This document shows positions 1 to 64,000 of a stretch of DNA of 64,000 nt, piece by piece. Every line of letters begins with the position of its first letter. Positions within the stretch are counted from its first letter, which is position 1. The notes beneath the pieces were generated by a model. The model made no database searches, was not told the origin of the DNA, and saw only the letters and a list, made by a program, of their open reading frames with translations. Both the position numbers and the translations under genes were made by a program. The DNA comes from Ruminococcus sp. (GTDB lineage Bacteria; Bacillota; Clostridia; Oscillospirales; Ruminococcaceae). The stretch covers positions 62,001 through 126,000 of the forward strand of contig JAJBSV010000002.1 in assembly GCA_020861185.1 (NCBI GenBank). Direction: 5' to 3'.

Positions 1-502
1 TATTATCGAAAATGCAAATTGTCCCATAATTATAGACGCCGATGGCATAAACCTTGTCTCAAGAAGCATAGAATGCCTTAGAAAAGCAAAGACAGATGTC
101 ATCCTAACACCCCATCCTGCGGAGCTTTCAAGGCTCGCCGGGGTCGACACAAGAACTGCCGTCAGCAATCGTTACGAGATAGCGAAGAAATTGGCTTCCG
201 ACTATGGCGTGACCGTCGTCTCGAAATCCTGCTCGACTTTGGTTGTCAATTCGGAAGAATCGTATGTCACGATGTTCGGGAACAACGGGCTTTCAAAAGG
301 CGGGAGCGGCGACCTGCTGGCGGGGCTGATCGCTTCGTTTACGGCTCAAAGAAAGTCGCCCGTGATTGCCGGAATACTCGGAACATACGCCATGGGAGCT
401 TCCTGCGAAGAGGTTTCAAAGCGGCTGTCAAGAACAGGGATGCTTGCAAGCGACATTATTTCCTATCTGCCTGAGCTTTTCAAGAACTTCGAGAGGGCTT
501 GA
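1..502 (+). CDS. nnrD: ADP-dependent NAD(P)H-hydrate dehydratase, C-terminal part (5' end outside window)
   Basis: The reading frame is open from base 2 with no start, so the gene begins upstream. NnrD (carbohydrate-kinase fold) dehydrates damaged NAD(P)HX back to NAD(P)H, using ADP in bacteria. The visible part holds the family marks: a buried IIDADG strand followed by NLV, the TPHPAEL motif, and a GGSGDLLAGLIASF anion-hole/catalytic segment near codons 101-114 of the visible frame. In many bacteria this domain is fused behind an NnrE epimerase domain; that cannot be judged here. The stop at 500-502 directly abuts the TTG start of the next gene, and a GAGAGG Shine-Dalgarno for that gene lies inside the last codons, so the two are cotranscribed and probably translationally coupled. 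Confidence 0.9.
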   Translation, partial: IIENANCPIIIDADGINLVSRSIECLRKAKTDVILTPHPAELSRLAGVDTRTAVSNRYEIAKKLASDYGVTVVSKSCSTLVVNSEESYVTMFGNNGLSKGGSGDLLAGLIASFTAQRKSPVIAGILGTYAMGASCEEVSKRLSRTGMLASDIISYLPELFKNFERA

Positions 503-1117
503 TTGAGTTTGAGGCAAAATCTAAGAAAAATAACTGTAGTATTTTTATCGGTAATTCTGGTGATGGGGCTGAGCGGATGCTCGCTTAAATCGGTCGTGAC
601 AAACGAGAAGTCGCTTCCGACCGCATTCACTGCGACCGCTGAGGTCGACTTTGACGACACCATTTATGAAATGCTCCTGACGCGTTGGAGCGACGGCTGG
701 TGGAATATTGAGCTCACCTCCCCTGCCATAGTCAGCGGACTTATTTTTGACGTCAAGGGCGAGGAGACGACCATTTCCTTCAAGGGGCTGAACTTCACCT
801 TCGACAGCTCTAAGTTCCCTGTCGGCTCGGTTGTGGCGCTCGTGACAAAGTCGTTCGACAAGCTTGTGCCGCTTGAGCTTGACGTCACCGAGGGCACTGA
901 GTCCGACTACTGCTCCGGAGAGACGAACGGCACCGTTTATACGCTGACGTTCTCTAAAACCGGAATCCCGCAAATCCTGGAGCTCGGCGATAGCGACGAC
1001 GAGAACTACATGCGGATTACGTTTGTTGATTTTGAGCTTATCACTTCCGAAAGCGAAGGTGAAAACGAAACTACGGAAGAGACTACCGAGTATGATATAA
1101 TTATCGACGAAGAATAA
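503..1117 (+). CDS. predicted lipoprotein of unknown function
   Basis: A 204-residue protein starting with TTG, chosen because it follows a GAGAGG SD inside the end of nnrD. The N-terminus is a typical lipoprotein signal: a basic start, a hydrophobic stretch (TVVFLSVILVMGL) and the lipobox LSGC near residue 26. The mature part is soluble, beta-rich looking and acidic at the C-terminus (repeated Glu/Thr, ending DEE). The region around residues 60-160 (DTIYEMLLTRWSDGWW, then ISFKGLNFTFDSSKFP) resembles clostridial DUF-type lipoproteins that often sit next to nnrD, but I do not recognise a named family. A clear terminator follows, so it closes the nnrD operon. Confidence 0.75.
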   Translation: MSLRQNLRKITVVFLSVILVMGLSGCSLKSVVTNEKSLPTAFTATAEVDFDDTIYEMLLTRWSDGWWNIELTSPAIVSGLIFDVKGEETTISFKGLNFTFDSSKFPVGSVVALVTKSFDKLVPLELDVTEGTESDYCSGETNGTVYTLTFSKTGIPQILELGDSDDENYMRITFVDFELITSESEGENETTEETTEYDIIIDEE

Positions 1118-1122
1118 GATTA

Positions 1123-1149
1123 ATGCCCTGCCGAGTGTGGGGCATTTTT
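1123..1149 (+). terminator. intrinsic terminator after the lipoprotein gene
   Basis: The ATGCCC arm (1123-1128) pairs with GGGCAT (1140-1145), followed directly by TTTTT. Confidence 0.75.
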
Positions 1150-1191
1150 GTATTCCGGCGAAATCTTAATAAAATCTTAAGAATTGAACTG

Positions 1192-1220
1192 TTGACTTGA
1201 GGCTTAATCGGCATTAAAAT
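1192..1220 (+). promoter_or_regulatory. sigma-A-type promoter for the C39-like gene pair
   Basis: TTGACT (1192-1197), a 17-base spacer and TAAAAT (1215-1220). The first SD follows within about 10 bases, so the untranslated leader is very short. Confidence 0.65.
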
Positions 1221-1242
1221 TATATTAATGGAGATGAGACCT

Positions 1243-1935
1243 ATGGCAACAGTTAAGAAAAAACATCTACTCAGGAATTTATTTATACTTGTCGTAGTTA
1301 TCTTGGCGGGAGTGTATATCTACGAGAATACGAAGCCGCAGAATATGATATATCTTGACGTTATAGATTACAATCAGCATCCCGACTACCCTACCGGTTG
1401 TGAAAGCGCATCACTTTACATACTTCTGCAATACTACGGCGTTGACGTGACTATGGAGGAGATAGTCGAAGCCCTGCCGAAGGGTCCGACACCCTACGAA
1501 GTTGACGGCGTTCTTTACGGCACTAACCCCGAAAGAGAGTTTGTCGGCGACCCGCGAGACTCGAGCTCATACGGTGTATTCAACGAGCCGATAAGAGAAA
1601 CCGCCGAGCAGTTCAAGTCGGGTGCCATTGCCAAGAGCGGCACAACTCTTGAGGAAATCAAAGAGATTATTGCAAGCGGCAACCCGGTTGAAGCATGGTA
1701 CACGACCAACATCGAAGGCGGCATTCAGTACCGCAGAGAATGGATTGACTACGAAACCGGCGAGACCGTCCGCTGGCCCGCCTACGAGCACGCCGTCGTC
1801 ATCTACGGCTTCGACAACTACAACAACGTCCTCTATAAAGACCCGAACACCGGAAGTTCCCATGCTATGGGTTGGGACACCTTCAAGGAAGCGTTTGAGG
1901 AGCTGGGTGGGATGATTGTTTATTATGAGGGATGA
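1243..1935 (+). CDS. membrane-anchored C39-like (papain-fold) protein, copy 1
   Basis: A 230-residue protein of the Peptidase_C39_2 type (PF13529-like). Residues 9-26 form one N-terminal membrane anchor after a Lys-rich start, so the domain is probably outside the cell. The candidate catalytic Cys is C53 in PTGCESASLYILL, His is H183 in YEHAVVIYGFD, and Asp is D200 in YKDPNTG, the order seen in papain-like C39 domains. ATG codons at 1228, 1234 and 1243 are possible; 1243 is chosen because GGAG lies 9 bases upstream of it. The substrate is unknown; the family includes peptidases and cell-wall-associated proteins. The next gene is a paralogue starting a few bases after this stop, indicating a tandem duplication. 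Confidence 0.8.
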   Translation: MATVKKKHLLRNLFILVVVILAGVYIYENTKPQNMIYLDVIDYNQHPDYPTGCESASLYILLQYYGVDVTMEEIVEALPKGPTPYEVDGVLYGTNPEREFVGDPRDSSSYGVFNEPIRETAEQFKSGAIAKSGTTLEEIKEIIASGNPVEAWYTTNIEGGIQYRREWIDYETGETVRWPAYEHAVVIYGFDNYNNVLYKDPNTGSSHAMGWDTFKEAFEELGGMIVYYEG

Positions 1936-1939
1936 AAAA

Positions 1940-2767
1940 ATGCCAAAGAAAAAGAAAAGAAAAAGAAGAATAAGATACGACCGACTGTTTGCAATATTTA
2001 TGGTTCTTGCTTTGATAATCGCAGGAGTTTGTGCTTTCGCACACAAAGATAAGTTGGATATTTCAGATGACGAAATCGAAAGCGAAGACACGAGCGAGCT
2101 TGAGGCTCTCGAAGAAGATATGCAGAAGTATGTTGACAGCGTCTTGGATTCTCAAAGAGGAACAACAAAATATGTATGTCTCGACGGTGTTATTGAATAC
2201 AGCCAATATCCTGACTATCCGACAGGCTGTGAAGTTACGGCACTTTACATACTGCTCAACTATTACAACGTCGATGCTACAATGGAAGAATTAGTTAAGG
2301 CTCTACCAAAAGGTCCACTTCCCTACTATGATGAAAACGGTGTGAGATATGGTGCTAATCCGGCAAAGGTATTTGTCGGCGACCCAAGGCTTGAAGATTC
2401 TTACGGCGTATTTAACGAGCCTATCAGGGAAACTGCCGAGCAATTCAAGACAGGTGCAATTGCCAAGACAGGCGCAACACTCGAAGACATCAAGGAAATT
2501 ATCTCCTCCGGCAATCCTGTTATTGCTTGGTACACAACCAATATCGAAGCAGGAATCGAATACCGTCAGGAATGGCTCGACTATGATACCGGTGAGACGG
2601 TCACATGGCCTGCATATGAGCACGCAGTGGTCATATACGGCTTTGACGAATCCAATAACATTATGTACAGGGACCCAAGTACCGGCAGTTCAGCCGCTGT
2701 TGGTTGGGACACCTTCAAGGAAGCGTTTGAAGAGCTGGGTGGGATGATTGTTTATTATGACGAATAA
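1940..2767 (+). CDS. membrane-anchored C39-like (papain-fold) protein, copy 2
   Basis: A 275-residue paralogue of the preceding gene. The Lys/Arg-rich N-terminus is followed by one membrane segment (about residues 15-34), then an acidic linker of about 40 residues absent from copy 1, then the C39-like domain with C97 (PTGCEVTALYILL), His near 228 (YEHAVVIYGF) and the following RDPSTG Asp. Start 1940 is chosen because GAGGG sits 8 bases upstream; in-frame TTG (1916) and ATG (1925) overlap the previous gene. The two proteins are similar throughout, but the last 58 bases are nearly identical in DNA while upstream synonymous sites have diverged. The linker may place the catalytic head further from the membrane. 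Confidence 0.8.
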   Translation: MPKKKKRKRRIRYDRLFAIFMVLALIIAGVCAFAHKDKLDISDDEIESEDTSELEALEEDMQKYVDSVLDSQRGTTKYVCLDGVIEYSQYPDYPTGCEVTALYILLNYYNVDATMEELVKALPKGPLPYYDENGVRYGANPAKVFVGDPRLEDSYGVFNEPIRETAEQFKTGAIAKTGATLEDIKEIISSGNPVIAWYTTNIEAGIEYRQEWLDYDTGETVTWPAYEHAVVIYGFDESNNIMYRDPSTGSSAAVGWDTFKEAFEELGGMIVYYDE

Positions 2768-2771
2768 AAAT

Positions 2772-2806
2772 CGGCTCGGTGTATTGCACACTGAGCCGGT
2801 ATTTTT
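2772..2806 (+). terminator. terminator between convergent genes
   Basis: CGGCTCGGTGT (2772-2782) pairs with ACACTGAGCCG-type bases (2788-2798) with one G-T wobble, followed by ATTTTT. It separates the C39 pair from asnB, which arrives from the opposite strand. Confidence 0.75.
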
Positions 2807-2813
2807 ATGCTTA

Positions 2814-4394
2814 TTATTCGCCGCTGGCGCCATAGTTCGAAAGGACTCGGGCGGAGGGGTCGTTGACGTTACAGCCTTCCCACTCCTTGTTGGGCATCCA
2901 GAAGTCTACGACCATTTCAGCGTTGCCGGGGTAGTACTTCTCGAAGATTTCACGGTAGAGAAGCGACTCTTTCGTGAACGGCTTTGCAAACGTGTATTTG
3001 GCGCTGAGAGCCTCAAACTCTTCATCCGAATATGTCACCTCGGCATACTCTTTCAGATAATCGACCATCGAGTGACCGACAGCGTCGGAGAAGGCGGCTT
3101 TTTCACGGTAGAGAATGTCGTGCGGGAGATAATCGCCCTCGAAAGCGTGGCGAAGAAGATACTTGCCCTTGCCGTAGGTGTTGAGCTTCATTTCCGGGTC
3201 AACCGCCATGACATACTTGACGAAGTCGAGGTCTCCAAACGGGACCCGTGCCTCAAGAGAGTTTACGGAAATGCAACGGTCGGCACGAAGAACATCATAC
3301 ATATGGAGCTCGTGGACACGCTTCTCGGCTTCCTTCTGGAAAGCTTCGGCGTCGGGGGCGAAATCGGTGTACTTGTAGCCGAAGAGCTCGTCCGAAATCT
3401 CGCCGGTGAGAAGAACGCGGATGTCGGTGTTCTCGTGAATCCACTTGCAGAGGAGATACATGCCCATGCTCGCGCGGATTGTTGTTATGTCGTAGGTGCC
3501 GAGCATCTCAATAACGGTCTCAAGAGAGCTCAAGACTATCTCTTTATTGATTATTACTTCCGTGTGATCGCTGTGGATATAATCGGCGACCTGCTTCGCA
3601 TACTTGAGGTCGATTGCGTCCTCGCTCATGCCGATGGCGAAGGTTCTGATCGGCTTGTCTGAGCACTGCTGTGCCACTGCACAGACCAAGGACGAGTCAA
3701 GCCCTCCCGACAGGAGGAAGCCCACCTTCGCATCTGCTACAAGCCTCTTCTTGATCCCCTTTGTTAATTTGTCATGGATGTTTTGGCAGACCTCGTCGAG
3801 GTCAGCCTTTATAACACCCTCAGGCTTGGATATGTCGCAGTAGCTTATGAACTCCCCCGCCTTATAGTAGCACCCCGGCGGGAAGGGCATGACTCTTTCG
3901 TATATGGGCACGAGGTTTTTGGGCTCGCTGGCGAAAACTATTTTATCATCACGGTCATAGCCGTAATAAAGCGGACGGATACCGATTGGATCTCTGGCGG
4001 CAATGAACTCTTTTGTCCTGCCGTCAAATATAATCATTGCGAATTCGGCATCGAGCATCGAAAACATGTCAGTTCCGTATTCAAAATATAACGGAAGAAT
4101 TATCTCGCAGTCTGAGCCGCTCTTGAATTTGTAGCCTTTTTTGATGAGCTTATCTTTGAGCTTCTCAAAGCCGTAGAGCTCGCCGTTGCAGACAACGCTC
4201 GAACCATCAAGCTCAAACGGTTGCATGCCCTCGGGAGTCAAGCCCATAATGGCGAGGCGATGGAAGCCGAGGAGCCCCGAGCCTGTATCAATAATTCTTG
4301 AATCATCGGGTCCACGGGAAATTGTCCTGTCGAACCCCTTTTTAAACTCCGAAAAAGAGACACCGCTTTTGCAGTAACCCATAATCGAACACAT
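2814..4394 (-). CDS. asnB: asparagine synthase (glutamine-hydrolysing)
   Basis: A 526-residue class II amidotransferase that makes asparagine from aspartate, ATP and glutamine. The start at 4394 gives Met-Cys-Ser-Ile, placing the obligatory N-terminal nucleophile Cys at position 2; the 14-codon upstream extension would bury it, and AGGAGAG lies 8 bases before 4394. The glutaminase domain occupies roughly residues 1-200 (SRGPDDS, CNGELYG motifs) and the ATP-pyrophosphatase synthetase domain follows with the PP-loop LLSGGLDSSLVCA. It sits downstream of the PII-fused ammonium transporter and type III glutamine synthetase on the same strand. It has its own promoter and a long T-box leader, so expression should follow uncharged tRNA-Asn. 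Confidence 0.93.
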   Translation of the reverse strand: MCSIMGYCKSGVSFSEFKKGFDRTISRGPDDSRIIDTGSGLLGFHRLAIMGLTPEGMQPFELDGSSVVCNGELYGFEKLKDKLIKKGYKFKSGSDCEIILPLYFEYGTDMFSMLDAEFAMIIFDGRTKEFIAARDPIGIRPLYYGYDRDDKIVFASEPKNLVPIYERVMPFPPGCYYKAGEFISYCDISKPEGVIKADLDEVCQNIHDKLTKGIKKRLVADAKVGFLLSGGLDSSLVCAVAQQCSDKPIRTFAIGMSEDAIDLKYAKQVADYIHSDHTEVIINKEIVLSSLETVIEMLGTYDITTIRASMGMYLLCKWIHENTDIRVLLTGEISDELFGYKYTDFAPDAEAFQKEAEKRVHELHMYDVLRADRCISVNSLEARVPFGDLDFVKYVMAVDPEMKLNTYGKGKYLLRHAFEGDYLPHDILYREKAAFSDAVGHSMVDYLKEYAEVTYSDEEFEALSAKYTFAKPFTKESLLYREIFEKYYPGNAEMVVDFWMPNKEWEGCNVNDPSARVLSNYGASGE

Positions 4395-4708
4395 AAGTAC
4401 ATCTCTCCTATACTGTTTCAGCATTCGATAGGGCAAGTGCTGTTACTCGCGGTGCCACCTATCTTTTCAGTCTACAAACCTTGGTCAAGGCTTGTATCTT
4501 CCTCCGGGCTTCAGCCAAAGCCCTTCCCTGTAACGCAGGGACTACGGCGCACCTACTGGGATTATAAATCCGTTCAGATTGCAACTTACTCGGGGTTACC
4601 ACTGCGGCGCATATCTACGCACTCTCAGCATAGAGATTTTTCGAAACCTCGTGCGACTCTCTTTGAAACTGTGTGCCGCAGGGCATATCCGAGTTCAAAC
4701 GCTTTTAG
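4395..4708 (-). promoter_or_regulatory. Asn-type T-box leader of asnB, apparently translational
   Basis: Read on the minus strand, this 5' UTR has the T-box core GGTGGCACCGCG (TGGCACCGCG at 4448-4457), the hallmark that pairs with the 3' end of uncharged tRNA. Stem I can be drawn: ACTCGG pairs with CCGAGT, then TGCGGC with GCCGCA, and the internal loop between them carries AAC, an Asn codon, at 4595-4597. The antiterminator helix GATAGG/CCTATC encloses the T-box bulge. Instead of a terminator with a U-tract, the same CCTAT can pair with ATAGG of the asnB Shine-Dalgarno (about 4401-4406). Charged tRNA would therefore hide the SD. T-box identity is firm; specifier and translational mode are inferred. 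Confidence 0.85.
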
Positions 4709-4714
4709 GATTTT

Positions 4715-4723
4715 ATTATATCA
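4715..4723 (-). promoter_or_regulatory. extended -10 promoter for the asnB T-box transcript
   Basis: TG-A-TATAAT on the minus strand (TATAAT at 4715-4720, TG at 4722-4723). No good -35 at the usual distance, consistent with an extended -10 promoter. It lies just after the stop of the ammonium transporter, with no terminator visible between them. Confidence 0.6.
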
Positions 4724-4742
4724 GAGTAAATTGCGATTGTTT

Positions 4743-6476
4743 TTACTCAACGTCCTGAAGGGCATCGAAGCCTTCCTCGCCGGTTCTGACCTTGACGACA
4801 TTCTCGACGTCATAGACGAAGATCTTGCCGTCGCCGATATGACCGGTGTAAAGAACCTTCTTTGCGGTCTCGATGACGTGACGAACAGGAATCTTGGATA
4901 CTACGATATCAACCTGAACCTTCGGGAGGAGGTTTGTCTCAACGGCAACGCCTCTGTAATACTCAGGCTTGCCACCCTGCTGACCACAGCCTAAGACGTG
5001 GGTGACAGTCATGCCGGTGATTCCGAGGCTCATCATAGCGTGCTTGAGCTCATCAAACTTCGACTCCTTGCAGACAATCTCGACCTTAGTGAACTTAGGC
5101 TGCTCGCCGTCTTCCGCAAATGTTGGAACCTTCTTGACGGGAATAGCCTCGGCAACCGGTACATCAGATGTTACAGCTACAATTCCGTCGGCAGGAGCGT
5201 ATGAGGAGTACTTGCTGACAGCAGGAGCAAAGTCGGGATATGCGCTGGGAAGACCGTGCTCGCTGATATCGAGACCGGCGGCTTCGTCCTCCGCAGAAGC
5301 TCTTAAGCCGTGGAACTTTTTAATAAGTGCAAAAGTTATTACCATCATAACCACAGCGTAAATTGCTACTGTAACAACGCCGAGAAGCTGGAGCCCGAAC
5401 TGCTTGAGCGAACCGGTGTAGAAGAGACCCGAAAGTCCCGCAGGAGCGTCAGGGTTCGCCAGAAGTCCTACAGCCAATGTTCCCCATACGCCGTTTGCCA
5501 TATGTACGCCTACGGCGCCGACGGGATCGTCGATGTGAAGCTTGAGGTCGAGGAGCTCGACTACGAATACAACGAGGAAGCCGGAAACTAAGCCAACTAC
5601 TACTGCTCCGAATGCATCCAAAGCGTCACATCCTGCCGTGATACCTACGAGTCCTGCCAAAGAGGCATTGAGACACATCGAGACATCAGGCTTTCCGTTC
5701 TTGACCCATGTGAATATCATGGTCGTAACAGTCGCCACTGAGGGTGCAATGGTGGTGGTGAGGAAGATGGAGGCAAGTTCGGATGCAGAAGTTGCAGCCG
5801 CTCCGTTGAATCCATACCAACCGAGCCAGAGAATGAACACGCCCAGCGCGCCGAGGGTTATTGAGTGTCCGGGAATGGCGTTTACCTTGGTAACCTTGCC
5901 GTTCTCGTCCTTGACATACTTGCCGATACGGGGACCGAGGAAGATTGCGCCAACTAGTGCGGCAAGACCGCCGACCATATGAATAGCGCAAGAACCTGCA
6001 TAATCGTGGAAGCCAAGCTGTGAAAGCCAGCCGCCGCCCCAAATCCAGTGTGCCTCAATCGGGTAAACGAGTAAGGAAATTACGCCCGAATAGATGCAGT
6101 ATGCCGAGAACTTGGTTCTCTCCGCCATGGCACCGGAAACGATGGTTGCGGTTGTGGCACAGAAAACGAGGTTGAATACGAATGTGGATGCTCCGGTGAA
6201 GCTTCCGTCAGCAGGCGAAGCGATAAATTCTTTAAAGTTCGTCCACAAGTCCATGTTCGGAAGTCCGATAAGTCCGAAGAGTGTGTCCTCGCCCATCATG
6301 AGCGTGTAGCCCAGAAGCGAGAATACCACGGTGCCGATGCAGAAGTCCATCAGGTTCTTCATGATGATGTTGCCGGCGTTCTTTGCCCTCGTAAAGCCGG
6401 TTTCTACCATCGCGAAGCCCGCCTGCATCCAGAATACCAAAGCAGCTCCGATCAAAAACCAAAATTCTACTGTCAT
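4743..6476 (-). CDS. amt: ammonium transporter fused to a C-terminal PII signalling domain
   Basis: A 577-residue Amt/Rh family channel with a nitrogen-regulatory PII (GlnB/GlnK) domain in the same chain. About 400 residues form the usual 11-membrane-helix Amt, with WMQAGFAMVETG in helix 1 and the two pore-histidine regions (GHSITLGALGVFILW and GAVGVHMANGVWGT). A linker of about 60 residues leads to a PII fold (from about residue 460) with a T-loop (GCGQQGGKPEYYRG), LLPKVQVDIVV, and the TGHIGDGKIFV and RTGE motifs that bind ATP/2-oxoglutarate in PII proteins. Free GlnK normally plugs Amt; here the regulator is tethered. No separate glnK is present in this window. It lies 90 bases downstream of glnN and probably shares its transcript. 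Confidence 0.93.
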   Translation of the reverse strand: MTVEFWFLIGAALVFWMQAGFAMVETGFTRAKNAGNIIMKNLMDFCIGTVVFSLLGYTLMMGEDTLFGLIGLPNMDLWTNFKEFIASPADGSFTGASTFVFNLVFCATTATIVSGAMAERTKFSAYCIYSGVISLLVYPIEAHWIWGGGWLSQLGFHDYAGSCAIHMVGGLAALVGAIFLGPRIGKYVKDENGKVTKVNAIPGHSITLGALGVFILWLGWYGFNGAAATSASELASIFLTTTIAPSVATVTTMIFTWVKNGKPDVSMCLNASLAGLVGITAGCDALDAFGAVVVGLVSGFLVVFVVELLDLKLHIDDPVGAVGVHMANGVWGTLAVGLLANPDAPAGLSGLFYTGSLKQFGLQLLGVVTVAIYAVVMMVITFALIKKFHGLRASAEDEAAGLDISEHGLPSAYPDFAPAVSKYSSYAPADGIVAVTSDVPVAEAIPVKKVPTFAEDGEQPKFTKVEIVCKESKFDELKHAMMSLGITGMTVTHVLGCGQQGGKPEYYRGVAVETNLLPKVQVDIVVSKIPVRHVIETAKKVLYTGHIGDGKIFVYDVENVVKVRTGEEGFDALQDVE

Positions 6477-6511
6477 AATCTTTTCCCCCTTGTTGAATTA
6501 GGTTTCGCGTC

Positions 6512-6537
6512 AGGCTTTGGAGGGTATTCCAAAGCCT
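6512..6537 (-). other. strong intergenic hairpin between glnN and amt
   Basis: Perfect 10-bp arms AGGCTTTGGA (6512-6521) and TCCAAAGCCT (6528-6537) with a 6-base loop. On the minus strand no U-tract follows, so it is not a standard terminator for glnN. It could be a processing or stability element that sets different mRNA levels for glnN and amt, or a protein-binding hairpin. The plus-strand reading is followed by TTTTG, but no plus-strand gene uses it. Confidence 0.5.
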
Positions 6538-6566
6538 TTTGCGTTACCTTCAAAGAAAAGTATAAT

Positions 6567-8663
6567 TTATCTCACCCCGAACAGAAGATCTCCGTAGGTC
6601 GGGAATGGCCAATAGCTCTTGGCGGTTACGGTTTCCGCCTCGTCACAAGGTACTCTCAAAGCATCCATCTTCGGGATTACAGAATCCTTGATGCACATTG
6701 CCGCCTCGGTGACGTCGTCTAACTTCTTGTACTCAGCAACTGCCTCTTCGAGTGCATCCGCCGCCGCATCAATCTTATCTTCGAGATCTGCGAGCTTCGA
6801 GATAAGCTTTGTCTCGTATCCGCAAGCTGCATCGGGAGCGGCTGTCTTCTTAGCGTTGAGTGCCTTGGCAAGGTCTGCCTCGTATGCGCTTACTGCGGGC
6901 ATAATCTCTTTACGAGCCATGTTGAGCATGGTCTCGGCTTCGATATGTACGGTCTTGTGGTAGTTTTCAAGAAGAATCTCATAACGGGACTCGAGCTCAG
7001 GTCTCGAATATACCTTATGACGTGTGAGCATATCCACATTCTTCTCGTCGAGGAGCTTAGGCATTGCATCGGGAGTTGTCTTGAGGTTCGAGAGTCCTCT
7101 TACCTCGGTAGCTTCCTGGATCCAAGCGTCATCATAGCCATTGCCATTGAAGATGATTCTCTTGTGGTCCTTGATGGTCTTCTTAATCATGTCGTGAAGA
7201 GTGGTTTCGAAGTCATCAACGCCCTCAAGTCTGTCAGCGTAAATCTTAAGAGATTCAGCAACTGCGGAGTTAAGCATGATATTAGCGCAAGCGATACTGT
7301 TGGAAGAGCCGAGCATTCTGAACTCGAACTTATTGCCGGTGAATGCGAACGGCGAGGTTCTATTACGGTCGGTGGTGTCACGGAAGAACTTAGGAAGTAC
7401 ATGTACACCAAGCTTCATGACGGTCTTCTCTGTTCCGTTATAAGGAGTATCGTTCTCGATAGCGTCAAGGACTGCGGTGAGCTCGTCGCCCAAGAACATC
7501 GAGATGACTGCCGGAGGAGCCTCGTTGGCACCGAGTCTGTGGTCATTGCCAGCGGTTGCTATGGAGAGTCTCAGGAGATCCTGATAATCATCGACTGCCT
7601 TGATTACAGCGCAGAGGAAGAGGAGGAACTGAGCATTCTCGTAAGGAGTTTCGCCGGGAGTGAGAAGGTTTACGCCGGTGTCGGTTGCAAGCGACCAGTT
7701 ATTGTGCTTGCCGGAGCCGTTGACGCCTGCGAAGGGCTTCTCATGAAGCAAGCAGACGAGTCCGTGCTTTGCGGCAACCTTCTGCATGACTTCCATTGTC
7801 AACTGGTTGTGGTCGGTTGCGATATTTGTTGTAGAGTAAACAGGTGCGAGTTCATGCTGAGCGGGTGCAACCTCATTATGTTCAGTCTTTGCAAGGATTC
7901 CGAGCTTCCAGAGCTCCTCGTTCAGGTCTTCCATATAAGCGGCAACTCTTGGCTTGATAACTCCGAAGTAGTGGTCGTCGAGCTCCTGACCCTTGGGTGC
8001 CGGTGCACCGAAGAGGGTTCTGCCGGTGAAGATGAGGTCCTTTCGCTTGTCATACATTTCCTTGTCGACAAGGAAGTATTCCTGCTCGGGACCGACGGAA
8101 GTCTTTACGCACTTTACATCTTCATTGCCGAAGAGCTTGAGGATTCTCAGAGCCTGCTTGTTGAGAGCCTGCATAGAGCGGAGAAGAGGGGTTTTCTTGT
8201 CGAGTGCTTCGCCGCCGTAGGAGCAGAATGCAGTCGGAATGCAGAGCGTCTTGCCCTTGATGAAAGCGTATGAAGTAGGATCCCAAGCGGTATAGCCTCT
8301 TGCCTCGAATGTGGCTCTCAAACCGCCGGACGGGAAGGAAGAAGCATCAGGTTCGCCCTTGATGAGCTCCTTGCCGGAGAACTCCATTAAAACTCCTCCG
8401 TCGGGTGCAGGAGAAATGAATGAGTCGTGCTTTTCGGCGGTGATGCCGGTCAGCGGCTGGAACCAGTGGGTGTAGTGGGTTGCACCGTTCTCGACTGCCC
8501 AGTCCTTCATTGCCTGCGCTACGGCATCGGCGACCTCAATGTCAAGTCTTGCATTCTCGACGATGGTCTTGTTCAAGGAATTGTAGACCTTTGACGAGAG
8601 TCTTGCCTTCATCTCGCGGTCATCAAATACCATACATCCAAAATACTCGGGTATCTTTTTCAT
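6567..8663 (-). CDS. glnN: glutamine synthetase type III
   Basis: A 698-residue GSIII that makes glutamine from glutamate, ammonia and ATP; length and overall layout match the type III family (about 700 residues, versus about 450 for type I). Marks include an N-terminal [33 protein letters not shown] (metal-binding Glu), [28 protein letters not shown] and [17 protein letters not shown]. The C-terminal third (after about residue 560) is the helical GSIII-specific tail. The start ATG has AAAGGAGCG upstream. A strong promoter lies upstream, but a hairpin with a U7 tract stands between promoter and gene, so expression is probably controlled by transcript read-through. The Amt-PII fusion follows. 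Confidence 0.95.
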
Positions 8664-8728
8664 ATGAAACGCTCCTTTTAGATATTTTCGGGATACAATA
8701 CTGATGGTTGCATCGAACCCCGATTAAC

Positions 8729-8783
8729 AAAAAAAGGCGTCCTTGGGAACATCCCAATACGGGGTTCTCAAAGACGTCTTTGC
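8729..8783 (-). terminator. attenuator-like terminator in the glnN leader
   Basis: On the minus strand an imperfect 18-base-arm hairpin (AAAGACGTCTTTGAGAAC against GTTCCCAAGGACGCCTTT) is followed by TTTTTTT (8729-8735). It starts within about 10 bases of the predicted transcription start and ends about 65 bases before the glnN start codon, so every glnN transcript must pass it. The 5' arm also contains the perfect palindrome CAAAGACGTCTTTG. Confidence 0.7.
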
Positions 8784-8795
8784 CTTATGCGTTAC

Positions 8796-8823
8796 ATTAT
8801 ACTCATAAAAATCTTTTTGTCAA
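8796..8823 (-). promoter_or_regulatory. strong sigma-A-type promoter for glnN
   Basis: TTGACA (8818-8823), a 16-base spacer and TATAAT (8796-8801), both boxes matching consensus. It is followed almost at once by the leader terminator. Confidence 0.75.
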
Positions 8824-8907
8824 CGCTTTTTTGAATTTTCGCCCTTTAGACGAAAGAAAGCGAGTTTTGTTAGTCATCATTGGGGCAATTTGCATAAAAA
8901 AAGAGTG

Positions 8908-9571
8908 TCAGATTTTCACTTGGTAATCGACATGGGCGTTTTCGGAGATTTCAAGACTTTCTGAGTATTCAACTTTTCCAATCTCGCAACCGTCGCCTAT
9001 CGTTACATTAGCGCCACGGACCACATCAGCCTTGACAAGCTCAAGTCTTATCTCGTCGCCCTCGATAGTGCCGATTTCTGAACGCTTTATTTTCTTTTTG
9101 CTGAACCAATGTGCTTTCTTTTCTTTTTTTGGGAGCTATTTTGATAGTTCCACCACCGATTTCATTGGTTTTGACACCATCACCATCAAACGCGATTCTT
9201 ATTTCGTCGCCGTTAATAAGTCCATTGACATTTGCCACACCGTCGATAATGACTTTCTCGCCTGAAATATTGCCATCTGCAATGACTGAACCGGCGAACC
9301 ACAATTCTCCATTGGCTTCTATGCTTTTAACTTTTGCGGAACCGGCAAGATGACAGCTTCCGCATTTTATGTCGCCGTCAACCAGAACAGAACCAGCGAT
9401 TTTGAATTCGCCTGAACATTCTACAGAACCCGCAATATGCACCGAGCCGGCACTCTTGAGACTCTGGCACTTGACATCTGATGTCACCTCGCCTGAGCCA
9501 CTTATGCTTATGTTTTTATACTCTCCGCCGCCGACATTGCCGGCGCCACTGATATGTACTGAATCTGCCAT
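8908..9571 (-). pseudogene. bactofilin-like polymer-forming protein, frameshifted in an A7 run
   Basis: The N-terminal 150 codons encode a right-handed beta-helix of bactofilin type, with repeating Gly-Ser-V-x-G-D-I units (SVHIAGSVECSGEFKIAGSVLVDGDIK range). The frame then runs into a basic, non-native tail ending at 9041. If one A is removed from the A7 run (plus-strand T7 at 9124-9130), the frame continues as KKEKKAHWFSKKK, SEIGTIEGDEIRLELVKADVV, GANVTIGDGCEIG and stops at 8908, a perfectly plausible beta-helix C-terminus. So either the gene carries a +1 A insertion or slippage on the A-run restores the frame. The start is 4 bases after the yhbD-like stop. B. subtilis yhbD-yhbE-yhbF has the same arrangement of regulator followed by bactofilin-like proteins. 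Confidence 0.8.
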
Positions 9572-9575
9572 TATA

Positions 9576-9977
9576 CTATTCCTCCTGAGATTTATTTATT
9601 ACTGTGTTGTTGCCTGAGATAATCTCCGTTATGTCCCTCTCATCGTTGCCTATCTTAACGATGACCGAAACTAAATCGGATATATTTATCTCCTTTGACC
9701 AATGCTTTGAATTGATGATGAGTTTAGCTTCCTGCTCGGTTTTGCCCTGAAGCTCACGGGCTATCTGTTCAAGCGGAACCTGATCCTTGCGTGCGATTAT
9801 CGCCTCAATCCGCTCGCAGATTTGCTCCTCATCGAAAAATGTCTCCTGCCCCGTGTAGGTGGACTTCTTGACAAGCCAGTCATCAGGTATCAAGCCCATC
9901 CGCTTCCAGCGGTAGAGGGTGCCATAGGAAATGTTGTACTTGTTCAGAAGCTCTTTTTTGGAAATCAGACCACTCAA
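9576..9977 (-). CDS. YhbD-like MerR-type DNA-binding protein
   Basis: A 133-residue protein with an N-terminal MerR-like winged helix (LISKKELLNKYNISYGTLY, RWKRMGLIPDDWL) and a helical C-terminal half, resembling YhbD/DUF4004 of Bacillus. Start is TTG at 9977: GAGAGGAG lies 7 bases upstream. A longer frame to 10028 has no SD and its residues look non-native. It is the first gene of a two-gene operon with the bactofilin (4-base gap). The promoter overlaps two identical palindromes that look like its own operator, suggesting autoregulation; binding by this protein is inference. Confidence 0.8.
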   Translation of the reverse strand: MSGLISKKELLNKYNISYGTLYRWKRMGLIPDDWLVKKSTYTGQETFFDEEQICERIEAIIARKDQVPLEQIARELQGKTEQEAKLIINSKHWSKEINISDLVSVIVKIGNDERDITEIISGNNTVINKSQEE

Positions 9978-10074
9978 ATTATCACTCCTCTCTTTATTAC
10001 CTGAGAAGCCTAAGCCGCCAAGTGGCAAAAGCGGCTTTAAGCTTCCAAGGCTTCGGATGAAACGATGCTTTTTC

Positions 10075-10127
10075 GTAACAATGTTATGTTACGCTCTTAT
10101 TGTAACATAACATTGTTACGTTGTCAA
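10075..10127 (-). promoter_or_regulatory. promoter with paired 18-bp operator dyads for the yhbD-bactofilin operon
   Basis: Minus-strand promoter TTGACA (10122-10127), 17-base spacer, TACAAT (10099-10104). Two 18-bp elements flank the -10: 10075-10092 (GTAACAATGTTATGTTAC) and 10102-10119, its exact reverse complement. Each is itself a dyad with arms GTAACA/TGTTAC, so the site holds four GTAACA half-sites. One dyad lies in the spacer and overlaps the -10; the other covers the transcription start. Confidence 0.8.
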
Positions 10128-10156
10128 TAGGCAAATGCGATTTTTCTAAAAAAATA

Positions 10157-11053
10157 TCAGATAAGCGTTGAAATCAGCGCCAGTGCAAACAAGTGTACAG
10201 GATAATAGACATAGAACAGCCACTTCGGGTAATTCCCTCTCTTGCCGTTGTAGCAAAGAATGATCGGCAAGACGAAAATCATCATCCATTGGTAGTAGTC
10301 TTCGAATATAAGTTCTTTGAATGATGCGCCAAAAATATTCCCTGAAATCGGCAAACCGAGAATATCTCTGAATGGAAATCCGACAATTATTTCAGCTACA
10401 GTTCTGTTGAACAGTCTTGCGACGATTTCGTAGGCATAAACAACGCCTTTCAGTGGCGTGGCTATGAAGAACAAGGCACAATACACAGTATAACCAATCG
10501 CAAGCTTTTTCTTGTCCCCTCTCAAGAAATAGAAAAGTGGGATTGCAAGAGTGAGATATAATGTTCCCTCTGTCACACTCCAGTTGCCAGCAAATATCAG
10601 GAGATATTCCACGCTATAGTCTATCCACGGGATAACATTATCAAAGCGTGTAAGAGCAAAAGCAATTACAAATGAAAGCACCTGCCAACCAACAAAAGCT
10701 AATAACAACAAGTTTCTTTTGCGCTTTTTGTCCTTATATTCTTCCAAAATATAGACAATCGTAGTTCCCAATAAAATTGAAGAGAATATATTATTGTTTA
10801 TGTAGAGCTTGCTATCTATCAACAGCAAAATAAACTCTACCGTTGCCATAAGAACACTTGCAACATAAAGCCTCAGAAGATACTTCTTTCTATCGTGAGT
10901 ATGCATGATGCCCTCAACAGCGCAGAAGAAGAATATCGGTGCCGCAAGTCTTCCTAAGTATCGGAACCATATTGGGGTTCCGGGAATGAACTCACCGATA
11001 TGGTCGATTGTCATTAAGATAAGTGCAATGTATTTGAGCAGAGCTGTGGTCAT
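10157..11053 (-). CDS. TraX-family integral membrane protein
   Basis: A 298-residue polytopic membrane protein (about 8-9 helices) beginning TTALLKYIALILMTIDHIGE, the typical TraX-family opening with MTxDHIG, followed by GTPIWFRYLGRLAAPIFFF. In F plasmid TraX acetylates pilin; chromosomal TraX-like proteins in Firmicutes are of uncertain function and probably act on lipid- or glycan-linked substrates. No conjugation gene is nearby. It has its own promoter upstream. No terminator separates it from the yhbD promoter downstream, but that promoter is complete in itself. Confidence 0.8.
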   Translation of the reverse strand: MTTALLKYIALILMTIDHIGEFIPGTPIWFRYLGRLAAPIFFFCAVEGIMHTHDRKKYLLRLYVASVLMATVEFILLLIDSKLYINNNIFSSILLGTTIVYILEEYKDKKRKRNLLLLAFVGWQVLSFVIAFALTRFDNVIPWIDYSVEYLLIFAGNWSVTEGTLYLTLAIPLFYFLRGDKKKLAIGYTVYCALFFIATPLKGVVYAYEIVARLFNRTVAEIIVGFPFRDILGLPISGNIFGASFKELIFEDYYQWMMIFVLPIILCYNGKRGNYPKWLFYVYYPVHLFALALISTLI

Positions 11054-11093
11054 GATAAAGCCTTCTTTCAGATTATTTCGCCTTTCTCAGACT

Positions 11094-11122
11094 ATGATAG
11101 CACTGCTGTGACACAATGTCAA
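11094..11122 (-). promoter_or_regulatory. promoter for the TraX-like gene
   Basis: TTGACA (11117-11122), 17-base spacer, TATCAT (11094-11099) on the minus strand. Confidence 0.6.
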
Positions 11123-11171
11123 TATGTGTAATTATTAAGTTTTTTGGGCGATTTCTTAATAATTGCAGGCA

Positions 11172-11201
11172 TAAAAAAGCGGGCGAATCTCTCCGCCCGT
11201 T
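11172..11201 (-). terminator. terminator of the metQNI transcript
   Basis: CGGGCG (read from 11199) pairs with CGCCCG (to 11180) and is followed on the minus strand by CTTTTTTA. Confidence 0.8.
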
Positions 11202-11221
11202 AATTACGAATTACGCATTGA

Positions 11222-11929
11222 TTATGCCCTGTCCCTTGGTCTTCGGTCAAGTCTCGTCGAAAGGTGTGTGCCGACCGTCTGGATTATCTGTACCAAAAGA
11301 ATCAGGAAGATTACCGCCAAAAGCATTACAAGATAGCGATAGCGATAGTAGCCGTAGTTGATGGCTATCTTACCGAGACCGCCGCCACCGATGATGCCGC
11401 TCATTGCGGAGTAGCCGAGAATTGTGGTCATCGCTGTAGTGAGATTTGAAAGAAGTGACGGAATGCTTTCGGGAATCATTACTTTGACGATAATCTGAAT
11501 CGGTTTTGCACCCATGCTCTGCGCCATTTCGACGATGTTCGGGTCGAGTTCCCTAAGACTCGTTTCAACAAGTCTTGCGATAAACGGAAATGCGGCGATC
11601 ACAAGAGGAACAATAGATGCAACCGTTCCGACAACCGTGCCGACAATAAGCCTTGTCAACGGGAATACCATTATCATGAGTATCAGGAACGGAACCGAAC
11701 GCAGAAGATTTATGATGACGTTCAGAACATGGAGAACGCCGGAGGGGATTTTCAAGATTTTGCCCTTGTCCCCCGCCACGAGAATTACTCCGAGAGGCAG
11801 ACCGATTACGACCGCAAAGAAGGTTGAAATGACGGTGACATAGACCGTCTCCCAGATTGCCATCGGGAACTCGTTGACGAATATTTCAATAGTCTTCTGG
11901 ACTTCCTCTGAGCTGAAAAATTCAAGCAT
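11222..11929 (-). CDS. metI: methionine ABC transporter permease
   Basis: A 235-residue MetI-type permease with five or six membrane helices and the EAA loop (ELDPNIVEMAQSMGAKPIQIIVKVMIPE, residues about 128-155) that docks onto the MetN ATPase. Imports D/L-methionine with MetN and MetQ. It overlaps the end of metN by 8 bases, so the two are translationally coupled. A terminator follows directly. Confidence 0.93.
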   Translation of the reverse strand: MLEFFSSEEVQKTIEIFVNEFPMAIWETVYVTVISTFFAVVIGLPLGVILVAGDKGKILKIPSGVLHVLNVIINLLRSVPFLILMIMVFPLTRLIVGTVVGTVASIVPLVIAAFPFIARLVETSLRELDPNIVEMAQSMGAKPIQIIVKVMIPESIPSLLSNLTTAMTTILGYSAMSGIIGGGGLGKIAINYGYYRYRYLVMLLAVIFLILLVQIIQTVGTHLSTRLDRRPRDRA

Positions 11930-12932
11930 TTGGTCTTACCTCCTCTGCAATAATGTCGGGGATTTCACTTAAGTAGCTGATGGCTTCGCTTGCGAGGGCT
12001 TCATCGCCGGTGACGCTTAAGAGCATATTGCCATAGGCTTTGCCGCCGATGCTTCGGGTGGAAGCGGAACGGATGCTTGCCGGGATGTTTTTGTCCATCG
12101 CCATCTGAGCAATAAGAGGCGTCTTGCTGACCTCTGCACCGTTATAGACAACACGGATAAAGTGCTCGCTGGGAGTAGGAGCCAAAGTCTCGGAATAGCT
12201 GTCCGGGTAAACAAGACGCTTGGCGGCTTCCGACTTCGGAGCCGAGAAGACCTCGTTCACAGGTCCCTCCTCGGCGACTTCTCCGCCGTTGAGAATTGCA
12301 ACTCTGCCGCAGATTTCTTCAACTACGCTCATCTGGTGGGTTATGACTATGACCGTTAAGCCGAGCCTGTCCCTAACGTCACGGATAAGCGAGAGAATCG
12401 AGTGGGTTGTCTGGGGGTCGAGGGCGCTGGTTGCCTCGTCGCAAAGAAGAATCTTCGGATGGGTTGCCAAGGCTCTCGCGATTGCGACACGCTGCTGCTG
12501 ACCGCCGGAAAGCTGTGCGGGATAGTTTTTAGCCTTGTCGGCAAGCCCGACGATTTCAAGAAGCTCGGTGGCTCTTGCGACGGCTTTCGACTTCTTCACT
12601 CCCGCCAGTTCAAGCGGAAAGCAGACGTTTTTCAGGCAATTACGTTGCATAAGAAGGTTGAAATCCTGAAAAATCATCGTTATCTTCTGGCGCTCCTGCC
12701 TGAGCTGAGCCTCGGAAAGCTCACTGAGATTTACGCCGTCGATAAGAACGCTTCCCTCGGTCGGGCGTTCGAGCATGTTTATACATCGGACGAGGGTGCT
12801 CTTTCCCGCACCGCTCATGCCGATGATTCCGTAGATTTCGCCGTCTGGAATGGTGAGGGAGATGTTTTTAAGTGCCTCGACATCGCCCGATTTCGTGGTG
12901 AATGTCTTCGACAGATTCTTGATTTCTATCAT
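11922..12932 (-). CDS. metN: methionine ABC transporter ATP-binding protein
   Basis: A 336-residue ATPase: Walker A GMSGAGKST, signature LSGGQQQRVAIARAL, Walker B ILLCDEATSALD, then a C-terminal NIL domain (about residues 260-336) that senses cytoplasmic methionine and inhibits the transporter. Start 12932 (MIEIKNLSK) is preferred over the upstream in-frame ATG because AAAGGAGAT lies 6-7 bases before it. It is separated from metQ by about 80 bases holding a terminator-like hairpin. Confidence 0.93.
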   Translation of the reverse strand: MIEIKNLSKTFTTKSGDVEALKNISLTIPDGEIYGIIGMSGAGKSTLVRCINMLERPTEGSVLIDGVNLSELSEAQLRQERQKITMIFQDFNLLMQRNCLKNVCFPLELAGVKKSKAVARATELLEIVGLADKAKNYPAQLSGGQQQRVAIARALATHPKILLCDEATSALDPQTTHSILSLIRDVRDRLGLTVIVITHQMSVVEEICGRVAILNGGEVAEEGPVNEVFSAPKSEAAKRLVYPDSYSETLAPTPSEHFIRVVYNGAEVSKTPLIAQMAMDKNIPASIRSASTRSIGGKAYGNMLLSVTGDEALASEAISYLSEIPDIIAEEVRPNA

Positions 12933-12956
12933 TTTATCTCCTTTTGGGTTCAACCC

Positions 12957-12987
12957 GAAAATACGCCGAGTGTTATTCGGCGTATTC
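12957..12987 (-). terminator. hairpin between metQ and metN, probable partial terminator
   Basis: Perfect 10-bp arms AATACGCCGA / TCGGCGTATT with a 7-base loop, followed on the minus strand by only TTTTC. It probably lets more metQ than metNI mRNA accumulate, as is common for binding-protein genes. Confidence 0.6.
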
Positions 12988-13013
12988 TCTGGGGTTTAAG
13001 TTAGGTATAGATA

Positions 13014-13871
13014 TTACTCAGTGATGGCGTCGAGAGAATCCTGCTTGCCACCGTAAAGACCCATCGGCTCAACGTGTACAACAGATACGGAAACGATGTG
13101 TGTGCCGTTCTGCTCGTTGAAGTCGTCAAGGTAAGGAGTGTGCTGGAAGTAGTTGGCGTCAACTTCGCCGCTCTCAACAACGTTGTTCGGCTGAACATAA
13201 TCGGTGAATTCGATGATGTCAAGGGTGATGTCCTTTGCGGCGAGGATTTCCTTTGCAACCGCAAGAATCTCTGCGTGAGGAGTGGGAGAAGCGGCAACCG
13301 TGATGGTGGTGCCTGCGAGTGCGTCGTAGTCAACGGTTTCGTCATAGCCGTCGCCGGGGTTGTCAACGGTGCTTACAACAGCTCCGTCATAGCTTGAAGC
13401 GATGAAATCGGCAACCTGCTGGCTTTCGAGAGCGGCTTTAAGAGCCTTGATCTTGTCGGTGTCCTCGTTGCCTTCCTTTACTGCAAGGATGTTGCCATAA
13501 GCGGAGGATGATCCCTCGATTGTGAGAGAATCCTCAACAGGGTTGAGACCGGCTTCGATAGCGTAGTTCGAGTTGATGATTGCATAGTCAACATCCTGCA
13601 AAACATTCGGGAGCTGTGCGGCTTCAACTTCGTTGAACTCGATGCCGTAGGGGTTGTCCTCGATGTCAGCAACGGTTGCGGTGATTCCTGCGCCATCCTT
13701 AAGGGTTATGTATCCGAGCTCTTCAAGAAGAAGGAGTGCTCTTGCCTCGTTGGTGGTGTCGTTCGGGACTGCGATGGTTATAACATCATCGGTGTCGCCG
13801 CAAGCGGTCAGAAGTGTGAGCGAGAGAACTGCGCACAAAAGAAGCGATATAAATCTCTTGAAATTTTTCAT
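13014..13871 (-). CDS. metQ: methionine-binding lipoprotein (NlpA/MetQ family)
   Basis: A 285-residue substrate-binding protein, first gene of metQNI. Lipoprotein signal MKNFKRFISLLLCAVLSLTLLTACG with lipobox LTAC. The mature part has NlpA-family marks: ITIAVPNDTTNEARALLLLE, IEFNEVEAAQLPNVLQDVDYAIINSNYA, near the methionine-binding cleft, and a second lobe (TVAASPTPHAEILAVAKEIL). The reading AVPND-TTNEARAL is typical of a protein with an internal repeat-like order (residues 30-150 resemble the second half of MetQ, and 175-285 the first half), so the two lobes appear in unusual order relative to standard MetQ; this should be checked by alignment. Methionine specificity is inferred from the neighbours. 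Confidence 0.82.
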   Translation of the reverse strand: MKNFKRFISLLLCAVLSLTLLTACGDTDDVITIAVPNDTTNEARALLLLEELGYITLKDGAGITATVADIEDNPYGIEFNEVEAAQLPNVLQDVDYAIINSNYAIEAGLNPVEDSLTIEGSSSAYGNILAVKEGNEDTDKIKALKAALESQQVADFIASSYDGAVVSTVDNPGDGYDETVDYDALAGTTITVAASPTPHAEILAVAKEILAAKDITLDIIEFTDYVQPNNVVESGEVDANYFQHTPYLDDFNEQNGTHIVSVSVVHVEPMGLYGGKQDSLDAITE

Positions 13872-13931
13872 AGTGTGTGATTTCCTTTCTATACGAATTA
13901 ACCTTGTGCTAATTCGGTTTTGATGTTCCCT

Positions 13932-13961
13932 ATTCTACATCCTCCCGACGGATTTGTCCAA
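13932..13961 (-). promoter_or_regulatory. candidate metQ promoter with upstream dyad
   Basis: Minus-strand TTGGAC (13956-13961), 18-base spacer, TAGAAT (13932-13937). Just upstream, ATAACGT (13979-13985 on the minus strand) and ACGTAT (13961-13966) form an inverted repeat of the size LysR-type regulators use; the adjacent LysR gene may bind here. No SAM riboswitch motif was found. Confidence 0.45.
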
Positions 13962-14004
13962 TACGTCGTTTGAATAGCACGTTATAGATTTTGCCTATAG
14001 GATT

Positions 14005-14931
14005 TTATTTTCCACCGTGATTTTGTCCGAGATAATTTTGTATCTCATCAATATATCTCTGTCCGACAGAGCTCAGCTGCATATTCTTCTTGGTGATATA
14101 GCCTATCTCCATGCGACTTCCCGATTCGTCTTCGGTTCTGAACGGAATCGCCATATAGTCGCTTCCGTTGATCTCTTCGCAGATTATGCCGCTACAGAGG
14201 GTATAACCGTTTAAGCCGACCATTAAATTAAGCATGGTTGCACGGTCGTTGGCTTTTATCGTGTAGGCATATTCCGAGGTACTGAGGATTTCCTCGGCAA
14301 AGTAGAAGGAGCCGGTGTCGCCCTGCTCAAAGGAAAGGCAGGGATAGCTCTTAAGCTCCTCGAAGCCGATTGACTCGTTTTTCGCGAGGGGATGCCCCTT
14401 CCAGAGATAGACATAAGGGGCGCACTCAATGAGATGGTGGAACTCAAGATTGTTGCTCTTAAGAATCTTGCCGATTGCGGCGCGATTGAAGTCACATAAG
14501 TAGAGGATTCCTATCTCGCTCTTCATGGTGGTGACATCGGAGATTACGTCCCTCGTCTTGGTCTCGCGGATGGCGAATTCGTATTTTGAGGAGTCGTAGT
14601 GCTTGACAAGCTCGACAAAGGCTTTTACGGCGAAAGAATAATGCTGAGTGGAAACTCCGAACTTCTTTTTATAGCTCTGGTTGCCGTATTTTTCGACGAG
14701 GGATTCATACTGGTTATAGAGCTGTCTGGCATAGGGAAGAAACTCCGCGCCGTCGTTTGTGAGGCTTACTCCCCTGCCCGAGCGATAGAAAATAGTGATG
14801 CCGAGCTCCTTCTCAAGCTCCTGCATCGAGCTTGTCAGGGACGGTTGGGCGATGTATAAAACCTCGGCGGCTTTGTTGAACGAGCCGGTTTCGGAGATTG
14901 TGATTGCATACTTAAGCTGTTGGATTGTCAT
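14005..14931 (-). CDS. LysR-family transcriptional regulator
   Basis: A 308-residue LysR regulator: N-terminal winged helix (MTIQQLKYAITISETGSFNKAAEVLYIAQPSLTSSMQELE is the region of residues 1-40) and a C-terminal effector domain. Start 14931 has GAAGGGATG upstream; the longer frame to 15039 runs into the previous gene. It lies upstream of metQNI on the same strand and 4 bases after a hypothetical gene, so it may both be cotranscribed with that gene and regulate metQNI. CysB/MetR-like control of methionine uptake is a guess from position. Confidence 0.85.
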   Translation of the reverse strand: MTIQQLKYAITISETGSFNKAAEVLYIAQPSLTSSMQELEKELGITIFYRSGRGVSLTNDGAEFLPYARQLYNQYESLVEKYGNQSYKKKFGVSTQHYSFAVKAFVELVKHYDSSKYEFAIRETKTRDVISDVTTMKSEIGILYLCDFNRAAIGKILKSNNLEFHHLIECAPYVYLWKGHPLAKNESIGFEELKSYPCLSFEQGDTGSFYFAEEILSTSEYAYTIKANDRATMLNLMVGLNGYTLCSGIICEEINGSDYMAIPFRTEDESGSRMEIGYITKKNMQLSSVGQRYIDEIQNYLGQNHGGK

Positions 14932-14935
14932 GTTA

Positions 14936-15682
14936 TCATCCCTTCGTATAGATAAACTTATTGCCTTCTTTGCCCTCAAAATTGATGAGCCCCATCTCTT
15001 CAAGTATCTTGAGTGCTCCGTAAAGCGCCAAGCCGTCAAGCCTCGTAAGCTTTGAATAATCTTTTCTGGTGAAAGTGTCCGGCAGAGCTTCGGGAAGGAA
15101 AATGCGGTAGTCGGAGGGCTCGCTCAAAAAAACCTCGTCATAGAGCTCGAGCGGCATACGGTCGTTTCTGGTGGCGCGGTGCTTTTTTCCTCTGCCATAG
15201 CCGTCCTGGTTCTTTATATCCCACACATCTATCAGCTCGAGAATCACCTGCACCTTGCCGCTCGAGAGATAGTCTTTTATGTTATATAGCTCATAGATGC
15301 AATCAAAAGCCGTGCCGATTTTCGGAGAGCGGCGTTTCGGGGTGAGCTCGCCGGTTTTCGGGTCAAGCCACGAAATCCACTTTTTATGCGGAATCGGATA
15401 GACGACGGTGGTATAGTAACCCTCGGAGATATAATACTCAAGCTTTTCCCGGAGGCGTTTCAGAGCCCGGGTCTGGATTTCGATTATGTCCTTGTCGCGG
15501 CAGATGTCAGCAGTGAATTTGCCGATGCCCACCTCGTGATAATCGGGGTCGGGCTCGTGGTAGTATTTCAGGACCGCGTGGAGATACTTTTCGGAAAGGG
15601 TTCCGACACCTGCGGATATTAAAAGCTCTTCTTTTGGTCGCTCAAGAAGCTTCGCAAATCTTTCTTTTTCCGATTCTGTCAC
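14936..15682 (-). CDS. conserved hypothetical protein, nuclease-like N-terminus and winged-helix-like C-terminus
   Basis: A 248-residue soluble protein. The start is GTG at 15682 with GGGGAC about 9 bases before; the upstream extension lacks an SD. Residues about 55-100 read VGIGKFTADICRDKDIIEIQT followed by Arg/Lys-rich helix, a D...ExQ pattern with a following Lys that resembles PD-(D/E)XK nuclease cores. Residues about 205-248 (FTRKDYSKLTRLDGLALYGALK, then LEEMGLI) look like a winged helix. No signal peptide or membrane helix. I cannot name the family. It is the first gene of an operon with the LysR regulator. Confidence 0.65.
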   Translation of the reverse strand: MTESEKERFAKLLERPKEELLISAGVGTLSEKYLHAVLKYYHEPDPDYHEVGIGKFTADICRDKDIIEIQTRALKRLREKLEYYISEGYYTTVVYPIPHKKWISWLDPKTGELTPKRRSPKIGTAFDCIYELYNIKDYLSSGKVQVILELIDVWDIKNQDGYGRGKKHRATRNDRMPLELYDEVFLSEPSDYRIFLPEALPDTFTRKDYSKLTRLDGLALYGALKILEEMGLINFEGKEGNKFIYTKG

Positions 15683-15775
15683 TTGTCCGTCCCCTTTCGC
15701 ACTGAAATTAAATACAGTATAGCACAAATCAGCGCAAGTTTCCACTGTAAAATCGAATTATTTGATCGCCGCGGC

Positions 15776-15804
15776 TTGCTTTTAGACACGAAAAGGTGTA
15801 TAAT
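15776..15804 (+). promoter_or_regulatory. promoter for the M16C peptidase gene
   Basis: TTGCTT (15776-15781), 17-base spacer, TATAAT (15799-15804). Confidence 0.65.
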
Positions 15805-15860
15805 CGTTATTGATAAATTTTTAAAGCCTACAATAACGATTACATATAGGAGGTTAATAA

Positions 15861-18731
15861 ATGTCAGAATTATTCCACGGCTTTGCCGAAACGAGAGTCC
15901 GTGAGCTTTCCGAAATCGACGCGAAGCTCCATGAAATGAAGCACGTTAAGTCGAGCACACGACTTATCTGGATTGAGCGCGAGGACGACAACAAGACCTT
16001 TGGCATCGCTTTCAAGACCCTGCCGGAGAACGACACCGGTGTGTTCCACATTCTTGAGCACTCGGTTCTCAACGGTTCCGACCGTTACCCCGTCAAGGAG
16101 CCGTTTGTCGAGCTTCTTAAAAACTCGATGAACACCTTCCTCAACGCCATGACCTATCCCGACAAGACGGTTTATCCCGTTTCGAGTAAGAACAATCAGG
16201 ACTTCATAAACCTTATGAGGGTTTACCTTGATGCCGTTTTCCATCCGCTTATCTACTCCAAGCCGGAGATTTTCTATCAGGAAGGCTGGCACCACGAGTT
16301 TGCCGAGGACGGCACTGTCAGCTACAAGGGCGTTGTCTTCAACGAGATGAAGGGCGCAACTTCCGACCCGGACGACATTCTTGAAGAGGCTGTCATGCAG
16401 GGGCTCTTCCCCGACAATTGCTATAAGCACAATTCGGGCGGCGCACCGGCGAGCATCCCCGACCTCACTTATGAGATGTTCATTGCGAACCACAAGAAGT
16501 ATTACGACCCGTCGAACTCCTATATCTTCATCGACGGCAGTGTTGACATCGACACTACACTCGGCATCATCGACGACGAGTATCTCAGTCACTACGATGC
16601 CGCTCCCGAGATTCCCCCGATTGAGATGCAGAAGCCGATTGACGGCGGCGTTATCGAGTATGAGTATGGTCTCTCACCTTCCGAAGGGTTAGATGGACAT
16701 ACAAGACTTGCCTATGGCAACGTAATCGGAACCTACTACGAGTACGAGAAACAAATCGCTATGGACGTTCTTGCCGAAGTTCTTGCGGGAACAAACCACT
16801 CGCCTCTTAGCAGAGCGATTCTCTCGGAAGGTCTTGCCGAGGACGTTATATTCAGAATCTCCGACGGAATTTTACAGCCTTATGCCGTCATTGAAATAAG
16901 AAATCTCAAGGATGAGAACAAAGACAAGGTCGAGAAGCTTGTCCGTGACACTCTTACCGGCATTGCCGATAACGGCGTTGACCGCGAACAGCTTGAGTCC
17001 TCGATGGCGAACCTTGAATTCAAGCTCCGTGAGAAGAACTACGGACCGAAGGGTCTTGTATTCGGGCTCACCGCTCTTGACACATGGCTCTATGGCGGCG
17101 ACCCGGCGACAAAGCTTGTTGTCGGCGACATGTTCGAAGACTTAAAGAAGAAGGCTGACGAAGGCTACTTTGAGGAACTTATCAGAACCGTTCTTCTTGA
17201 CAACAAGCACACCTGCAAGGTTGTCCTTAAGCCCTCGCACACCTATGCCGAGACCACTGCGGAGAAAGAGAAGGCAAGGCTTTCTAAAGAAGAGGCATCA
17301 TGGACTCCCGAAGAGCGTGAAGCTCTTATCGAAAAGCAGAAGAAACTCGAAGCATGGCAACACAGCGAGGACACGCCCGAGAATCTGGCAACGCTCCCGA
17401 TGCTCAAGCTCTCGGATCTCCCTGACGAGCCGGAGAAGTTCCCGATGGAAGAAACCGAAATCGGCGGCATGAAGGTGCTCCTTCACAAGCTGAATACTTC
17501 CGGAATCGTCTATACAAATCTCTATTTCGACGCTACCGACCTCAGCGAAAAAGAGCTCTCTGCGGCTTCGCTTCTCTGTTCACTCCTCGGCAAGCTCGAT
17601 ACAAAGTCGCACTCAGCCGAAAAGCTCCAGACGCTTCTTAACTTCTATTGCGGAAGCTTCGGTGCAAAGGTTTCGGCTTACCCGAGCGCTGACAATTATG
17701 ACGTCAAGCTTGTCGTTTCCTTCTCGGCTCTTGAGACAAAGCTCGAAGATGCCACAAAGCTCGTCTGCGAGATTCTTTCGGAAACCAAGCTCGATAACGA
17801 GACCTCCGTTATGGAGATTCTCAGGCAGGAGAAGACAGAAGTCTTCCAGAGCATTCTTATGAGAGGAAACTCGGCGGCTCTGGGCAGAGTCAACGCTCAG
17901 ATTTCGCCTGCAGGCGTTGTCGGCGAGTACACCTCCGGTATCAGCTACTACAAGACCCTCGGCGAGTTTGAGGGCGAAGGCTCAGTACTTCTCTCTGCTC
18001 TTGAAAGCGTCAAGAATAAGGTTCTCGGCTCCGACAGAGCTATCGTGAGCATCACCGGAGAGATGGCAAATGCCGCTGAGACGGTTGTTGAGTGCGTTAA
18101 TGCTACGCTTCCGGCTGTCGGAAAGTCCGACGGCAAGGCAGACTTGAAGCCTTTCGGCATCAAGAAGGAGGGCATTGCGGTCCCCACTGAAATCGCTTTC
18201 GCGGCTATGGGAAGCAGTGTTACGGCTCTTGGCGAGAAGGTCACCGGAGAATACAGCGTTGCGGCAAGAATCCTCACCTATGGCTATCTCTGGAACGTAA
18301 TCAGAGTTCAGGGCGGCGCATACGGCACCGGCTTCGTTGTAAGGGATTCGGGATATATCACCTGCCACTCCTATCGTGACCCGAGCGCAAACCGTTCGCT
18401 TGGCTACTTCAAGAAGAGCGGTGAGTTCTTAAGAGACTTCCTTAAGAATAATGACGACCTCACCGGCTTCATCATCGGAAGCGTTTCGGACATGTTCCAG
18501 CTCACCACTCCGAGCATGAAGGGCGTTATCTCCGACAACAGATACTTCACGGGCATCACTCCCGAGCGCGTCAATGAGAAGTACCACGAGCTCATCGGTG
18601 CAACACCCGAGAAGCTCACGGAGCTTTCATACAACATAGATAAAGTCATCTGCGACGGCGGCATTTGCATCGTCGGCTCGAAGAAACAGCTTAACGAATG
18701 CGAAGAGCTCGACAGCGTCGAAACCCTTTAA
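15861..18731 (+). CDS. M16C zinc metallopeptidase (presequence-protease type)
   Basis: A 956-residue inverzincin of the M16C family, which degrades peptides in a clamshell chamber. The inverted zinc motif HxxEH is H63-I-L-E66-H67, with the third ligand Glu expected in the GVVFNEMKG segment. Two homologous halves are visible, each followed by a degenerate M16 domain, and a helical hinge with many Glu/Lys around residues 470-500 (ETTAEKEKARLSKEEASW). No signal peptide, so it is cytoplasmic, probably clearing oligopeptides. The SD AGGAGG lies 8 bases before the ATG. Monocistronic: own promoter and terminator. Confidence 0.9.
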   Translation: MSELFHGFAETRVRELSEIDAKLHEMKHVKSSTRLIWIEREDDNKTFGIAFKTLPENDTGVFHILEHSVLNGSDRYPVKEPFVELLKNSMNTFLNAMTYPDKTVYPVSSKNNQDFINLMRVYLDAVFHPLIYSKPEIFYQEGWHHEFAEDGTVSYKGVVFNEMKGATSDPDDILEEAVMQGLFPDNCYKHNSGGAPASIPDLTYEMFIANHKKYYDPSNSYIFIDGSVDIDTTLGIIDDEYLSHYDAAPEIPPIEMQKPIDGGVIEYEYGLSPSEGLDGHTRLAYGNVIGTYYEYEKQIAMDVLAEVLAGTNHSPLSRAILSEGLAEDVIFRISDGILQPYAVIEIRNLKDENKDKVEKLVRDTLTGIADNGVDREQLESSMANLEFKLREKNYGPKGLVFGLTALDTWLYGGDPATKLVVGDMFEDLKKKADEGYFEELIRTVLLDNKHTCKVVLKPSHTYAETTAEKEKARLSKEEASWTPEEREALIEKQKKLEAWQHSEDTPENLATLPMLKLSDLPDEPEKFPMEETEIGGMKVLLHKLNTSGIVYTNLYFDATDLSEKELSAASLLCSLLGKLDTKSHSAEKLQTLLNFYCGSFGAKVSAYPSADNYDVKLVVSFSALETKLEDATKLVCEILSETKLDNETSVMEILRQEKTEVFQSILMRGNSAALGRVNAQISPAGVVGEYTSGISYYKTLGEFEGEGSVLLSALESVKNKVLGSDRAIVSITGEMANAAETVVECVNATLPAVGKSDGKADLKPFGIKKEGIAVPTEIAFAAMGSSVTALGEKVTGEYSVAARILTYGYLWNVIRVQGGAYGTGFVVRDSGYITCHSYRDPSANRSLGYFKKSGEFLRDFLKNNDDLTGFIIGSVSDMFQLTTPSMKGVISDNRYFTGITPERVNEKYHELIGATPEKLTELSYNIDKVICDGGICIVGSKKQLNECEELDSVETL

Positions 18732-18744
18732 TCCCACATAAAAT

Positions 18745-18775
18745 AAATCAGCCGGTTTGTGCCGGCTGATTTTTT
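18745..18775 (+). terminator. bidirectional terminator between the M16C and NUDIX genes
   Basis: AAATCAGCCGG (18745-18755) pairs with CCGGCTGATTT (18762-18772), followed by T-run; the A-rich 5' flank serves the opposite strand. Confidence 0.8.
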
Positions 18776-19301
18776 ATGCTAATTCGTCCATTATTTCTTT
18801 GGCATACCTGAGAATCGGGAGCTCTCTTGCGGAGACAAGCCGCCCGAGCTTGTGCGATTCAGCTTTCTCGTACTCGCTGACCGCTTCATCAAAAGTAAGC
18901 TTTACGGTGGTGAGATGGAAGTCGTTTATCTCGTCGGGCATGAGGTGCTTTTCGCCGAAGGATGTTATCTTACAGAGAAAGTAGTTATTGATATTGTGGC
19001 GGTGAATCAGATTATAGTAGTCGCTGACTGTGTCGAGCTTGCAGATTATCTCGACTGTCACGCCGAGCTCTTCATTCAGTTCGCGCTTGATGGCTTCTTC
19101 CAAGTCTTCTCCCGACTCCACTCCTCCGCCGGAGGTTTCTATGTATGAGCACTTACCAAAGGCATCGTCACGATGCGTGTTTACGAAATAGAATTTGCCC
19201 TCATCGTCAAAGACTATTGCCCGGGCAATATTGCGGTCGTGGTCGGTGTAGGTATATTCCCACTCGGTGTCCCGGAGCTCGATATTCAGGGGTTCGTGCA
19301 T
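18774..19301 (-). CDS. NUDIX hydrolase
   Basis: A 175-residue protein with a full Nudix box, GGGVESGEDLEEAIKRELNE followed by ELGV (Gx5Ex7REUxEExGU), around residues 57-79. These enzymes hydrolyse nucleoside-diphosphate-linked compounds; the substrate here is unknown. Start 19301 (MHEPLNIELRD) has an AAGAGAA SD; the frame continues 67 codons upstream but those residues are a shadow of the preceding membrane-protein gene. It overlaps that gene by 16 bases. Confidence 0.85.
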   Translation of the reverse strand: MHEPLNIELRDTEWEYTYTDHDRNIARAIVFDDEGKFYFVNTHRDDAFGKCSYIETSGGGVESGEDLEEAIKRELNEELGVTVEIICKLDTVSDYYNLIHRHNINNYFLCKITSFGEKHLMPDEINDFHLTTVKLTFDEAVSEYEKAESHKLGRLVSARELPILRYAKEIMDELA

Positions 19302-19735
19302 TTCATTCTCTTCTTTCTTGTGTGTTTTCTGACCAAAGTCCCGATTCCGAGACCGGTGAGGGAGATTATAGCACCGATGAGCCACAATGTCAAGCTCAGG
19401 GAGTGGAAATTGCCGAAAGCAAAAGTGTTGGCGAACTTGAAGGTGGCGTATTCGGCGAGGGTGTACATTACGCCGAAGATGACTGTCGACAGCCATTTCC
19501 ATTTGCCCCAGTAGTCGTTAATGCTGATGAGAATCGAGAGTACAAAAGTGGTGATTGGCAGGACGAAGTAAAAAATAAGCAAAGAATTGCCCATAGCATC
19601 CGAGCCATCTGCTACGCACCAGAAGAGTATCATTGCGATTGCATATATTATGAGATACGTTGCGATGATTATCAGCTTGCCGATATTTCGCTTGCTTCTT
19701 ACGGTGTCGGTGCTTTCTTCGAGGTATTTGGTCAT
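19286..19735 (-). CDS. small four-helix membrane protein
   Basis: A 149-residue protein with four predicted membrane helices (about residues 20-40, 50-70, 82-100 and 110-132), a short basic tail (RKHTRKKRMK) and no recognised catalytic motif. GGGGAC lies 7 bases before the ATG. Cotranscribed with the NUDIX gene. Function unknown. Confidence 0.7.
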   Translation of the reverse strand: MTKYLEESTDTVRSKRNIGKLIIIATYLIIYAIAMILFWCVADGSDAMGNSLLIFYFVLPITTFVLSILISINDYWGKWKWLSTVIFGVMYTLAEYATFKFANTFAFGNFHSLSLTLWLIGAIISLTGLGIGTLVRKHTRKKRMKCTNP

Positions 19736-19773
19736 TGGTACGTCCCCTTACTGAGTTAAAACGTATTTAACTG

Positions 19774-19801
19774 AAAAAAGCACCTATTCAGGTGCTTTTT
19801 T
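19774..19801 (-). terminator. terminator after the tRNA pair
   Basis: GCACCT (19780-19785) pairs with AGGTGC (19790-19795) with a 4-base loop, flanked by A6 and T6, so it works on both strands. Confidence 0.8.
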
Positions 19802-19803
19802 CA

Positions 19804-19880
19804 TGGCGCGTCCTACAGGATTCGAACCTGTGGCCTACGGCTTAGAAGGCAGTTGCTCTATCCAGCTGAGCTAAGGACGC
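19804..19880 (-). tRNA. tRNA-Arg (anticodon TCT)
   Basis: Cloverleaf on the minus strand: acceptor GCGTCCT/AGGACGC, D arm AGCTCAGCTGGATAGAGC, anticodon loop CTTCTAA, T arm ACAGG-TTCGAAT-CCTGT, encoded GCCA 3' end. Reads AGA. The anticodon stem ACTGC/GCCGT has a T-C mismatch at the middle pair (29-41). Confidence 0.95.
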
Positions 19881-19888
19881 ATAAAAAA

Positions 19889-19962
<74 letters not shown>

Positions 19963-19981
19963 AGGTTATCCATTGCCGAGA

Positions 19982-20764
19982 TCACTTCTCAGCAACGAAC
20001 GATATTATAGCATAAGAAAAGGCAAATGTCAAGCGTTTTCTTCGGGATTTTTTCAAATTCAGACGTCCTCTTTTTTTGCGCCTTAGCTTGTCGATTATTT
20101 TGTCCTTGAAGATTATCCCCACCAGTCCCAGAACCGCCACAACTGCGAACAATATAATCGCCGCGATAAGGTTGCCGTCGCTAAGGCTGGCGCCGAAAAC
20201 AGTCGAGAGGATTATCGCCGGAATCCTTGCGAGCATCGAAAGGAATAAAAACCTCGAAGGCTTGATTTTCGTCAAAGGCACGATATAGGTCAGGGCATCC
20301 TTTGGCATGCCCGGAATCAGGAAAAGGATGAAGACGGTCGCCTCAAGCTTCTTATCGTCGTTTAAGAATTCGAACCGCTTGATGCCCTTACCATCGACGA
20401 AGGCTTCAACCACCGGCATGCCGAATTTTCTCACGGTCATGAATACAACAACTGAACCCAAGAATACTCCCAAGAAGCATAGAACCGTTCCCCAGAAGTT
20501 TCCGAAGAGAACTCCGCCGAGGATCTGGATAACTCCGCCCGGGATGAGGGCGACGACGACCTGGAGCATCTGCAAAAGAAGGTAAACAATAACGCCCAGG
20601 ACGACATTGCGGTCAACTATAGCCTGAAGGGCTTCCCTGCCCTCGTCAGTTGAAAGCAATTTCACAAACGGGATTCCGGCTATCGTCAGACTCACCATAA
20701 CTATGACGAGTATGACAACAGCCGCGATTTTAATTGCCTTTTTGTTTTGGAAGATGTTTTTCAT
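19982..20764 (-). CDS. TVP38/TMEM64 (DedA-like VTT domain) membrane protein
   Basis: A 260-residue inner-membrane protein with the VTT-domain signature: PGGVIQILGGVLFGNFWGT, then GVFLGSVVVFMTVRKFG, and LFLIPGMPKDALTYIVPLT, which forms the re-entrant loops of this family. The C-terminus is strongly basic (KLRRKKRGR, KKSRRKR). The superfamily is linked to lipid scrambling or undecaprenyl-phosphate and phospholipid transport; the substrate here is not known. Last protein gene of the long pncB-linked train. Confidence 0.85.
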   Translation of the reverse strand: MKNIFQNKKAIKIAAVVILVIVMVSLTIAGIPFVKLLSTDEGREALQAIVDRNVVLGVIVYLLLQMLQVVVALIPGGVIQILGGVLFGNFWGTVLCFLGVFLGSVVVFMTVRKFGMPVVEAFVDGKGIKRFEFLNDDKKLEATVFILFLIPGMPKDALTYIVPLTKIKPSRFLFLSMLARIPAIILSTVFGASLSDGNLIAAIILFAVVAVLGLVGIIFKDKIIDKLRRKKRGRLNLKKSRRKRLTFAFSYAIISFVAEK

Positions 20765-20772
20765 AGAAAATC

Positions 20773-21315
20773 CTACCGCCGTTTTCCGTGTCCGAAAAGC
20801 TTGTGCCGAAGCTTCTTCTCATAGATATAGAGAAGCCGGTCAAGGAGTATATCGAACATCGCAAATACAACATTACCCACTGCCAGCAACAGAATCCAGA
20901 ACCACGAAAGCTCACCCATCATGTCCGTTTCGGTGATGCCGAAGACGAATATAATTATCAGATACGCAAGAATCATTGCAATATTGAAGGTCGCGAACTT
21001 GAGAAGAGTTTTCAGGACCTTCGGCTTTAGCTTCTGTATGTATACCCGAAGTATCGGATAGTAGCCGAAGAACATGACGAACATCATTGCCGCTTCCTTG
21101 TCAGGGCACATGAACAGTGAAAGGACAGACACCCCGACATAGGCGCAAATGCTTGTTTTCAAGCCGCATTCGGTATAGAGGATATACATGAGTATTGAGC
21201 ATATCATCGGGAAAACATACAGGAATACCGGAAGAAATCCGACCGAGAATTCAAGTACAAGGCAGAGTGCCGAAACTATCCCGCCGAATGCGACGTTGAA
21301 GGCTGTCTTTCTCAT
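20773..21315 (-). CDS. ECF S-component-like membrane protein, possible niacin transporter
   Basis: A 180-residue protein with five or six hydrophobic helices. The N-terminus (RKTAFNVAFGGIVSALCLVLE) follows the pattern of S-components of energy-coupling-factor vitamin transporters. Its ATG overlaps the stop of pncB by 4 bases (ATGA), so the two are translationally coupled; niacin S-components (NiaX/NiaP-type) are often found next to pncB. That role is inferred from position and topology only. The Lys/Arg-rich C-terminus (KLRHKLFGHGKRR) lies in the cytoplasm. Confidence 0.6.
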   Translation of the reverse strand: MRKTAFNVAFGGIVSALCLVLEFSVGFLPVFLYVFPMICSILMYILYTECGLKTSICAYVGVSVLSLFMCPDKEAAMMFVMFFGYYPILRVYIQKLKPKVLKTLLKFATFNIAMILAYLIIIFVFGITETDMMGELSWFWILLLAVGNVVFAMFDILLDRLLYIYEKKLRHKLFGHGKRR

Positions 21316-22766
21316 TTCGAGAAGTGGTGCGAGTGCTCGTTAAGAAGCTCCTGCTTGATATCCCAGAGCTTCTGCGAAAGGTCGACATAGTGGACATGCG
21401 GGTTTTCAAATCTGAGAACGGAATCCCACATTGTGGCGATTTCGCGGATGCAATGGTTTCTGCTCTCACTCAAAGTCGGCATGTTGTAAACGCACTCGCC
21501 ATTCTTGAAGATTGGCACAAGAAGCTCACGGGCGGTGTAGTTCTCGAGAGTTCTGCGCTTCCATGTGTAATCTGGGTCGAAGATTTCGAGTGGCTCCATG
21601 TCGTTGACCGTCTCGTCATGCAGGCAGAGATAATCCGCAATCGCCTTGCCGTTTTCGTTGTCATAGAGACGATAAAGCTTCTTGAAGTGAGGAGTCGTAA
21701 TCTTCTGGACGTTTTCGGAAATCTTAATCTTCGGGATGACGTTGCCGTTCTCGTCTTCAAATGCGACGAGCTTATATACGCCATCAAGGACGGACGAAGG
21801 CTTCGAGGTGATGAGTCTTTCGCCGACTCCGAAGGAATCGACCTTTGCTCCCTGCAAAAGCATATCACGGATGAGATACTCATCGAGGGAGTTCGAAGCT
21901 GTAATCTTGCAGTCGGAATAGCCGGCATCGTCGAGCATCTTTCTCGCTTTCTGAGAAAGATAGGTTATATCTCCCGAGTCGATTCTTATGCCCTTGGGAC
22001 GCTTGCCGAGGGGCTTGAGAACCTCATCGAATGCCTTGATTGCGTTCGGGACACCGCTCTTGAGGACGTTGTAGGTGTCAACAAGGAGGGTTGCGTTATC
22101 GGGATAAACCTCGCAATAAGCCTTAAAGGCTTCGTACTCGGTGTCAAACATCTGAACCCACGAGTGAGCCATGGTTCCCGTTGCCGGGACGCCGAATTCT
22201 TCGTCTGTAAGAGCGCAAGCGGTTGCCGCCGCTCCTCCGATGTAGGCGGCCCTTGCTCCGAGGACTGCCGCATCGGGACCGTGAGCCCTGCGTGAGCCGA
22301 ACTCGGCTATTACTCTGCCCTCGGCGGCACGGACGATTCTGTTCGCCTTGGTAGCAATAAGCGACTGATGGTTGATTGTGAGGAGCAAAAACGTCTCAAG
22401 AAGCTGAGCCTGAATTGCGGGAGCCCTGATTGTCATCATCGGTTCGTTCGGGAAGACCACTGTGCCCTCGGGAACCGCCCAGACATCGCCGGTGAACTTG
22501 AAGCTCTTCAAGTACTCCAAAAAGTCTTCGGAAAACTGGTTCTTGGATCTGAGATATTCGATATCCTTATCGTCAAAGTGCAGGTTCTTTATGTAGTCGA
22601 TTGCCTGCTCGAGTCCAGCCGCGATGACATAGCCGCCGTCACCGGGAACTCTTCTGTAGAAGAGGTCGAAATAGCAGACTCTGTCCATCAGCCCTTTCTG
22701 AAAGTAGCCGTTGCCCATTGTCAGCTCATAGTAGTCAAAAAGCATTGTGTAATTTACGTTGTTCAT
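21312..22766 (-). CDS. pncB: nicotinate phosphoribosyltransferase
   Basis: A 484-residue enzyme that converts nicotinic acid and PRPP to nicotinate mononucleotide in the Preiss-Handler salvage route to NAD. Visible marks: N-terminal MLFDYYELTMGNGYF, FDLFYRRVPGDGGY, EFGSRRAHGPDAA (phosphoribosyl-binding), GTMAHSWVQM and RIDSGDITYLS. Length fits the longer Firmicute form. Its ATG overlaps the rluB stop by 4 bases and its stop overlaps the start of the S-component-like gene, so three genes are tightly coupled. Confidence 0.95.
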   Translation of the reverse strand: MNNVNYTMLFDYYELTMGNGYFQKGLMDRVCYFDLFYRRVPGDGGYVIAAGLEQAIDYIKNLHFDDKDIEYLRSKNQFSEDFLEYLKSFKFTGDVWAVPEGTVVFPNEPMMTIRAPAIQAQLLETFLLLTINHQSLIATKANRIVRAAEGRVIAEFGSRRAHGPDAAVLGARAAYIGGAAATACALTDEEFGVPATGTMAHSWVQMFDTEYEAFKAYCEVYPDNATLLVDTYNVLKSGVPNAIKAFDEVLKPLGKRPKGIRIDSGDITYLSQKARKMLDDAGYSDCKITASNSLDEYLIRDMLLQGAKVDSFGVGERLITSKPSSVLDGVYKLVAFEDENGNVIPKIKISENVQKITTPHFKKLYRLYDNENGKAIADYLCLHDETVNDMEPLEIFDPDYTWKRRTLENYTARELLVPIFKNGECVYNMPTLSESRNHCIREIATMWDSVLRFENPHVHYVDLSQKLWDIKQELLNEHSHHFSK

Positions 22767-23536
22767 TTTCTCTTGCCTCGATTGTTTTTATTTTGGGAAG
22801 ATGCGCTTCCCTTTTGAATAGCATTTCTTAATGCAGTAAGCTCCGCCGATGTCAACTCCCGATAGTCACCCGGCTTCAGCATTCCAAGCTTTATAGGTCC
22901 TACAGCGGTTCTCTTGAGTCTTGCAACCTCGAGACCTACTGCGTTGCACATACGCCTTATCTGGCGGTTTCTACCCTCACGGATGGTTATCTGGAGGACC
23001 ACCCTGCCCTCTTCCTTCGTGAGCACGAGAACGGTTGCCGGAAGAGTTTTTTTGCCGTCATCGAGGACTACGCCCTCGGAGAGCTCGACAAGCTGTTCCT
23101 CGGTGATGTCCGGTCTGACCGTTACCCGATATGTTTTTGAGATGTGACAGCTCGGGTGCATGATGGCGTTTGCCATTGCGCCGTCGTTTGTGAAGAGGAG
23201 AAGCCCTTCGGAATTCATGTCGAGCCTGCCGATGGGATATACTCTTTCTTCAACACCCTCAAGAAGCTCCGTTACGCATCTTCTGCCCCTGTCGTCGCTC
23301 ATAGTCGTGACATATCCTCGGGGCTTATTGAGCATGATATAGACGTTATTTTTCTTCTCGTCTGTGGGAAGATTGATGCCGTCTATGCTGATTATATCCT
23401 TTTTAGGGTCTGCTTTGTCGCCAAGCTTGCAGGGTCTGCCGTTCACCTTGACTCTGCCCTCGGAAATCATTGCCTCTGCTTTCCTTCGGGAGGTGACTCC
23501 GCAGTCGGAGATGATTTTCTGTATTCTTTCCGTCAT
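22763..23536 (-). CDS. rluB: 23S rRNA pseudouridine synthase RluB-type
   Basis: A 257-residue enzyme: S4 RNA-binding domain at residues 3-60 (ERIQKIISDCGVTSRRKAE) and RsuA/RluB catalytic domain with the Asp motif GRLDMNSEGLLLFTNDG. In B. subtilis RluB modifies 23S rRNA position 2633 (E. coli 2605). The basic, low-complexity C-terminus (SSQNKNNRGKRK) is typical. Overlaps pncB by 4 bases. Confidence 0.92.
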   Translation of the reverse strand: MTERIQKIISDCGVTSRRKAEAMISEGRVKVNGRPCKLGDKADPKKDIISIDGINLPTDEKKNNVYIMLNKPRGYVTTMSDDRGRRCVTELLEGVEERVYPIGRLDMNSEGLLLFTNDGAMANAIMHPSCHISKTYRVTVRPDITEEQLVELSEGVVLDDGKKTLPATVLVLTKEEGRVVLQITIREGRNRQIRRMCNAVGLEVARLKRTAVGPIKLGMLKPGDYRELTSAELTALRNAIQKGSASSQNKNNRGKRK

Positions 23537-23563
23537 TATATCACCGTCATATTTTTGTATATT

Positions 23564-24451
23564 TCAGCCGATATGCGTTACTGCTCCTACCATTGAGAAG
23601 CAGTAATCATAAAGGTTTGTGTGGTCATACCAGTCGTTTGGGTCACTCAGTGTCACGCAGATAAGCGTTACTCCATCACGCTCGCACGCGGAAACAAGGC
23701 ATCTTCCCGCCTTATCGGTAAAGCCTGTCTTCACACCTATAACGCCGTCGCAGGAGCTAAGGAGCTTATTCGAATTTGAAAGCCAGAAGCTCTCACCATC
23801 GCCGAACTCGAGGCAGATGGATTTCGTCCCGCAGATTTCTCTGAATGTTTCGTTCGAGAGTGCCAGACGCGTCAAATTCGCCATATCGAGAGCAGTCGAA
23901 TAGTGCTCGTCGGTATAGTCATCAAGTCCCGATGGCGTGACAAAGTGGGTATTCGTCAGCCCGAAGTTTTCGGCTTTTTCGTTCATAAAGTCGACAAAGT
24001 CTTCAATGCTCCCCGCGACCGCTACTGCGGCGGCATTTGCGGCATCGTTGCCGCTCGGGAGCATCATACCATACGAGAGTATCCGCTTTGTGACTATCTT
24101 GCCCTCACTTAGCCCCATCGACGAGCCTTCGACCTTGATAGCCTCGCTGTCGACTGTGAACCAATCGTCGATGTCGCCCGATTCGAGGGTCAGAAGGGTT
24201 GTCATTATCTTCGTTGTGCTTGCCATCGGTAACTCAAGCTCGGCGTTTTTCTCATAGAGAACCCTGCCGGTTTCATACTCCAGAACCACCGCCGCCCTTG
24301 CCGCTATCTGGGGCTCGGAGCGCACGGACGCCGACAGGACGTCTGAGCTCGCCTGTGACGAGGCGCTACGCGACCTTATGCAGATGCAGGATGCCATCAC
24401 GACAAGACATATCATGCAGACGGCAACCCGCTTGATTGTATATTTATCCAT
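23564..24451 (-). CDS. serine-type D-Ala-D-Ala carboxypeptidase (DacF/S11)
   Basis: A 295-residue penicillin-binding protein of the S11 family that trims the last D-Ala of peptidoglycan stems. Signal peptide or anchor at residues 5-25, then the three active-site motifs in order: STTK (SxxK), SGN (SxN) and KTG. The family's C-terminal beta domain (PBP5_C) and amphipathic anchor are missing; the protein ends soon after the catalytic domain. Start 24451 gives the signal peptide; the 12-codon extension begins with TTG without an SD. Placement next to ytfJ suggests a sporulation role like DacF, but this is inference. Confidence 0.88.
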   Translation of the reverse strand: MDKYTIKRVAVCMICLVVMASCICIRSRSASSQASSDVLSASVRSEPQIAARAAVVLEYETGRVLYEKNAELELPMASTTKIMTTLLTLESGDIDDWFTVDSEAIKVEGSSMGLSEGKIVTKRILSYGMMLPSGNDAANAAAVAVAGSIEDFVDFMNEKAENFGLTNTHFVTPSGLDDYTDEHYSTALDMANLTRLALSNETFREICGTKSICLEFGDGESFWLSNSNKLLSSCDGVIGVKTGFTDKAGRCLVSACERDGVTLICVTLSDPNDWYDHTNLYDYCFSMVGAVTHIG

Positions 24452-24526
24452 AAACTTTTTCGTATTCCTTTCCGGTTGCGAAAGCAACTGTTTGAGTACG
24501 ATTAGTTTGTGGACAAGGGGCTCGTT

Positions 24527-24955
24527 TTATTCGCCCGTTTCCTCATCTTCGTTGGTGTCTTCGTAAACAACTTCCATCTTATTATGCTTGTCTAAGAAGC
24601 TGACGACCTTGTCGATGACGTCGGGGATTGTGGCGAGCGCCGCATTCTCCTTGGGAGCGTTGACGGTGAGTTGTAAGAGCTTTGTAGAGCCGTCGGGAGC
24701 GATTGTGATGAATGCAAGAGGCGTAACGGTTACACCGCCGCCCATTCCGCCGCCGAAGAGGTCCTTTTCGCTCTTGGCGGGAATATCGGAGCCGCCGGAG
24801 CCGAAGCCAACTGAGACCTTGGAAACGGGGATAATCGTGGTACCGTTCGGAACGGTTATCGGATTACCGACAACGGTGTCGACGTCAACGACCTCCTTGA
24901 TCTTCTCGATTGCGGTCTGGACGAGACCTTCAAGATTGCTTTTCTTTTCGTTCAT
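24527..24955 (-). CDS. ytfJ: spore protein YtfJ (GerW family)
   Basis: A 142-residue protein with the GerW/YtfJ family layout: N-terminal helix with IKEVVDVDTVVG, GNPITVPNGTTIIPVSKVS, a Gly-rich stretch (GFGSGGSD and FGGGMGGGV) and a C-terminal acidic tail. In Bacillus YtfJ is a forespore protein required for lysozyme-linked germination effects. Its start overlaps the stop of the DUF2953 gene by 4 bases; that pairing is common in Clostridia and Bacilli. Confidence 0.92.
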   Translation of the reverse strand: MNEKKSNLEGLVQTAIEKIKEVVDVDTVVGNPITVPNGTTIIPVSKVSVGFGSGGSDIPAKSEKDLFGGGMGGGVTVTPLAFITIAPDGSTKLLQLTVNAPKENAALATIPDVIDKVVSFLDKHNKMEVVYEDTNEDEETGE

Positions 24956-25734
24956 GTTAATCCTTCTTTCTCGGAATTACTCTCGGGCTCGGCTTTTGGG
25001 AGCTTATCGAGAGCTGATTTTACTTTAAGATAGTTTATAAGTATATACACGGCTAACGCCAATATAGACAGGACTCTTGCCTTTATGAGAAGGCTTCCCT
25101 CTGCATCGAAGGCTTTATTTTCATAATCGCATTTGATTTCGGTTTTCTTGATTTTCACACTGAAAAGACAGCATATCAAAGCAAGCGCGTTATAGAAAAT
25201 AGCGTTTATTTTGCCGAAATTCGTTCCGGCTGTAGCGGCATCATCGCCGCCGACGGTCAGGTGAAGCTCCAAATCGTTGATTTTGATTAGCTTCAGAAGC
25301 TTTTTGAGAGCTGTTTTGACCTTTGGAAGATATTGCTTGATTACGTTCCACTTGTCAAGAAGAGAACTGCCCTTCTTCTCCCCTTCGGGTTCTTCGGGCT
25401 CTTCCTGTTTCTCTGCCTGCTGTTCGGGCTTGGGCTCAGATTCAGGCTTCGACTCCTCCGGAACTTCCGAAATCTCGCTTATTACAATTTCGGGCTTTTT
25501 GGGCTCGGGTTCGGGCTCAGGCTTTTCGCCGGAAGGCACGGGCTGCTTGGGCTCTTCTTTTGGCTTGTCCTCTTTCTTCTCGGAAGTGTCGAGGCTGTAG
25601 ACCTTCAACCAAAGATACTTGACCGAGAGCCTGACGCTTTTTTTGTCGAAGCTGACGTAAACCTTGACCGAAAACAGTGTTAATATGAAAATCAGTAAAA
25701 GCAGAGCGAGAAGCACTATGCCTATGATTTTCAA
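24952..25734 (-). CDS. DUF2953-family membrane protein
   Basis: A 260-residue protein: one N-terminal membrane helix (residues 3-22), a beta segment (FSVKVYVSFDKKSVRLSVKY), then a long Pro/Glu/Lys-rich linker (about residues 55-115) and a C-terminal domain with LHLTVGGDDAATAGTNFGK, the DUF2953 core, ending in a second hydrophobic helix (VLSILALAVYILINYLK). In Firmicutes this family sits next to ytfJ and is thought to act in sporulation; the mechanism is unknown. Confidence 0.85.
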   Translation of the reverse strand: MKIIGIVLLALLLLIFILTLFSVKVYVSFDKKSVRLSVKYLWLKVYSLDTSEKKEDKPKEEPKQPVPSGEKPEPEPEPKKPEIVISEISEVPEESKPESEPKPEQQAEKQEEPEEPEGEKKGSSLLDKWNVIKQYLPKVKTALKKLLKLIKINDLELHLTVGGDDAATAGTNFGKINAIFYNALALICCLFSVKIKKTEIKCDYENKAFDAEGSLLIKARVLSILALAVYILINYLKVKSALDKLPKAEPESNSEKEGLT

Positions 25735-25775
25735 TATCGTAAGAAATATTACTATAGTGCTTCGCCTCCAGTCAG

Positions 25776-26339
25776 TTATTCTGCCTGCTCGTTCTCTATT
25801 TCATCTATGCTTATCTGCCCTTCGTCCGACGGCAAAGGCGGAAGCTCGCCCAAATTTGAGATTCCGAAGCATCGAAGGAAGTTCTCTGTCGTCTTGAAAA
25901 GAACCGGCTTTCCGGGAATGTCAAGCCTACCCGCTTCGGCGATAAGCTCTTTCTCTAAAAGATTATTGACAACTCCCGAGCTGTCTACACCTCTTACATC
26001 GTCAATAAAGCTACGGGTGACAGGCTGGTTATAGGCGACTATCGCAAGAACCTCGAGAGCCGCCTGAGACAGTGCAGAGCTTCTCTTCGAGCGGACCGCC
26101 GCAGAGATATAGGGCGCAAATTCTTTCCTGGTGACGAGTTGCCGGGAAGAATCAAGCTTTATCACTTCAAGAGCTGAGCCCGACTCGGAATATCTGTCAT
26201 TCAGAAGTTTTATGAAGCTGTCGAGCTCACCCTGTTCGATTCCTGCGGACAAAGCAAGCTTTTCGTCCTCCACCGGCTCACCCAAGGCGAAAAGTATCGC
26301 TTCGAGTGCCGAGAGCTTTTCGTTATATTCCACTTTCAT
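25776..26339 (-). CDS. scpB: segregation and condensation protein B
   Basis: A 187-residue kleisin-interacting protein with two winged-helix domains (ALEAILFALGEPVEDEKL, then SQAALEVLAIVAYNQPVTRSFID). It joins ScpA and SMC in the bacterial condensin that organises newly replicated DNA. Overlaps the scpA stop by 17 bases. Confidence 0.93.
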   Translation of the reverse strand: MKVEYNEKLSALEAILFALGEPVEDEKLALSAGIEQGELDSFIKLLNDRYSESGSALEVIKLDSSRQLVTRKEFAPYISAAVRSKRSSALSQAALEVLAIVAYNQPVTRSFIDDVRGVDSSGVVNNLLEKELIAEAGRLDIPGKPVLFKTTENFLRCFGISNLGELPPLPSDEGQISIDEIENEQAE

Positions 26340-27060
26340 GCTTCCTCCTGTTGAGAGTTATCTCGGTGTTGTCGTTATTCAAGCTCACTCTGCCCGACTT
26401 GGCGAGTTCCAGAACCGCTAAGAATGCCGCTATCTTTTCCGATTTCCCGTCGATTCCGTCGAGCAGAACCGACACCGGGCAGGTCCCTGACTTGTAGAGC
26501 CTCTTCAGGACGGAAACTATGCCCGTCGAGACGGACACGACACGATGTGAGACAAGCGGCTTGAAGACGGAAGCTTCAACCGGCCGCTCACGCATCTTCT
26601 TGTCGAAAATGCCAATGTAAGCATCCAGAAGCGCCTGCGGGTCGCAGTGCCCGACATAGGTTTTCGGGAGCTTGGGGAGCGTCGGCTCACTTGCGAAGAC
26701 CTTGTCGCCGACATATAGGAGTGACAGCTTCTCCGCCGCCTGCTTGCAGACGGAATACTGGGTCAGCTTGCCCTCCAATTCCTGTTTGAGCTCAATCGCC
26801 TCTTCGTGCTTCGGGAGCAGATATAGAGTTTTTATTAAGATGAGCCTTGCCGCCATCTCGAGAAAATCTCCGGCATATTCAAAATCATAGTCTTCGATGC
26901 CGTCGATATAGTCAAGATATTGGTCAAGGAGTGCCGAAATCTCGATATCGGCGATGCTCAGCTTGTGCTTTGAGATGAGGAAGAGAAGTAAATCAAGCGG
27001 TCCCTCAAAGCCTTCGAGCCTGTATACAACATCGCTTTTGCCTGCTACAGCCATTCCCAT
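26323..27060 (-). CDS. scpA: segregation and condensation protein A (kleisin)
   Basis: A 245-residue kleisin: N-terminal FEGPLDLLLFLISKHKLSI, which binds the SMC neck, FLEMAARLILIKTLYLLP, and a C-terminal winged helix (SEKIAAFLAVLELAKSGRVSLN) that binds the SMC head. Either ATG at 27060 or 27054 is possible; no strong SD separates them. It begins 4 bases after the M50 peptidase gene and overlaps scpB. Confidence 0.93.
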   Translation of the reverse strand: MGMAVAGKSDVVYRLEGFEGPLDLLLFLISKHKLSIADIEISALLDQYLDYIDGIEDYDFEYAGDFLEMAARLILIKTLYLLPKHEEAIELKQELEGKLTQYSVCKQAAEKLSLLYVGDKVFASEPTLPKLPKTYVGHCDPQALLDAYIGIFDKKMRERPVEASVFKPLVSHRVVSVSTGIVSVLKRLYKSGTCPVSVLLDGIDGKSEKIAAFLAVLELAKSGRVSLNNDNTEITLNRRKHESGI

Positions 27061-27063
27061 ATG

Positions 27064-27762
27064 TTAAAATATCGCTTTCATAATCAGTTCTACCCAGAAG
27101 AAGAGGTAGTAAAGTCCCTTATAGAAGATGTTTATAAGCCAGTTGAGCGGTCCTGTGAGGATTCCCGTGAACAGAAGAAGCAGGAATCCGATATAGATAT
27201 ATCTCTGATATCTTGCAAGCCATGCGTTGACTTTATAAGGTGCGAAGACGCTCAGGATTCTCGAACCGTCGAGCGGCGGAATCGGAATGAAATTGAATAT
27301 CGCGAGGGACAGATTTACGGTTACGAAATAGTAAACCGCAAGGAAGACGTAATAAAGAACATTATAGGTTGCCTCTGTCATTGCAATGCAAACGGGAATG
27401 TAATTTATGATTCTTAAGAAGAACATTCCTATTGCGGCGCAGAGAAGGTTCGAAAGAGGTCCCGCGGCGGCGGTTATGGCAGTCCCCTTTTTGTAGTCAC
27501 GGAAGTTTCTCGGATTGATTGGAACAGGCTTTGCCCAACCGAAGCCGAAGAGAATCAGGAATATCGCGCCGAAGATATCAAGATGCGACAACGGGTTCAG
27601 CGTCATTCTGCCGTTCATATATGCGGTTTCGTCGCCCATCTTGTGGGCGGCATAAGCATGAGCATATTCGTGGACAGGGAGAATTGTAAATATGATAAGC
27701 AGTCTGATTCCGACAAGAATCAGAAGCGTCTGAGGGTCGTTAAGGTAAGAGAGTATCGACAC
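27064..27762 (-). CDS. M50-type site-2 protease family membrane metallopeptidase
   Basis: A 232-residue intramembrane zinc peptidase with HEYAHA (H31, E32, H35) in the first helix and the third ligand in NPLSHLDIFGAIFLILFG. It has about six helices and no PDZ domain, so it belongs to the small minimal S2P group often found before scpA in Firmicutes. The substrate is unknown. First gene of the minus-strand train that runs to TVP38, behind a good promoter. Confidence 0.9.
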   Translation of the reverse strand: MSILSYLNDPQTLLILVGIRLLIIFTILPVHEYAHAYAAHKMGDETAYMNGRMTLNPLSHLDIFGAIFLILFGFGWAKPVPINPRNFRDYKKGTAITAAAGPLSNLLCAAIGMFFLRIINYIPVCIAMTEATYNVLYYVFLAVYYFVTVNLSLAIFNFIPIPPLDGSRILSVFAPYKVNAWLARYQRYIYIGFLLLLFTGILTGPLNWLINIFYKGLYYLFFWVELIMKAIF

Positions 27763-27814
27763 CTGATCTGGCTCCTTTTCGTTATTTTGCGGTCGTCAAA
27801 ATTCACGCAGTCTA

Positions 27815-27843
27815 ATCATACACCATTTATGTGAAAATTTCAA
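27815..27843 (-). promoter_or_regulatory. promoter of the M50-scpAB gene train
   Basis: TTGAAA (27838-27843), 17-base spacer, TATGAT (27815-27820) on the minus strand. It is divergent from the rpmB promoter; the bases between the two hold nothing else I can identify. Confidence 0.6.
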
Positions 27844-27955
27844 GTAATCTTTGCCCACATTAATGCTTTCGGCGTGAAAATTTAAGAGTTTTGACACATT
27901 CGGGCAACAAATCAGGCGGTTTTTACGGCTACGAAAAAAATATTTCAAAAAACAC

Positions 27956-27984
27956 TTGCATTTGTCGCGGAAATTTGATATGAT
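27956..27984 (+). promoter_or_regulatory. promoter of rpmB
   Basis: TTGCAT (27956-27961), 17-base spacer ending TG-A, TATGAT (27979-27984). An 80-base leader follows before the GGAGG SD. Confidence 0.6.
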
Positions 27985-28074
27985 AGATGACGTTGAATTA
28001 TGATTATAACTACGCTGATTGAGTCGGCACGTCTTGTGGCTCTCTCAGAAGCTTGAAGAAGGAGGTGCAGCCCA

Positions 28075-28260
28075 ATGGCAAAGTGTGAAATTTGCGGTAA
28101 GGGTGTTACTTTCGGAAATAAGGTATCTCACTCTATGAGAAGCACCAACAGAACTTGGAAGCCGAACATCATGAGAGTAAAGGCTATCAAGAACGGTACT
28201 CCCTGCCATATGTATGTCTGCTCGAGGTGCTTAAGATCCGGAAAAGTAACCAGAGCTTAA
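28075..28260 (+). CDS. rpmB: 50S ribosomal protein L28
   Basis: A 61-residue L28 with the zinc-ribbon form (CEICGKG near the start and CSRCLRSGK near the end), SHSMRSTNRTWKPN, typical of Firmicutes. SD AAGGAGG lies 11 bases before the ATG. Single-gene unit with its own promoter and terminator. Confidence 0.97.
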   Translation: MAKCEICGKGVTFGNKVSHSMRSTNRTWKPNIMRVKAIKNGTPCHMYVCSRCLRSGKVTRA

Positions 28261-28287
28261 TACACGCAAAACATGCAAAATCAAAAT

Positions 28288-28315
28288 CAGTCGACCTTTC
28301 GGTCGGCTGTTTTTT
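28288..28315 (+). terminator. terminator of rpmB
   Basis: CAGTCGACC pairs with GGTCGGCTG around a TTTC loop (one T-G wobble), followed by TTTTTT. Confidence 0.85.
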
Positions 28316-29168
28316 ATCTGTAAAGTGCGTCGGAGAGAGCTATAAGCTCATCCATTTTGAGCTGTTCGGGTCTTGAATTGAGAGCTATCCCCGCTTCGGT
28401 CATGTCTTCTGTCACCGTCGCCTTGTCAATTCCCAGTGAACCACAGATAGCATTTACAGTGGTCTTTCTCCTTTGAGTGAACATGCCTCTGACCATTCTG
28501 AAGAAGAAGTCCTCGCTCTTTACTACCGGTAGAGTCTTTCGCATGTCGAATCTGACGACACAGCTGTCGACGTTCGGGCTCGGCATGAAACAGCCTCTTG
28601 AGACCGAAAAGAGAACCTTGCCCTCGGAATAGTAGCTCGCCGCGACCGTTACGGCTCCGGCTTCACGGGTGCCGACAGGTGCACAGAGACGGACGCCCGC
28701 TTCTTTCTGGACGAGAGCGGTTATGGATTCTATCGGGAGCCTCGACTCAAAGAGCTTCATCAATATTGGCGAGGTGATATAGTACGGGAGATTGGAGCAG
28801 ACCGCTACATTCAATCCCGCAAATTCATCTTCTATGAGTTTATTTAAGTCAAGCTTCAGTACGTCGGCTTCGATTACTTTTACATTATGGCAATCCGCGA
28901 GGGTTTCATGCAGAACTTCGATAAGGCGGTGGTCGACCTCGATGGCGACGACTTTGTCGGCACGCTTCGATAGCTCAACCGTCAGGACGCCCATTCCGGC
29001 GCCGATTTCGATTATGCCATATCCTTCACGGGCATTACCCGCCTCGGCGATTCTGGGGCAGACGGTCGGGTCGATAAGAAAATTCTGCCCTAATTTTTTC
29101 GAGAAGGTAAAGCCGTGGCGGCTGAGGATTTCTTTTATTACGGTTGGGTTTGAAAGATCTCTGGTCAT
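28314..29168 (-). CDS. rsmA: 16S rRNA dimethyladenosine transferase
   Basis: A 284-residue KsgA/RsmA enzyme that dimethylates A1518 and A1519 of 16S rRNA. Motifs: KKLGQNFLIDP, IEIGAGMGVLTVEL (SAM binding), and SNLPYYITSPI (catalytic NLPY). The C-terminal helical domain is complete. It follows trkH on the same strand with a 19-base gap, an odd partner; read-through is likely. Confidence 0.95.
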   Translation of the reverse strand: MTRDLSNPTVIKEILSRHGFTFSKKLGQNFLIDPTVCPRIAEAGNAREGYGIIEIGAGMGVLTVELSKRADKVVAIEVDHRLIEVLHETLADCHNVKVIEADVLKLDLNKLIEDEFAGLNVAVCSNLPYYITSPILMKLFESRLPIESITALVQKEAGVRLCAPVGTREAGAVTVAASYYSEGKVLFSVSRGCFMPSPNVDSCVVRFDMRKTLPVVKSEDFFFRMVRGMFTQRRKTTVNAICGSLGIDKATVTEDMTEAGIALNSRPEQLKMDELIALSDALYR

Positions 29169-29187
29169 ATTGTCTCCGGTTGGTTTA

Positions 29188-30639
29188 TTATGCGTTGCTC
29201 TTTCTCTTCCAAAGCGAAGGCATCAGGATGAAGAGAAGAGGATATATTTCAAGTCTGCCTAAAAGCATAGTTATAGATAAAACGATTTTCGAGAAGACTG
29301 AGTAGTCGGCGTAGCTACCCATAGGTCCCACCTCAGCAAAACCGGGACCGATATTGTTGAAGCAGGCGATGACAGAGGACGCTTTAGCCTCAAAGCTCAA
29401 GGGCTCAAACGAAATGGCAAGAAACGCCGCTATCATGATGAAGACATACAGTGAGAAGTAGGTGCCGATGCCTTTGATGGTGCCGTCGTCGAGGGTTTTG
29501 CCGTCCAATTTTACTGCTCCTACGGAATGCGGGTGAATCATCCTATAGAGCTCACGCTTGACGGATTTGAAGAGGGTTACGACACGGGAAATCTTGAGTC
29601 CGCCTGCGGTGGAGCCTGCACAGCCGCCTATAAGCATGAGAACCAAGAGCACAGCCTTCGCCACGGGCGACCAGAGATTGAAGTCAGCCGTAGCAAAACC
29701 GGTGGTCGAAAGAATCGACATTACCTGAAACGCCGCCGTTCTTATGGTCTCGCCCAGACCATCATACAAGGGATATATGGAGATGGAAACCACTGTAATC
29801 GCAACTATGATTATGCCGAAGTATGTCCAGAGCTCTTCAGACTTGAATGCCGCCTTGAACTTGCGCATAAGCAGGAGGAAATAGACATTGAAGTTCGTTG
29901 CGAAGAGAACAAGGAAAATAGTGATCACCCACTGGATATACGGACTGTAGCTTGCGAGGCTGTCGGACATGATGCCGAAGCCGCCGGTGCCGGCACTGCC
30001 GAAGGCGTAGATACAGCTTTCATAGAGGCTTAAGCCCCCGAGGCTGAGGAAGCCTATTTCAAGAACCGTGAGCCCGACATATATAAGATACAAAATCTTT
30101 GCCGTCTGACGGACTCTCGGGACGAGCTTTCCGACGATCGGTCCGGGCATTTCGGCGCGAAGAATGTGCATGGAGCGGTCTGTCGATGTGGGAGACACCG
30201 CCATTACCAGGATCAGAACTCCCATGCCGCCGACCCAGTGAGTGAAGCTTCGCCAAAACATAATGCCGTGGCTCATGCCGTCGTAGCTTGTCAGGATTGA
30301 TGCTCCCGTTGTCGTGAAGCCGCTGACCGTTTCGAAGAAAGCGTCGACGAAATTCGGGATTTCCCTGCTGATTACGAACGGAAGACAGCCGACCAAAGAA
30401 AGCAATACCCACGAAAGAGCCGTTATTATGAAGCCCTCTTTTGAATAGATGACCTTATTCGACGGCTTGAATATAAGAACCATAGCCCCGCCGAGAACGA
30501 GAGCTATGAGTATTGACGCTATAAATGCGAAAGCGCATGTTTCCATATAGATTGCGGAAACAATAAGAGGCAGAAGCATTAAAATTGCTTCCACCAAAAC
30601 CATCTGTCCCGCTACATAGAAAACCATTTTGCGATTCAT
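29188..30639 (-). CDS. trkH: Trk/Ktr potassium uptake protein, membrane subunit
   Basis: A 483-residue TrkH-type channel with four M1-P-M2 repeats; selectivity-filter-like segments include VSGFTTTGAS, FGSAGTGGFG, LSTTGFAT and FNNIGPGFAEVG. Works with the cytoplasmic gating protein TrkA encoded immediately upstream (18-base gap). Confidence 0.94.
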   Translation of the reverse strand: MNRKMVFYVAGQMVLVEAILMLLPLIVSAIYMETCAFAFIASILIALVLGGAMVLIFKPSNKVIYSKEGFIITALSWVLLSLVGCLPFVISREIPNFVDAFFETVSGFTTTGASILTSYDGMSHGIMFWRSFTHWVGGMGVLILVMAVSPTSTDRSMHILRAEMPGPIVGKLVPRVRQTAKILYLIYVGLTVLEIGFLSLGGLSLYESCIYAFGSAGTGGFGIMSDSLASYSPYIQWVITIFLVLFATNFNVYFLLLMRKFKAAFKSEELWTYFGIIIVAITVVSISIYPLYDGLGETIRTAAFQVMSILSTTGFATADFNLWSPVAKAVLLVLMLIGGCAGSTAGGLKISRVVTLFKSVKRELYRMIHPHSVGAVKLDGKTLDDGTIKGIGTYFSLYVFIMIAAFLAISFEPLSFEAKASSVIACFNNIGPGFAEVGPMGSYADYSVFSKIVLSITMLLGRLEIYPLLFILMPSLWKRKSNA

Positions 30640-30657
30640 ATAATTTCCTTCCAGTGT

Positions 30658-32016
30658 TTACGCTAATATATCTACCAAGTCGCCCAAGCCCAAATTGCCT
30701 GAAATTACTACTACCCTGTCTCCGACGGATATCACGTCGTTACCGGACGGGATTATCGTCTTTCTGCCACGCATGATGCCGGCGATGAGGATTCCCTTCT
30801 TGAGCTCGAGACTCTTTAGCGGGATTCCGGTGAGCTTTGATTCGGAATTCACCAAGAACTCGAGTGCTTCTACCTTGCCGTCCATCAGCTTATAGAGCGT
30901 TTCAACGGATGAGCCGACGCTGTTCTCAAGGGCTCTGGCGTATTTTACGACTACGGATGAGGTTATGTCCTTCGGTGAAACTACACACTCAACGCCGATT
31001 TTTGTTGCCATCTCGACAAGCTCATCACGGTTGACCTTGGCGATTACCTTCGGGACATTCTGCATCGAGGCGAATATCGCTGTCAGGATATTCTCTTCGT
31101 CAAAGCCGGTGAGCGAGACGAACGCGTCGGAGCTTTCGATTCCCTCCTCAAGGAGAAGCTCTTGTTGCATGCCATCGCCGTAGATAATCGACGTGTTCGG
31201 AAGAATTCCGGCGAGCTCTTCGCAACGAGCCTTGTTTTTATCTATAATCTTGGCATAACCGCCGCTTCGGTTTATCAGTGCGGCGAGATAGAAAGCAATT
31301 TTGCTTCCGCCGAGAATCATCGTGTGCTTTGCCTTTTTCTTGAGGACGCCGAGCATCTTAAGTAGCTTCGACATTTCGGGAAGAGATGCCGTGATGCCGA
31401 TTTTATCCCCCGCCTTAAGCTCGAATGCACCGCCGGGGATATAGACGCTTCCGCTTCTCTGGACACAACAGACGAGGAAGTTGGCGTTATATTTTTCGCG
31501 CATCTTTATAAGATTCATTCCGTCGAGCTCACTGCCCTGCGGGATGATTATTTCAATCATTTCGAGATTTCTCTTTGAAAAGCTTTCGATTCTGACCGCC
31601 GAAGGGAACTTCAGGATATTGTACATTTCCTGAGCCGTCAGGAGTTCGGGATTAAGAGCAAGCGAAAGCTCAAGATTCTTTCTCAAGAAACCAAGGCTGT
31701 TGTCGTTATACTCGGGGTTTCTGATACGAGCGATGGTGTTCTCGGCGCCCATCTTCTTTGCGAGGAAGCACGCAAGCATGTTCTGCTCATCGGAATCCAT
31801 ACAGGCGACGAATATGTCGGCTTTCTCGACATTCGCCTCGACAAGGGTTTCATAATCTGAAGCGTTACCGATAACGCCCATGACATCGTGGACGTTGGTT
31901 ATAAGGTTTATTACGTCTGCGTCAATATCGACCGCAACGACGTCGTGGCCCTCAGCCGCCAACGCCGCAACAATCTCCATTCCGATTTTTCCGCATCCCG
32001 CAACAGTAATTTTCAT
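30658..32016 (-). CDS. trkA: Trk system potassium transporter gating protein
   Basis: A 452-residue protein of two RCK units, each an N-terminal Rossmann domain and a C-terminal TrkA_C domain. The first begins VAGCGKIGMEIVAALAAEGHD with D at the end of beta-2 (VDID) for NAD(H) binding; the second begins ILGGSKIAFYLAALINRSGG. Gates TrkH in response to nucleotides. First gene of trkA-trkH-rsmA. Confidence 0.94.
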   Translation of the reverse strand: MKITVAGCGKIGMEIVAALAAEGHDVVAVDIDADVINLITNVHDVMGVIGNASDYETLVEANVEKADIFVACMDSDEQNMLACFLAKKMGAENTIARIRNPEYNDNSLGFLRKNLELSLALNPELLTAQEMYNILKFPSAVRIESFSKRNLEMIEIIIPQGSELDGMNLIKMREKYNANFLVCCVQRSGSVYIPGGAFELKAGDKIGITASLPEMSKLLKMLGVLKKKAKHTMILGGSKIAFYLAALINRSGGYAKIIDKNKARCEELAGILPNTSIIYGDGMQQELLLEEGIESSDAFVSLTGFDEENILTAIFASMQNVPKVIAKVNRDELVEMATKIGVECVVSPKDITSSVVVKYARALENSVGSSVETLYKLMDGKVEALEFLVNSESKLTGIPLKSLELKKGILIAGIMRGRKTIIPSGNDVISVGDRVVVISGNLGLGDLVDILA

Positions 32017-32064
32017 TTTGCTCGATATTCCCTTCCCCGCCGAGGCTCGGCGGATTTCAACACT

Positions 32065-32093
32065 ATTTTATCACCTTTTCACACAGTTTGCAA
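32065..32093 (-). promoter_or_regulatory. promoter of trkA-trkH-rsmA
   Basis: TTGCAA (32088-32093), 17-base spacer, TAAAAT (32065-32070) on the minus strand. Confidence 0.6.
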
Positions 32094-32124
32094 CTGTTAT
32101 TTCAAAGCTGTGGTCATATGCAAC

Positions 32125-32153
32125 AAAATCCCCACCGATTGGTGAGGATTTTA
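32125..32153 (-). terminator. terminator of the glg operon
   Basis: AAAATCC-CACC pairs with GGTG-GGATTTT around a 4-base loop, T-rich on both sides; ends the glgA message before the trkA promoter. Confidence 0.75.
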
Positions 32154-32167
32154 TTATAGGTTTTGGC

Positions 32168-33589
32168 TTAAATGTCGCCCGCAAGCTCTCTGTAGAGACC
32201 CATGTAGAGCTCAGCCGAGCGAGCCCAGCTGAAATCTTCACGCATTGCGTGAGAGGTGAGCTTGCCCCACTGCATTCTCTGATCGTAATAGGCTCTTGCG
32301 CGAACCGTTGCATCGAGCATGTCATGAGCATTGTAGGTCTTGAATGTAAATCCGTTGCCGCCGGGACCGCCGCAGTCGACGATAGAGTCCTTCAGTCCTC
32401 CGGTCTCACGGACTATTGGAATAGTGCCATAGCGTAATGCCACCATCTGAGCCAAGCCGCAGGGCTCGCTCTGGGACGGCATCAGGAACATATCGGCACC
32501 GGCATAGATTCTGTGTGCAACATCCGGGATGAAACCTATCTTGACTCCCACTCTGTCAGGATATCTGTATGCCATCTCGCGGAAGAAGTCTTCATACTGC
32601 TTCTCGCCTGAGCCGAGGATTACGAACTTATAGCCGAGGTGAACCATGTCCTCGAAAACTCTCTTTATGAGGTCGACGCCCTTGTGGGAGGCAAGTCTTG
32701 TGACGATGCCCATTACAGGCTCCTTGCCGTCAGGAAGACCGAATTCCTCAAGGATTGCCTTCTTGCAAACAGCCTTGCCGGACTTATCGTTTACGCTGTA
32801 GTTAGCCGCAAGCGCCGGGTCGGTTTCGGGGTTATAGATATCCTGGTCGATTCCGTTCAGGAAGCCGGTAAGCTTGTACTGCTTGCTCCAGAGAACGGGG
32901 TCGAGACCGTGCGAGAAGTAGGGGTTGAGGATTTCCCACGCATAGGTCGGGGAAACGGTTGTAATCTTGTCCGAAACCTCGAAAGCGCCCTTCATGAAGT
33001 TACAGCAGTTGTCGTACTCGAGGATTCCTCTCGCATAATCGGGAATACCGAGGAGGTCAGAGCAGAGCTCCATGCCGTACTTGCCCTGATACTGGATATT
33101 GTGGATGGTGAACACCGTCTTGATGTTGCCCATTCCCTCTTCACCCTTGTAGAAGAGATTGTAGTAAACGGGGGTCAAAGCGGTCTGCCAGTCATTGCAG
33201 TTGAGGATATCCGGCTTGAAGTCGATATGCTTGATGAGCTCAAGAATCGCCCTTGTAAAGAAAGCAAATCTCTCGGCGTCGTCATAATGACCGTAGATGG
33301 TGCCACGCTTGAAGTAGTACTCGTTATCAAGAAGATAATATGTAACTCCCGCAGAAACGCCCTTGAAGACGCCGCAATACTGGCTTCTCCACGATACGGG
33401 GACGAAGAAGTTTGTCACATACTCGAGGCTGTCACGAAGCTCCTGCTTGATGGTGCCGTAGAGAGGAAGAACCACTCTGCAGTCCTGTCCCGCTTCGCAA
33501 AGTGCCTTTGGAAGAGAGCCCGCAACATCGGCGAGACCGCCGGATGCCATATATGGGAGCGCTTCACTGGCACAGTATAGAATTTTCAC
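32168..33589 (-). CDS. glgA: glycogen (starch) synthase, ADP-glucose type
   Basis: A 473-residue GT5 glycosyltransferase adding glucose from ADP-glucose to alpha-1,4-glucan. N-terminal KILYCASEALPYMASGGLADV (the ASGGL segment replaces the common KTGGL), and the C-terminal donor site PSQSEPCGLAQM with Glu and TVRETGGLKD. The GTG start at 33589 is preferred: AAGGGAAG lies 9 bases upstream and it aligns with family starts; a TTG at 33619 overlapping the glgD stop is the alternative. Last gene of the operon. Confidence 0.93.
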   Translation of the reverse strand: MKILYCASEALPYMASGGLADVAGSLPKALCEAGQDCRVVLPLYGTIKQELRDSLEYVTNFFVPVSWRSQYCGVFKGVSAGVTYYLLDNEYYFKRGTIYGHYDDAERFAFFTRAILELIKHIDFKPDILNCNDWQTALTPVYYNLFYKGEEGMGNIKTVFTIHNIQYQGKYGMELCSDLLGIPDYARGILEYDNCCNFMKGAFEVSDKITTVSPTYAWEILNPYFSHGLDPVLWSKQYKLTGFLNGIDQDIYNPETDPALAANYSVNDKSGKAVCKKAILEEFGLPDGKEPVMGIVTRLASHKGVDLIKRVFEDMVHLGYKFVILGSGEKQYEDFFREMAYRYPDRVGVKIGFIPDVAHRIYAGADMFLMPSQSEPCGLAQMVALRYGTIPIVRETGGLKDSIVDCGGPGGNGFTFKTYNAHDMLDATVRARAYYDQRMQWGKLTSHAMREDFSWARSAELYMGLYRELAGDI

Positions 33590-33615
33590 TGAATCACACT
33601 TCCCTTCGAGGTTAA

Positions 33616-34743
33616 TCAAAGAACACGCTTCTTGCCGATATAGAGAGGACTTCCGACGGCGGATGAGATTCTGAGCTCGTCGCCGATTACAACGTCCTTA
33701 TCGGTAATGATGTTGGAGATGATGGTTGACTTTCCGATGGAGGTGTCCTGCATGAGGATGCAGTTCTTGACAACCGCGCCCTTGGCAACCTTTACGCCTC
33801 TGAATAGGATTGAATCCTCGACAACGCCGTCGATAACACAGCCGTCGGCAACGAGAGAATTGTTGACCGCACTGTCAAGACCGTACTTCGAAGGTGCGTC
33901 GTCGCGAACCTTGGTGTAGATGGGTCTCTTCTTCAGGATGAGCTTGCCGAGGTTATCGGGGTCGAGGAGCTTCATGTTCTCAGCGAAGTAGCTTTCGAAA
34001 TCGTGAATTCTGCTGTAGTAGCCGGTATATTCATGAACACGGATATTGAGCTTGCCTGCCTTAGCCTGCAGGACATCACAGTCGAATACGTTCTTTCCTC
34101 TCGGCGTGAGATCCATAACGAGGCTCTCTAAGAGTGCCGTCGAAAGTATGTTGATGTTAAGACCCAAGGTGTACTTTCCTGCCTTGGCGGCGTTAAGGAT
34201 TGTCTCCTTGACTCTGCCGGTGGCGTCTGTCTCGAAAGTGACAGCGTCGGCGGTTTCGGAAGCGGAATAGTTGCCGGTGGAGGCGACACAGGTGATGTCG
34301 GCACCGGTGGAGATATGCTCTTCGATAATCTTCGAGTAATCGGCATTGAGAACGACGTTGCCGTCGGCGAGTATTACATACTCACAGCCGGTCTTCTTGA
34401 TGTAGCCGAGAGCACCTCTTAAAGCTTCGAGCTTTCCGACATACAAGCCGGAGTCGATATTTCCGTAAGGCGGAAGGATTGTAAGACCGCCGTAGGAACG
34501 GGCGAGGTCCCAATATCTTGCCGAACCGATATGGTCAAGAAGCGACTCATAGTTTGACTTTGTGATGATTCCGACGGTCGACATTCCGGAATTGACCATG
34601 CTCGAAAGCTGGAAGTCGATAAGACGGAATCTTCCGCCGAAGGGCACGGATGCCATCGTGCGGTTTGATGCAAGCTCGGGCAAAGCCTCATCATGGGAAT
34701 TTGCGAAGATAATGCCCAATACATTTGTCATATTATAGCTCAT
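33616..34743 (-). CDS. glgD: glucose-1-phosphate adenylyltransferase, GlgD regulatory subunit
   Basis: A 375-residue ADP-glucose pyrophosphorylase-like protein. It keeps the fold (FGGRFRLIDFQLSSMVNSG, left-handed beta-helix at the C-terminus) but lacks the GGxGxRL nucleotide loop; that position reads FANSHDEALPELASN. This is the normal state for Firmicute GlgD, which raises the activity of catalytic GlgC in a mixed tetramer. SD GGAGG lies 8 bases before the ATG. Lies between the GlgB-GlgC fusion and glgA. Confidence 0.93.
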   Translation of the reverse strand: MSYNMTNVLGIIFANSHDEALPELASNRTMASVPFGGRFRLIDFQLSSMVNSGMSTVGIITKSNYESLLDHIGSARYWDLARSYGGLTILPPYGNIDSGLYVGKLEALRGALGYIKKTGCEYVILADGNVVLNADYSKIIEEHISTGADITCVASTGNYSASETADAVTFETDATGRVKETILNAAKAGKYTLGLNINILSTALLESLVMDLTPRGKNVFDCDVLQAKAGKLNIRVHEYTGYYSRIHDFESYFAENMKLLDPDNLGKLILKKRPIYTKVRDDAPSKYGLDSAVNNSLVADGCVIDGVVEDSILFRGVKVAKGAVVKNCILMQDTSIGKSTIISNIITDKDVVIGDELRISSAVGSPLYIGKKRVL

Positions 34744-34756
34744 TTCGGCTTCCTCC

Positions 34757-37700
34757 TTACATATCGGCAGAGATTATCTCTTTGGGCTTGACAACGGAGC
34801 CTGAGCTTACGGTTACGTCATGACCGACTACCGCTACGCCCCACTCGTCCTTGTTCTCTACCGTTTCGGGTCTTGCACCGATATGCGCACCCGACTCGAT
34901 AACGCTTGACTCGCCGACAATCGAATACTCGACTATTGTGCCCTTCTTAACGGTTGCGCCGGGCATGAGAATCGAATCGGTGACGACTGCGCCCTCCTCG
35001 ATGGTGACTCCGCCGGAAATCATCGAGAACTCAACCGCACCGTCGATAACACAGCCGGTGGTTACCATTGAATTCTGAATCTTTGCGTTCTTGCCGATGA
35101 TATGAGGTGCACGGGAGTCGTTGTTCGAGTAAATCTTCCAGCTCGGGTCATAGAGGTCGAGAGATACTGTCGGGCTGAGAAGGTCCATATTTGCTTCCCA
35201 AAGGCTGTCTATCGTTCCGACATCCTTCCAGTAGCCCTCGAATCTGTAGGCATAAAGCCTTTCCTTGTTCTCAAGGAGTGCGGGAATGATGTTCTTGCCG
35301 AAGTCCTTGGTGGCGGTTTCATCCATCTCGTTTTCGGTCAGGTACTTCTTGAGGGTCGGATATGAGAATATGTAGATACCCATGGATGCGAGCGTGCTCT
35401 CGGGAACCTTGGGCTTTTCCACGAACTTGGTGATTGCGTTGTCCTCGTCGACGGACATGATTCCGAAGCGGGATGCTTCCTCATATTCAACGTCGAGTAC
35501 TGCGATTGTGCAGACGGCGTCCTTTTCCTTGTGGAAATTGAGCATTTTCGAGTAATCCATCTTATAGATGTGGTCGCCCGAAAGGATTACGACATACTCG
35601 GGATCGTATCTGTCGATGAACGACAGGTTCTGGTAGATGGCATTAGCTGTGCCTTCATACCATTGTGCGCCGGAGCTTGACTGATAGGGCGGCAGGATAT
35701 GCACGCCTCCGTGGATTCGGTCAAGGTTCCATGCCTGTCCGTTGCCGATATAGTCGTTCAGAACGAGCGGCTGATACTGGGTCAGAACACCCACTGTGTC
35801 GATACCGGAATTGACACAGTTTGACAGCGGGAAATCGATGATTCTGTACTTGCCTCCATAGGGTACGGCGGGCTTGGCTACGTTCTTTGTCAGTGCGTAC
35901 AGTCTTGATCCCTGTCCGCCTGCCAAAAGCATCGCAACGCATTCTTTTTTGTTGTACATTACACTCTTCCTTTCAGATTTTGATTGAAAACGCTCTATTT
36001 TTTTGTCAGCATTCTCCGGCGACTGTTCCTCTATCGCCTTGGCGGCTTTTCTGCCACCGTATTTTCTGACTTTGAAATACATTACCGACATCGGAGGGAT
36101 ATCGACGGCTATCGACTGCTCCATTCCGTGGGACGGAATATTTTCCGACTTGACGGTGCCGTTAAGATAGGGAGAACCGTTCTTTGAAGCCGAGTTCATA
36201 ACCTCTGTGTAGGTTCCTCTGTAGGGTACGCCGAAGCGATAGCCCTTTCTCTCGACGGGAACGAAGTTGCAGACGACCACAATTTCCTTCCCCGCTTTGT
36301 CGATTCTCCTGAACACGATTACGCTCTGCTCGTTGTCGTCAGCCGAAATCCAGCTGAAGCCCTTCCACGAGTAATCCTCCTGCCACATCGGCGGGTTATC
36401 AAGATAGAATTGATTCAGATTCTTGACATATTGCTGGAAGTCACGATGAGCCTCGAACTTTTCTGGCATGAACCACTCGAGCTCGTTACTGTAATCCCAC
36501 TCACGGAACTGGGCGAACTCGCTTCCCATGAAGAGAAGCTTCTTGCCGGGGTGAGCCATCATATATCCCAAGAACGCTCTGTCGTTTGCAAGCTTTGAGT
36601 CAGAATCGCCCGGCATCTTGTCGACAAGCGAGTGCTTGCCGTGAACGACCTCGTCATGCGAAATCGGGAGAATGAAGTTCTCGGAAAACGCATAGAAGAA
36701 CGAGAACGTGAGCTTGTCGTGGTTGAACTTGCGGAAATATGGGTCGAGCGACATATAGTGCATCATGTCGTTCATCCAGCCCATGTTCCACTTGAAGTTG
36801 AAGCCCAAGCCGTTCATGTCGACCGGCTTTGTGACGTTAGCCCAGGCTGTCGACTCTTCGGCAATCATTATGGCGTTCGGGCATCTTGAGAAGACTGCGG
36901 TGTTGAGCATCTGCAAAAATTCCACTGCTTCGAGATTCTCGTGTCCGCCGAATTTGTTCGGTCGCCACTCGCCGCCCTGTCTGTCATAGTCGAGATAGAG
37001 CATCGACGCAACCGCATCGACTCTCAGACCGTCGACATGATACTTCTCAAGCCAGAAAAGTGCGCTCGAAATAAGGAAGGACCTGACCTCAGGACGACCG
37101 AAGTCGAAGACTCTTGTCCCCCAAGCCTTGTGCTCCATCTTGAGAGGGTCGGCATATTCATAGCAAGGCGAGCCGTCGAACTCAAAGAGTCCTGCGCCGT
37201 CCTTCGGGAAGTGAGCCGGAACCCAGTCAAGGATAACGGCGATTCCCGCCTGATGGAATTTGTCAACCATCTTCATGAAGCCCTCGGGAGTGCCGAAGCG
37301 GGAGGTCGGGGCGAAGTAGCCCATGACCTGATAGCCCCATGAGCCCTTATAAGGATACTCGGTAAGCGGCATAAATTCGATGTGAGTGTAGTTCATCTCC
37401 TTTAAGTAAGGGATGAGCTCATCCGCCGCCTTTTCGTAGCTGTAGACGTTGCCGTCGGGATATTTCTTCCACGAGCCGAGGTTGACTTCATAAATGTTCA
37501 TCGGCTTGTCGTAGGGAGTTGAGCGCTTGCGCTTGTTCATCCAAGCGGTATCGCTCCACTTGTAGTCACCGATATCGAAAATCTTCGTTGCGGTTCCCGG
37601 AGGTGTTTCCATGTGGACGCTATACGGGTCGGCTTTCATTCTTCTTGAACCGTCTGCGCCTTCGACGAAATACTTGTAGGTCGAATATGTATCGAGTGCC

Positions 37701-37948
37701 TGCGCCGTGCATTCCCAGATGCCGCCGGTGATTTTGTGGCACGGGTTGGCATTTTCGTCCCATCCGTTGAAGTCACCAACGATCGAGACACGCTTGGCGC
37801 GAGGAGCCCAGACACGGAAAATGTAGCCGCCTTCGTCCCTTTTGTGAGCACCCAGGAAGTCGGCGCAATCGTAGTTTTTGCCGTCAAGGAAGCTTGCGAC
37901 TGCCGCATCCACGTCATAGACCATCTCCGCCTGTTTAACGCTGTTCAT
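34757..37948 (-). CDS. fusion of 1,4-alpha-glucan branching enzyme (GlgB) and ADP-glucose pyrophosphorylase (GlgC)
   Basis: One open frame of 1063 residues. Residues 1-635 are a complete GH13 branching enzyme: CBM48 ([19 protein letters not shown]), [12 protein letters not shown] (nucleophile Asp), IAEESTAW (acid Glu) and [11 protein letters not shown]. Residues about 636-663 are a charged linker. Residues 664-1063 are a complete catalytic Glg[38 protein letters not shown] and a beta-helix tail. Within the linker, AAAGGAAG stands 8 bases before ATG at 35959, exactly where a free GlgC would start, so both a fusion and a free GlgC could be made. Normally glgB and glgC are separate genes. First gene of glgBC-glgD-glgA. 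Confidence 0.92.
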
Positions 37949-38047
37949 ATCTATACCCCTTCTTTCTTAAAGTGAAAAAGTTGTGGAAAACTAATATTTT
38001 TACATTCAGCGAAACGATACCAATTCCGTTTACTCGCTTATGGATTC

Positions 38048-38076
38048 ATTATACCAAGCTTTGACGGATATTGCAA
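38048..38076 (-). promoter_or_regulatory. promoter of the glycogen operon
   Basis: TTGCAA (38071-38076), 17-base spacer, TATAAT (38048-38053) on the minus strand, about 100 bases before the fusion start codon. Confidence 0.7.
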
Positions 38077-38146
38077 GGAGTTTAGACCAATTTGACGTTT
38101 TTAACATTTTTCAACGGCTTTTTTTGTGCAAACTTTACAAAAGATT

Positions 38147-39805
38147 TTATCGTATTTTTGATATTCTGATTGAGGCTACTGTAATATCGTCGCAATAATT
38201 TTCTTTCTGACTTTTGTGTGCTTCGCTTACCACCAGAGCCGCAAGATCATCTGTTGACAGATTGGCGGAATCAAGTGAAAGCTCCGCCAGTTTCTCTATT
38301 TCCAAGCCGTCTGCGCCGTCGGTCATCATAAGAACCGAAAGTTCATCCGACGGAGCTATGCGGGTGCTCGTGAGGCTGATTTCCTCAAGGATTCCTATCG
38401 GATAGCCGCCCTGCGGTATCGGAATAATACCGCCATTCCGGAGAATATAGCTCTTCCCCGCCCCGCATTTGATTACGTTCACCTCTCCGGTCATTAGGTT
38501 CACCGAGAGGATATCAAGAGTTGCAAAGGACTCGTCCGGCTGGCAGGAGCGGACATATTCGGACGAAAGGCGAAGCAACGACTCGAGGGAGTAGCCTGCC
38601 TCGGTGAGGTTCTTGAAAGTTCTGATGAGATTTTTCGCAACGGTTCTCGCGTCGCTTCCGGTGCCCATGCCGTCGGAGAGGATGAGATAGCTGTAGACTC
38701 CATAATTCCAGACTTCGGCGCAGTCGCCGCAGATGCCGTCGCCCAATTCTTTTGAGTTAGCCGACATCTGGCAGATTCCGGCGTCGAAGTGCCACTTAGG
38801 CTTGGGAGTGATAGTATAGCGGATATGGCTGTTATTCTCGCTTCTGAAAAGCTCGACATCGTTACCCATTCCGGCTTTTTCGGCGGCTGAAATAATGGCG
38901 TTTTCGGATATCCGTGCGCTTTTCGGAAAGTAGAGCTCGACGGCACCGTCGTGAATCGGTACAGCTGTAACTTCAGCGGGGATTCTTTTCGAGAGGATTT
39001 CGGACAAACGGGAGACTTTCGGGTTTGTCTTCTCAGGGGCGAGCGATTTTCCGAGGTCGCTTTCAGTGAGTGCGAGAAGTTCAACCATGTTTTCGAAGCC
39101 GTGTTCGCCCGAACCCGGGGTCACGAACTTTGGGAAGCGTGTGAGGGCGCTCCTTAGAAAGCTGAGTCTTAAGGATGCGGAGCGTGCCGCTGACGAAAGG
39201 GCTTCATTCTTGCGGGTGAGTTTATACACAGATACAACGCAGACAATAAAGCTTAATATCTCGCCGAGGTGGTAGGATGAGGCTATCACCACAGCGAAGG
39301 CGAAGAGTGCAAGAAGCTGAGGCTTTGTAGCGATTCGGATGCCGGATTTGAAAACGGTTGTCGTGAGATATGTACAGGCGCAAAGTATTGCGCCGACTGA
39401 GACGATTCTTATGTAGTAGGCAAAGCTTGCTTCAGCAGTGGCACCTGCGAATACAGCACAACCGAGATATGACACTGCCGCGACTATCGAGACTATGATC
39501 GGATACCGCCTACGGCTTGTCCCTTCAAAGAGTAATCGGGTCAGGAGAACCACCATCGCCGAAGCGAGGGATGCCACCTTGCCTGCCGTGATTTCCGTGA
39601 ATATCGAGGTGATTAATGCTCCCAAAAGCGCCGAGAAGCCGCAGACGGACGGCAGTGCGGCGACCAGAGCGGCGCATAGCACCGAGTCTTCTCCCAAAAC
39701 CTCCGAGCCTGCAAGGATTGCTCCCGCAAGAAAGCTGAAAATTGGCTTTGCGATTTTGATTATATACGTTTTCGGGACGGCTTTTACTGATTCCATGAGC
39801 TTCAT
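38147..39805 (-). CDS. spoIIE: SpoIIE-like stage II sporulation PP2C phosphatase
   Basis: A 552-residue protein with about seven N-terminal membrane helices (to about residue 200), a middle linker domain, and a PP2C/SpoIIE phosphatase domain with LILSDGMGTGSDA (metal-binding Asp), SLDILSVNLMTGE-like segment, GAGKSYILR and MMTDGADGLE. In Bacillus, SpoIIE dephosphorylates SpoIIAA to release sigma-F in the forespore and helps position the septum. This protein is about 275 residues shorter than the 827-residue Bacillus form; the membrane and central regions are reduced. SD AAAGGAAG precedes the ATG. Confidence 0.88.
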   Translation of the reverse strand: MKLMESVKAVPKTYIIKIAKPIFSFLAGAILAGSEVLGEDSVLCAALVAALPSVCGFSALLGALITSIFTEITAGKVASLASAMVVLLTRLLFEGTSRRRYPIIVSIVAAVSYLGCAVFAGATAEASFAYYIRIVSVGAILCACTYLTTTVFKSGIRIATKPQLLALFAFAVVIASSYHLGEILSFIVCVVSVYKLTRKNEALSSAARSASLRLSFLRSALTRFPKFVTPGSGEHGFENMVELLALTESDLGKSLAPEKTNPKVSRLSEILSKRIPAEVTAVPIHDGAVELYFPKSARISENAIISAAEKAGMGNDVELFRSENNSHIRYTITPKPKWHFDAGICQMSANSKELGDGICGDCAEVWNYGVYSYLILSDGMGTGSDARTVAKNLIRTFKNLTEAGYSLESLLRLSSEYVRSCQPDESFATLDILSVNLMTGEVNVIKCGAGKSYILRNGGIIPIPQGGYPIGILEEISLTSTRIAPSDELSVLMMTDGADGLEIEKLAELSLDSANLSTDDLAALVVSEAHKSQKENYCDDITVASIRISKIR

Positions 39806-39871
39806 ACTGATACTTCCTTTCGCTTAGTCAAAGTAATTTTAGTCTGAGCTAAATAAGAAGTCTGTCGAAAC

Positions 39872-39939
39872 CTAAGCCCCATCGTAAACGATGGGACTTA
39901 GACGAAAAGTTCACTTTTCGAGTTTTACTTTTCGAGTTT
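39872..39939 (-). other. hairpins and 14-base tandem repeat after cotJC
   Basis: CTAAGCCCCATCG (39872-39884) pairs with CGATGGGACTTAG (39889-39901); next to it CGAAAAGT-TC-ACTTTTCG (39903-39920). ACTTTTCGAGTTT occurs at 39913-39925 and 39927-39939, and a degenerate third copy forms the last codons of cotJC. The hairpin lacks a U-tract but is the only terminator-like structure after cotJC. Confidence 0.6.
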
Positions 39940-40534
39940 ACTTGTCGAAGCCCGGGTTGAAGGCATAGAAATTCTTCGAGTCGAGCTGGTCGGTTACGAG
40001 GCGCATCGCTTCGCCGAAGCGTTGAAAGTGGACTATCTCACGCTGACGGAGGAACTTGATTACATCACGGACGTCCGGGTCATCGACGAGTCTTAAGATA
40101 TTGTCATAGGTCAGGCGAGCCTTCTGCTCTGCCGCCAGATCCTCAGACAAATCTGCAATCGGGTCGCCGGTCGACTGGAAGAGCTCCGCCGAGAAGGGCG
40201 TGCCGGAAGCGGCTATCGGATAGAGCCCCGTCGTGTGGTCGACGAAGTAGGTGTCGAAGCCGGACTCCTTGATTTCCTTTGGGGTGAAGTTCTTCGTGAG
40301 CTGATAGATGATGGCGCAAATCATCTCCATATGACCCAGTTCCTCAGTGCCTATATCGTTAAGAATAGCTTTGACCTCGGGGCAGGGTGCGGTGTATCTC
40401 TGGGAGAGATATCTCATCGAAGCGTTGAGTTCGCCATCCGGTCCGCCGAACTGCGAGATGATTATCTTCGCCGCCGCGGGGTCGGGGTTCGCTATCTTGA
40501 CGGGATATTGCAGTTTCTTTTCATATTGCCACAT
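39938..40534 (-). CDS. cotJC: spore coat protein CotJC (manganese-catalase family)
   Basis: A 198-residue ferritin-like protein; the di-metal helices carry E-x-x-H-type ligands (GTEELGHMEMI, LAAEQKARLTYDNIL, REIVHFQRF). CotJC is a coat protein homologous to manganese catalases. Starts WQYEKKLQYPVKI, as in the family. Last gene of cotJABC, 3-4 bases after cotJB. Confidence 0.94.
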   Translation of the reverse strand: MWQYEKKLQYPVKIANPDPAAAKIIISQFGGPDGELNASMRYLSQRYTAPCPEVKAILNDIGTEELGHMEMICAIIYQLTKNFTPKEIKESGFDTYFVDHTTGLYPIAASGTPFSAELFQSTGDPIADLSEDLAAEQKARLTYDNILRLVDDPDVRDVIKFLRQREIVHFQRFGEAMRLVTDQLDSKNFYAFNPGFDK

Positions 40535-40537
40535 ATC

Positions 40538-40798
40538 TCACACCTCCTCGTTTGCGGAAAGTTCCCAAGGCCACGGAGCCTTGACCCACTGCCAGCATTC
40601 GTCGTTTGCACTCGAATCGGCGGTCAGAGGTCCATAGGTCGCCTCGTAATCGGCTTTTGCTTCTTCATAAAGCTTCTTGTACTTGTTGTAGTATGCAAGA
40701 GCATCGGCGCAGTTCGGATGAGAGTCGAGGAAAAGCTGTGCCTCTAAGACTGCGAACGAATACTGCTGTACATACTTCAAAGGATTAGTATTACTCAT
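40538..40798 (-). CDS. cotJB: spore coat protein CotJB
   Basis: An 86-residue protein with the family's AVLEAQLFLDSHPNCADALAYYNKY and Y-rich C-terminus (TYGPLTADSSANDECWQWVKAPWPWE, here cited as two parts: TYGPLTADS and WQWVKAPWPWE). Overlaps the cotJA stop by 4 bases. Confidence 0.93.
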   Translation of the reverse strand: MSNTNPLKYVQQYSFAVLEAQLFLDSHPNCADALAYYNKYKKLYEEAKADYEATYGPLTADSSANDECWQWVKAPWPWELSANEEV

Positions 40799-41022
40799 AT
40801 CGTTCTCTCCCCTATAAACGGCTTGTCAAGCTCTTCAAAAATGGTGCCCCGAGGCAGTCCGACCTGCGGCTCATAGACCTTCTGCCACGACTGATAAGGC
40901 ACATAGAGCATCCCAATGGGCGTGCTTGCGGGCAAAGACGTCGTCGGCTGTTTGCAGTCAAGAGACGGGCTGTCGGAAGCGTCACAGCAATCAGAAGCAT
41001 TCAGTATATTCGTAAGTTTCAT
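40795..41022 (-). CDS. cotJA: spore coat protein CotJA
   Basis: A 75-residue protein: LYVPYQSWQKVYEP and GLPRGTIFEELDKPF are the CotJA signature. Start 41022 has AAGGAGATAC upstream; a 21-codon upstream extension lacks an SD and looks non-native. In Bacillus cotJABC is transcribed by sigma-E in the mother cell; a CATACTAT box at 41072-41079 on the minus strand resembles a sigma-E -10 (CATACAnT), but the -35 is unclear. Confidence 0.9.
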   Translation of the reverse strand: MKLTNILNASDCCDASDSPSLDCKQPTTSLPASTPIGMLYVPYQSWQKVYEPQVGLPRGTIFEELDKPFIGERTI

Positions 41023-41123
41023 CTTGTATCTCCTTATTCTTATTGAGGTCCGCAAAGGCGAGCCTCTGTTTATAGTATGAGACAAGGTGAAATGATGTTA
41101 CTGAGACGCGCTTTTACAAGCGC

Positions 41124-41161
41124 AAAAAAAGCCGCCCGAACCGTCCGTCCGGGTGGGCGGT
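41124..41161 (-). terminator. terminator downstream of the M56/BlaR1 operon
   Basis: CCGCCC pairs with GGGCGG around an inner ACC/GGT pairing; TTTTTTT follows on the minus strand (41124-41130). It lies about 230 bases after the stop of the first M56 gene. Confidence 0.75.
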
Positions 41162-41176
41162 GGTGGGTGGCAAAAC

Positions 41177-41274
41177 GTGAAGGAAGTATCAGTTTAAGAG
41201 GTACGTTCCGGCACGGGTCGCCCCATGCCGGAACCTGCGGTATAAGATATATTTCTCCTTTTGGGGGCTTTCAC
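41177..41274. ncRNA. candidate structured RNA in the 41.1-41.4 kb gap (strand unknown)
   Basis: The 368-base gap between cotJA and the M56 gene holds no convincing ORF. It has a strong apical hairpin (TTCCGGCA at 41206-41213 with TGCCGGAA at 41226-41233), an unpaired region of about 20 bases on each side, and outer complementary bases (GTGAA at 41177-41181, TTCAC at 41270-41274; GGAAG against CTCC). The layout resembles rod-shaped regulators such as 6S RNA, but no conserved 6S or SRP core was found. A second hairpin (CGATTTTT-CAAG-AAAAATCG, near 41309-41328) lies outside. Confidence 0.3.
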
Positions 41275-41390
41275 TATTAAAGACGCTTTTTTAAGCCGAA
41301 AGGTTACACGATTTTTCAAGAAAAATCGCAACTTTGTGAAAATTGACAAGATTTCAGCTTATCAAAAGGCTCAAATTGTGCGGATTGACG

Positions 41391-43124
41391 TCAGTTTATC
41401 TTGATATATTCCTTGCCGGCTGTATGGAGAGAACCGGTTACAGGAGACAAGCAGAGGTATAACGACTGATTTTTCGCACTGTCACCCACGAGATAAATCA
41501 GTTGCACGTCAAGGGTTGTTCCCTCATCAAAAGCTATATACGTATAAGTGTAGTACCCATCAATCACAATACCAAGTTCTTCCGATTCATCACACCATTC
41601 GCTGTAATTCGAAATTGTCTCGGCAGATGAAAGCTCAACACTTGACATCGCAACACCGTTGTACGAAGGATAGTAGGCATAAAAGTAATACTCCGCAGTT
41701 TCTGACATTCCGACGTACAGCGGATAATCGAGACAGACATCTTCGGGATAATTCTCATTATGATACCGGGATGTGATATTTGTCATCTCAAAGCTGATGA
41801 TGATAAACGTGAACCCGTCAGCCGCTTCGCCGGTGCCGTCGATTACCATATCTTCATAGCCGATTTGTCCTGTGATACTGCCGACTTCTCCGCCATCGGC
41901 GTTGTAGATTACGCCGTCGGAGATGTACATGTCGTCGGGGAGAGTGTCTGTATACTCGACGCTCTTGAAAGTATAGTCAGTCACGCCGCCCTCATAGCCT
42001 TCAGCAACGAAGCCTTCAACACTGATTGTGGTGGAAAGAGCTTCTTCGAGAGTATGAATATAGTCGGGACTTTCAGTTACTGTTGTCTCAGAAAGTGCGG
42101 TAATAGGGTCAGCATCGGAATCGGCTACAAGTTCAGCTTCTGCTTTGGTTTCCGTCTTCCCCACTGCTCCACAACCTACAAACGCCGTGCAGAGAAGAGC
42201 TATGCAGAGTATCATCGCCAGGACGGACGACGGGGTGAGTTTTCGATATTTCATTATCGCCACTATCCTTTCTTCTGAGGCTCGCATCGCAAATGCCGTG
42301 GTAGCGGGAGCGTAGCCTCTTCTTTGGTCTTCGAGGTCTATGAGCGTCAATGCGTAGTCTGCCCGGCAGTCTCCGGAACATTGACGAAGCAAGGCTTCAT
42401 CGCAACGTAGCTCAATATCTCTCGATAAAAATTTATTCATCGCCCACACAAGGGGATTGAACCAGTGAATGCACACCGCCGCACTCGAGATGCCCTTGAG
42501 GAGATTATCGAGCTTGCGGATGTGGATGTACTCGTGCATGAGGACGTACCGGAGTTGTTTCTCGTCGCTCAAGTCCATGCTCATCGGCAGGAGAATTACG
42601 GGATGGATTATGCCGTAGGTCAGGGGCGTTGTGGTCTTGTCTGAAAGCTTGACGGTGACGGTGCGCCTCAGCTTGTTGGAGCTCTGAAAAGCGGAGATGA
42701 AACCTGATTCCAAGTTCTCGGATTTGTTGAAGCGGCGGATGCTCAGGATATACGAGAGCACAAGCGCAACGGCGCAGATAACCGCTCCGATAAGCCAGAT
42801 GATTCCGAATAGGTCTGCCCGCTCGGCGGTTTCGACTGTGGGCTCGGTCGAGGGGTTATAGCTGTTGAGGGTTATAACTTCCCTGGCTTCGGTCTCTGCC
42901 GCAGGTGTGACGGCTTCGAGAGTGTAGACTTCGGGAGCTTCGGAGGCAGTCCCAGCCGCAGTTGTCCCGAAAAAGCTCACGGGGACCAGGAGCCGCAGGA
43001 GCACCACCGCCCACATCACGATAAACGCCGTTTTCGGCAGGCGGTTCAGAAAGATTGCCCTGAGCAGTAGCACCAGAAGTATCAGCACACCTCCCGTCAG
43101 GGTCATTTCAAGTAGGGTTGTCAT
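41391..43124 (-). CDS. BlaR1/MecR1-like M56 sensor peptidase, intact copy
   Basis: A 577-residue membrane metallopeptidase. Residues 1-20 and 28-50 are membrane helices, followed by an extracytoplasmic stretch and another helix; the zinc site HEYIH (LMHEYIHIRKLDNLLK) sits near residue 197 with RDIELRCDEALL downstream. After a last helix (SVLAMILCIALLCTAFVGCG, near residue 310) comes an extracellular sensor domain of about 250 residues unlike penicillin-binding BlaR1 sensors. Such proteins cut a BlaI-type repressor after sensing an envelope signal. Same operon as blaI, the broken M56 copy and the lipoprotein. The signal is unknown. Confidence 0.87.
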   Translation of the reverse strand: MTTLLEMTLTGGVLILLVLLLRAIFLNRLPKTAFIVMWAVVLLRLLVPVSFFGTTAAGTASEAPEVYTLEAVTPAAETEAREVITLNSYNPSTEPTVETAERADLFGIIWLIGAVICAVALVLSYILSIRRFNKSENLESGFISAFQSSNKLRRTVTVKLSDKTTTPLTYGIIHPVILLPMSMDLSDEKQLRYVLMHEYIHIRKLDNLLKGISSAAVCIHWFNPLVWAMNKFLSRDIELRCDEALLRQCSGDCRADYALTLIDLEDQRRGYAPATTAFAMRASEERIVAIMKYRKLTPSSVLAMILCIALLCTAFVGCGAVGKTETKAEAELVADSDADPITALSETTVTESPDYIHTLEEALSTTISVEGFVAEGYEGGVTDYTFKSVEYTDTLPDDMYISDGVIYNADGGEVGSITGQIGYEDMVIDGTGEAADGFTFIIISFEMTNITSRYHNENYPEDVCLDYPLYVGMSETAEYYFYAYYPSYNGVAMSSVELSSAETISNYSEWCDESEELGIVIDGYYTYTYIAFDEGTTLDVQLIYLVGDSAKNQSLYLCLSPVTGSLHTAGKEYIKIN

Positions 43125-43139
43125 AGATTTGTTTCTCCC

Positions 43140-43685
43140 TTATTCTTGACTACTAACACGCCAGCCGTCGTCGGTGAGGGTTATTATAAGAGTGTATTCC
43201 CTTGCGGATTCTCCCCAGACGTCAGGGTTTGTGATCTTGACTTTTGCTGTGCCGTCTGCATTTTCCAAGACTTCATACACATAGTCATCAGTCAGAACGT
43301 AGGCTCCCGCAAAACCGGTGCAATATAGCTTGCCATCTATATTAGCGTATGATTCATCACTGAGGGCATATTCAGCTTTTTCGCCGCTATAAACAGAGTA
43401 GATATATGCTTCCCATTCATCCCAGGTTTCAAAGCCTTCCTTAACGACAGGAAACCAATCATATTTACCGTCTATCGAATTTTCCCAGTCGTAAGTCGGA
43501 GGTTCAACTGAAAGATATTTGCGAATCTGAATATCACCATCTATCAAAGTGACTATCTCCTCATCAGTGATAGTACCGTCTTCGACGATTACTTCTTCGT
43601 CGTCGATAACTTCTTCAGTTGCTCCACAGGAGCAGAGGGTTAAAAGCATGGTAAGTGCCAAAAGTGTGCAAATTAGTTTCTTCAT
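43140..43685 (-). CDS. lipoprotein resembling the extracellular domain of the neighbouring M56 sensor
   Basis: A 181-residue lipoprotein: signal MKKLICTLLALTMLLTLCSCG with lipobox LCSC. The C-terminal half (YVYEVLENADGTAKVKI, ITLTDDGWRV) matches the C-terminus of the M56 gene just upstream in the operon (YTYEILKNADGRALISI, FSLTENGWRI), and the ITDEEIVTLIDG segment matches ITNAEIVSLLDD there. So it appears to be a detached, membrane-tethered version of a sensor domain. Role unknown: decoy, co-sensor or duplicate. Confidence 0.75.
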   Translation of the reverse strand: MKKLICTLLALTMLLTLCSCGATEEVIDDEEVIVEDGTITDEEIVTLIDGDIQIRKYLSVEPPTYDWENSIDGKYDWFPVVKEGFETWDEWEAYIYSVYSGEKAEYALSDESYANIDGKLYCTGFAGAYVLTDDYVYEVLENADGTAKVKITNPDVWGESAREYTLIITLTDDGWRVSSQE

Positions 43686-43703
43686 AATGATTCCTTCTTT
43701 CTT

Positions 43704-45131
43704 TTAGTAGTCGTCGCCGATGCGCCAACCGTTCTCGGTCAGTGAGAAGGTCAGGACGCTGTGGAAGGAGTTCTCCCCTGTCAGACTCGGGTTGTCGATG
43801 CTGATGAGGGCTCTGCCGTCGGCGTTCTTAAGAATTTCATAGGTGTATTCGTCGGTGTAGGGGTAATCGCCGTTCGGGCTGACGGAGTTACGGTTATAGG
43901 CGACGCCGTCGACGCCCAAGTAGCCCGACCATTCGCCGCTGTCCTCGTATGCCGACATCTCTTCGCAGAAGATGCCCGAGGCATAGTCCACTACTTCTGC
44001 CCAAGTGTCAAAATATTCGTCTACAACCCGATAGTAGGTAGTTCCGGCAACCACATAAATGTCACCAGTGTCGACATCCGGAGCCGAGAACTTTGCGAAG
44101 TATACCCAGTCGAAATAGTCGTCAAGAAGCGAGACGATTTCCGCATTTGTGATTTCGTCAGAGGGAGTTTTAGTGCCTATCTGTCCTGTAAAGGCAAGGG
44201 CGACTATTACCATAATCAGGACTGCGGCAATCGCTATGCTACAGACAGACGCAGGCTTGAACTTCATAATCGCAGTAACGCGCTCCTCGGAGGGCTCTTT
44301 TGCAAAAGCTGTGCCGAAAGCATAACCGCGACGCTTGTCTTCGAGGTCAATAAGCGTTAAGGCATAGTCGACTCTGCAATCAGAGTCGCACTGCTTTAGA
44401 AGGGCTTCATCGCACCGTAGCTCGATATCTCTCGAGAGAAATCTGTTCATCACCCACACAAGCGGATTGAACCAATGGATGCACATCGCCGCGCTCGAAA
44501 TGCCTTTCAACAGGTTATCAAGCTTGCGGATGTGGATGTATTCGTGCATGAGGACGTAGCGGAGTTGCTTTTCGTCGCTCAAGTCCATGCCTGCGGGCAA
44601 TAAAATCACCGGATGAATTATGCCGTAGGTCAGGGGCGTTGTGGTCTTGTCACTGAGCTTCACCGTGACGGTGCGCCTAAGCTTGTTGGAGCTTTGGAAT
44701 GACGAAATAAAATCGCTTTCCAAGTTCTCGGAGCGGTTGAAGCTTCGGACATTGAGTATGTACAACGTGGCGAGGACTATGGCGCAGATTATTGCGCCGC
44801 TGAGTCAGACTATGCGGAAGGCGCTTGCCTGCTTCGAGGCTTCGGCGATGGCGACGACGTCCTCGAAAGTGTAGGTTTCTTTAACATCTGTGATGTTCGG
44901 CGAGGCTACAGCTTCTTCGACGAAGATGCTCTCAACAGCGGAAGCATCGACCTCGGTTGAGCTGAAAAGCCCCACGAAGCTGACGGGAATCAGAAGGCGA
45001 AGAAGCACCACCGTCCACATTACAATAAATGCGGTTTTCGGAAGACGATTAAGAAATACCATACGGATGAGCAGGACGAGAAGTATCAGGATGCCTCCTG
45101 TCACAGTCATTTCAAGAAGAGTGAGGGTCAC
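43704..45131 (-). pseudogene. second BlaR1-like M56 sensor peptidase, interrupted by an in-frame TGA
   Basis: The frame from 45131 (MTLTLLEMTVTGGILILLVLL) is stopped by TGA at 44805-44807, then continues in the same frame without any shift to 43704. The TGA stands where the intact paralogue has Trp: here AFRIV-stop-LSGAIICAIVLA, there FGIIW-LIGAVICAVALV. Everything else is intact, including HEYIHIRKLDNLLK and the extracellular domain of about 140 residues. It is a one-base nonsense change (TGG to TGA), a sequencing error, or a read-through stop (next base is C). Reinitiation at TTG 44765 would lose the first helices. The start codon is 3 bases after the blaI stop. Confidence 0.85.
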
Positions 45132-45134
45132 TGC

Positions 45135-45491
45135 TTACTCCATTTCCGCGACAATCCGGCGGAGCTTTGCGATTTGTTCGTCGCTGAGGGTGTCTTTCCC
45201 GAGAAGTGCCGCGAAGAGGCTGTTTTTCGAGCCGTCATAGAGCTTATTCACGAGGTCCTCGGTCATGTCAGCCTGAGCTTCTTCCTTTGAAACCTTGGCG
45301 TGGCAAATGAACTTCGGGTCTTCCCGCTCGATGGCGCCCTTTTCCAGGCACTTGTGGATGATGGTATAGGTGGTGTTGACATGCCAGCCGACAGTTTCAG
45401 CAAGAACATCTGCAATATGCTTGGCAGAGCAGTCGCCGTCGTGCCAGATGACGTTCATAACCTTGAGCTCTGCATCGGTAAGTTTGATCAT
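45135..45491 (-). CDS. BlaI/MecI/CopY-family transcriptional repressor
   Basis: A 118-residue winged-helix repressor: LTDAELKVMNVIWHDGDCSAKHIADVL, VGWHVNTTYTIIHKCLEKGAIE (recognition helix and wing), and a C-terminal dimer domain (LLGKDTLSDEQIAKLRRIV). Proteolysis of such repressors by M56 partners relieves repression. First gene of the operon; its promoter contains inverted repeats that could be its operators. Confidence 0.92.
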   Translation of the reverse strand: MIKLTDAELKVMNVIWHDGDCSAKHIADVLAETVGWHVNTTYTIIHKCLEKGAIEREDPKFICHAKVSKEEAQADMTEDLVNKLYDGSKNSLFAALLGKDTLSDEQIAKLRRIVAEME

Positions 45492-45542
45492 AGTAATTTC
45501 TCCTTCGATTTATTCTAAAGTTGTAGTATACCCTACGCTTAT

Positions 45543-45571
45543 ATTCTACACTATTAGTATGAGATTGTCAA
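45543..45571 (-). promoter_or_regulatory. promoter and candidate operators of the blaI-M56 operon
   Basis: Minus-strand TTGACA (45566-45571), 17-base spacer, TAGAAT (45543-45548). TAGTAT/ATACTA arms bracket the -35 region and GTAG-TATACC-CTAC lies downstream of the -10; both fit the size of BlaI-family operators (TACA/TGTA-type dyads), by inference. Confidence 0.55.
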
Positions 45572-45602
45572 TACTAAATTTTTAGTTTTTCGTATTTTTC
45601 CG

Positions 45603-45631
45603 AAAAAAAGAAGCCCGAAAGGCTCGGGCTT
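45603..45631 (-). terminator. terminator of radC
   Basis: AAGCCCGA pairs with TCGGGCTT around a 5-base loop (45611-45631), followed on the minus strand by CTTTTTTT. Confidence 0.85.
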
Positions 45632-45648
45632 GGGGTTTAAAAGGTATT

Positions 45649-46353
45649 TCAGCGGAGCATCTGCTCGATTTCCTCGGCAATGATGCAGGATGTGCCGTCG
45701 TTGCCGACAACAACATGCTCCATGAGGGTTATCTCCTCCTGCTTAAGCATCGCTTTTAGCTGTATGGTTGAAGCTCTGTCAAGGTCGGAGGGCTTGCTGA
45801 TATCCACCGGGTGATTATGCCCGATGGCGCAAACTTTGCAGCCGGAATCTTTGACGAACTTTATGATGTTCTGGGGATTGAAGACGACCTTGGTGGCGCT
45901 CCCCTCTCCCAGAAGATAGGCGTGTTTGAGGTACATCTCATCATCGAAGCAGACAAGCCACGCCTGCTCGGCGGGACAGCGGGAAAGCTTGTCCCGGAAA
46001 TATCTACACAGGTCGCCGGGCGAATTGTATTTCATCTCCTCGGGAGTCTGGTACTGGCGCATTTCGTCCTCGGCAAGACGCTCGCAAAGCTGCCGGACAA
46101 AGTCAAGGAACAAAACCGCACTGTCGCCGAAGCCGTTGACCTCGCGAAGCTCCTCGGGAGTTGCCGAAAGAACTGCTCTGAGGCTTCCGAATGTGTCGAC
46201 AAGCCGGCACGCAAGCGGATAAGTGTCGGAATGCGGAATGACGTAGAAAAGAAGCATCTCAAGAGCTCTTGCGTCTGTCAATGCCGTTATGCCGTCGGAA
46301 GCAAAGATATCCTTGAGCCTCTGGCGGTGCCCTGCATGAATATTTTCTGCCAT
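45649..46353 (-). CDS. radC: DNA repair protein RadC (JAB/MPN domain)
   Basis: A 234-residue RadC: N-terminal helix-hairpin-helix (LREVNGFGDSAVLFL) and a JAB metallo-domain with IGHNHPVDISKPSDLDR (H-x-H...S...D zinc site). The biochemical role of RadC is unsettled despite its name. Divergent from uxaC. Confidence 0.93.
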   Translation of the reverse strand: MAENIHAGHRQRLKDIFASDGITALTDARALEMLLFYVIPHSDTYPLACRLVDTFGSLRAVLSATPEELREVNGFGDSAVLFLDFVRQLCERLAEDEMRQYQTPEEMKYNSPGDLCRYFRDKLSRCPAEQAWLVCFDDEMYLKHAYLLGEGSATKVVFNPQNIIKFVKDSGCKVCAIGHNHPVDISKPSDLDRASTIQLKAMLKQEEITLMEHVVVGNDGTSCIIAEEIEQMLR

Positions 46354-46427
46354 GTTTAATCCCCCGTTTCTATTCTCAATTATAAAGCATTTCCCGGGTT
46401 TTGTCTACTATTTTTTGTTCACGACTA

Positions 46428-46456
46428 TTGAAAGAGCGCAAACATTGTTGTATAAT
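46428..46456 (+). promoter_or_regulatory. promoter of uxaC
   Basis: TTGAAA (46428-46433), 17-base spacer, TATAAT (46451-46456). Confidence 0.65.
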
Positions 46457-46486
46457 AATCTAAAAAAGATACGGAGGGTTTCCTAT

Positions 46487-47890
46487 ATGTATACATTCAT
46501 AAACGAAGATTTCATGCTTCATTCCGAGACGGCGAAGCATCTTTATCACACCTACGCCGAGAATATGCCGATTATCGACTATCACTGCCACATCAGCCCG
46601 AAGGAGATTTACGAGGACAAGCGTTTCGACAGCATAACCGAAATCTGGCTCGGCGGCGACCACTACAAGTGGCGTATGATTCGCTCGAACGGCACTCCCG
46701 AAAGTGAAATCACCGGCGATGCGGACGATTACACGAAGTTCTTAAGATTCGCCGAGGCTCTTCCGAAGGCTATCGGCAACCCGATGTATCACTGGACACA
46801 CCTTGAGCTGAAGCGTTACTTCGGCTACGACGGTATTCTCAATGCCGAGACCACTCCCGAAGTCTATAAACTCTGCAACGAGAAGCTTAAAGACCCTGAG
46901 ATGAGCGCAAGAGGGATTATCTCCCGCTCGAACGTTAAGATGATTGGCACCACCGACGACCCGATTGACAGCCTTGAGTGGCACGAGAAGATTGCGGCTG
47001 ACAGTAGCTTTGAAACAAAGGTCTGCCCGTCGTTCCGCCCCGACAAAGCAGTCAATATCGAAAAAGCGGGCTTCTGCGAGTATATCCATGCTCTCGCTGA
47101 GGCTTCGGGGGTTGACATAAAGACTGCCGAAGACGTCAAGAAGGCTCTTAAGCTGAGATTAGACCACTTTATCGCTCACGGTTGCCTTGCCACTGACCAC
47201 GGAATCGACTATATGGTCTACTCCCCTGCAACTGATGATGAAGTCGAGGCGATTTTCGAAAAAGTCATGAACGGCGGAAAGGCTACAGCGGAGGAAGCGG
47301 ACAAGTACAAGACCGCAATTCTCCTCTACCTCGGCGAGCAGTATGCCGAGAAGAATATAGTCATGCAACTTCACTTCGGGGTTCAGAGAAGCGCTAACAC
47401 CCGACTCTTCAACGCCATCGGCGCTGACACTGGCTTCGACTGCATCCTCACAAAAGACAACTCAAAAGAGCTTGCGGGATTCCTGAATGCACTTGACCTG
47501 AACAATAAGCTCCCGAAGACTATCGTTTATTCCCTCAATCCGGATGACAACGCGATGATTGACACCATCATCGGAAGCTTCCAGGGCACCGAAGCCGCCG
47601 GCAAGATTCAGCACGGTGCGGCTTGGTGGTTCCAGGACTCGAAGGTCGGTATGGACGCTCACATGCGATCTCTGGCAAGCCTGTCGCTCCTCGGCAACTT
47701 CGTCGGAATGCTCACCGACTCAAGAAGCTTCCTGTCCTACACCCGCCACGAGTATTTCAGAAGAATCCTCTGCGACATAGTCGGCGACTGGGTCGAAAGC
47801 GGAGAATACCCGAACGATGAGAAGGCTTTGAAGGACATCGTCGAGGGCATCAGCTATAAGAACGCCGCTAAGTATTTTGGGATGGAGTAA
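46487..47890 (+). CDS. uxaC: glucuronate isomerase
   Basis: A 467-residue UxaC that interconverts D-glucuronate and D-fructuronate (and galacturonate/tagaturonate), the entry to hexuronate use. Marks: YTFINEDFMLHSETAKHLYH, IDYHCHISPKEIYEDK (metal-binding His), GTTDDPIDSLEWH, and QLHFGVQRSANTRLF. Start 46487 follows GGAGGG and the promoter; the 45-codon upstream frame is not coding. No other hexuronate gene is next to it. Confidence 0.95.
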   Translation: MYTFINEDFMLHSETAKHLYHTYAENMPIIDYHCHISPKEIYEDKRFDSITEIWLGGDHYKWRMIRSNGTPESEITGDADDYTKFLRFAEALPKAIGNPMYHWTHLELKRYFGYDGILNAETTPEVYKLCNEKLKDPEMSARGIISRSNVKMIGTTDDPIDSLEWHEKIAADSSFETKVCPSFRPDKAVNIEKAGFCEYIHALAEASGVDIKTAEDVKKALKLRLDHFIAHGCLATDHGIDYMVYSPATDDEVEAIFEKVMNGGKATAEEADKYKTAILLYLGEQYAEKNIVMQLHFGVQRSANTRLFNAIGADTGFDCILTKDNSKELAGFLNALDLNNKLPKTIVYSLNPDDNAMIDTIIGSFQGTEAAGKIQHGAAWWFQDSKVGMDAHMRSLASLSLLGNFVGMLTDSRSFLSYTRHEYFRRILCDIVGDWVESGEYPNDEKALKDIVEGISYKNAAKYFGME

Positions 47891-47947
47891 GCGAAGACTC
47901 TCCCTGAAAGAATTGGACGAATATTAAAATTATTTTGGCGAGCTCAC

Positions 47948-47976
47948 TTGAAAGTCGGAAGCGAGTATGCTATAAT
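47948..47976 (+). promoter_or_regulatory. promoter of the first AraC regulator
   Basis: TTGAAA (47948-47953), 17-base spacer, TATAAT (47971-47976). Confidence 0.65.
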
Positions 47977-48015
47977 GGAGCTTGATTTGATTCCGTAATA
48001 AGGAGCGATTATATT

Positions 48016-48891
48016 ATGAAGGACACAACGGATTTTAAGTATGAGGAATGGAACGAACAGGTCGCAAAATACGGTATCTTCGCTTACTGTAGCGAAAATG
48101 TGCGCACGAACGGACACCTTCACAGTCAGGTGGAGCTTGACATAGTCGAAAACGGCGAGGTCAGGTTCATGGTCGACGGAAGGGAGCTCACCATCGGCGC
48201 AGGAAACGGAGTTCTTATCTGCCCGCACACCATTCACACGATGGAATATACAGTTCCCGGCTCGACGAGCACGTTTATTTTCGGGACCGACTTTCTTCTC
48301 GATTTCATGTCGTTCTTTGAGAGCACCAAGACGCCGTTCGTAATTCTCGACAAGGAAAGATGCCCGGCTTTTGCCCTGGCACAGATTCCGTATCTACTCG
48401 AGTTTTCCCACAGCTACAACGTCGGTAAAACAGTCGTGAAGGGGCTTCTGTCGGTGCTTCTTTCGGGAATGATGCCGGCTTACTCGGGCGGCGAGTTTGA
48501 GGAAAGAGAGGACAGGCTCTCGAGCTATCAGGTCTGCAGAAGGTTGCTCGCATATGTCGACGAGAACATCACCTCCGACCTGTCTCTCAAGAGCATTGCG
48601 AAAGCTCTCAACATTGTCCCCTGCTATGTTTCGAGCGTCTTCTCGAAGAACTTCAACATGACCCTGAACCACTACATAGGCACCAAGAGAATCGCAATGG
48701 CGAAGACGATGCTCATTTCCACGCTCAAGCCGATGTCGGAGATTGCTTATGAATGCGGATTTTCGAGCGTCAGGAGCTTCAACAGACGGTTCAAGGAGCT
48801 CGAGGGCATGCCGCCGACGCAGTACCGCGAATCGTTCATGAATCCGGCGAAGAAGGCTAAGGAAGACGACAGCGAAAAGTCAGCCGAGTGA
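48016..48891 (+). CDS. AraC-family transcriptional regulator
   Basis: A 291-residue regulator: N-terminal cupin-like sensing domain (HLHSQVELDIVENGEVRFMV) and a C-terminal pair of helix-turn-helix motifs (LSLKSIAKALNIVPCYVSSVF and MSEIAYECGFSSVRSFNRRFK). The His-x-His-like pattern (HLH) in the cupin is typical of sugar-responsive members. It follows uxaC with its own promoter, so control of hexuronate use is plausible but unproven. Confidence 0.88.
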   Translation: MKDTTDFKYEEWNEQVAKYGIFAYCSENVRTNGHLHSQVELDIVENGEVRFMVDGRELTIGAGNGVLICPHTIHTMEYTVPGSTSTFIFGTDFLLDFMSFFESTKTPFVILDKERCPAFALAQIPYLLEFSHSYNVGKTVVKGLLSVLLSGMMPAYSGGEFEEREDRLSSYQVCRRLLAYVDENITSDLSLKSIAKALNIVPCYVSSVFSKNFNMTLNHYIGTKRIAMAKTMLISTLKPMSEIAYECGFSSVRSFNRRFKELEGMPPTQYRESFMNPAKKAKEDDSEKSAE

Positions 48892-48907
48892 ACGAAACCA
48901 AGACAAA

Positions 48908-48948
48908 AAGCAAAGCAGCCCTTTTGGGACTGCCTTGCTTTCTCTTTT
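48908..48948 (+). terminator. terminator after the first AraC regulator
   Basis: AAGCAAAGCAGCCC pairs with GGGACTGCCTTGCTT (small bulges), loop TTTT, followed by TCTCTTTT. Confidence 0.75.
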
Positions 48949-49089
48949 GAACGGGGAAACACCAAAATATATTGTTGAATTCCGAGTAAATGTTTTACAA
49001 GTACCAATTTATCACTTTTGAGCGCTCTATGCAAGTCGATTCTTTAGTACTGAAAGTCAAAAATTCATCAAAAATACAGAGGTAAAAAT

Positions 49090-51003
49090 ATGCTTTGCTC
49101 TCTTGAAAAAATATGGAAATACTTTAACGGCGAGCCGCTCCTTCGCGATATCAATTTCACGATTAACGAAGGCGAGCGAATCGGTCTTGTCGGTCGGAAC
49201 GGTTGCGGAAAGACTACCCTTCTTTCAATCATCACGGGGAACCTCGGCTACGACCCGTCGCCCGAAAACGACGGCAGGATGAGCTTTTCCGGCAACTGCC
49301 GAATAGGATACCTCGAGCAGGGCGTCGGGCTTTCGGCGGAATGTTCGGTTCAGGAAGAGATGCGGAAGCCGTTTGCGGAGCTCGACCGGGAGCACGAGAG
49401 AATGGCGGAGCTCGAGGATGCACTTTCCGGCAAGCTTTCGGACAGTGAGCGAGATAAAGCCGAAGCCGAATACTCGAGCATAAGCACGCACTTCGAGAAC
49501 AACGAGGGCTATCTTATCGACGTGAAGATTAAGACGGTCCTGAACGGCATGGGATTTTCGGGGCTCGACCTCACACGCTCGGTCAATTCCCTTTCGGAGG
49601 GAGAGAGGACAAGGCTGTCGCTTGCTAAGCTACTTTTGGAATCGCCGTCGCTTCTTATACTCGACGAGCCGACGAACCATCTTGACTTGGACACAATGAC
49701 GTGGCTCGAGGATTATCTTTTAGATTACAAAGGCGCGATTCTCGTGGTTTCGCATAACAGATATTTCTTAGACAAAGTCTGCACAAGAATCTGCGAGATT
49801 GAGAGTGGGAAACTCAAATCATACAGCGGAAATTACAGCTTTTATGTCAAGCAGAAGCGCGAAGATAATCTACGTCAGGAAAAGCTCTATGAAGCCGAGC
49901 AGGAAAAGATAAAAGAGCTTCAATTCTTCATCGACAAGAACCGTGTCAGCGCGACGAGCGCAAAGGCGGCGAAGTCGAAACAGCACATGCTCGACAGGAT
50001 TGTAGATAACGCAGTCGAGAAGCCGAAAACGAGGGAGAAGTCGGCTAAGATAAAGCTTGAATACGACATCGAGCCGCCGAAGGAGGTATTTTCAGCGGAG
50101 AATATAGACATCTCAGTTGGCGGAAAGACGCTCCTCGAGAGCTTTTCCCTCAATATGAGACGTGGCGACAAGGTCGGAATCATTGGAAAGAACGGCACGG
50201 GAAAGACCACCATTCTCAAAACTGTTCAGGGCATCAATCCCCACTCGAAGGGCAGAATCAACTGGGCGCAGAACATTAAGCTCGCCTACTACGACCAGAA
50301 AAACGAATATCTGAACCCGAATAATACGGTTATCGAGGAGATTCACCGCAGATATCCGAGAATGACCGACTACGAAGTCAGGAGCGTCTTGGGAAGTGTT
50401 CTTCTTACGGGCGAAAACGTCTTCAAAGAGGTCGGAGTTATCAGCGGAGGCGAAAAAACGAAGCTGAGCTTCGCTCTGATGTCTTTGAAGCGAGGAAACT
50501 TCCTTATCCTTGACGAGCCGACAAACCACCTTGATATTTCTACAAAAGAGGTTCTGGAGGATGCGCTGAAGGAGTACACGGGAACAATCCTCTTTGTATC
50601 GCACGACCGGTATTTACTCAACAAGATTGCCGACAGGATTGTCGAAATCCGTGACGGCAAGGCTTACGAATACAAGGGCAACTATGACGATTATCTCAAA
50701 GTTCGTGAGCTTGAGAAGGAGGAAGCGGAAAAGACAGCTGTCCCCTCGCCCGTTCCGGCTGAAAAGAAGCAATACAGAACCAAATCCCAGCGTGCCGAGG
50801 ATGTGAGAAAAAAGCAGGAGCTTGCGGATTTAGAGAAAAACATTGCAAATCTCGAGAAGGAAATTGCCGACACGGAGGAGCTTATCTGCACTCCCGAAAT
50901 CGCCGCAGACTATCAGAAAATGACCGAGCTGTGCCGGTCTCTTGATGACAGGAAAAACGAGCTCAGCGAGCTTATGGACAGATGGATTGAAATTCAGAAA
51001 TGA
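49090..51003 (+). CDS. ABC-F family ATPase (Uup/YfmR-like)
   Basis: A 637-residue cytoplasmic protein with two ABC domains and no membrane helices: Walker A GRNGCGKTT and GKNGTGKTT; signatures LSEGERTRL and ISGGEKTKL; Walker B LLILDEPTNHLDL and FLILDEPTNHLDI. The P-site linker lies between (about residues 235-330) and a C-terminal coiled coil (LADLEKNIANLEKEIADTEE) marks Uup/YfmR-type members. ABC-F proteins bind the ribosomal E site and rescue stalled or antibiotic-bound ribosomes. Whether this one confers resistance cannot be told from sequence. Confidence 0.92.
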   Translation: MLCSLEKIWKYFNGEPLLRDINFTINEGERIGLVGRNGCGKTTLLSIITGNLGYDPSPENDGRMSFSGNCRIGYLEQGVGLSAECSVQEEMRKPFAELDREHERMAELEDALSGKLSDSERDKAEAEYSSISTHFENNEGYLIDVKIKTVLNGMGFSGLDLTRSVNSLSEGERTRLSLAKLLLESPSLLILDEPTNHLDLDTMTWLEDYLLDYKGAILVVSHNRYFLDKVCTRICEIESGKLKSYSGNYSFYVKQKREDNLRQEKLYEAEQEKIKELQFFIDKNRVSATSAKAAKSKQHMLDRIVDNAVEKPKTREKSAKIKLEYDIEPPKEVFSAENIDISVGGKTLLESFSLNMRRGDKVGIIGKNGTGKTTILKTVQGINPHSKGRINWAQNIKLAYYDQKNEYLNPNNTVIEEIHRRYPRMTDYEVRSVLGSVLLTGENVFKEVGVISGGEKTKLSFALMSLKRGNFLILDEPTNHLDISTKEVLEDALKEYTGTILFVSHDRYLLNKIADRIVEIRDGKAYEYKGNYDDYLKVRELEKEEAEKTAVPSPVPAEKKQYRTKSQRAEDVRKKQELADLEKNIANLEKEIADTEELICTPEIAADYQKMTELCRSLDDRKNELSELMDRWIEIQK

Positions 51004-51111
51004 CGTAATACAATATTTTCACATTTCAACCTAAGGCTGAACCAATTTATAAAATGGCTTGTTTTGCGGGGTTAGACAAAGTTTTTTCTGAAAAAAGTCC
51101 ATGAAAACGTA

Positions 51112-51140
51112 TTGACTTTTGTCGAAAATAGTGATATCCT
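51112..51140 (+). promoter_or_regulatory. promoter of the second AraC regulator
   Basis: TTGACT (51112-51117), 17-base spacer ending TG-A, TATCCT (51135-51140). Confidence 0.5.
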
Positions 51141-51186
51141 ATATGTTACGATTAAAAATATGAATTTGCATTTGGAGGTATCAGCA

Positions 51187-52077
51187 TTGCAGGAATTTTA
51201 TTTTGCACTATTAGGTGACGAGGTCAATTTGCCGCTTTATGTGACGGGTGTCGGCTCGACAGACCCCGAAAGGCATTGCGTCAGACCTACCGGACATGTT
51301 TACAATCAGGTTATATATACAGCCAAAGGTGAGGGCGTCCTCACAATCGACGGCGAGGAATATAGAATTCCCGAAAACTCCGGATTCTTCCTTCCCGCTC
51401 ACTATCCTCACGATTATCTCGCAAAAGAAGGCGTTGACTGGGAAACTCACTGGGTTTCCTTCTCGGGTGCCGCTTGTGAGCCGATTCTTGAGAGTCTCGG
51501 GCTCTCAAAGCCTGTTGTTTTTAGAACCGGCGACCTTTCTTCCGTAGAAAGAATCTGGGAGAAGATGCTCAAGACCATCCACTCAACAAAGATTCACTCG
51601 GGACATCACAATTCTTCGCTCATCTATTCCTTCCTCATCGAGCTCAACAAGGTCATCTCCTGCCCCGTTTCTCCGAGAGAAAATCACCGCATGGATCAGA
51701 TCAAGCTCATCATGGACTATATCGACCAGAACTACATGAAGGACATTACGCTTAACGACATGGCGAAGGTTGTCAACCTTTCTCCGCAGTATATCTGCCG
51801 TATCTTCCGCGAAACCCTCAACATGAGACCGTTCGAGCACCTGACGAAGAAGAGGATCTTCGAGGCAAAGAACCTTCTCATTGACACGAAGCTTTCCATC
51901 AACAGCATCTCGAAGGCTGTCGGCTACAACGATTGCAGTTACTTCTGCGCCGTCTTCAAGAGACAAGAGAAGATTTCTCCTGCTGAGTATCGTTACTTAT
52001 ACGCAGATAAGAATTCCGGCAAGAGCACAACAGACCAGGATCCCGACAACAAGAGGATTCCGCCGGATACGCTCTGA
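51187..52077 (+). CDS. AraC-family transcriptional regulator
   Basis: A 296-residue regulator with an N-terminal cupin-type domain (TYTAKGEGVLTIDGEEYRIPE-like region) and a C-terminal AraC DNA-binding domain (ITLNDMAKVVNLSPQYICRIF, SINSISKAVGYNDCSYFCAVF). Start is TTG at 51187: TTTGGAGG lies 8 bases before it, while the longer frame would begin inside the promoter. The similarity of its cupin to carbohydrate-responsive regulators is general. The next gene is a twin-DTG protein 43 bases downstream. Confidence 0.87.
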   Translation: MQEFYFALLGDEVNLPLYVTGVGSTDPERHCVRPTGHVYNQVIYTAKGEGVLTIDGEEYRIPENSGFFLPAHYPHDYLAKEGVDWETHWVSFSGAACEPILESLGLSKPVVFRTGDLSSVERIWEKMLKTIHSTKIHSGHHNSSLIYSFLIELNKVISCPVSPRENHRMDQIKLIMDYIDQNYMKDITLNDMAKVVNLSPQYICRIFRETLNMRPFEHLTKKRIFEAKNLLIDTKLSINSISKAVGYNDCSYFCAVFKRQEKISPAEYRYLYADKNSGKSTTDQDPDNKRIPPDTL

Positions 52078-52120
52078 TAAAACAGTCTCTCTTCTGACTT
52101 TCTCGATGGAGGCAAATACG

Positions 52121-52897
52121 ATGAAAAACTCAATCCACTTTGAGACTATTGAAGGGATTCTGCTTCTACAAGGCAATATCAACGGAGTCAACGGAAACGT
52201 GGTATTGGACACAGGCTCACAGTGCTCTGTCTTAAACTCACGTTATTTCATGAACGGAGGTCATGATTTCTCCGCTCCAAAGACAGCAACAACAGTTGAT
52301 GAAAACGGTAACGTTACAGAATCATCAATGTGCGAGGTCGTTATTGATGAGATAACGGTTGGCAGTAATACATTCTGTGGAATTGATGGTATATCAATCA
52401 ATCTTGACTATGTTGAGAACCAGCTGAAAGCCTTCAAGAAGAATGTAAAACTGCTTGGCACCATAGGGATGGATATCGTCAGTAAGCATACAATAAATAT
52501 AAATTACAAAGATATGCAAATAGCTTTTGACGGCGAAGTAAACAACAGTGCACAAAAGTTTCCTATTTCTTTCATGTCCAGTGGTCTGATTATCACACCT
52601 GTTTCAATAAACGGTACCAGCTATCCTTTCATCGTGGATACCGGCGCATCGGTATGCGTGGTTGGAAATGAACTGAAGGATTGCCTTTTTGATTCGCGGA
52701 TAGACGAAAACTCAGGATTGTTTTCATCAGGTCGCTTCTCAGTTTTTGGCAAGGAATTCAGCAATATAGTTTTTCTGAACCAAAATATTGACGACATAAA
52801 GAAGGACGAGTCTGTATATGGCATTATCGGTTCAAACTGTATGCTTGACTCAACTGTAGCCATCGACTGTCCGAACAAGACAATACAAATCTACTAA
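52121..52897 (+). CDS. retropepsin-like protein with two DTG motifs in one chain
   Basis: A 258-residue protein with two clan-AA aspartic-protease-type active-site loops: D30-T-G-S (VVLDTGSQCSVL) and D173-T-G-A (FIVDTGASVCVV), 143 residues apart. Each is followed by a second family mark (IGMDIV after the first, IGSNCML after the second). Retroviral proteases need two chains to bring two DTG loops together; here one chain could supply both. No signal peptide or membrane helix is seen. ATG 52121 has GGAGG 8 bases upstream. The composition is more AT-rich than the neighbours, hinting at transfer. Function unknown; single-chain protease activity is inference. Confidence 0.75.
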   Translation: MKNSIHFETIEGILLLQGNINGVNGNVVLDTGSQCSVLNSRYFMNGGHDFSAPKTATTVDENGNVTESSMCEVVIDEITVGSNTFCGIDGISINLDYVENQLKAFKKNVKLLGTIGMDIVSKHTININYKDMQIAFDGEVNNSAQKFPISFMSSGLIITPVSINGTSYPFIVDTGASVCVVGNELKDCLFDSRIDENSGLFSSGRFSVFGKEFSNIVFLNQNIDDIKKDESVYGIIGSNCMLDSTVAIDCPNKTIQIY

Positions 52898-52938
52898 GCT
52901 ATCGCTTAAGTGATAAACTCCCTATTATAGCACAAAAA

Positions 52939-52970
52939 CCCGTGCTACTTCGGTAACACGGGAATTTTTT
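52939..52970. terminator. bidirectional terminator between the DTG protein and the hydrogenase
   Basis: CCCGTG (52939-52944) pairs with CACGGG (52957-52962); AATTTTTT follows on plus and TTTTTG on minus. Confidence 0.8.
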
Positions 52971-52983
52971 ATGCTTGTCTTAA

Positions 52984-54768
52984 TCAGTGAACAACGTCTT
53001 CATCATAGACCGAGGCTTCGGGCATATCCCAAGCGTGGTGGTCGGTGTGAAGAAGGTGATGCGACTTCTCTCCGCAGGGCTCACCGAGGTAATCGGCATA
53101 AATAGCCTTGATTTCGGGGTTCTCGTGGGAGAAGCGGAGAGTGTTGGCGCTGTCGTAGTTATAGAGGACCTGTCCACGTTCAGCGGCACGCTCTTCGTTA
53201 TAGTGAATCGGCTGTCCGCCGCCTCCGACGCATCCACCCGGGCACGCCATGACTTCGACGAACTGGTATTCAACCTCGCCGCGACGGATAGCGCGGATGA
53301 GTCTGCGGGCGTTTCCGAGACCGTTTACGACCGCCGCCTTGACGGTGATTCCGGCTACGTTATACTCAGCCTCTGTCCAGGGCTTGTCGCTTCCGAGAGC
53401 TCTTACAGCTTTGAATGTCTCGTCGGCATTCGGGTTCTCGCCTGTGAGGATATAGTAGCAGGTTCTCAGAGCCGCTTCCATAACGCCGCCGGTGGTTCCG
53501 AAGATGACTGCGGCACCGGTGCCGGTTCCGAGAGGTGAATTGAAATCTTCCTCGGGGAGAGCCGCAACGTCAATCTGGTCCGCCTTAATCATGCGGCACA
53601 TCTCACGGGTAGTGAGCGAGAAGTCAACGTCCTTGCAACCCTCTGCGGCATCGTTGATGCTCGGGATGTCTAGCTCCGCCTTCTTTGCGGTGCAGGGCAT
53701 GATGGAGACGCAAACGATATTCTCTGGGGCAACACCAAGCTTCTCTGCGAAGTAGGACTTGGTGACTGCACCGAACATCTGCTGAGGAGATTTTGCGGTT
53801 GAAAGCTGATCGACCATATCGGGGTACTGGCTCTTTAAGAACCTGACCCAACCGGGACAGCAGGATGTGAACATCGGGAACTTTTTGCCCTCCGGGTGCT
53901 TCATTCTCTCAAGGAACTCGGTGCCCTCCTCCATGATGGTGAGGTCGGCAGAGAAATTAGTGTCGAAGACATAGTCAAATCCGACGCGTCTTAATGCCGC
54001 GGCAAGGCGCTTTTCGGTGGCGACTTCGGGAGAAAGTCCGAACTCCTCGCCCCATGCGGCACGAACAGCAGGCGCAACCTGAACGACCGTAATCTTGTCC
54101 TTGTCGTCCATGACGCCGTTTACGCCGATAATGACTTCCGTGTCGTCACGGGTGTGGAGTGCGTTCGTCGGGCAATGGGTGATGCACTGACCGCAGAAAG
54201 CGCAATCGGCTTCTTCGAGACTGCGGTGGTTGGAAACGCCGACGGTTGTGTGGGCGCCGGTACCGACCATGTCCCAGATTCCGAGAGACTGAACCTTCTG
54301 GCAGACGGAAACGCAACGATAGCACTTGATGCACTTGCTTTCATCACGGATTATGGGGAGCTTGTCATTCCACTTATCTTCGGGATATTCGGTCTTGAAG
54401 CTCAAGCTGTCGCTTATACGGAGAGTCGAAGCGACGTTCTGGAGCTGGCAATTATTGTTACGGAAGCAGGAAGGACAGTTGACTCTATGCTGACTTAGAA
54501 GGAGCTCGATATTGGTCTTTCTTGCTTCTCTTACTCTTGTTGTATCTGTATGGATTACCATGCCCTCACTGACGACGTTATCGCAGGCGGTTACGAGGCG
54601 GTCGATACCCTCGACCTCGACAATGCAGGCACGGCAGGCGCTGATTTCGTTTATACCCTTGAGGAAGCAAAGCGTGGGGATATTAATGCCGGCAACCTTG
54701 GCGGCATCAAGTATCGACGTTCCTTCCTCAACCTGAACGGGGGTGTTGTTGATTGTTACGTTTACCAC
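52984..54768 (-). CDS. [FeFe] hydrogenase catalytic subunit, group A
   Basis: A 594-residue hydrogenase making or using H2. N-terminal [2Fe-2S] domain (Cys in TLCF, CRAC and TAC), His-Cys3 cluster (HRVNCPSC), two [4Fe-4S] clusters (CIKCYRCVSVC and CAFCGQCITHCP), then the H-cluster motifs TSCCPGW, MPCTAKK and the FVEVMACPGGCVGGGGQP segment. The GTG start at 54768 has GGGAGGG upstream and overlaps the end of the preceding gene by 7 bases. Layout fits HndD/HydA of NAD(P)-linked enzymes, but its partner is unusual. Confidence 0.94.
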   Translation of the reverse strand: MVNVTINNTPVQVEEGTSILDAAKVAGINIPTLCFLKGINEISACRACIVEVEGIDRLVTACDNVVSEGMVIHTDTTRVREARKTNIELLLSQHRVNCPSCFRNNNCQLQNVASTLRISDSLSFKTEYPEDKWNDKLPIIRDESKCIKCYRCVSVCQKVQSLGIWDMVGTGAHTTVGVSNHRSLEEADCAFCGQCITHCPTNALHTRDDTEVIIGVNGVMDDKDKITVVQVAPAVRAAWGEEFGLSPEVATEKRLAAALRRVGFDYVFDTNFSADLTIMEEGTEFLERMKHPEGKKFPMFTSCCPGWVRFLKSQYPDMVDQLSTAKSPQQMFGAVTKSYFAEKLGVAPENIVCVSIMPCTAKKAELDIPSINDAAEGCKDVDFSLTTREMCRMIKADQIDVAALPEEDFNSPLGTGTGAAVIFGTTGGVMEAALRTCYYILTGENPNADETFKAVRALGSDKPWTEAEYNVAGITVKAAVVNGLGNARRLIRAIRRGEVEYQFVEVMACPGGCVGGGGQPIHYNEERAAERGQVLYNYDSANTLRFSHENPEIKAIYADYLGEPCGEKSHHLLHTDHHAWDMPEASVYDEDVVH

Positions 54769-56597
54769 TGTTTCTTTCTCCCTCCCTTGAAGATTCCGCA
54801 ACCGAAGTGATCGCAACGGAGGCATCTTGATGCTTCCTGCATTGATTCCTTTTCGGTCATCTTGATTTCCATCAGCTCGAAGTCGTTCTTGCGCTTGCCG
54901 GGCTCACGCTCGGACGTGTTGATTCTGCCGCAGTACGGACGGTCTGTGAGATTCGGGTCGGGAATTTCGACGTCGGTGGTGATTGTATGGCTATAACCGA
55001 GGTAGTAGTCGATATTAGCGGCGGCAACCTTTCCGGCGGCTATAGCTCTTATCGCAGTCTTAGGTCCGGTTACGCAGTCGCCTCCAGCGAATATGCCGGG
55101 AGCATTCTCAACCTCTGTCCAGTCGTCACCCTTGATGACTCCTCTGACAACCGGGATTCCGGAGGATTCGAGCTTGTAGAAGTCGATTCCCTGTCCGATT
55201 GCAACGAGAACTACGTCGCAGGGGATTCTCTTGTCCTCAAGTCCCGAAGGAGAAGGATTCATTCTTCCGCCCTTTATGAGACCGGGCATATAGGGAGTAA
55301 CCCAGAGAGCCGCAACCTTGCCTTCTTCATCGGTTTCTATCTTGAGAGGAGCGTGAAGGTCAACCATGATTGCACCTTCGGCGATTGCACCGTCGACCTC
55401 TTCGGGAAGAGCGGTCATGTCCTCCTTACGGCGACGATAGACGATTGAAACGCTTTCGGCATCGCATCTGATAGCAGAACGAGTGCAGTCCATGGCGACA
55501 TTGCCGCCGCCGATTACGCAGACCTTCTTGCCGGTGAGATCGGGGATATTTCCGTCGCCGATTCCGCCGAGGAAGGAAACTGCGGACCAGACGCCCTCGG
55601 CGTCCTCGCCCTCGATTCCGACCTTCTTGTCGGTGTGTGCGCCGATTGCGATATATACGGCGTCATACTCCTCACGGAGCTTTTCCATTGTGTATTCGCC
55701 CTCGCCGACCTTGGTATTGAGCTTGACCTCAACGCCGGTCGAGAGGATGCAGTCGATATCGCTCTGGAGACGCTCACGGGGAAGCCTGTATGCGGGAATG
55801 CCATAGATAAGCATTCCGCCGAGCTTCGAGTGCGCCTCGAAAACGGTGCACTGGTGACCCATAAGCTGAAGATAATAGGCACATGAAAGACCGGAGGGTC
55901 CGCCGCCGACGATTGCAACGCGCTTTCCTGTGGACGGAGCGCATTCGGGTGCGGGAACAGCTCCTGCTCCCTCGACAGCCGCACGCTTGAGACCTCTGAT
56001 ATTGACAGGCGCATCAAGAAGAGTTCTTCTGCATCTTGTCTCGCAAGGATGCTCACAGATAAGAGCGCAAGCGGTCGGGAACGGGTTGTCCTTTCTGATG
56101 AGCTTGACGGCATCGGCATATCTTCCCTCGCCTACGAGAGCGATATAGCCCGGAATGTCGACGCCTGCAGGACAGTTGCCGACGCAAGGAATGCTCATCG
56201 GTGTTCCGGCGAAGCAGTGATGCTTCTCGATATGGGATATGTAGTCCTCGCGGAAACCGTCGAGTCCCTTAAGAACCATCTTTGCCGCCTCGAATCCTAT
56301 GGCACAGTCAGCCGACTCGGCGATTACATGTGCTAATTTCTCGATTTTTGAAAGAGTGGAGTCGTCTCCTCTTCCGTTGAGGACATCCTCCAATAAATTA
56401 CCCAACTGTGCAAGTCCCACTCTGCATGGTACGCACTTGCCGCAGGTCTGGGCGTGGCACATTCTTAGAAAAGCCAGTGTCAGGTCGACGGGACAGACAT
56501 CCGAAGAACTTGCGGCAATACGCCGCTCCATGTCCTTATAAATGCCCTCGACAACCGTCTCCGCACGACTTTCAGTCATTAGTGCAAGTCTTGACAA
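54762..56597 (-). CDS. NuoF 4Fe-4S fragment fused to a GltD-type NAD(P)H:FAD oxidoreductase
   Basis: A 612-residue redox protein. Residues about 40-130 carry the C-terminal cluster motif of NuoF/HndC (TCGKCVPCRVG and a later CAIG) without its FMN/NADH-binding domain. The rest is like the glutamate synthase small subunit: a Cys-rich Fer4_20 domain (CVGNCPAGVDIPGY, CALICEHPCETRCRR), FAD site VAIVGGGPSGLSCAYYL, NAD(P)H site VCVIGGGNVAMDCTRSAIR and GIFAGGDCVTGP. A last Cys motif (CLRCDHFGCG) ends the chain. Start TTG 56597 has AAAGGAAG about 9 bases upstream. It should pass electrons between NAD(P)H and the hydrogenase encoded next; group A2-like glutamate-synthase-linked hydrogenases have related partners. 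Confidence 0.88.
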   Translation of the reverse strand: MSRLALMTESRAETVVEGIYKDMERRIAASSSDVCPVDLTLAFLRMCHAQTCGKCVPCRVGLAQLGNLLEDVLNGRGDDSTLSKIEKLAHVIAESADCAIGFEAAKMVLKGLDGFREDYISHIEKHHCFAGTPMSIPCVGNCPAGVDIPGYIALVGEGRYADAVKLIRKDNPFPTACALICEHPCETRCRRTLLDAPVNIRGLKRAAVEGAGAVPAPECAPSTGKRVAIVGGGPSGLSCAYYLQLMGHQCTVFEAHSKLGGMLIYGIPAYRLPRERLQSDIDCILSTGVEVKLNTKVGEGEYTMEKLREEYDAVYIAIGAHTDKKVGIEGEDAEGVWSAVSFLGGIGDGNIPDLTGKKVCVIGGGNVAMDCTRSAIRCDAESVSIVYRRRKEDMTALPEEVDGAIAEGAIMVDLHAPLKIETDEEGKVAALWVTPYMPGLIKGGRMNPSPSGLEDKRIPCDVVLVAIGQGIDFYKLESSGIPVVRGVIKGDDWTEVENAPGIFAGGDCVTGPKTAIRAIAAGKVAAANIDYYLGYSHTITTDVEIPDPNLTDRPYCGRINTSEREPGKRKNDFELMEIKMTEKESMQEASRCLRCDHFGCGIFKGGRKKQW

Positions 56598-56635
56598 GCT
56601 ATCACGCTTCCTTTCATACAAACATTTCGACAAAT

Positions 56636-56664
56636 ATTATAGCACTATTTTTAAACATTTGCAA
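56636..56664 (-). promoter_or_regulatory. promoter of the hydrogenase operon
   Basis: TTGCAA (56659-56664), 17-base spacer, TATAAT (56636-56641) on the minus strand. Confidence 0.7.
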
Positions 56665-56706
56665 GGGCAAGACTGCAAATTGACGAAATAATTTGTAAAA
56701 GATAGG

Positions 56707-56735
56707 TTGACAGATTGGACGACAGATGATATAAT
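56707..56735 (+). promoter_or_regulatory. promoter of the HigBA-like pair
   Basis: TTGACA (56707-56712), 17-base spacer, TATAAT (56730-56735). Confidence 0.7.
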
Positions 56736-56762
56736 GATATGGGATAAAACAAATAAGCGAGG

Positions 56763-57125
56763 ATGGCAGGACGGATGGACATAATATTCTACAAGACAAC
56801 AGACGGCGAAGAACCGGTGAAGGAGTTTATATCAGACTTAGAGCCGAAAATGCGAGCGAGAGTTTACCGAAGCATCGACCTTCTCTCGGAATTCGGGCAC
56901 ATGCTGAGAGAGCCTGATTCAAAATCCCTCGGAGATGGAATTTTTGAACTCAGAATAAAACAAGGCAGCGACATCTCAAGAGTTTTGTATTTCTTCTACA
57001 TCGGAGACAAAGCAGTACTGACAAGCGGCTTTGTGAAGAAAACGCAGAAAACACCGGCAAATGTAATTGAACGAGCCAAGAAATACCGTGCAGATTTTTT
57101 AGACAGAGAGGAGAATCTGAAATGA
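56763..57125 (+). CDS. RelE/HigB-like toxin (phage Gp49-type)
   Basis: A 120-residue (or 116 if starting at ATG 56775) protein of the RelE superfamily, Gp49/HigB type: EPVKEFISDLEPKMRARVYRS, LGDGIFELRIKQGSDISRVLYFF and VLTSGFVKKTQKTP. These toxins cut mRNA on the ribosome. Toxin-first order and the ATGA overlap with the antitoxin gene are typical of HigBA. GAGG sits directly before the first ATG, so the second ATG is an alternative start. Confidence 0.88.
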   Translation: MAGRMDIIFYKTTDGEEPVKEFISDLEPKMRARVYRSIDLLSEFGHMLREPDSKSLGDGIFELRIKQGSDISRVLYFFYIGDKAVLTSGFVKKTQKTPANVIERAKKYRADFLDREENLK

Positions 57126-57418
57126 GTGAATATACAAACTACAAAGACTTTTTAGCCGAACAGCTTGAAGACCCCGAAATCAAAGCAGAGTATGACGCAC
57201 TTGAATCGGAGTTTGAAATCAAGAGAGCTTTGATAAAAGCCCGTAGCGTTTCAGGCATCACACAGCAGGAGCTTTCAAAAAGAACCGGCATAAATCAAAG
57301 CGACATCAGCAAGCTTGAGCAAGGCAAGGGCAACCCTTCCCTGAAAACGCTTCAAAGGCTCGCAGAAGGGCTTGGAATGAGAATGGAAATCAAGTTTGTA
57401 CCCGTTGACAGGGCATAA
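57122..57418 (+). CDS. XRE-family HigA-like antitoxin
   Basis: A 98-residue protein with an N-terminal helix (YKDFLAEQLEDPEIKAEY) and an XRE helix-turn-helix (GITQQELSKRTGINQSDISK, EQGKGNPSLKTLQRLAEGLG). Neutralises the upstream toxin and represses the shared promoter, by family analogy. Confidence 0.9.
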   Translation: MSEYTNYKDFLAEQLEDPEIKAEYDALESEFEIKRALIKARSVSGITQQELSKRTGINQSDISKLEQGKGNPSLKTLQRLAEGLGMRMEIKFVPVDRA

Positions 57419-57426
57419 CAAACGAG

Positions 57427-57459
57427 CCGCATAGCTGTATACGCAGTTATGCGGTTTTT
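57427..57459 (+). terminator. terminator of the HigBA-like pair
   Basis: CCGCATAGCTG pairs with CAGTTATGCGG, followed by TTTTT. Confidence 0.8.
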
Positions 57460-57532
57460 ATTGTCGCCAATAATACACAAATTCACTCTTACTGTAAAAT
57501 TTTTTCTTTCGATGAAACTTTTTGCCCGAAAA

Positions 57533-57563
57533 TTGACACTATTTAGATGACGGCTGGTACTTT
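57533..57563 (+). promoter_or_regulatory. candidate promoter of the micro-ORF/ABC exporter transcript
   Basis: TTGACA (57533-57538) and TACTTT (57558-57563, with TG-G before it), spacer 19 bases, so weak. A 6-bp hairpin (CGGCTG/CAGCCG, 57551-57571) overlaps the -10. Confidence 0.4.
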
Positions 57564-57597
57564 TTCAGCCGAGCGAAAACCGAAAGGAGTCTTTTTA

Positions 57598-57669
57598 ATG
57601 AAAAAAGCAGTATTAATCAGAACAAGTTCGTCTTCTTCGAAAACACATCCGGGTGCTTCTCACCATTAG
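57598..57669 (+). CDS. 23-residue micro-ORF upstream of the ABC exporter
   Basis: ATG at 57598 with AAAGGAGT 9 bases upstream, stop TAG at 57667. The peptide is MKKAVLIRTSSSSSKTHPGA plus SHH: a short basic-hydrophobic start, five Ser in a row and a His-rich end. Two readings fit: a leader peptide whose translation controls the exporter through the hairpins that follow (as in BmrB control of BmrCD in Bacillus), or a small secreted peptide made for the exporter. No Cys, no Gly-Gly, no lanthipeptide or other modification gene nearby, which weakens the second. Coding is inferred from SD and context. Confidence 0.5.
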   Translation: MKKAVLIRTSSSSSKTHPGASHH

Positions 57670-57745
57670 CTATCCCGAATGATGTGTGATTAGCCCCCTT
57701 ACAAACAGGGTTTTGGGCAATTTACAATCGATGTAAGTTGCCATT
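57640..57745 (+). promoter_or_regulatory. structured leader between micro-ORF and ABC exporter
   Basis: ACACATC in the last codons of the micro-ORF pairs with GATGTGT about 40 bases on, enclosing CGGG/CCCG and GGTG/CACC pairings that overlap its stop codon. A second hairpin (GGCAATTTACA with TGTAAGTTGCC, near 57717-57742) lies closer to the exporter start. No U-tract follows either. Ribosome position on the micro-ORF would decide whether the first helix can form. Its effect on the exporter gene is inferred. Confidence 0.45.
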
Positions 57746-57778
57746 TCGGGAAACTATGTTTGAAAGGACTAATTCAAA

Positions 57779-59560
57779 ATGAAATTTTTTAACGAACTCA
57801 GAAAAACTGCAAACCTCACCCGCTACGCCCTTGTTAATATCATCGGCGGCATCAGAGCCCTGCCCTATATCATGCTGACGCTTCTTAAGTCGGTCGTAAA
57901 TGCGGCGGCACTCGTGTCCTACACCCTTCTCCCCGGCTTCATCATCAACTACCTGATGGCAGGAGACATCCGAACCGTGATCATTCTGGCGGCAACCTTA
58001 GTGGCAACGCCGTTTGTGCAGAATTCTGCGAATGCACTGATTACGACTATCGCGGATAATCACAGACATGAGCTGTTTACCGATGCGGAAGTAGCGTTTG
58101 ACGACTACAGCTGTCACATTGATTATGAATACTTCGAATCGCCGAAGGTTCTCGACATAAGGAGTCGTGCCTCAAGAGCTCAGGATGACGTTTTTGGAGT
58201 CGTCGACTGCCTGAACTCGATTCTTTCTTCTGTCATAAGCTTTGTAGTCATTCTGTCGGTAGTCGCCTACATAAATCCGCTGATGGTTGTGTTCATCCTC
58301 GTCATCGTGCTCTTAAACTCGATTCTCACAAAGAGACTGAACGTCAAGAATCACGAAACAGCTTTGAAGCAGGACCACTATTGGAGAGTTTACTGGGGCG
58401 CGAGCTATAAGCTTGAAAATCCGAACTATGCTAAGGAGATAAGACTCTTTGACATCAGCGACATGCTACTTGGCAATCTCCGGAACGTCATGAAAACAGG
58501 CAATGCTCTTGAGCACGAGAAGACTGTCAACTGGAGCAAGACCACCGTTTTACAAGCGATTGTCAACATCGTCAAGGACGGAGTTATCTATGGGTACTCG
58601 ATTATCTCGGTGCTCCTGGGCAGGATGGCTATCGGTACTATGTCCATCTATATCAGTGCGGCAAATCAGTTCTCAAGCAACATTGGTAGCATCGTGAACT
58701 CTTATCTGAGCCTGTCGAGGCTCTGCATGGAGGTCGAGGAGTATAAGAAATTCTTCGAGCTTCCGCAGAAACAGCAGTCCTCCGGCACCCGCAAGCCGAG
58801 CTTCGGGAAGAACTCAACTATCGAGTTCAGAAACGTCTCGTTCAAATACCCGGGAAGCGAGAACTATGCTCTTAAGAACATGAATCTCACAATCCGTGGC
58901 GACGAGAGACTCTGCATCGTCGGAGAAAACGGCTCGGGCAAGTCAGCCTTCATCAAGCTTCTTTCGAGGCTATACTTCCCTACTGAGGGCGAAATCCTCC
59001 TTGATGGCGTGAACATCAACGAGTATGATTACAGGGAGTATCAGAACATGTTCTCGGCGGCGTTCCAGGATTTCGAGAAATTCTATCTGCCGCTCTCGAA
59101 GAATATCGCTCTCGATAAAGATGTTGACGAGGCAAAGCTTGATAATGTCTGCGAAAGAATCGGGCTTACCGATTTTGTCAGGAAGCTTCCGCACGGCTAC
59201 GATTCCGCTATTGATAAGTGGATTGACGAGGACGGAGTCAACCCCTCCGGCGGCGAGCTCCAGAGAATCTCGATTGCAAGGGCTGTATACAGCGACAGGG
59301 ACATCTATATCCTTGATGAGCCTACTGCCGCGCTCGACCCGAATGCGGAATATGAGATTTACACCCAGTTCCACAACATCATCACCGACAAGTGCGCTGT
59401 TCTTATCACCCACCGTCTTTCGGCGGTTCAGTTAGCCGATAAGGTGGCTGTGTTTGAGAACGGACGTATCGAAGAGTACGGCACACACGATGAGCTCTAT
59501 GCCAGAAAGGGCATCTATACTGAGATGTTTGATAAGCAGGCTGAGTTCTATAGACAATAA
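57779..59560 (+). CDS. ABC exporter, fused membrane and ATPase domains
   Basis: A 593-residue half-transporter: about six membrane helices (residues 20-310) and an ATPase domain with Walker A GENGSGKS, signature PSGGELQRI, Walker B IYILDEPTAALD and the H-loop ITHRLSAV. No C39 peptidase domain. The ATPase has the export-type Q-loop (FQDFEKFYLPLSKNI). It probably works as a homodimer. Substrate unknown; drug, lipid or peptide export are all possible. GAAAGGA lies 10 bases before the ATG. The upstream leader and micro-ORF suggest inducible expression. Confidence 0.88.
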   Translation: MKFFNELRKTANLTRYALVNIIGGIRALPYIMLTLLKSVVNAAALVSYTLLPGFIINYLMAGDIRTVIILAATLVATPFVQNSANALITTIADNHRHELFTDAEVAFDDYSCHIDYEYFESPKVLDIRSRASRAQDDVFGVVDCLNSILSSVISFVVILSVVAYINPLMVVFILVIVLLNSILTKRLNVKNHETALKQDHYWRVYWGASYKLENPNYAKEIRLFDISDMLLGNLRNVMKTGNALEHEKTVNWSKTTVLQAIVNIVKDGVIYGYSIISVLLGRMAIGTMSIYISAANQFSSNIGSIVNSYLSLSRLCMEVEEYKKFFELPQKQQSSGTRKPSFGKNSTIEFRNVSFKYPGSENYALKNMNLTIRGDERLCIVGENGSGKSAFIKLLSRLYFPTEGEILLDGVNINEYDYREYQNMFSAAFQDFEKFYLPLSKNIALDKDVDEAKLDNVCERIGLTDFVRKLPHGYDSAIDKWIDEDGVNPSGGELQRISIARAVYSDRDIYILDEPTAALDPNAEYEIYTQFHNIITDKCAVLITHRLSAVQLADKVAVFENGRIEEYGTHDELYARKGIYTEMFDKQAEFYRQ

Positions 59561-59617
59561 ACCCCTCCACCATGCTTCGCATGGTCCTCCTCCCCTTTCA
59601 GGGGAGGCTTTTTTTGT
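59561..59617 (+). repeat. terminator-type repeat, copy 1
   Basis: ACCCCTCC, a variable hairpin (ACCATG-CTTCG-CATGGT), then CCTCCCCT-TTC-AGGGGAGG and CTTTTTTT. The same plan recurs at 62639-62689 and, inverted, at 62714-62764. It ends the ABC exporter transcript. Confidence 0.75.
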
Positions 59618-59629
59618 TCTATTTTCAGC

Positions 59630-59658
59630 TTGACATTACCTCATAGTTATGCTATAAT
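59630..59658 (+). promoter_or_regulatory. promoter of the Crp-regulator/ABC importer operon
   Basis: TTGACA (59630-59635), 17-base spacer, TATAAT (59653-59658). Confidence 0.7.
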
Positions 59659-59701
59659 CATCCCGTAATTGTATCATATGAGACAAAAACGGGGTGATTT
59701 T

Positions 59702-60355
59702 TTGACTGGAAAGAAGATTGCGGATATCTTAAGCTCGACTTTTCTTTTTAAGGGAGTTTCTGAGGAGGAGATTCTTGGGACTACCCGGGAGTTTTTCTGC
59801 GAGGAGAAGAGTTACCTGAAAGGCGAGGTTATTTTCTCGCCGGAGAAGTTCGAGAGGGTCTTGGGAGTGGTTCTTTCCGGGAGGATTGCCGTTACAAAGG
59901 GCAGGCTTTCGGTGAGTGAACTTACTTCCGGAAATCTCTTCGGAGCGGCGGCGCTTTTCAATAACGAGCCGGAATACGCCTCTACCCTTACGGCGAAAAC
60001 CGCCGCAACGGTGCTCTACTTCAGTCAGGAATCAGTCTTGACGCTTATCAACCGTGACGAGAGAATCAGGATGAACTATATCCGATATCTTTCGGCACGA
60101 ATCAGGTTCTTATCCGAGAAGGTCGACACGTTGGGAGAAATCAGCAGTGAAAAACGGCTTGCCCGGTTTCTTCTTAAGAATGCCGACGACAAGGGATATG
60201 TCAGCGGCTGTAACTTCTCCGAAATCGCCGGTCGGCTCGGAATCGGGAGGGCTTCGCTCTATCGTGAGCTTGCAAAGCTTGAGGAAGCGGGAATCATCCG
60301 AAAGGACCGGAACGGCGTTGAAATCTTAGACCCCGAAAAATTGTCTCAGCCATAA
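59702..60355 (+). CDS. Crp/Fnr-family transcriptional regulator
   Basis: A 217-residue regulator: N-terminal cyclic-nucleotide-binding-type beta-roll (FERVLGVVLSGRIAVTKG, FGAAALFNNEPEYASTLTAK), dimer helix and a C-terminal winged helix (NFSEIAGRLGIGRASLYREL). It lacks the Cys set of oxygen-sensing Fnr. TTG 59702 has GGGGTGA upstream; an ATG at 59669 falls at the predicted transcription start. It is first in an operon with a NitT/TauT-type importer and probably controls it. Confidence 0.85.
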   Translation: MTGKKIADILSSTFLFKGVSEEEILGTTREFFCEEKSYLKGEVIFSPEKFERVLGVVLSGRIAVTKGRLSVSELTSGNLFGAAALFNNEPEYASTLTAKTAATVLYFSQESVLTLINRDERIRMNYIRYLSARIRFLSEKVDTLGEISSEKRLARFLLKNADDKGYVSGCNFSEIAGRLGIGRASLYRELAKLEEAGIIRKDRNGVEILDPEKLSQP

Positions 60356-60370
60356 AGAAAGGAAATCGTC

Positions 60371-61345
60371 ATGACTAAATTCAAGAAAATTATCGCACTT
60401 ATAACCGCACTTATGCTTGCTCTTGCTCTCTCGGGATGCTCGAGCGAAGAGGTCGGAACAGAGATAAATATCGCCGTGCTTTCAGGTCCCACCGGAATCG
60501 GCGCTGTTTACCTTATGGAAGCAAACGATGCCGGCGAGACCACAAACACATATAACTTCACAGTCAGCTCTGCAAATGATGATGTAACTACCGGACTTAT
60601 CAACGGAGATTACGACATTGCAGCTGTTGCAACCAATCTCGCCGCAACCCTCTATAACAAGACAGAAGGCGGAGTTCAGATCTGCGCTCTCAATACCTAT
60701 GGCGTTCTCTATATCCTTGAGAACGGCGACAGCATTCAGAGCGTCGAAGACCTTCGAGGCAAGACCATCTATGCCACCGGTCAGGGTGCAAACCCGGAAT
60801 ATGTCCTCGACTATATCCTCACCCAAAACGGCATCGACCCCGAGAACGACGTTACCATCGAGTTTATGGATTCGGACGCACTTGTCACGTTGATGGCGAC
60901 CGGTGAAGCCGAAATCTGCATGCTCCCCGTTCCCGCCGTCACAAGCGTTATGATCCAGAATTCCGACATAAGAATCGCTCTTGACATGACTGAGGAGTGG
61001 AATAACGTCACCGACGAAGGCGAGCTCACTATGGGATGTATCGTCGTGAGAACCGAATTTGCGGAGGAGAATCCCGAAGCGGTTGAGGCGTTTCTTGAAG
61101 AGTATGCCGAGTCGATTGAGAACGTACAGGCAAATGTCGAGCACGCCGCAGAGCTCTGCGAAACCTACGGAATAGTCGCGAAGGCGGCTGTTGCCCAGAA
61201 GGCTATTCCCGACTGCAATCTCTGCTGTATCACAGGCGACGAAATCAAGAGCACTATCGAGCCTTATTACACAGTTTTGTATAATGCAAACGCCTCGTCT
61301 ATAGGCGGAGCTATCCCCGATGAAGACTTCTACTTTGCGAAATAA
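60371..61345 (+). CDS. NitT/TauT-type ABC transporter substrate-binding lipoprotein
   Basis: A 324-residue lipoprotein: signal with lipobox LSGC near residue 23, then an NMT1/SsuA-like fold (INIAVLSGPTGIGAVYLME, LINGDYDIAAVATNLAA, LRGKTIYATGQGANPEYVLDY, FAEENPEAVEAFLEEYAESI). Members bind nitrate, taurine, alkanesulfonates or thiamine precursors; this sequence does not single one out. Its end overlaps the permease start by 26 bases. Confidence 0.88.
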   Translation: MTKFKKIIALITALMLALALSGCSSEEVGTEINIAVLSGPTGIGAVYLMEANDAGETTNTYNFTVSSANDDVTTGLINGDYDIAAVATNLAATLYNKTEGGVQICALNTYGVLYILENGDSIQSVEDLRGKTIYATGQGANPEYVLDYILTQNGIDPENDVTIEFMDSDALVTLMATGEAEICMLPVPAVTSVMIQNSDIRIALDMTEEWNNVTDEGELTMGCIVVRTEFAEENPEAVEAFLEEYAESIENVQANVEHAAELCETYGIVAKAAVAQKAIPDCNLCCITGDEIKSTIEPYYTVLYNANASSIGGAIPDEDFYFAK

Positions 61346-62090
61346 CCGGGTTCTAAGAATACTCCTCCCGACGGTCTTCTGGCTTTTGGTCTGGCAGATT
61401 GCCGCCTCAGTCGTTGGGCAGGAGCTTCTGATTCCGACGCCGGTCGCAGTACTGAAGCGGTTCTGCGAGCTCGTTGTCACATCCGACTTCTGGATTGCCG
61501 CAGGGATGAGCTTACTAAGAATTTTTGTGGGTGCCTTCTTAGGCGGACTACTTGGAATACTCTTGGCGGCGCTGACCTGCCGGTTTTCGATAGTCAACAT
61601 GATAGTCTCCCCTGCCCTTCGGGTCATCAGGGCAATTCCCGTGGCGAGCTTTATAATCTTGGTTCTCCTCTGGGTGAGAAAAGGCGCTGTCCCGGCGGTG
61701 ATTTCGGGGCTGATGGTTATGCCGGTCATGTGGGAAAGCGTCACGGTCGGGATTAAGTCGGTCGATTCACAGCTTCTTGAGATGGCGGATTGCTACGAGA
61801 TGAATTGGACTGCGAAAATCAGGAGAATTTACCTGCCATCGGTCAAGCCGAATCTCATCGGAGGAATCCGCAACTGTGTCGGGCTGGCGTGGAAATCGGG
61901 AGTTGCGGCGGAGGTGCTTTGCCTCCCGAAAAACGCCGTCGGCTCGCAGGTTTACTACTCGAAGATCTATCTCGAGACGCCGTCGCTTTTTGCGTGGACG
62001 ATAACGGTTGTGCTTCTTTCATTGATACTCGAAAAGCTCATTTTTCTCATTCTGAGAGACAAGAAAGCCGGTGACAGTCCTGAAAATTGA
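61320..62090 (+). CDS. NitT/TauT-type ABC transporter permease
   Basis: A 256-residue permease with about six membrane helices (LLPTVFWLLVWQIAASVVG, then several more) and the EAA loop (LLEMADCYEMNWTAKIRRIYLPSVKPN, cited from LLEMADCYEMNW onward) for docking to the ATPase. Overlaps both neighbours, so the three transporter genes are translationally coupled. Confidence 0.88.
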   Translation: MKTSTLRNNRVLRILLPTVFWLLVWQIAASVVGQELLIPTPVAVLKRFCELVVTSDFWIAAGMSLLRIFVGAFLGGLLGILLAALTCRFSIVNMIVSPALRVIRAIPVASFIILVLLWVRKGAVPAVISGLMVMPVMWESVTVGIKSVDSQLLEMADCYEMNWTAKIRRIYLPSVKPNLIGGIRNCVGLAWKSGVAAEVLCLPKNAVGSQVYYSKIYLETPSLFAWTITVVLLSLILEKLIFLILRDKKAGDSPEN

Positions 62091-62640
62091 GAATCTTACA
62101 TTTTGCTACGGCGAGAAAGCGGTTTTCGAGAGCTTCTCGCTCGACCTGCCCGATGATGGCATCACCGCGATTTCCGGGGAATCCGGTCGCGGAAAGACGA
62201 CGCTTCTTCGGCTGATTGCAGGGCTTGAAAAGCTGCAGAGCGGCACTCTTGAAGCTCCTAAGCCCGAAGACATAGCCGTCATGTTTCAGGAGAACAGGCT
62301 TCTCCCCTGCCTCGATGTCGTGGGACAGCTTGAGGCGGTTCTTCCAAAGAATACCGATGCGGCGAAATATCTCGAAGCCGTCGAGCTCGAAGCCGAGGCA
62401 CATGCTTCCATAGATAGCCTATCGGGAGGCATGAAGCGAAGAGTTTCGCTTGCGAGGTGCCTTGCGTTTGCGGAAGTCTGCAATAAGAAGCTGATTCTCC
62501 TTGATGAGCCGTTCACAGGCATTGACCCCGAAAGAGTGCGCAGGATTATGGAGTTCATACGAAGCCTTTCTATTCCCGTTATCTATTCGGCACATAACAG
62601 AGAAGCATTAGAGCTTGCAGACAGAAATATATCTATATAA
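62071..62640 (+). CDS. NitT/TauT-type ABC transporter ATP-binding protein
   Basis: A 189-residue ATPase with Walker A GESGRGKTT, signature LSGGMKRR and Walker B LILLDEPF; H-loop SAHN. It is compact, shorter than the usual 240-260 residues, lacking much of the C-terminal part. Start is GTG at 62071, overlapping the permease by 20 bases. A terminator-type repeat follows. Confidence 0.88.
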   Translation: MTVLKIENLTFCYGEKAVFESFSLDLPDDGITAISGESGRGKTTLLRLIAGLEKLQSGTLEAPKPEDIAVMFQENRLLPCLDVVGQLEAVLPKNTDAAKYLEAVELEAEAHASIDSLSGGMKRRVSLARCLAFAEVCNKKLILLDEPFTGIDPERVRRIMEFIRSLSIPVIYSAHNREALELADRNISI

Positions 62641-62689
62641 CCCCTCAGTCGCCTTCGGCGCCAGCTCCCCTTTCAGGGGAGCCTTTTTG
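62639..62689 (+). repeat. terminator-type repeat, copy 2
   Basis: AACCCCTC, variable hairpin (GTCGCC-TTC-GGCGCC-like), CTCCCCT-TTC-AGGGGAG, CTTTTTG. Ends the importer operon. Just after it, TTTGTAC-CC-GTACAAA is a small perfect dyad. Confidence 0.75.
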
Positions 62690-62713
62690 TACCCGTACAA
62701 ACTTTTGAGAGAA

Positions 62714-62764
62714 TAAAAAAGCCTCCCCTGAAAGGGGAGGTGGCACGAAGTGCCGGAGGGGTTT
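62714..62764 (-). repeat. terminator-type repeat, copy 3 (inverted)
   Basis: Minus-strand reading: AACCCCTCC, hairpin GGCAC-TTC-GTGCC, ACCTCCCCT-TTC-AGGGGAGG, CTTTTTTATTC. Ends the SDR gene arriving from the right. Confidence 0.75.
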
Positions 62765-62769
62765 CTTAA

Positions 62770-63543
62770 TCAAAGAGAAGTGTAGCCGCCGTCGACGGGA
62801 AGTACTGCACCGTTGACATAGGTGGAAGCGGGAGATGCGAAGAAGATTGCGGCTGTGTCAAGCTCGCCTTCTACGCCGTAACGCGCTTCGGGAATCATGG
62901 TGTGAGCATAGTTCTGGAAGAATTCGCTCTGGAGGGTCTCCTTGGTAAGAGGAGTCTCGAAGTAGCCGGGGCAGATGGTGTTGACGGTGATGCCCTTTTC
63001 GCCCCACTCGCAAGCGAGAGCTCTTGTGAGGTTTACTACGCCACCCTTAGCTGCATGATAAGGAGAAGCAGGAGCGATCTTGTTTCCTACGAGACCGTAC
63101 ATGGAAGCGATGTTGATGATTCTGCCGTAGCCTGCGGGAATCATTGCGTTCTTGGCAACTTCACGAGCCATCTTGAAGGTTCCGACGAGGTCGATATTGA
63201 TTTCGTTCAGGAGAACTTCGTCAGTGATGTCCTCAGCAGGAGCAACTCCGCCGGTGCCTGCATTGTTGATAAGGATGTCGATGCGTCCGAACTTGTCCAT
63301 TGCTGTCTTTACAGCAGCCTGAACCTGCTCGGTAGAAGTGATGTCGCAAGCAACTGCCAAAGTCTCTACACCATATTCCTTGGCGATTTCAGCGGCAACC
63401 TCGTCGATAAGATTCTGACGGCGAGCCAGAACGACGATTTTGCATCCCTGATTGGCAAGAGCCTTAGCCATCTGGACACCGAGTCCTGTTGAGCAACCGG
63501 TAACTACAGCAACGTTGCCGGTGAGGTCAAAATAATTTTTCAT
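62770..63543 (-). CDS. short-chain dehydrogenase/reductase, gluconate-5-dehydrogenase-like
   Basis: A 257-residue classical SDR: TGCSTGLG (cofactor loop), NNAG, catalytic Ser before YHAAK, and the C-terminal ICPGYFETP. The ACDI/ARRQ region suits NAD(P). Closest general type is gluconate 5-dehydrogenase or 3-oxoacyl reductase; the substrate is unassigned. Start 63543 has AAAGGAG 9 bases upstream. Confidence 0.88.
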   Translation of the reverse strand: MKNYFDLTGNVAVVTGCSTGLGVQMAKALANQGCKIVVLARRQNLIDEVAAEIAKEYGVETLAVACDITSTEQVQAAVKTAMDKFGRIDILINNAGTGGVAPAEDITDEVLLNEINIDLVGTFKMAREVAKNAMIPAGYGRIINIASMYGLVGNKIAPASPYHAAKGGVVNLTRALACEWGEKGITVNTICPGYFETPLTKETLQSEFFQNYAHTMIPEARYGVEGELDTAAIFFASPASTYVNGAVLPVDGGYTSL

Positions 63544-63577
63544 TTCCCATGTCTCCTTTGAGATATATTTTCTTTTG

Positions 63578-63633
63578 ACAAACTTATGGTTTGTTGTCGC
63601 TAACAGTATAGCATATTCTGGGCAGGATTTCAA
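63578..63633 (-). promoter_or_regulatory. SDR promoter with adjacent operator-like dyad
   Basis: Minus-strand TTGAAA (63628-63633), 17-base spacer, TATACT (63605-63610). ACAAAC (63578-63583) and GTTTGT (63589-63594) form a dyad with 5-base spacer at the transcription start, placed to act as an operator. Confidence 0.6.
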
Positions 63634-63668
63634 GGGTGGATGGAGAAAATTTTGAGTAAAATCGAGCT

Positions 63669-63701
63669 AATGTAGGGGCGGATAATATGCGCCCCTACAT
63701 T
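63669..63701 (-). repeat. inverted repeat after tdk, terminator or dispersed palindrome
   Basis: AATGTAGGGGCG and CGCCCCTACATT arms around a 9-base loop, right after the tdk stop. TGTAGGGGCG palindromes are widespread repeats in Firmicute genomes. No U-tract follows. Confidence 0.6.
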
Positions 63702-63702
63702 A

Positions 63703-64000
63703 TTAAGGTTTAAGTTTTTTCTCCCTGTGATGCTTGCGACAGAGAGCGATATAATTATCATTTGCGCCGAGAACTACCTGGTCGCCTTCTGTGACCATGC
63801 CGTGCTCGTTGAACCTAGCGTTACAGGTGGCGGCTTTTCCGCACCAGCAGACGGTCTTTATCTCCTCGATGACATCAGCCCACGCAAGGAGCCACATGCT
63901 CCCCGGGAAGAGATTCCTCTGGAAGTCGGTCCGGAGTCCATAGCAAATTACGGGCACTTCCAGATCATCGACGATATGAACGAAAAGCTCGACCTGCCCT
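63703..64000 (-). CDS. tdk: thymidine kinase, C-terminal part (5' end outside window)
   Basis: The frame runs off the right edge. Visible residues: VELFVHIVDDLEVPVICYGL then RTDFQRNLFPGS, matching the lasso/thymidine site of type II thymidine kinase, and the zinc motif CWCGKAATCNARF with CRKHH near the C-terminus. Phosphorylates thymidine for salvage. Confidence 0.93.
   Translation of the reverse strand, partial: GQVELFVHIVDDLEVPVICYGLRTDFQRNLFPGSMWLLAWADVIEEIKTVCWCGKAATCNARFNEHGMVTEGDQVVLGANDNYIALCRKHHREKKLKP

Follow-up and report, generated by a model that had tools for sequence, protein, structure and literature searches.

According to a review (PMC7583486), translational T-box riboswitches occur mostly in Actinobacteria, work by controlling access to the Shine-Dalgarno (SD) sequence and mostly carry a short Stem I. 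The 2005 description was of SD-sequestering hairpins before ileS (PMC1262725), and TBDB gathered its translational T-boxes by searching Actinobacteria. Here we describe a leader upstream of asnB in Ruminococcus sp. (contig JAJBSV010000002.1), within a stretch of 64,000 nucleotides that is referred to as the window.

The asnB leader resembles the transcriptional T-boxes of Firmicutes (RF00230, long Stem I) in its long Stem I motifs, specifier, Stem II, UGGN bulge and helices A1 and A2. It differs from them in having no terminator, in a predicted off-state partner that is coding sequence, and in an Rfam score below the gathering cut-off. With the translational T-boxes of Actinobacteria (ileS; PMC1262725, PMC7583486) it shares an antisequestor in place of the antiterminator, the absence of a terminator and predicted control at translation initiation. 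However, the actinobacterial members use an SD-sequestering hairpin and mostly a short Stem I, whereas the asnB leader has a long Stem I, is specific for Asn, occurs in a gut-type Clostridium relative and has its predicted competing strand in the open reading frame (ORF). A short Stem I without the elbow-binding motif, which is a usual though not universal actinobacterial trait, was not found in the asnB leader. The E. coli thiC riboswitch (PMC5234074) is similar in that its regulatory folding involves the translation initiation region; its ligand and aptamer are different, and in asnB a segment of the ORF would capture the ligand-binding bulge itself. The asnB leader is thus filed as a T-box riboswitch outside both the terminator class and the SD-sequestering class. 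A search of the literature for asnB T-boxes, or for T-boxes whose platform lies in a coding region, returned no matching report, several key T-box papers being outside its coverage, and the coding-region off partner is provisionally regarded as a new T-box layout.

Results

Identity and anatomy of the asnB leader

The asnB coding sequence (asparagine synthetase, MCSIMGYC...) occupies positions 2814..4394 of the minus strand, on which all the leader features also lie. Its ATG at 4394 is the true start shared with relatives, while the listed ORF carries an extension upstream of it. The SD sequence AGGAG (4405..4409) is located 10 nt before the ATG.

We observed that 4426-4707 matched the RF00230 model end to end (model positions 1-219; 25.9 bits, E 6.3e-4). 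This is far under the curated gathering score of 93, so that a default Rfam scan misses the leader, and all 20 related loci that were scanned also scored under this cut-off. From the match and from an alignment of 49 non-redundant asnB leaders of related genomes, the leader RNA (4426..4707) could be divided into Stem I, Stem II, IIA/B, a variable Stem III region and the antisequestor. The first-pass annotation of this DNA had pointed to a clear T-box core and to a specifier-like AAC (Asn) in Stem I, and both were borne out. The core UGGCACCGCG lies at 4457-4448, and the AAC at 4595..4597 is conserved in the 49 leaders, mostly in the canonical context GAAUAACAC. The RF00230 search that it had proposed as a check gave the full-length match, but not a score near the gathering threshold.

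Stem I is long and carries the AGAGAG and GGUGAGAG motifs, and across the 49 leaders both the Stem I and the Stem II motifs are canonical. Helix A1 of the antisequestor is formed by GAUAGG (4458..4463) and CCUAUC (4427..4432), with compensatory changes in relatives. Helix A2 is formed by GCGAG (4446..4450) and CUUGC (4433..4437), with 99% of cells paired in 27 leaders. The bulge UGGCACC (4451..4457) is predicted to bind the GCCA end of uncharged tRNA-Asn. A tRNA-Asn(GUU) is encoded in the same genome, and its 3' end, G-CCA with discriminator base G, matches the UGGC of the bulge. Judged from its sequence, the leader is a T-box for tRNA-Asn, since it combines the AAC specifier, the match of UGGC to tRNA-Asn, the compensatory changes in A1 and a long canonical Stem I. 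In five members (L118, L119, L120, L122, L124) UGGU replaces UGGC; with U in place of the final C, this bulge would meet the G-CCA of tRNA-Asn only via a G-U wobble.

A TATAAT at 4715..4720, which is the same in near relatives, is the likely -10 element of the leader promoter; no sigma-70 pair with a good -35 was reported for it. Just before it, an inverted repeat, GAGTAAA-11-TTTACTC (4724-4748, minus strand), overlaps the end of the upstream gene. The repeat is absent from L114 and L009, and TATAAT is kept in both. The upstream gene (4743-6476, minus strand) encodes, as named from its translation, an Amt-like ammonium transporter fused to a C-terminal PII-like domain, and beyond it lies a glutamine-synthetase-like gene (6567-8663, minus strand; also named from its translation). 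From their translations, these two genes upstream of asnB look like a nitrogen-assimilation cluster. The same kind of Amt-PII fusion gene directly precedes many asnB relatives that have no T-box. Convergent with asnB are two tandem paralogous ORFs on the plus strand (1228-1935 and 1916-2767) with a YPTGCE motif and signal-anchor-like N termini, possibly C39-like peptidases.

Absence of a terminator

The first-pass annotation had also noted that this T-box has no terminator U-tract. In agreement with this, no terminator hairpin or U-tract was found in the 63 nt that separate the T-box core from the asnB ATG, while the five other T-boxes read in the same genome all end in classical terminators with U-tracts. 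These five precede cysE-, leuA-, valS-, thrS- and trpE-like genes (named from translations). In the related asnB leaders the spacer 3' of the last conserved segment, UGCUG, is A/U-rich, mostly with no U-tract. As a tRNA-Asn T-box without a terminator is best read as translational, the asnB T-box likely controls translation.

The SD-hiding proposal

The same annotation had explained translational control by direct hiding of the SD. The sequence relations behind the proposal are present: CCTAT (4432-4428) is complementary to ATAGG of the SD (4411-4407), and the sequence around the SD mimics that before the T-box (CTGAAA...ATAGG). In this proposal CCUAU of the antisequestor 3' strand would toggle between GAUAGG and the SD AUAGG. 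The window does have this complementarity, as do L010, L011, L012 and L114, and in those species it could add to repression. When we examined the alignment, however, pairing of CCUAU with the SD over at least 5 nt was seen in 4/49 leaders only (L010, L011, L012 and L114, all close kin of the window) and was absent from the other 45, including L009, whose AsnB is 98% identical. Forcing CCUAU/AUAGG in the window leader costs 8.4 kcal/mol relative to its best fold, and the SD is mostly unpaired in the predicted off fold (P about 0.84), contrary to this model. SD sequestration by CCUAU is thereby ruled out as a conserved mechanism, and as the explanation of the switch we consider the toggle very unlikely. 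Nor did we find a hairpin of the actinobacterial type in which the SD is sequestered by off-state pairing, given the 4/49 leaders and an SD access that is nearly equal across the compared states. Thus the translational part of the earlier proposal is likely to stand; CCUAU/AUAGG as its specific mechanism is not supported.

Predicted pairing of the T-box strand with the asnB coding sequence

In unconstrained folding the T-box strand was seen to quit the antisequestor and to pair with the beginning of asnB. Its sequence, GGUGGCACCGC, can pair with asnB codons 10-13 (+29..+39), and in the 13 leaders folded in full a single register was found. At these 13 loci (full leader plus 60 nt of ORF), T-box nucleotides -2..+8 pair with ORF +39..+29 at a mean probability of 0.81-1.0; the best fold of the window's own group gives T-box bases -2..0 other partners. 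The window helix is formed by GGCACCGC (4456-4449) and GCGGUGUC (4366-4359), and AGG/UCU together with successive A-U pairs make it longer. GCGGUGUC is the core of a segment within asnB (4349..4366, +29..+46) that we call the anti-T-box, the predicted off-state partner of the T-box strand.

In the same off fold the other antisequestor strand and the segment that follows it (GCCC-U-AUCGAAUGC) lie on the start-codon region. For the window, the best fold places GCA-CUU-GCCCUAUCGAAUGC (4440-4421) on +3..+24 of asnB (4371..4392), with weaker statistics.

The clearest compensatory case is L124, with UGGUACC opposite GCGGUAC at a shifted register. In L010, L041, L059, L118 and L122, additional inserts able to form hairpins stretch the spacer from UGCUG to the SD to 28-69 nt, as against 6-19 nt, and the T-box/ORF complementarity is mostly kept in them.

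Distribution of the asnB-type T-box

A covariance model of the 3' domain was used as the search model, with 44 bits or more taken as a strong match. There were 28 strong matches in 394 genomes of the order, a few more in other orders of the class and one outside the class. The strong asnB-type matches (at least 44 bits) are separated by a score gap from ordinary T-boxes (at most 37 bits), and asnB lies downstream of most of them; L096 and L116 have asnB-type T-box cores with no asnB start directly after. Roughly a third of 80 AsnB relatives carry the T-box leader, and its presence or absence required 22 parsimony changes on the AsnB tree.

The complementarity is conserved and selected

We estimated the strength of the T-box/ORF duplex against synonymous-codon shuffles in which the protein is kept. 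The observed energy was -18.8 kcal/mol as compared to -13.8 kcal/mol in the shuffles (Wilcoxon p 3e-12, ignoring relatedness), and 47% of the T-box asnB genes were individually at 0.05 or better. When T-box asnB genes were set against 53 asnB genes without a T-box, the energies were -18.3 and -11.1 kcal/mol, respectively (p 1.5e-10, again ignoring relatedness). The best T-box complement of the whole ORF (about 250 windows in each gene) falls at this very site in 32/49 genes, and the same scan on other, ordinary T-boxes gave 0/45. Among 7 well-supported independent pairs of the AsnB tree, the complementarity went with the T-box in 5.1 cases on average and against it in 0.2 (median p 0.06, the pairs being few).

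About 7 of the 49 members lack strong complementarity (e.g. L016, L063, L119 and L185). Column shuffles gave 76.1% paired for the T-box/ORF helix versus 75.0%, a measure in which covariation cannot show because the T-box side is nearly invariant. The four comparisons above point the same way, and by computation the complementarity between the T-box and the ORF is conserved and selected.

The two strongest duplexes among the asnB genes without a T-box belong to L044 and L066, which resemble decayed T-box leaders. About 100 nt upstream of asnB in these two, the UGGCACC core is gone or damaged and part of the tail is left. They look as if the T-box was lost recently, with an ORF still strongly complementary to the consensus T-box.

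The second half of the off fold, in which the leader 3' strand lies on the start codon, is less certain. Its pairing energy was -17.1 kcal/mol versus -15.6 kcal/mol in synonymous shuffles (p 2e-4). Covariation was seen between the base that follows CCUAU and the third position of codon 3 (Ser), the two being Watson-Crick in 24/48 against 14.2 in shuffles (p 0.001); the former base is also in A1, and relatedness is ignored in the count.

A possible transcriptional role of the T-box/ORF helix

The same helix could act on transcription instead, either by forming an unusual terminator of long range early in the ORF or through Rho on untranslated mRNA. UCUCUUUUU comes after the ORF arm in the window, and the terminator scan placed one weak hairpin there; however, 0.6 such matches are expected by chance. 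Other members carry CCUAUAAUU, CCUUUGAC or CCUAUUC in place of the U-run, residues that can pair with the A1 strand, and Rho could be a secondary consequence of blocked translation. We consider a transcriptional mode of action highly improbable as the explanation, though a Rho-dependent or early-ORF termination component may contribute.

Predicted effect on translation

In folding calculations that leave out the tertiary contacts of Stem I and the tRNA, the unconstrained (off) ensemble was favoured by about 10 kcal/mol over the antisequestor without tRNA. Opening the region -15..+18 costs 15.0 kcal/mol in the off ensemble and 10.0 kcal/mol in the antisequestor state. The latter is close to the 9.3 kcal/mol needed to open the start site in asnB genes without a T-box, and asnB in the antisequestor state thus resembles an asnB under normal translation. 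The mean access of the AUG or of the SD taken alone showed little change between the states.

According to the model that we propose, uncharged tRNA-Asn would read AAC in Stem I with its anticodon, and its GCCA end would bind UGGC. The bound tRNA would stabilize the antisequestor (A1, GAUAGG/CCUAUC; A2, GCGAG/CUUGC) and keep the gene start accessible. If tRNA-Asn is absent or charged, asnB codons 10-16 would capture the T-box strand, and the second antisequestor strand would then fold on the start-codon region, giving a long hairpin that closes over the SD and AUG. Binding of the 30S subunit would thereby become costlier and asnB translation would be blocked. As the pairing begins at +29, beyond the usual 30S footprint, it is the closed loop, together with the start-codon pairing, that would have to produce the block.

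The CAGCA/UGCUG complementarity

The A2 loop contains CAGCA (4438..4442; S2 strand), nearly invariant, and its partner UGCUG (4419..4423) lies 3-6 nt after A1; the complementarity is conserved in the leaders. A pseudoknot or alternative hairpin formed by these strands (S2) might displace A1 and block ribosome access a few nucleotides upstream of the SD. In 27 leaders, 99% of S2 cells are paired. The only changes are G-U-preserving ones in L022 and L120, a reduction to a four-pair core in a few others, and GCACA/UGUGU in the divergent L128. On geometric grounds the linker of 3-6 nt seems insufficient for S2 and A1 to form at the same time, and UGCUG is only 6-19 nt from the SD in most leaders. 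But the near-invariance of S2 leaves minimal covariation, and its conservation could be due in part to the invariant start of asnB, to which portions of both S2 strands are complementary as well. In several members UGCUG lies 28-69 nt from the SD, and the S2 state leaves SD access almost unaltered. An S2 switch of this kind is unlikely; S2 may be an intermediate or auxiliary off structure.

Two other roles were rejected for S2: hiding the SD in general, as a conserved mechanism, with a mean difference in SD access of only 0.06, and serving as an intrinsic terminator, the U-tract being missing in most members.

Discussion

The anatomy of the T-box, the absence of a terminator and the conserved T-box/ORF complementarity are computational observations. 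We infer from them that the T-box/ORF pairing would be a functional off state acting on translation initiation, with tRNA-Asn as the probable in vivo ligand. On balance we favour, with reasonable though not high confidence, the model in which a tRNA-Asn T-box controls asnB translation and has its off-state partner within the coding sequence of asnB. The asnB codons at +29..+39 appear to be under selection at the RNA level.

If this is true, translational T-boxes extend beyond the catalogue of Actinobacteria to Clostridium relatives with a long Stem I, and their expression platform works by masking the tRNA-binding bulge with codons of the regulated gene. The findings also suggest that T-box searches give an incomplete picture if they are confined to upstream regions or demand a terminator, and that the curated Rfam cut-off misses the asnB T-box family. 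For the clostridial family, we think it rather probable that the off strand is protein-coding and that the first codons of asnB compete with the tRNA for the bulge, so that the riboswitch would constrain codons 10-14 of the enzyme, and perhaps its residues.

Follow-up and report, generated by a model that had tools for sequence, protein, structure and literature searches.

A 23-codon micro-ORF and a folded leader precede an orphan ABC exporter gene in the 64,000-nt stretch of Ruminococcus sp. DNA analysed here (the window), which raises the question whether the micro-ORF places the exporter under ribosome-mediated control or encodes a peptide for export. Both readings had been put forward in a preliminary description of the locus. 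Comparison of related loci and folding simulations now point to a cis-acting translational attenuator that would be opened by a ribosome stalled near the end of a serine run in the micro-ORF, and a probability of about 0.72 was assigned to this reading.

The exporter gene (57779-59560, plus strand) is intact and encodes a predicted ABC half-exporter of 593 residues that has one match to PF00005 (ABC_tran), with an E-value of 3.8e-26. Walker A (GENGSGKS), signature (PSGGE), Walker B (IYILDEP) and H-loop (THR) motifs were read from the sequence, and we infer a homodimer-type architecture. The best sequence matches among solved structures are ABCB1 and MsbA, a likeness of the NBD that does not tell the substrate. 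The membrane part gave no Pfam match at E ≤ 1, and a structure prediction from 6 sequences had a pLDDT of 32. Orthologues with 87-98% identity were found in seven genomes of the same genus, along with paralogues at 43-50%. The copy in genome G008 (G008:C19:119932-121709; L016, L038) is divided into two overlapping frames of 362 and 238 residues, the result of either a frameshift or an assembly error. Paralogues occur in tandem arrays (G027:C2:18834-27096, G019:C45 and G000:C11:236160; L059-L061), two of which lie near genes for helix-turn-helix proteins that by eye are Rgg/PlcR-like (MTIGEIIKNRREELGATREDICHGI... and MDKIAIGKIIYNRRKAENCTQEDLC...).

The micro-ORF, MKKAVLIRTSSSSSKTHPGASHH, runs on the plus strand from an ATG at 57598 to a TAG at 57667-57669. 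Its Shine-Dalgarno (SD) sequence AAAGGAG (57584-57590, plus strand, context AAAGGAGT) lies about 8 nt 5' of the ATG, with GAAAGGAGT kept in 11/11 loci. Codons 10-14 (57625-57639, plus strand) form a run of five serines with mostly TCN codons, and Ser-21 brings the number of serines to six among the 22 non-initiator residues. Given the serine content of 6.8% in the long ORFs of the window, the probability of at least six serines is about 0.003, and a run of five serines is absent from all of these long ORFs. The peptide has no Pfam or NCBIfam match, nor does it match any RiPP or bacteriocin family. Thus sequence and folding bear out the features first described for this locus, namely the SD and ATG, the 23 codons with five consecutive serines, and a folded leader before a half-size exporter.

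On the 5' side, a promoter-like block TGTAAA..TGAAACTTTTTG..TTGACACTATT (57490-57546, plus strand) is kept in orthologous loci despite different upstream genes. Because these genes differ between species, the conserved unit appears to begin at this block, near 57490. The block is possibly a promoter of the ECF type; no sigma-70 promoter match was obtained there on the plus strand, and its pattern has a single match in the genome and marks no other gene. Directly upstream in the window lies a HigBA-like toxin-antitoxin pair (Gp49/DUF891 and HTH_3, 56763-57418), which adjoins the leader in some species only, and a terminator-like hairpin at 57424-57457 ends this unit.

A search with an RNA model found the leader in 11 of the 31 genomes of the genus, in one copy each. 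The preliminary description had made its reading depend on conservation among close relatives, and had proposed a search for the same micro-ORF and helices before orthologous exporters. The micro-ORF is kept in frame in all 11 leader-bearing genomes; it stands upstream of the exporter orthologues of all seven other species, where the helices are largely conserved as well. A DNA search with the leader yielded three further, diverged copies. The gene for the Crp-type regulator, which lies downstream in the window, is carried by the same 11 genomes, which places the unit at a single conserved locus within one sub-group. When 396 genomes of the family were searched with the RNA model, no leader outside the genus was accepted, in a search whose stricter filters and few genus members mean that distant forms may be missed. 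One weak match outside the genus (G433, 24.7 bits) was dismissed when no such leader was seen on reading the sequence by eye. When the back-translated end of the peptide was searched against GTDB genome contigs, 10 of the 15 matches came from Oscillospiraceae/Ruminococcus MAGs and were the leader, and the remaining five (L068, L070, L073, L074 and L078) were without it and were taken as chance. The same pattern had no match in viral contigs.

Across the 11 loci the length of the micro-ORF varies by whole codons only, being 23 or 25, and the three diverged leaders have the 25-codon form MKTKTSVKINISSLNSSTHPGASHH. Within the exporter group pS exceeded pN for each pair of sequences compared. Among the seven exporter loci the first half of the micro-ORF shows 16% difference with its frame retained. 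In 11/11 loci serines stand at -42, -39 and -30 nt relative to the stop codon, with varying codons (AGT, TCG, TCT, TCC). Some species have Asn or Arg in place of Ser-13, and the diverged leaders have only four serines across the stretch. The C-terminal THPGASHH is retained at almost every locus, its Thr, Gly and Ala codons showing synonymous changes, and the context of the stop codon is invariant. That the ORF arose by chance inside a structured non-coding leader or a protein-binding RNA element would agree with the constraint on codons 16-23 as RNA and with the small set of 11 sequences, but the SD, ATG and frame kept in every locus, the change of length by whole codons and the excess of pS over pN make this very improbable. 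The near-invariance of codons 16-23 can nevertheless be RNA-driven and then says little about the peptide; the His-rich end seems to be conserved mainly as RNA, though the synonymous changes also fit coding.

In the three species with diverged leaders (G019, G001 and G027; loci L047/L056, L048/L057 and L049/L058), no exporter is present at the locus. Instead, the leader and its SD-hiding hairpin precede an ORF of 25-26 codons (e.g. MIYFDGLNCPALVKFEQEPILDGLMG) with the consensus MIYF.GL..PA...EQEP.LDGLMG, for which no family match was found. When L047 is compared with L048, changes fall on 10 of about 17 synonymous sites and on 9 of 61 non-synonymous sites, and the most diverged pair has a pS of 0.58 and a pN of 0.15. 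Since synonymous sites are changed in a larger proportion than non-synonymous ones, this ORF very likely encodes a genuine small protein. A decayed exporter is unlikely, because the likeness to the exporter start is confined to the first ~7 codons and the rest is under purifying selection. On the other strand beside the diverged leaders (L056 1355-2455 and L057 867-1968, reverse-complement coordinates), a gene encodes a protein of about 235 residues that by eye resembles HprK kinase, with a P-loop APSGTGKST and no Pfam match at 0.01. A short Gly-rich peptide, MDKVYEEPKFVIIKFSAKDMVYADVSSGGGG..., is also encoded there, and the set resembles a RiPP precursor locus.

The retention of the leader without an exporter in three species favours a cis-regulatory role of the leader and argues that the micro-peptide is not what the exporter transports. 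A signal or bacteriocin as the cargo would fit the position of a short peptide directly before the exporter gene, and the tandem exporter paralogues near helix-turn-helix regulators elsewhere would be in keeping with it. However, no C39 peptidase domain was matched in the exporter, no modification enzyme lies beside it (its neighbours are the toxin-antitoxin pair, the Crp-type regulator and an importer), the peptide has no family match, and constraint at the nucleotide level runs past the stop codon. The proposal that the locus exports a peptide without any modification genes is therefore disfavoured, with very little likelihood left to it.

The leader RNA (57544-57800, 257 nt) folds with a z score of -2.67, and 1 of 200 shuffled sequences folded as well. 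A 5' hairpin, P0 (57551-57571, plus strand, CGGCTG...CAGCCG), lies upstream of the micro-ORF SD; its 6/6 pairs are retained in six distinct sequences, and two of them are changed on both sides. Downstream, comparison and computation give two conserved helices, P1 and P2, on the plus strand. In P1, codons 16-19 (57643-57653) pair with 57674-57687 as AC(A/G)CATCCGGG with CCCGAATGATG(T/C)GT; 98.6-100% of cells are paired, and one A-U pair is changed to G-C on both sides. P2 is a long hairpin (57688-57774) that covers the exporter SD, AAAGGA (57763-57768, plus strand), within the stretch GAAAGGACTAATTC, which is invariant in the alignment. The second hairpin noted earlier before the exporter is thus present. 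The near-invariant base of P2 consists of GATTAG/CTAATT and CCTT/AAGG, with GATTAG and CCTT pairing with the exporter SD region AAGGACTAATT. Its tip (57716-57742, plus strand, helix 6 of the consensus fold) is variable in sequence with pairing kept: 4/8 pairs show a double change in at least one sequence, and 96% of cells are paired. For P1 and P2 together, 93% of cells are paired against 28-48% when slid, and 10 cells carry double changes against 3.6 in shuffles. The double changes in P2 are not all independent, because much of its variation comes from a few swapped alleles. The P2 interior (57710-57745) of the window's leader differs from L015 at 1 of 49 positions and from L010 at 19 of 49, and its micro-ORF is identical to that of L010, unlike that of L015, which suggests recombination inside the leader.

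A third helix, AS, was found by masked folding, in which the 5' part of the leader is blocked stepwise as by a ribosome, and co-transcriptional folding and pseudoknots are ignored. In this putative anti-sequestor, 57651-57656 and 57660-57668 pair with 57680-57689 and 57693-57698 (plus strand), so that codons 18-23 and the stop codon are joined to downstream bases; its strands are GGG(U/A)GC and UCACCAUUA with UGAUG(Y)GUGA and GC(Y)CCC. AS excludes P1 and the base of P2. In the simulations it captures the 5' strand of P2, which leaves the exporter SD free, whereas P1 lets P2 form. Of the AS cells, 94.7% are paired against 31-58% when slid, and support for the helix rests on invariance rather than covariation. 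In the exporter group AS contains a U18/C59 mismatch, where the three diverged leaders form an A-U pair, and leader L041 (genome G025) carries a single P1 mismatch as well as an additional mismatch in AS. The end of the micro-ORF, its last codons and stop, had been placed inside a helix; this holds for the alternative AS fold, but in the P1 fold they form a loop. TCTCACCATTAGCTA is invariant although it lies mostly in the P1 loop, an invariance that pairing in AS explains. An alternative pairing of CCCGAA with a downstream TTCGGG had been considered for the chief anti-sequestor role and was given up in favour of AS on the results of masked folding.

Fourfold sites of the exporter, which differ on average by 31% among the seven exporter loci, were applied as a yardstick of conservation. 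In the same loci codons 16 to the stop differ by 2%, the 18 nt after the stop by 0%, the base strands of P2 by 4% and 6%, and the P2 interior by 25%. From codon 16 to the exporter SD, conservation thus appears mostly far stronger than at the fourfold sites.

In the unmasked RNA of most leaders the predicted accessibility of the exporter SD is low. AS was predicted only when the front of the ribosome masks the 5' arm of P1, which corresponds to a front edge from 21 nt to 12 nt (most of the exporter group) or 14 nt (diverged group) before the stop codon. This switch was seen in 9 of 11 leaders, with predicted SD accessibility rising from 0.03-0.26 to 0.68-0.97. Leader L046 (genome G024) did not open at -21 to -12, and in L041 accessibility rose less clearly. 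Shuffling of the P1/AS region of three leaders reproduced the switch in 0 of 300 trials for each. The stall window was retained at 42 °C. With Andronescu parameters the main window was kept in weaker form, and a second opening appeared in the exporter group at a front edge of -3 to +6, which makes the place of the stall less sure; the CCCGAA/TTCGGG pairing may lie behind this second window. Once the simulated ribosome had reached the stop codon (front edge +12 to +15), the SD was covered in every leader tested with both energy sets. The leader is thus predicted to be a bistable RNA with mutually exclusive folds in which the SD is either hidden or free.

The front edge of a ribosome lies 12-15 nt from the first base of the P-site codon. 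Given this distance, an edge at -21 to -12 places the P site at about codons 12-16. The earlier proposal of ribosome-mediated exporter control is well supported by the SD-sequestering hairpin, the exclusive helices and the in-frame ORF, but the predicted stall lies at the end of the serine run and not at the His-rich end. A sensor at the C terminus, in which THPGASHH would stall termination upon binding a ligand as in TnaC or SpeFL, is in line with the retention of these residues in nearly all loci, the synonymous changes and the invariant stop context. It is nonetheless unlikely: in the leaders tested the SD is predicted to stay covered with a ribosome at the stop, and the invariance is explained by pairing in P1 and AS.

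Control is probably translational rather than transcriptional because the leader is without a terminator. No intrinsic terminator was found on the plus strand at 57458-57850, and transcription attenuation of the BmrB type was ruled out on this ground. A known riboswitch or T-box was likewise ruled out, as no Rfam match to either was obtained at E ≤ 1 for the window's leader or at the gathering score for five relatives.

In the proposed mechanism, the mRNA would carry the 23-codon leader ORF and three competing helices, P1, P2 and AS. If the leader ORF is empty of ribosomes, or if a ribosome runs through to its stop, P2 would cover the SD and the exporter would not be made. A ribosome stalled with its P site at about codons 12-16 would mask the 5' arm of P1. 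Bases released in this way would then form AS, the 5' strand of P2 would be removed and the exporter SD set free. The likeliest triggers would be a low level of charged Ser-tRNA at the UCN run or a phenicol/oxazolidinone-type peptidyl-transferase drug that stalls after Ser, Ala or Thr, and the exporter would probably remove a drug, or else a peptide or metabolite connected with that stress. As such, ribosome-mediated exporter control can be considered well supported by the comparative and folding evidence; translation of the micro-ORF, stalling, the signal and the exported substrate are what we infer from it.

Two signals were weighed, each a tentative candidate with a standing like that of the other. 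In the first, the leader would sense a drug, with a phenicol- or oxazolidinone-like stall after serine, and the exporter would be an efflux pump, as in BmrB-BmrCD. According to PMC8987054 and PMC12121999, chloramphenicol and linezolid stall ribosomes after Ala and less so after Ser or Thr. The invariant Ser-Ser pair at -42/-39 would provide a penultimate serine with the P site at -39/-36, which brings the front edge to the 5' arm of P1, and the half-size exporter is of the multidrug kind, with ABCB1 and MsbA as its best structure matches. But likeness of the NBD does not tell the substrate, and a leader with a 26-residue ORF and no exporter in three species is odd for a pump switch. In the second, low Ser-tRNA(UCN) would stall the ribosome at codons 11-14 and open the exporter or the 26-residue gene. 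The run is mostly TCN in the exporter group, and with serine at -42, -39 and -30 in all 11 loci, an A-site serine at -30 falls within the predicted stall window; UCN-specific slowing of ribosomes under serine starvation is described for Bacillus subtilis in PMC3862929. Against this stand the lack of a known link of the exporter or the 26-residue ORF to serine metabolism, the Asn or Arg at Ser-13 in some species and the four serines of the diverged leaders.

Attenuators of the ribosome-mediated kind have been described for a limited range of resistance and amino-acid genes. If the attenuator model is true, it predicts a narrow stall window and allows serine starvation and peptidyl-transferase drugs to be told apart by experiment. 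The host belongs to an uncultured gut-type lineage in which such regulation is little studied, and the leader is found in one genus only. That one switch precedes an exporter gene in some species and a conserved 26-codon ORF in others also provides a way into a new small protein. A wider proposal, possible but doubtful, is a modular sensor of serine or translation stress, UCN-tuned and with a stall window of about 8-10 nt, placed at the same locus before two unrelated targets, the exporter and a 26-residue mini-protein of a new small-protein family, and controlling peptide-related functions. No prior description of this leader was found in the literature searched, the coverage of which was incomplete.

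Several known systems share parts of this design. Attenuators of the ermC/cat type (ermC as outlined in PMC4191407 and PMC10219788) likewise have a leader ORF with its own SD, P1 and P2 competing with an alternative helix, and a stall that uncovers a hidden SD; the present leader differs in peptide and RNA sequence, and its target is an ABC exporter or a 26-residue ORF, not a methylase or acetyltransferase. BmrCD of B. subtilis is also an ABC exporter behind a ribosome-sensing leader ORF, but, according to PMC4191407, BmrB acts through a terminator inside its 53-residue ORF and has two target genes, whereas the leader described here is without a terminator, the SD is the controlled element and a single half-transporter gene follows. 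The serine codons of sinR are, according to PMC3862929, UCN codons that may act as a starvation sensor in a Firmicute; sinR is without a leader ORF or RNA switch, and the effect is less SinR synthesis. In the ToiL uORF of Escherichia coli topAI-yjhQ, stalled ribosomes open an SD-occluding fold, and according to PMC12121999 ToiL itself base-pairs with the SD region of topAI and probably responds to a stall at any position. The separate anti-sequestor helix of the present leader should, in contrast, confine the response to a narrow stall window. The mode of action is probably translational attenuation of the ermC/ToiL type.
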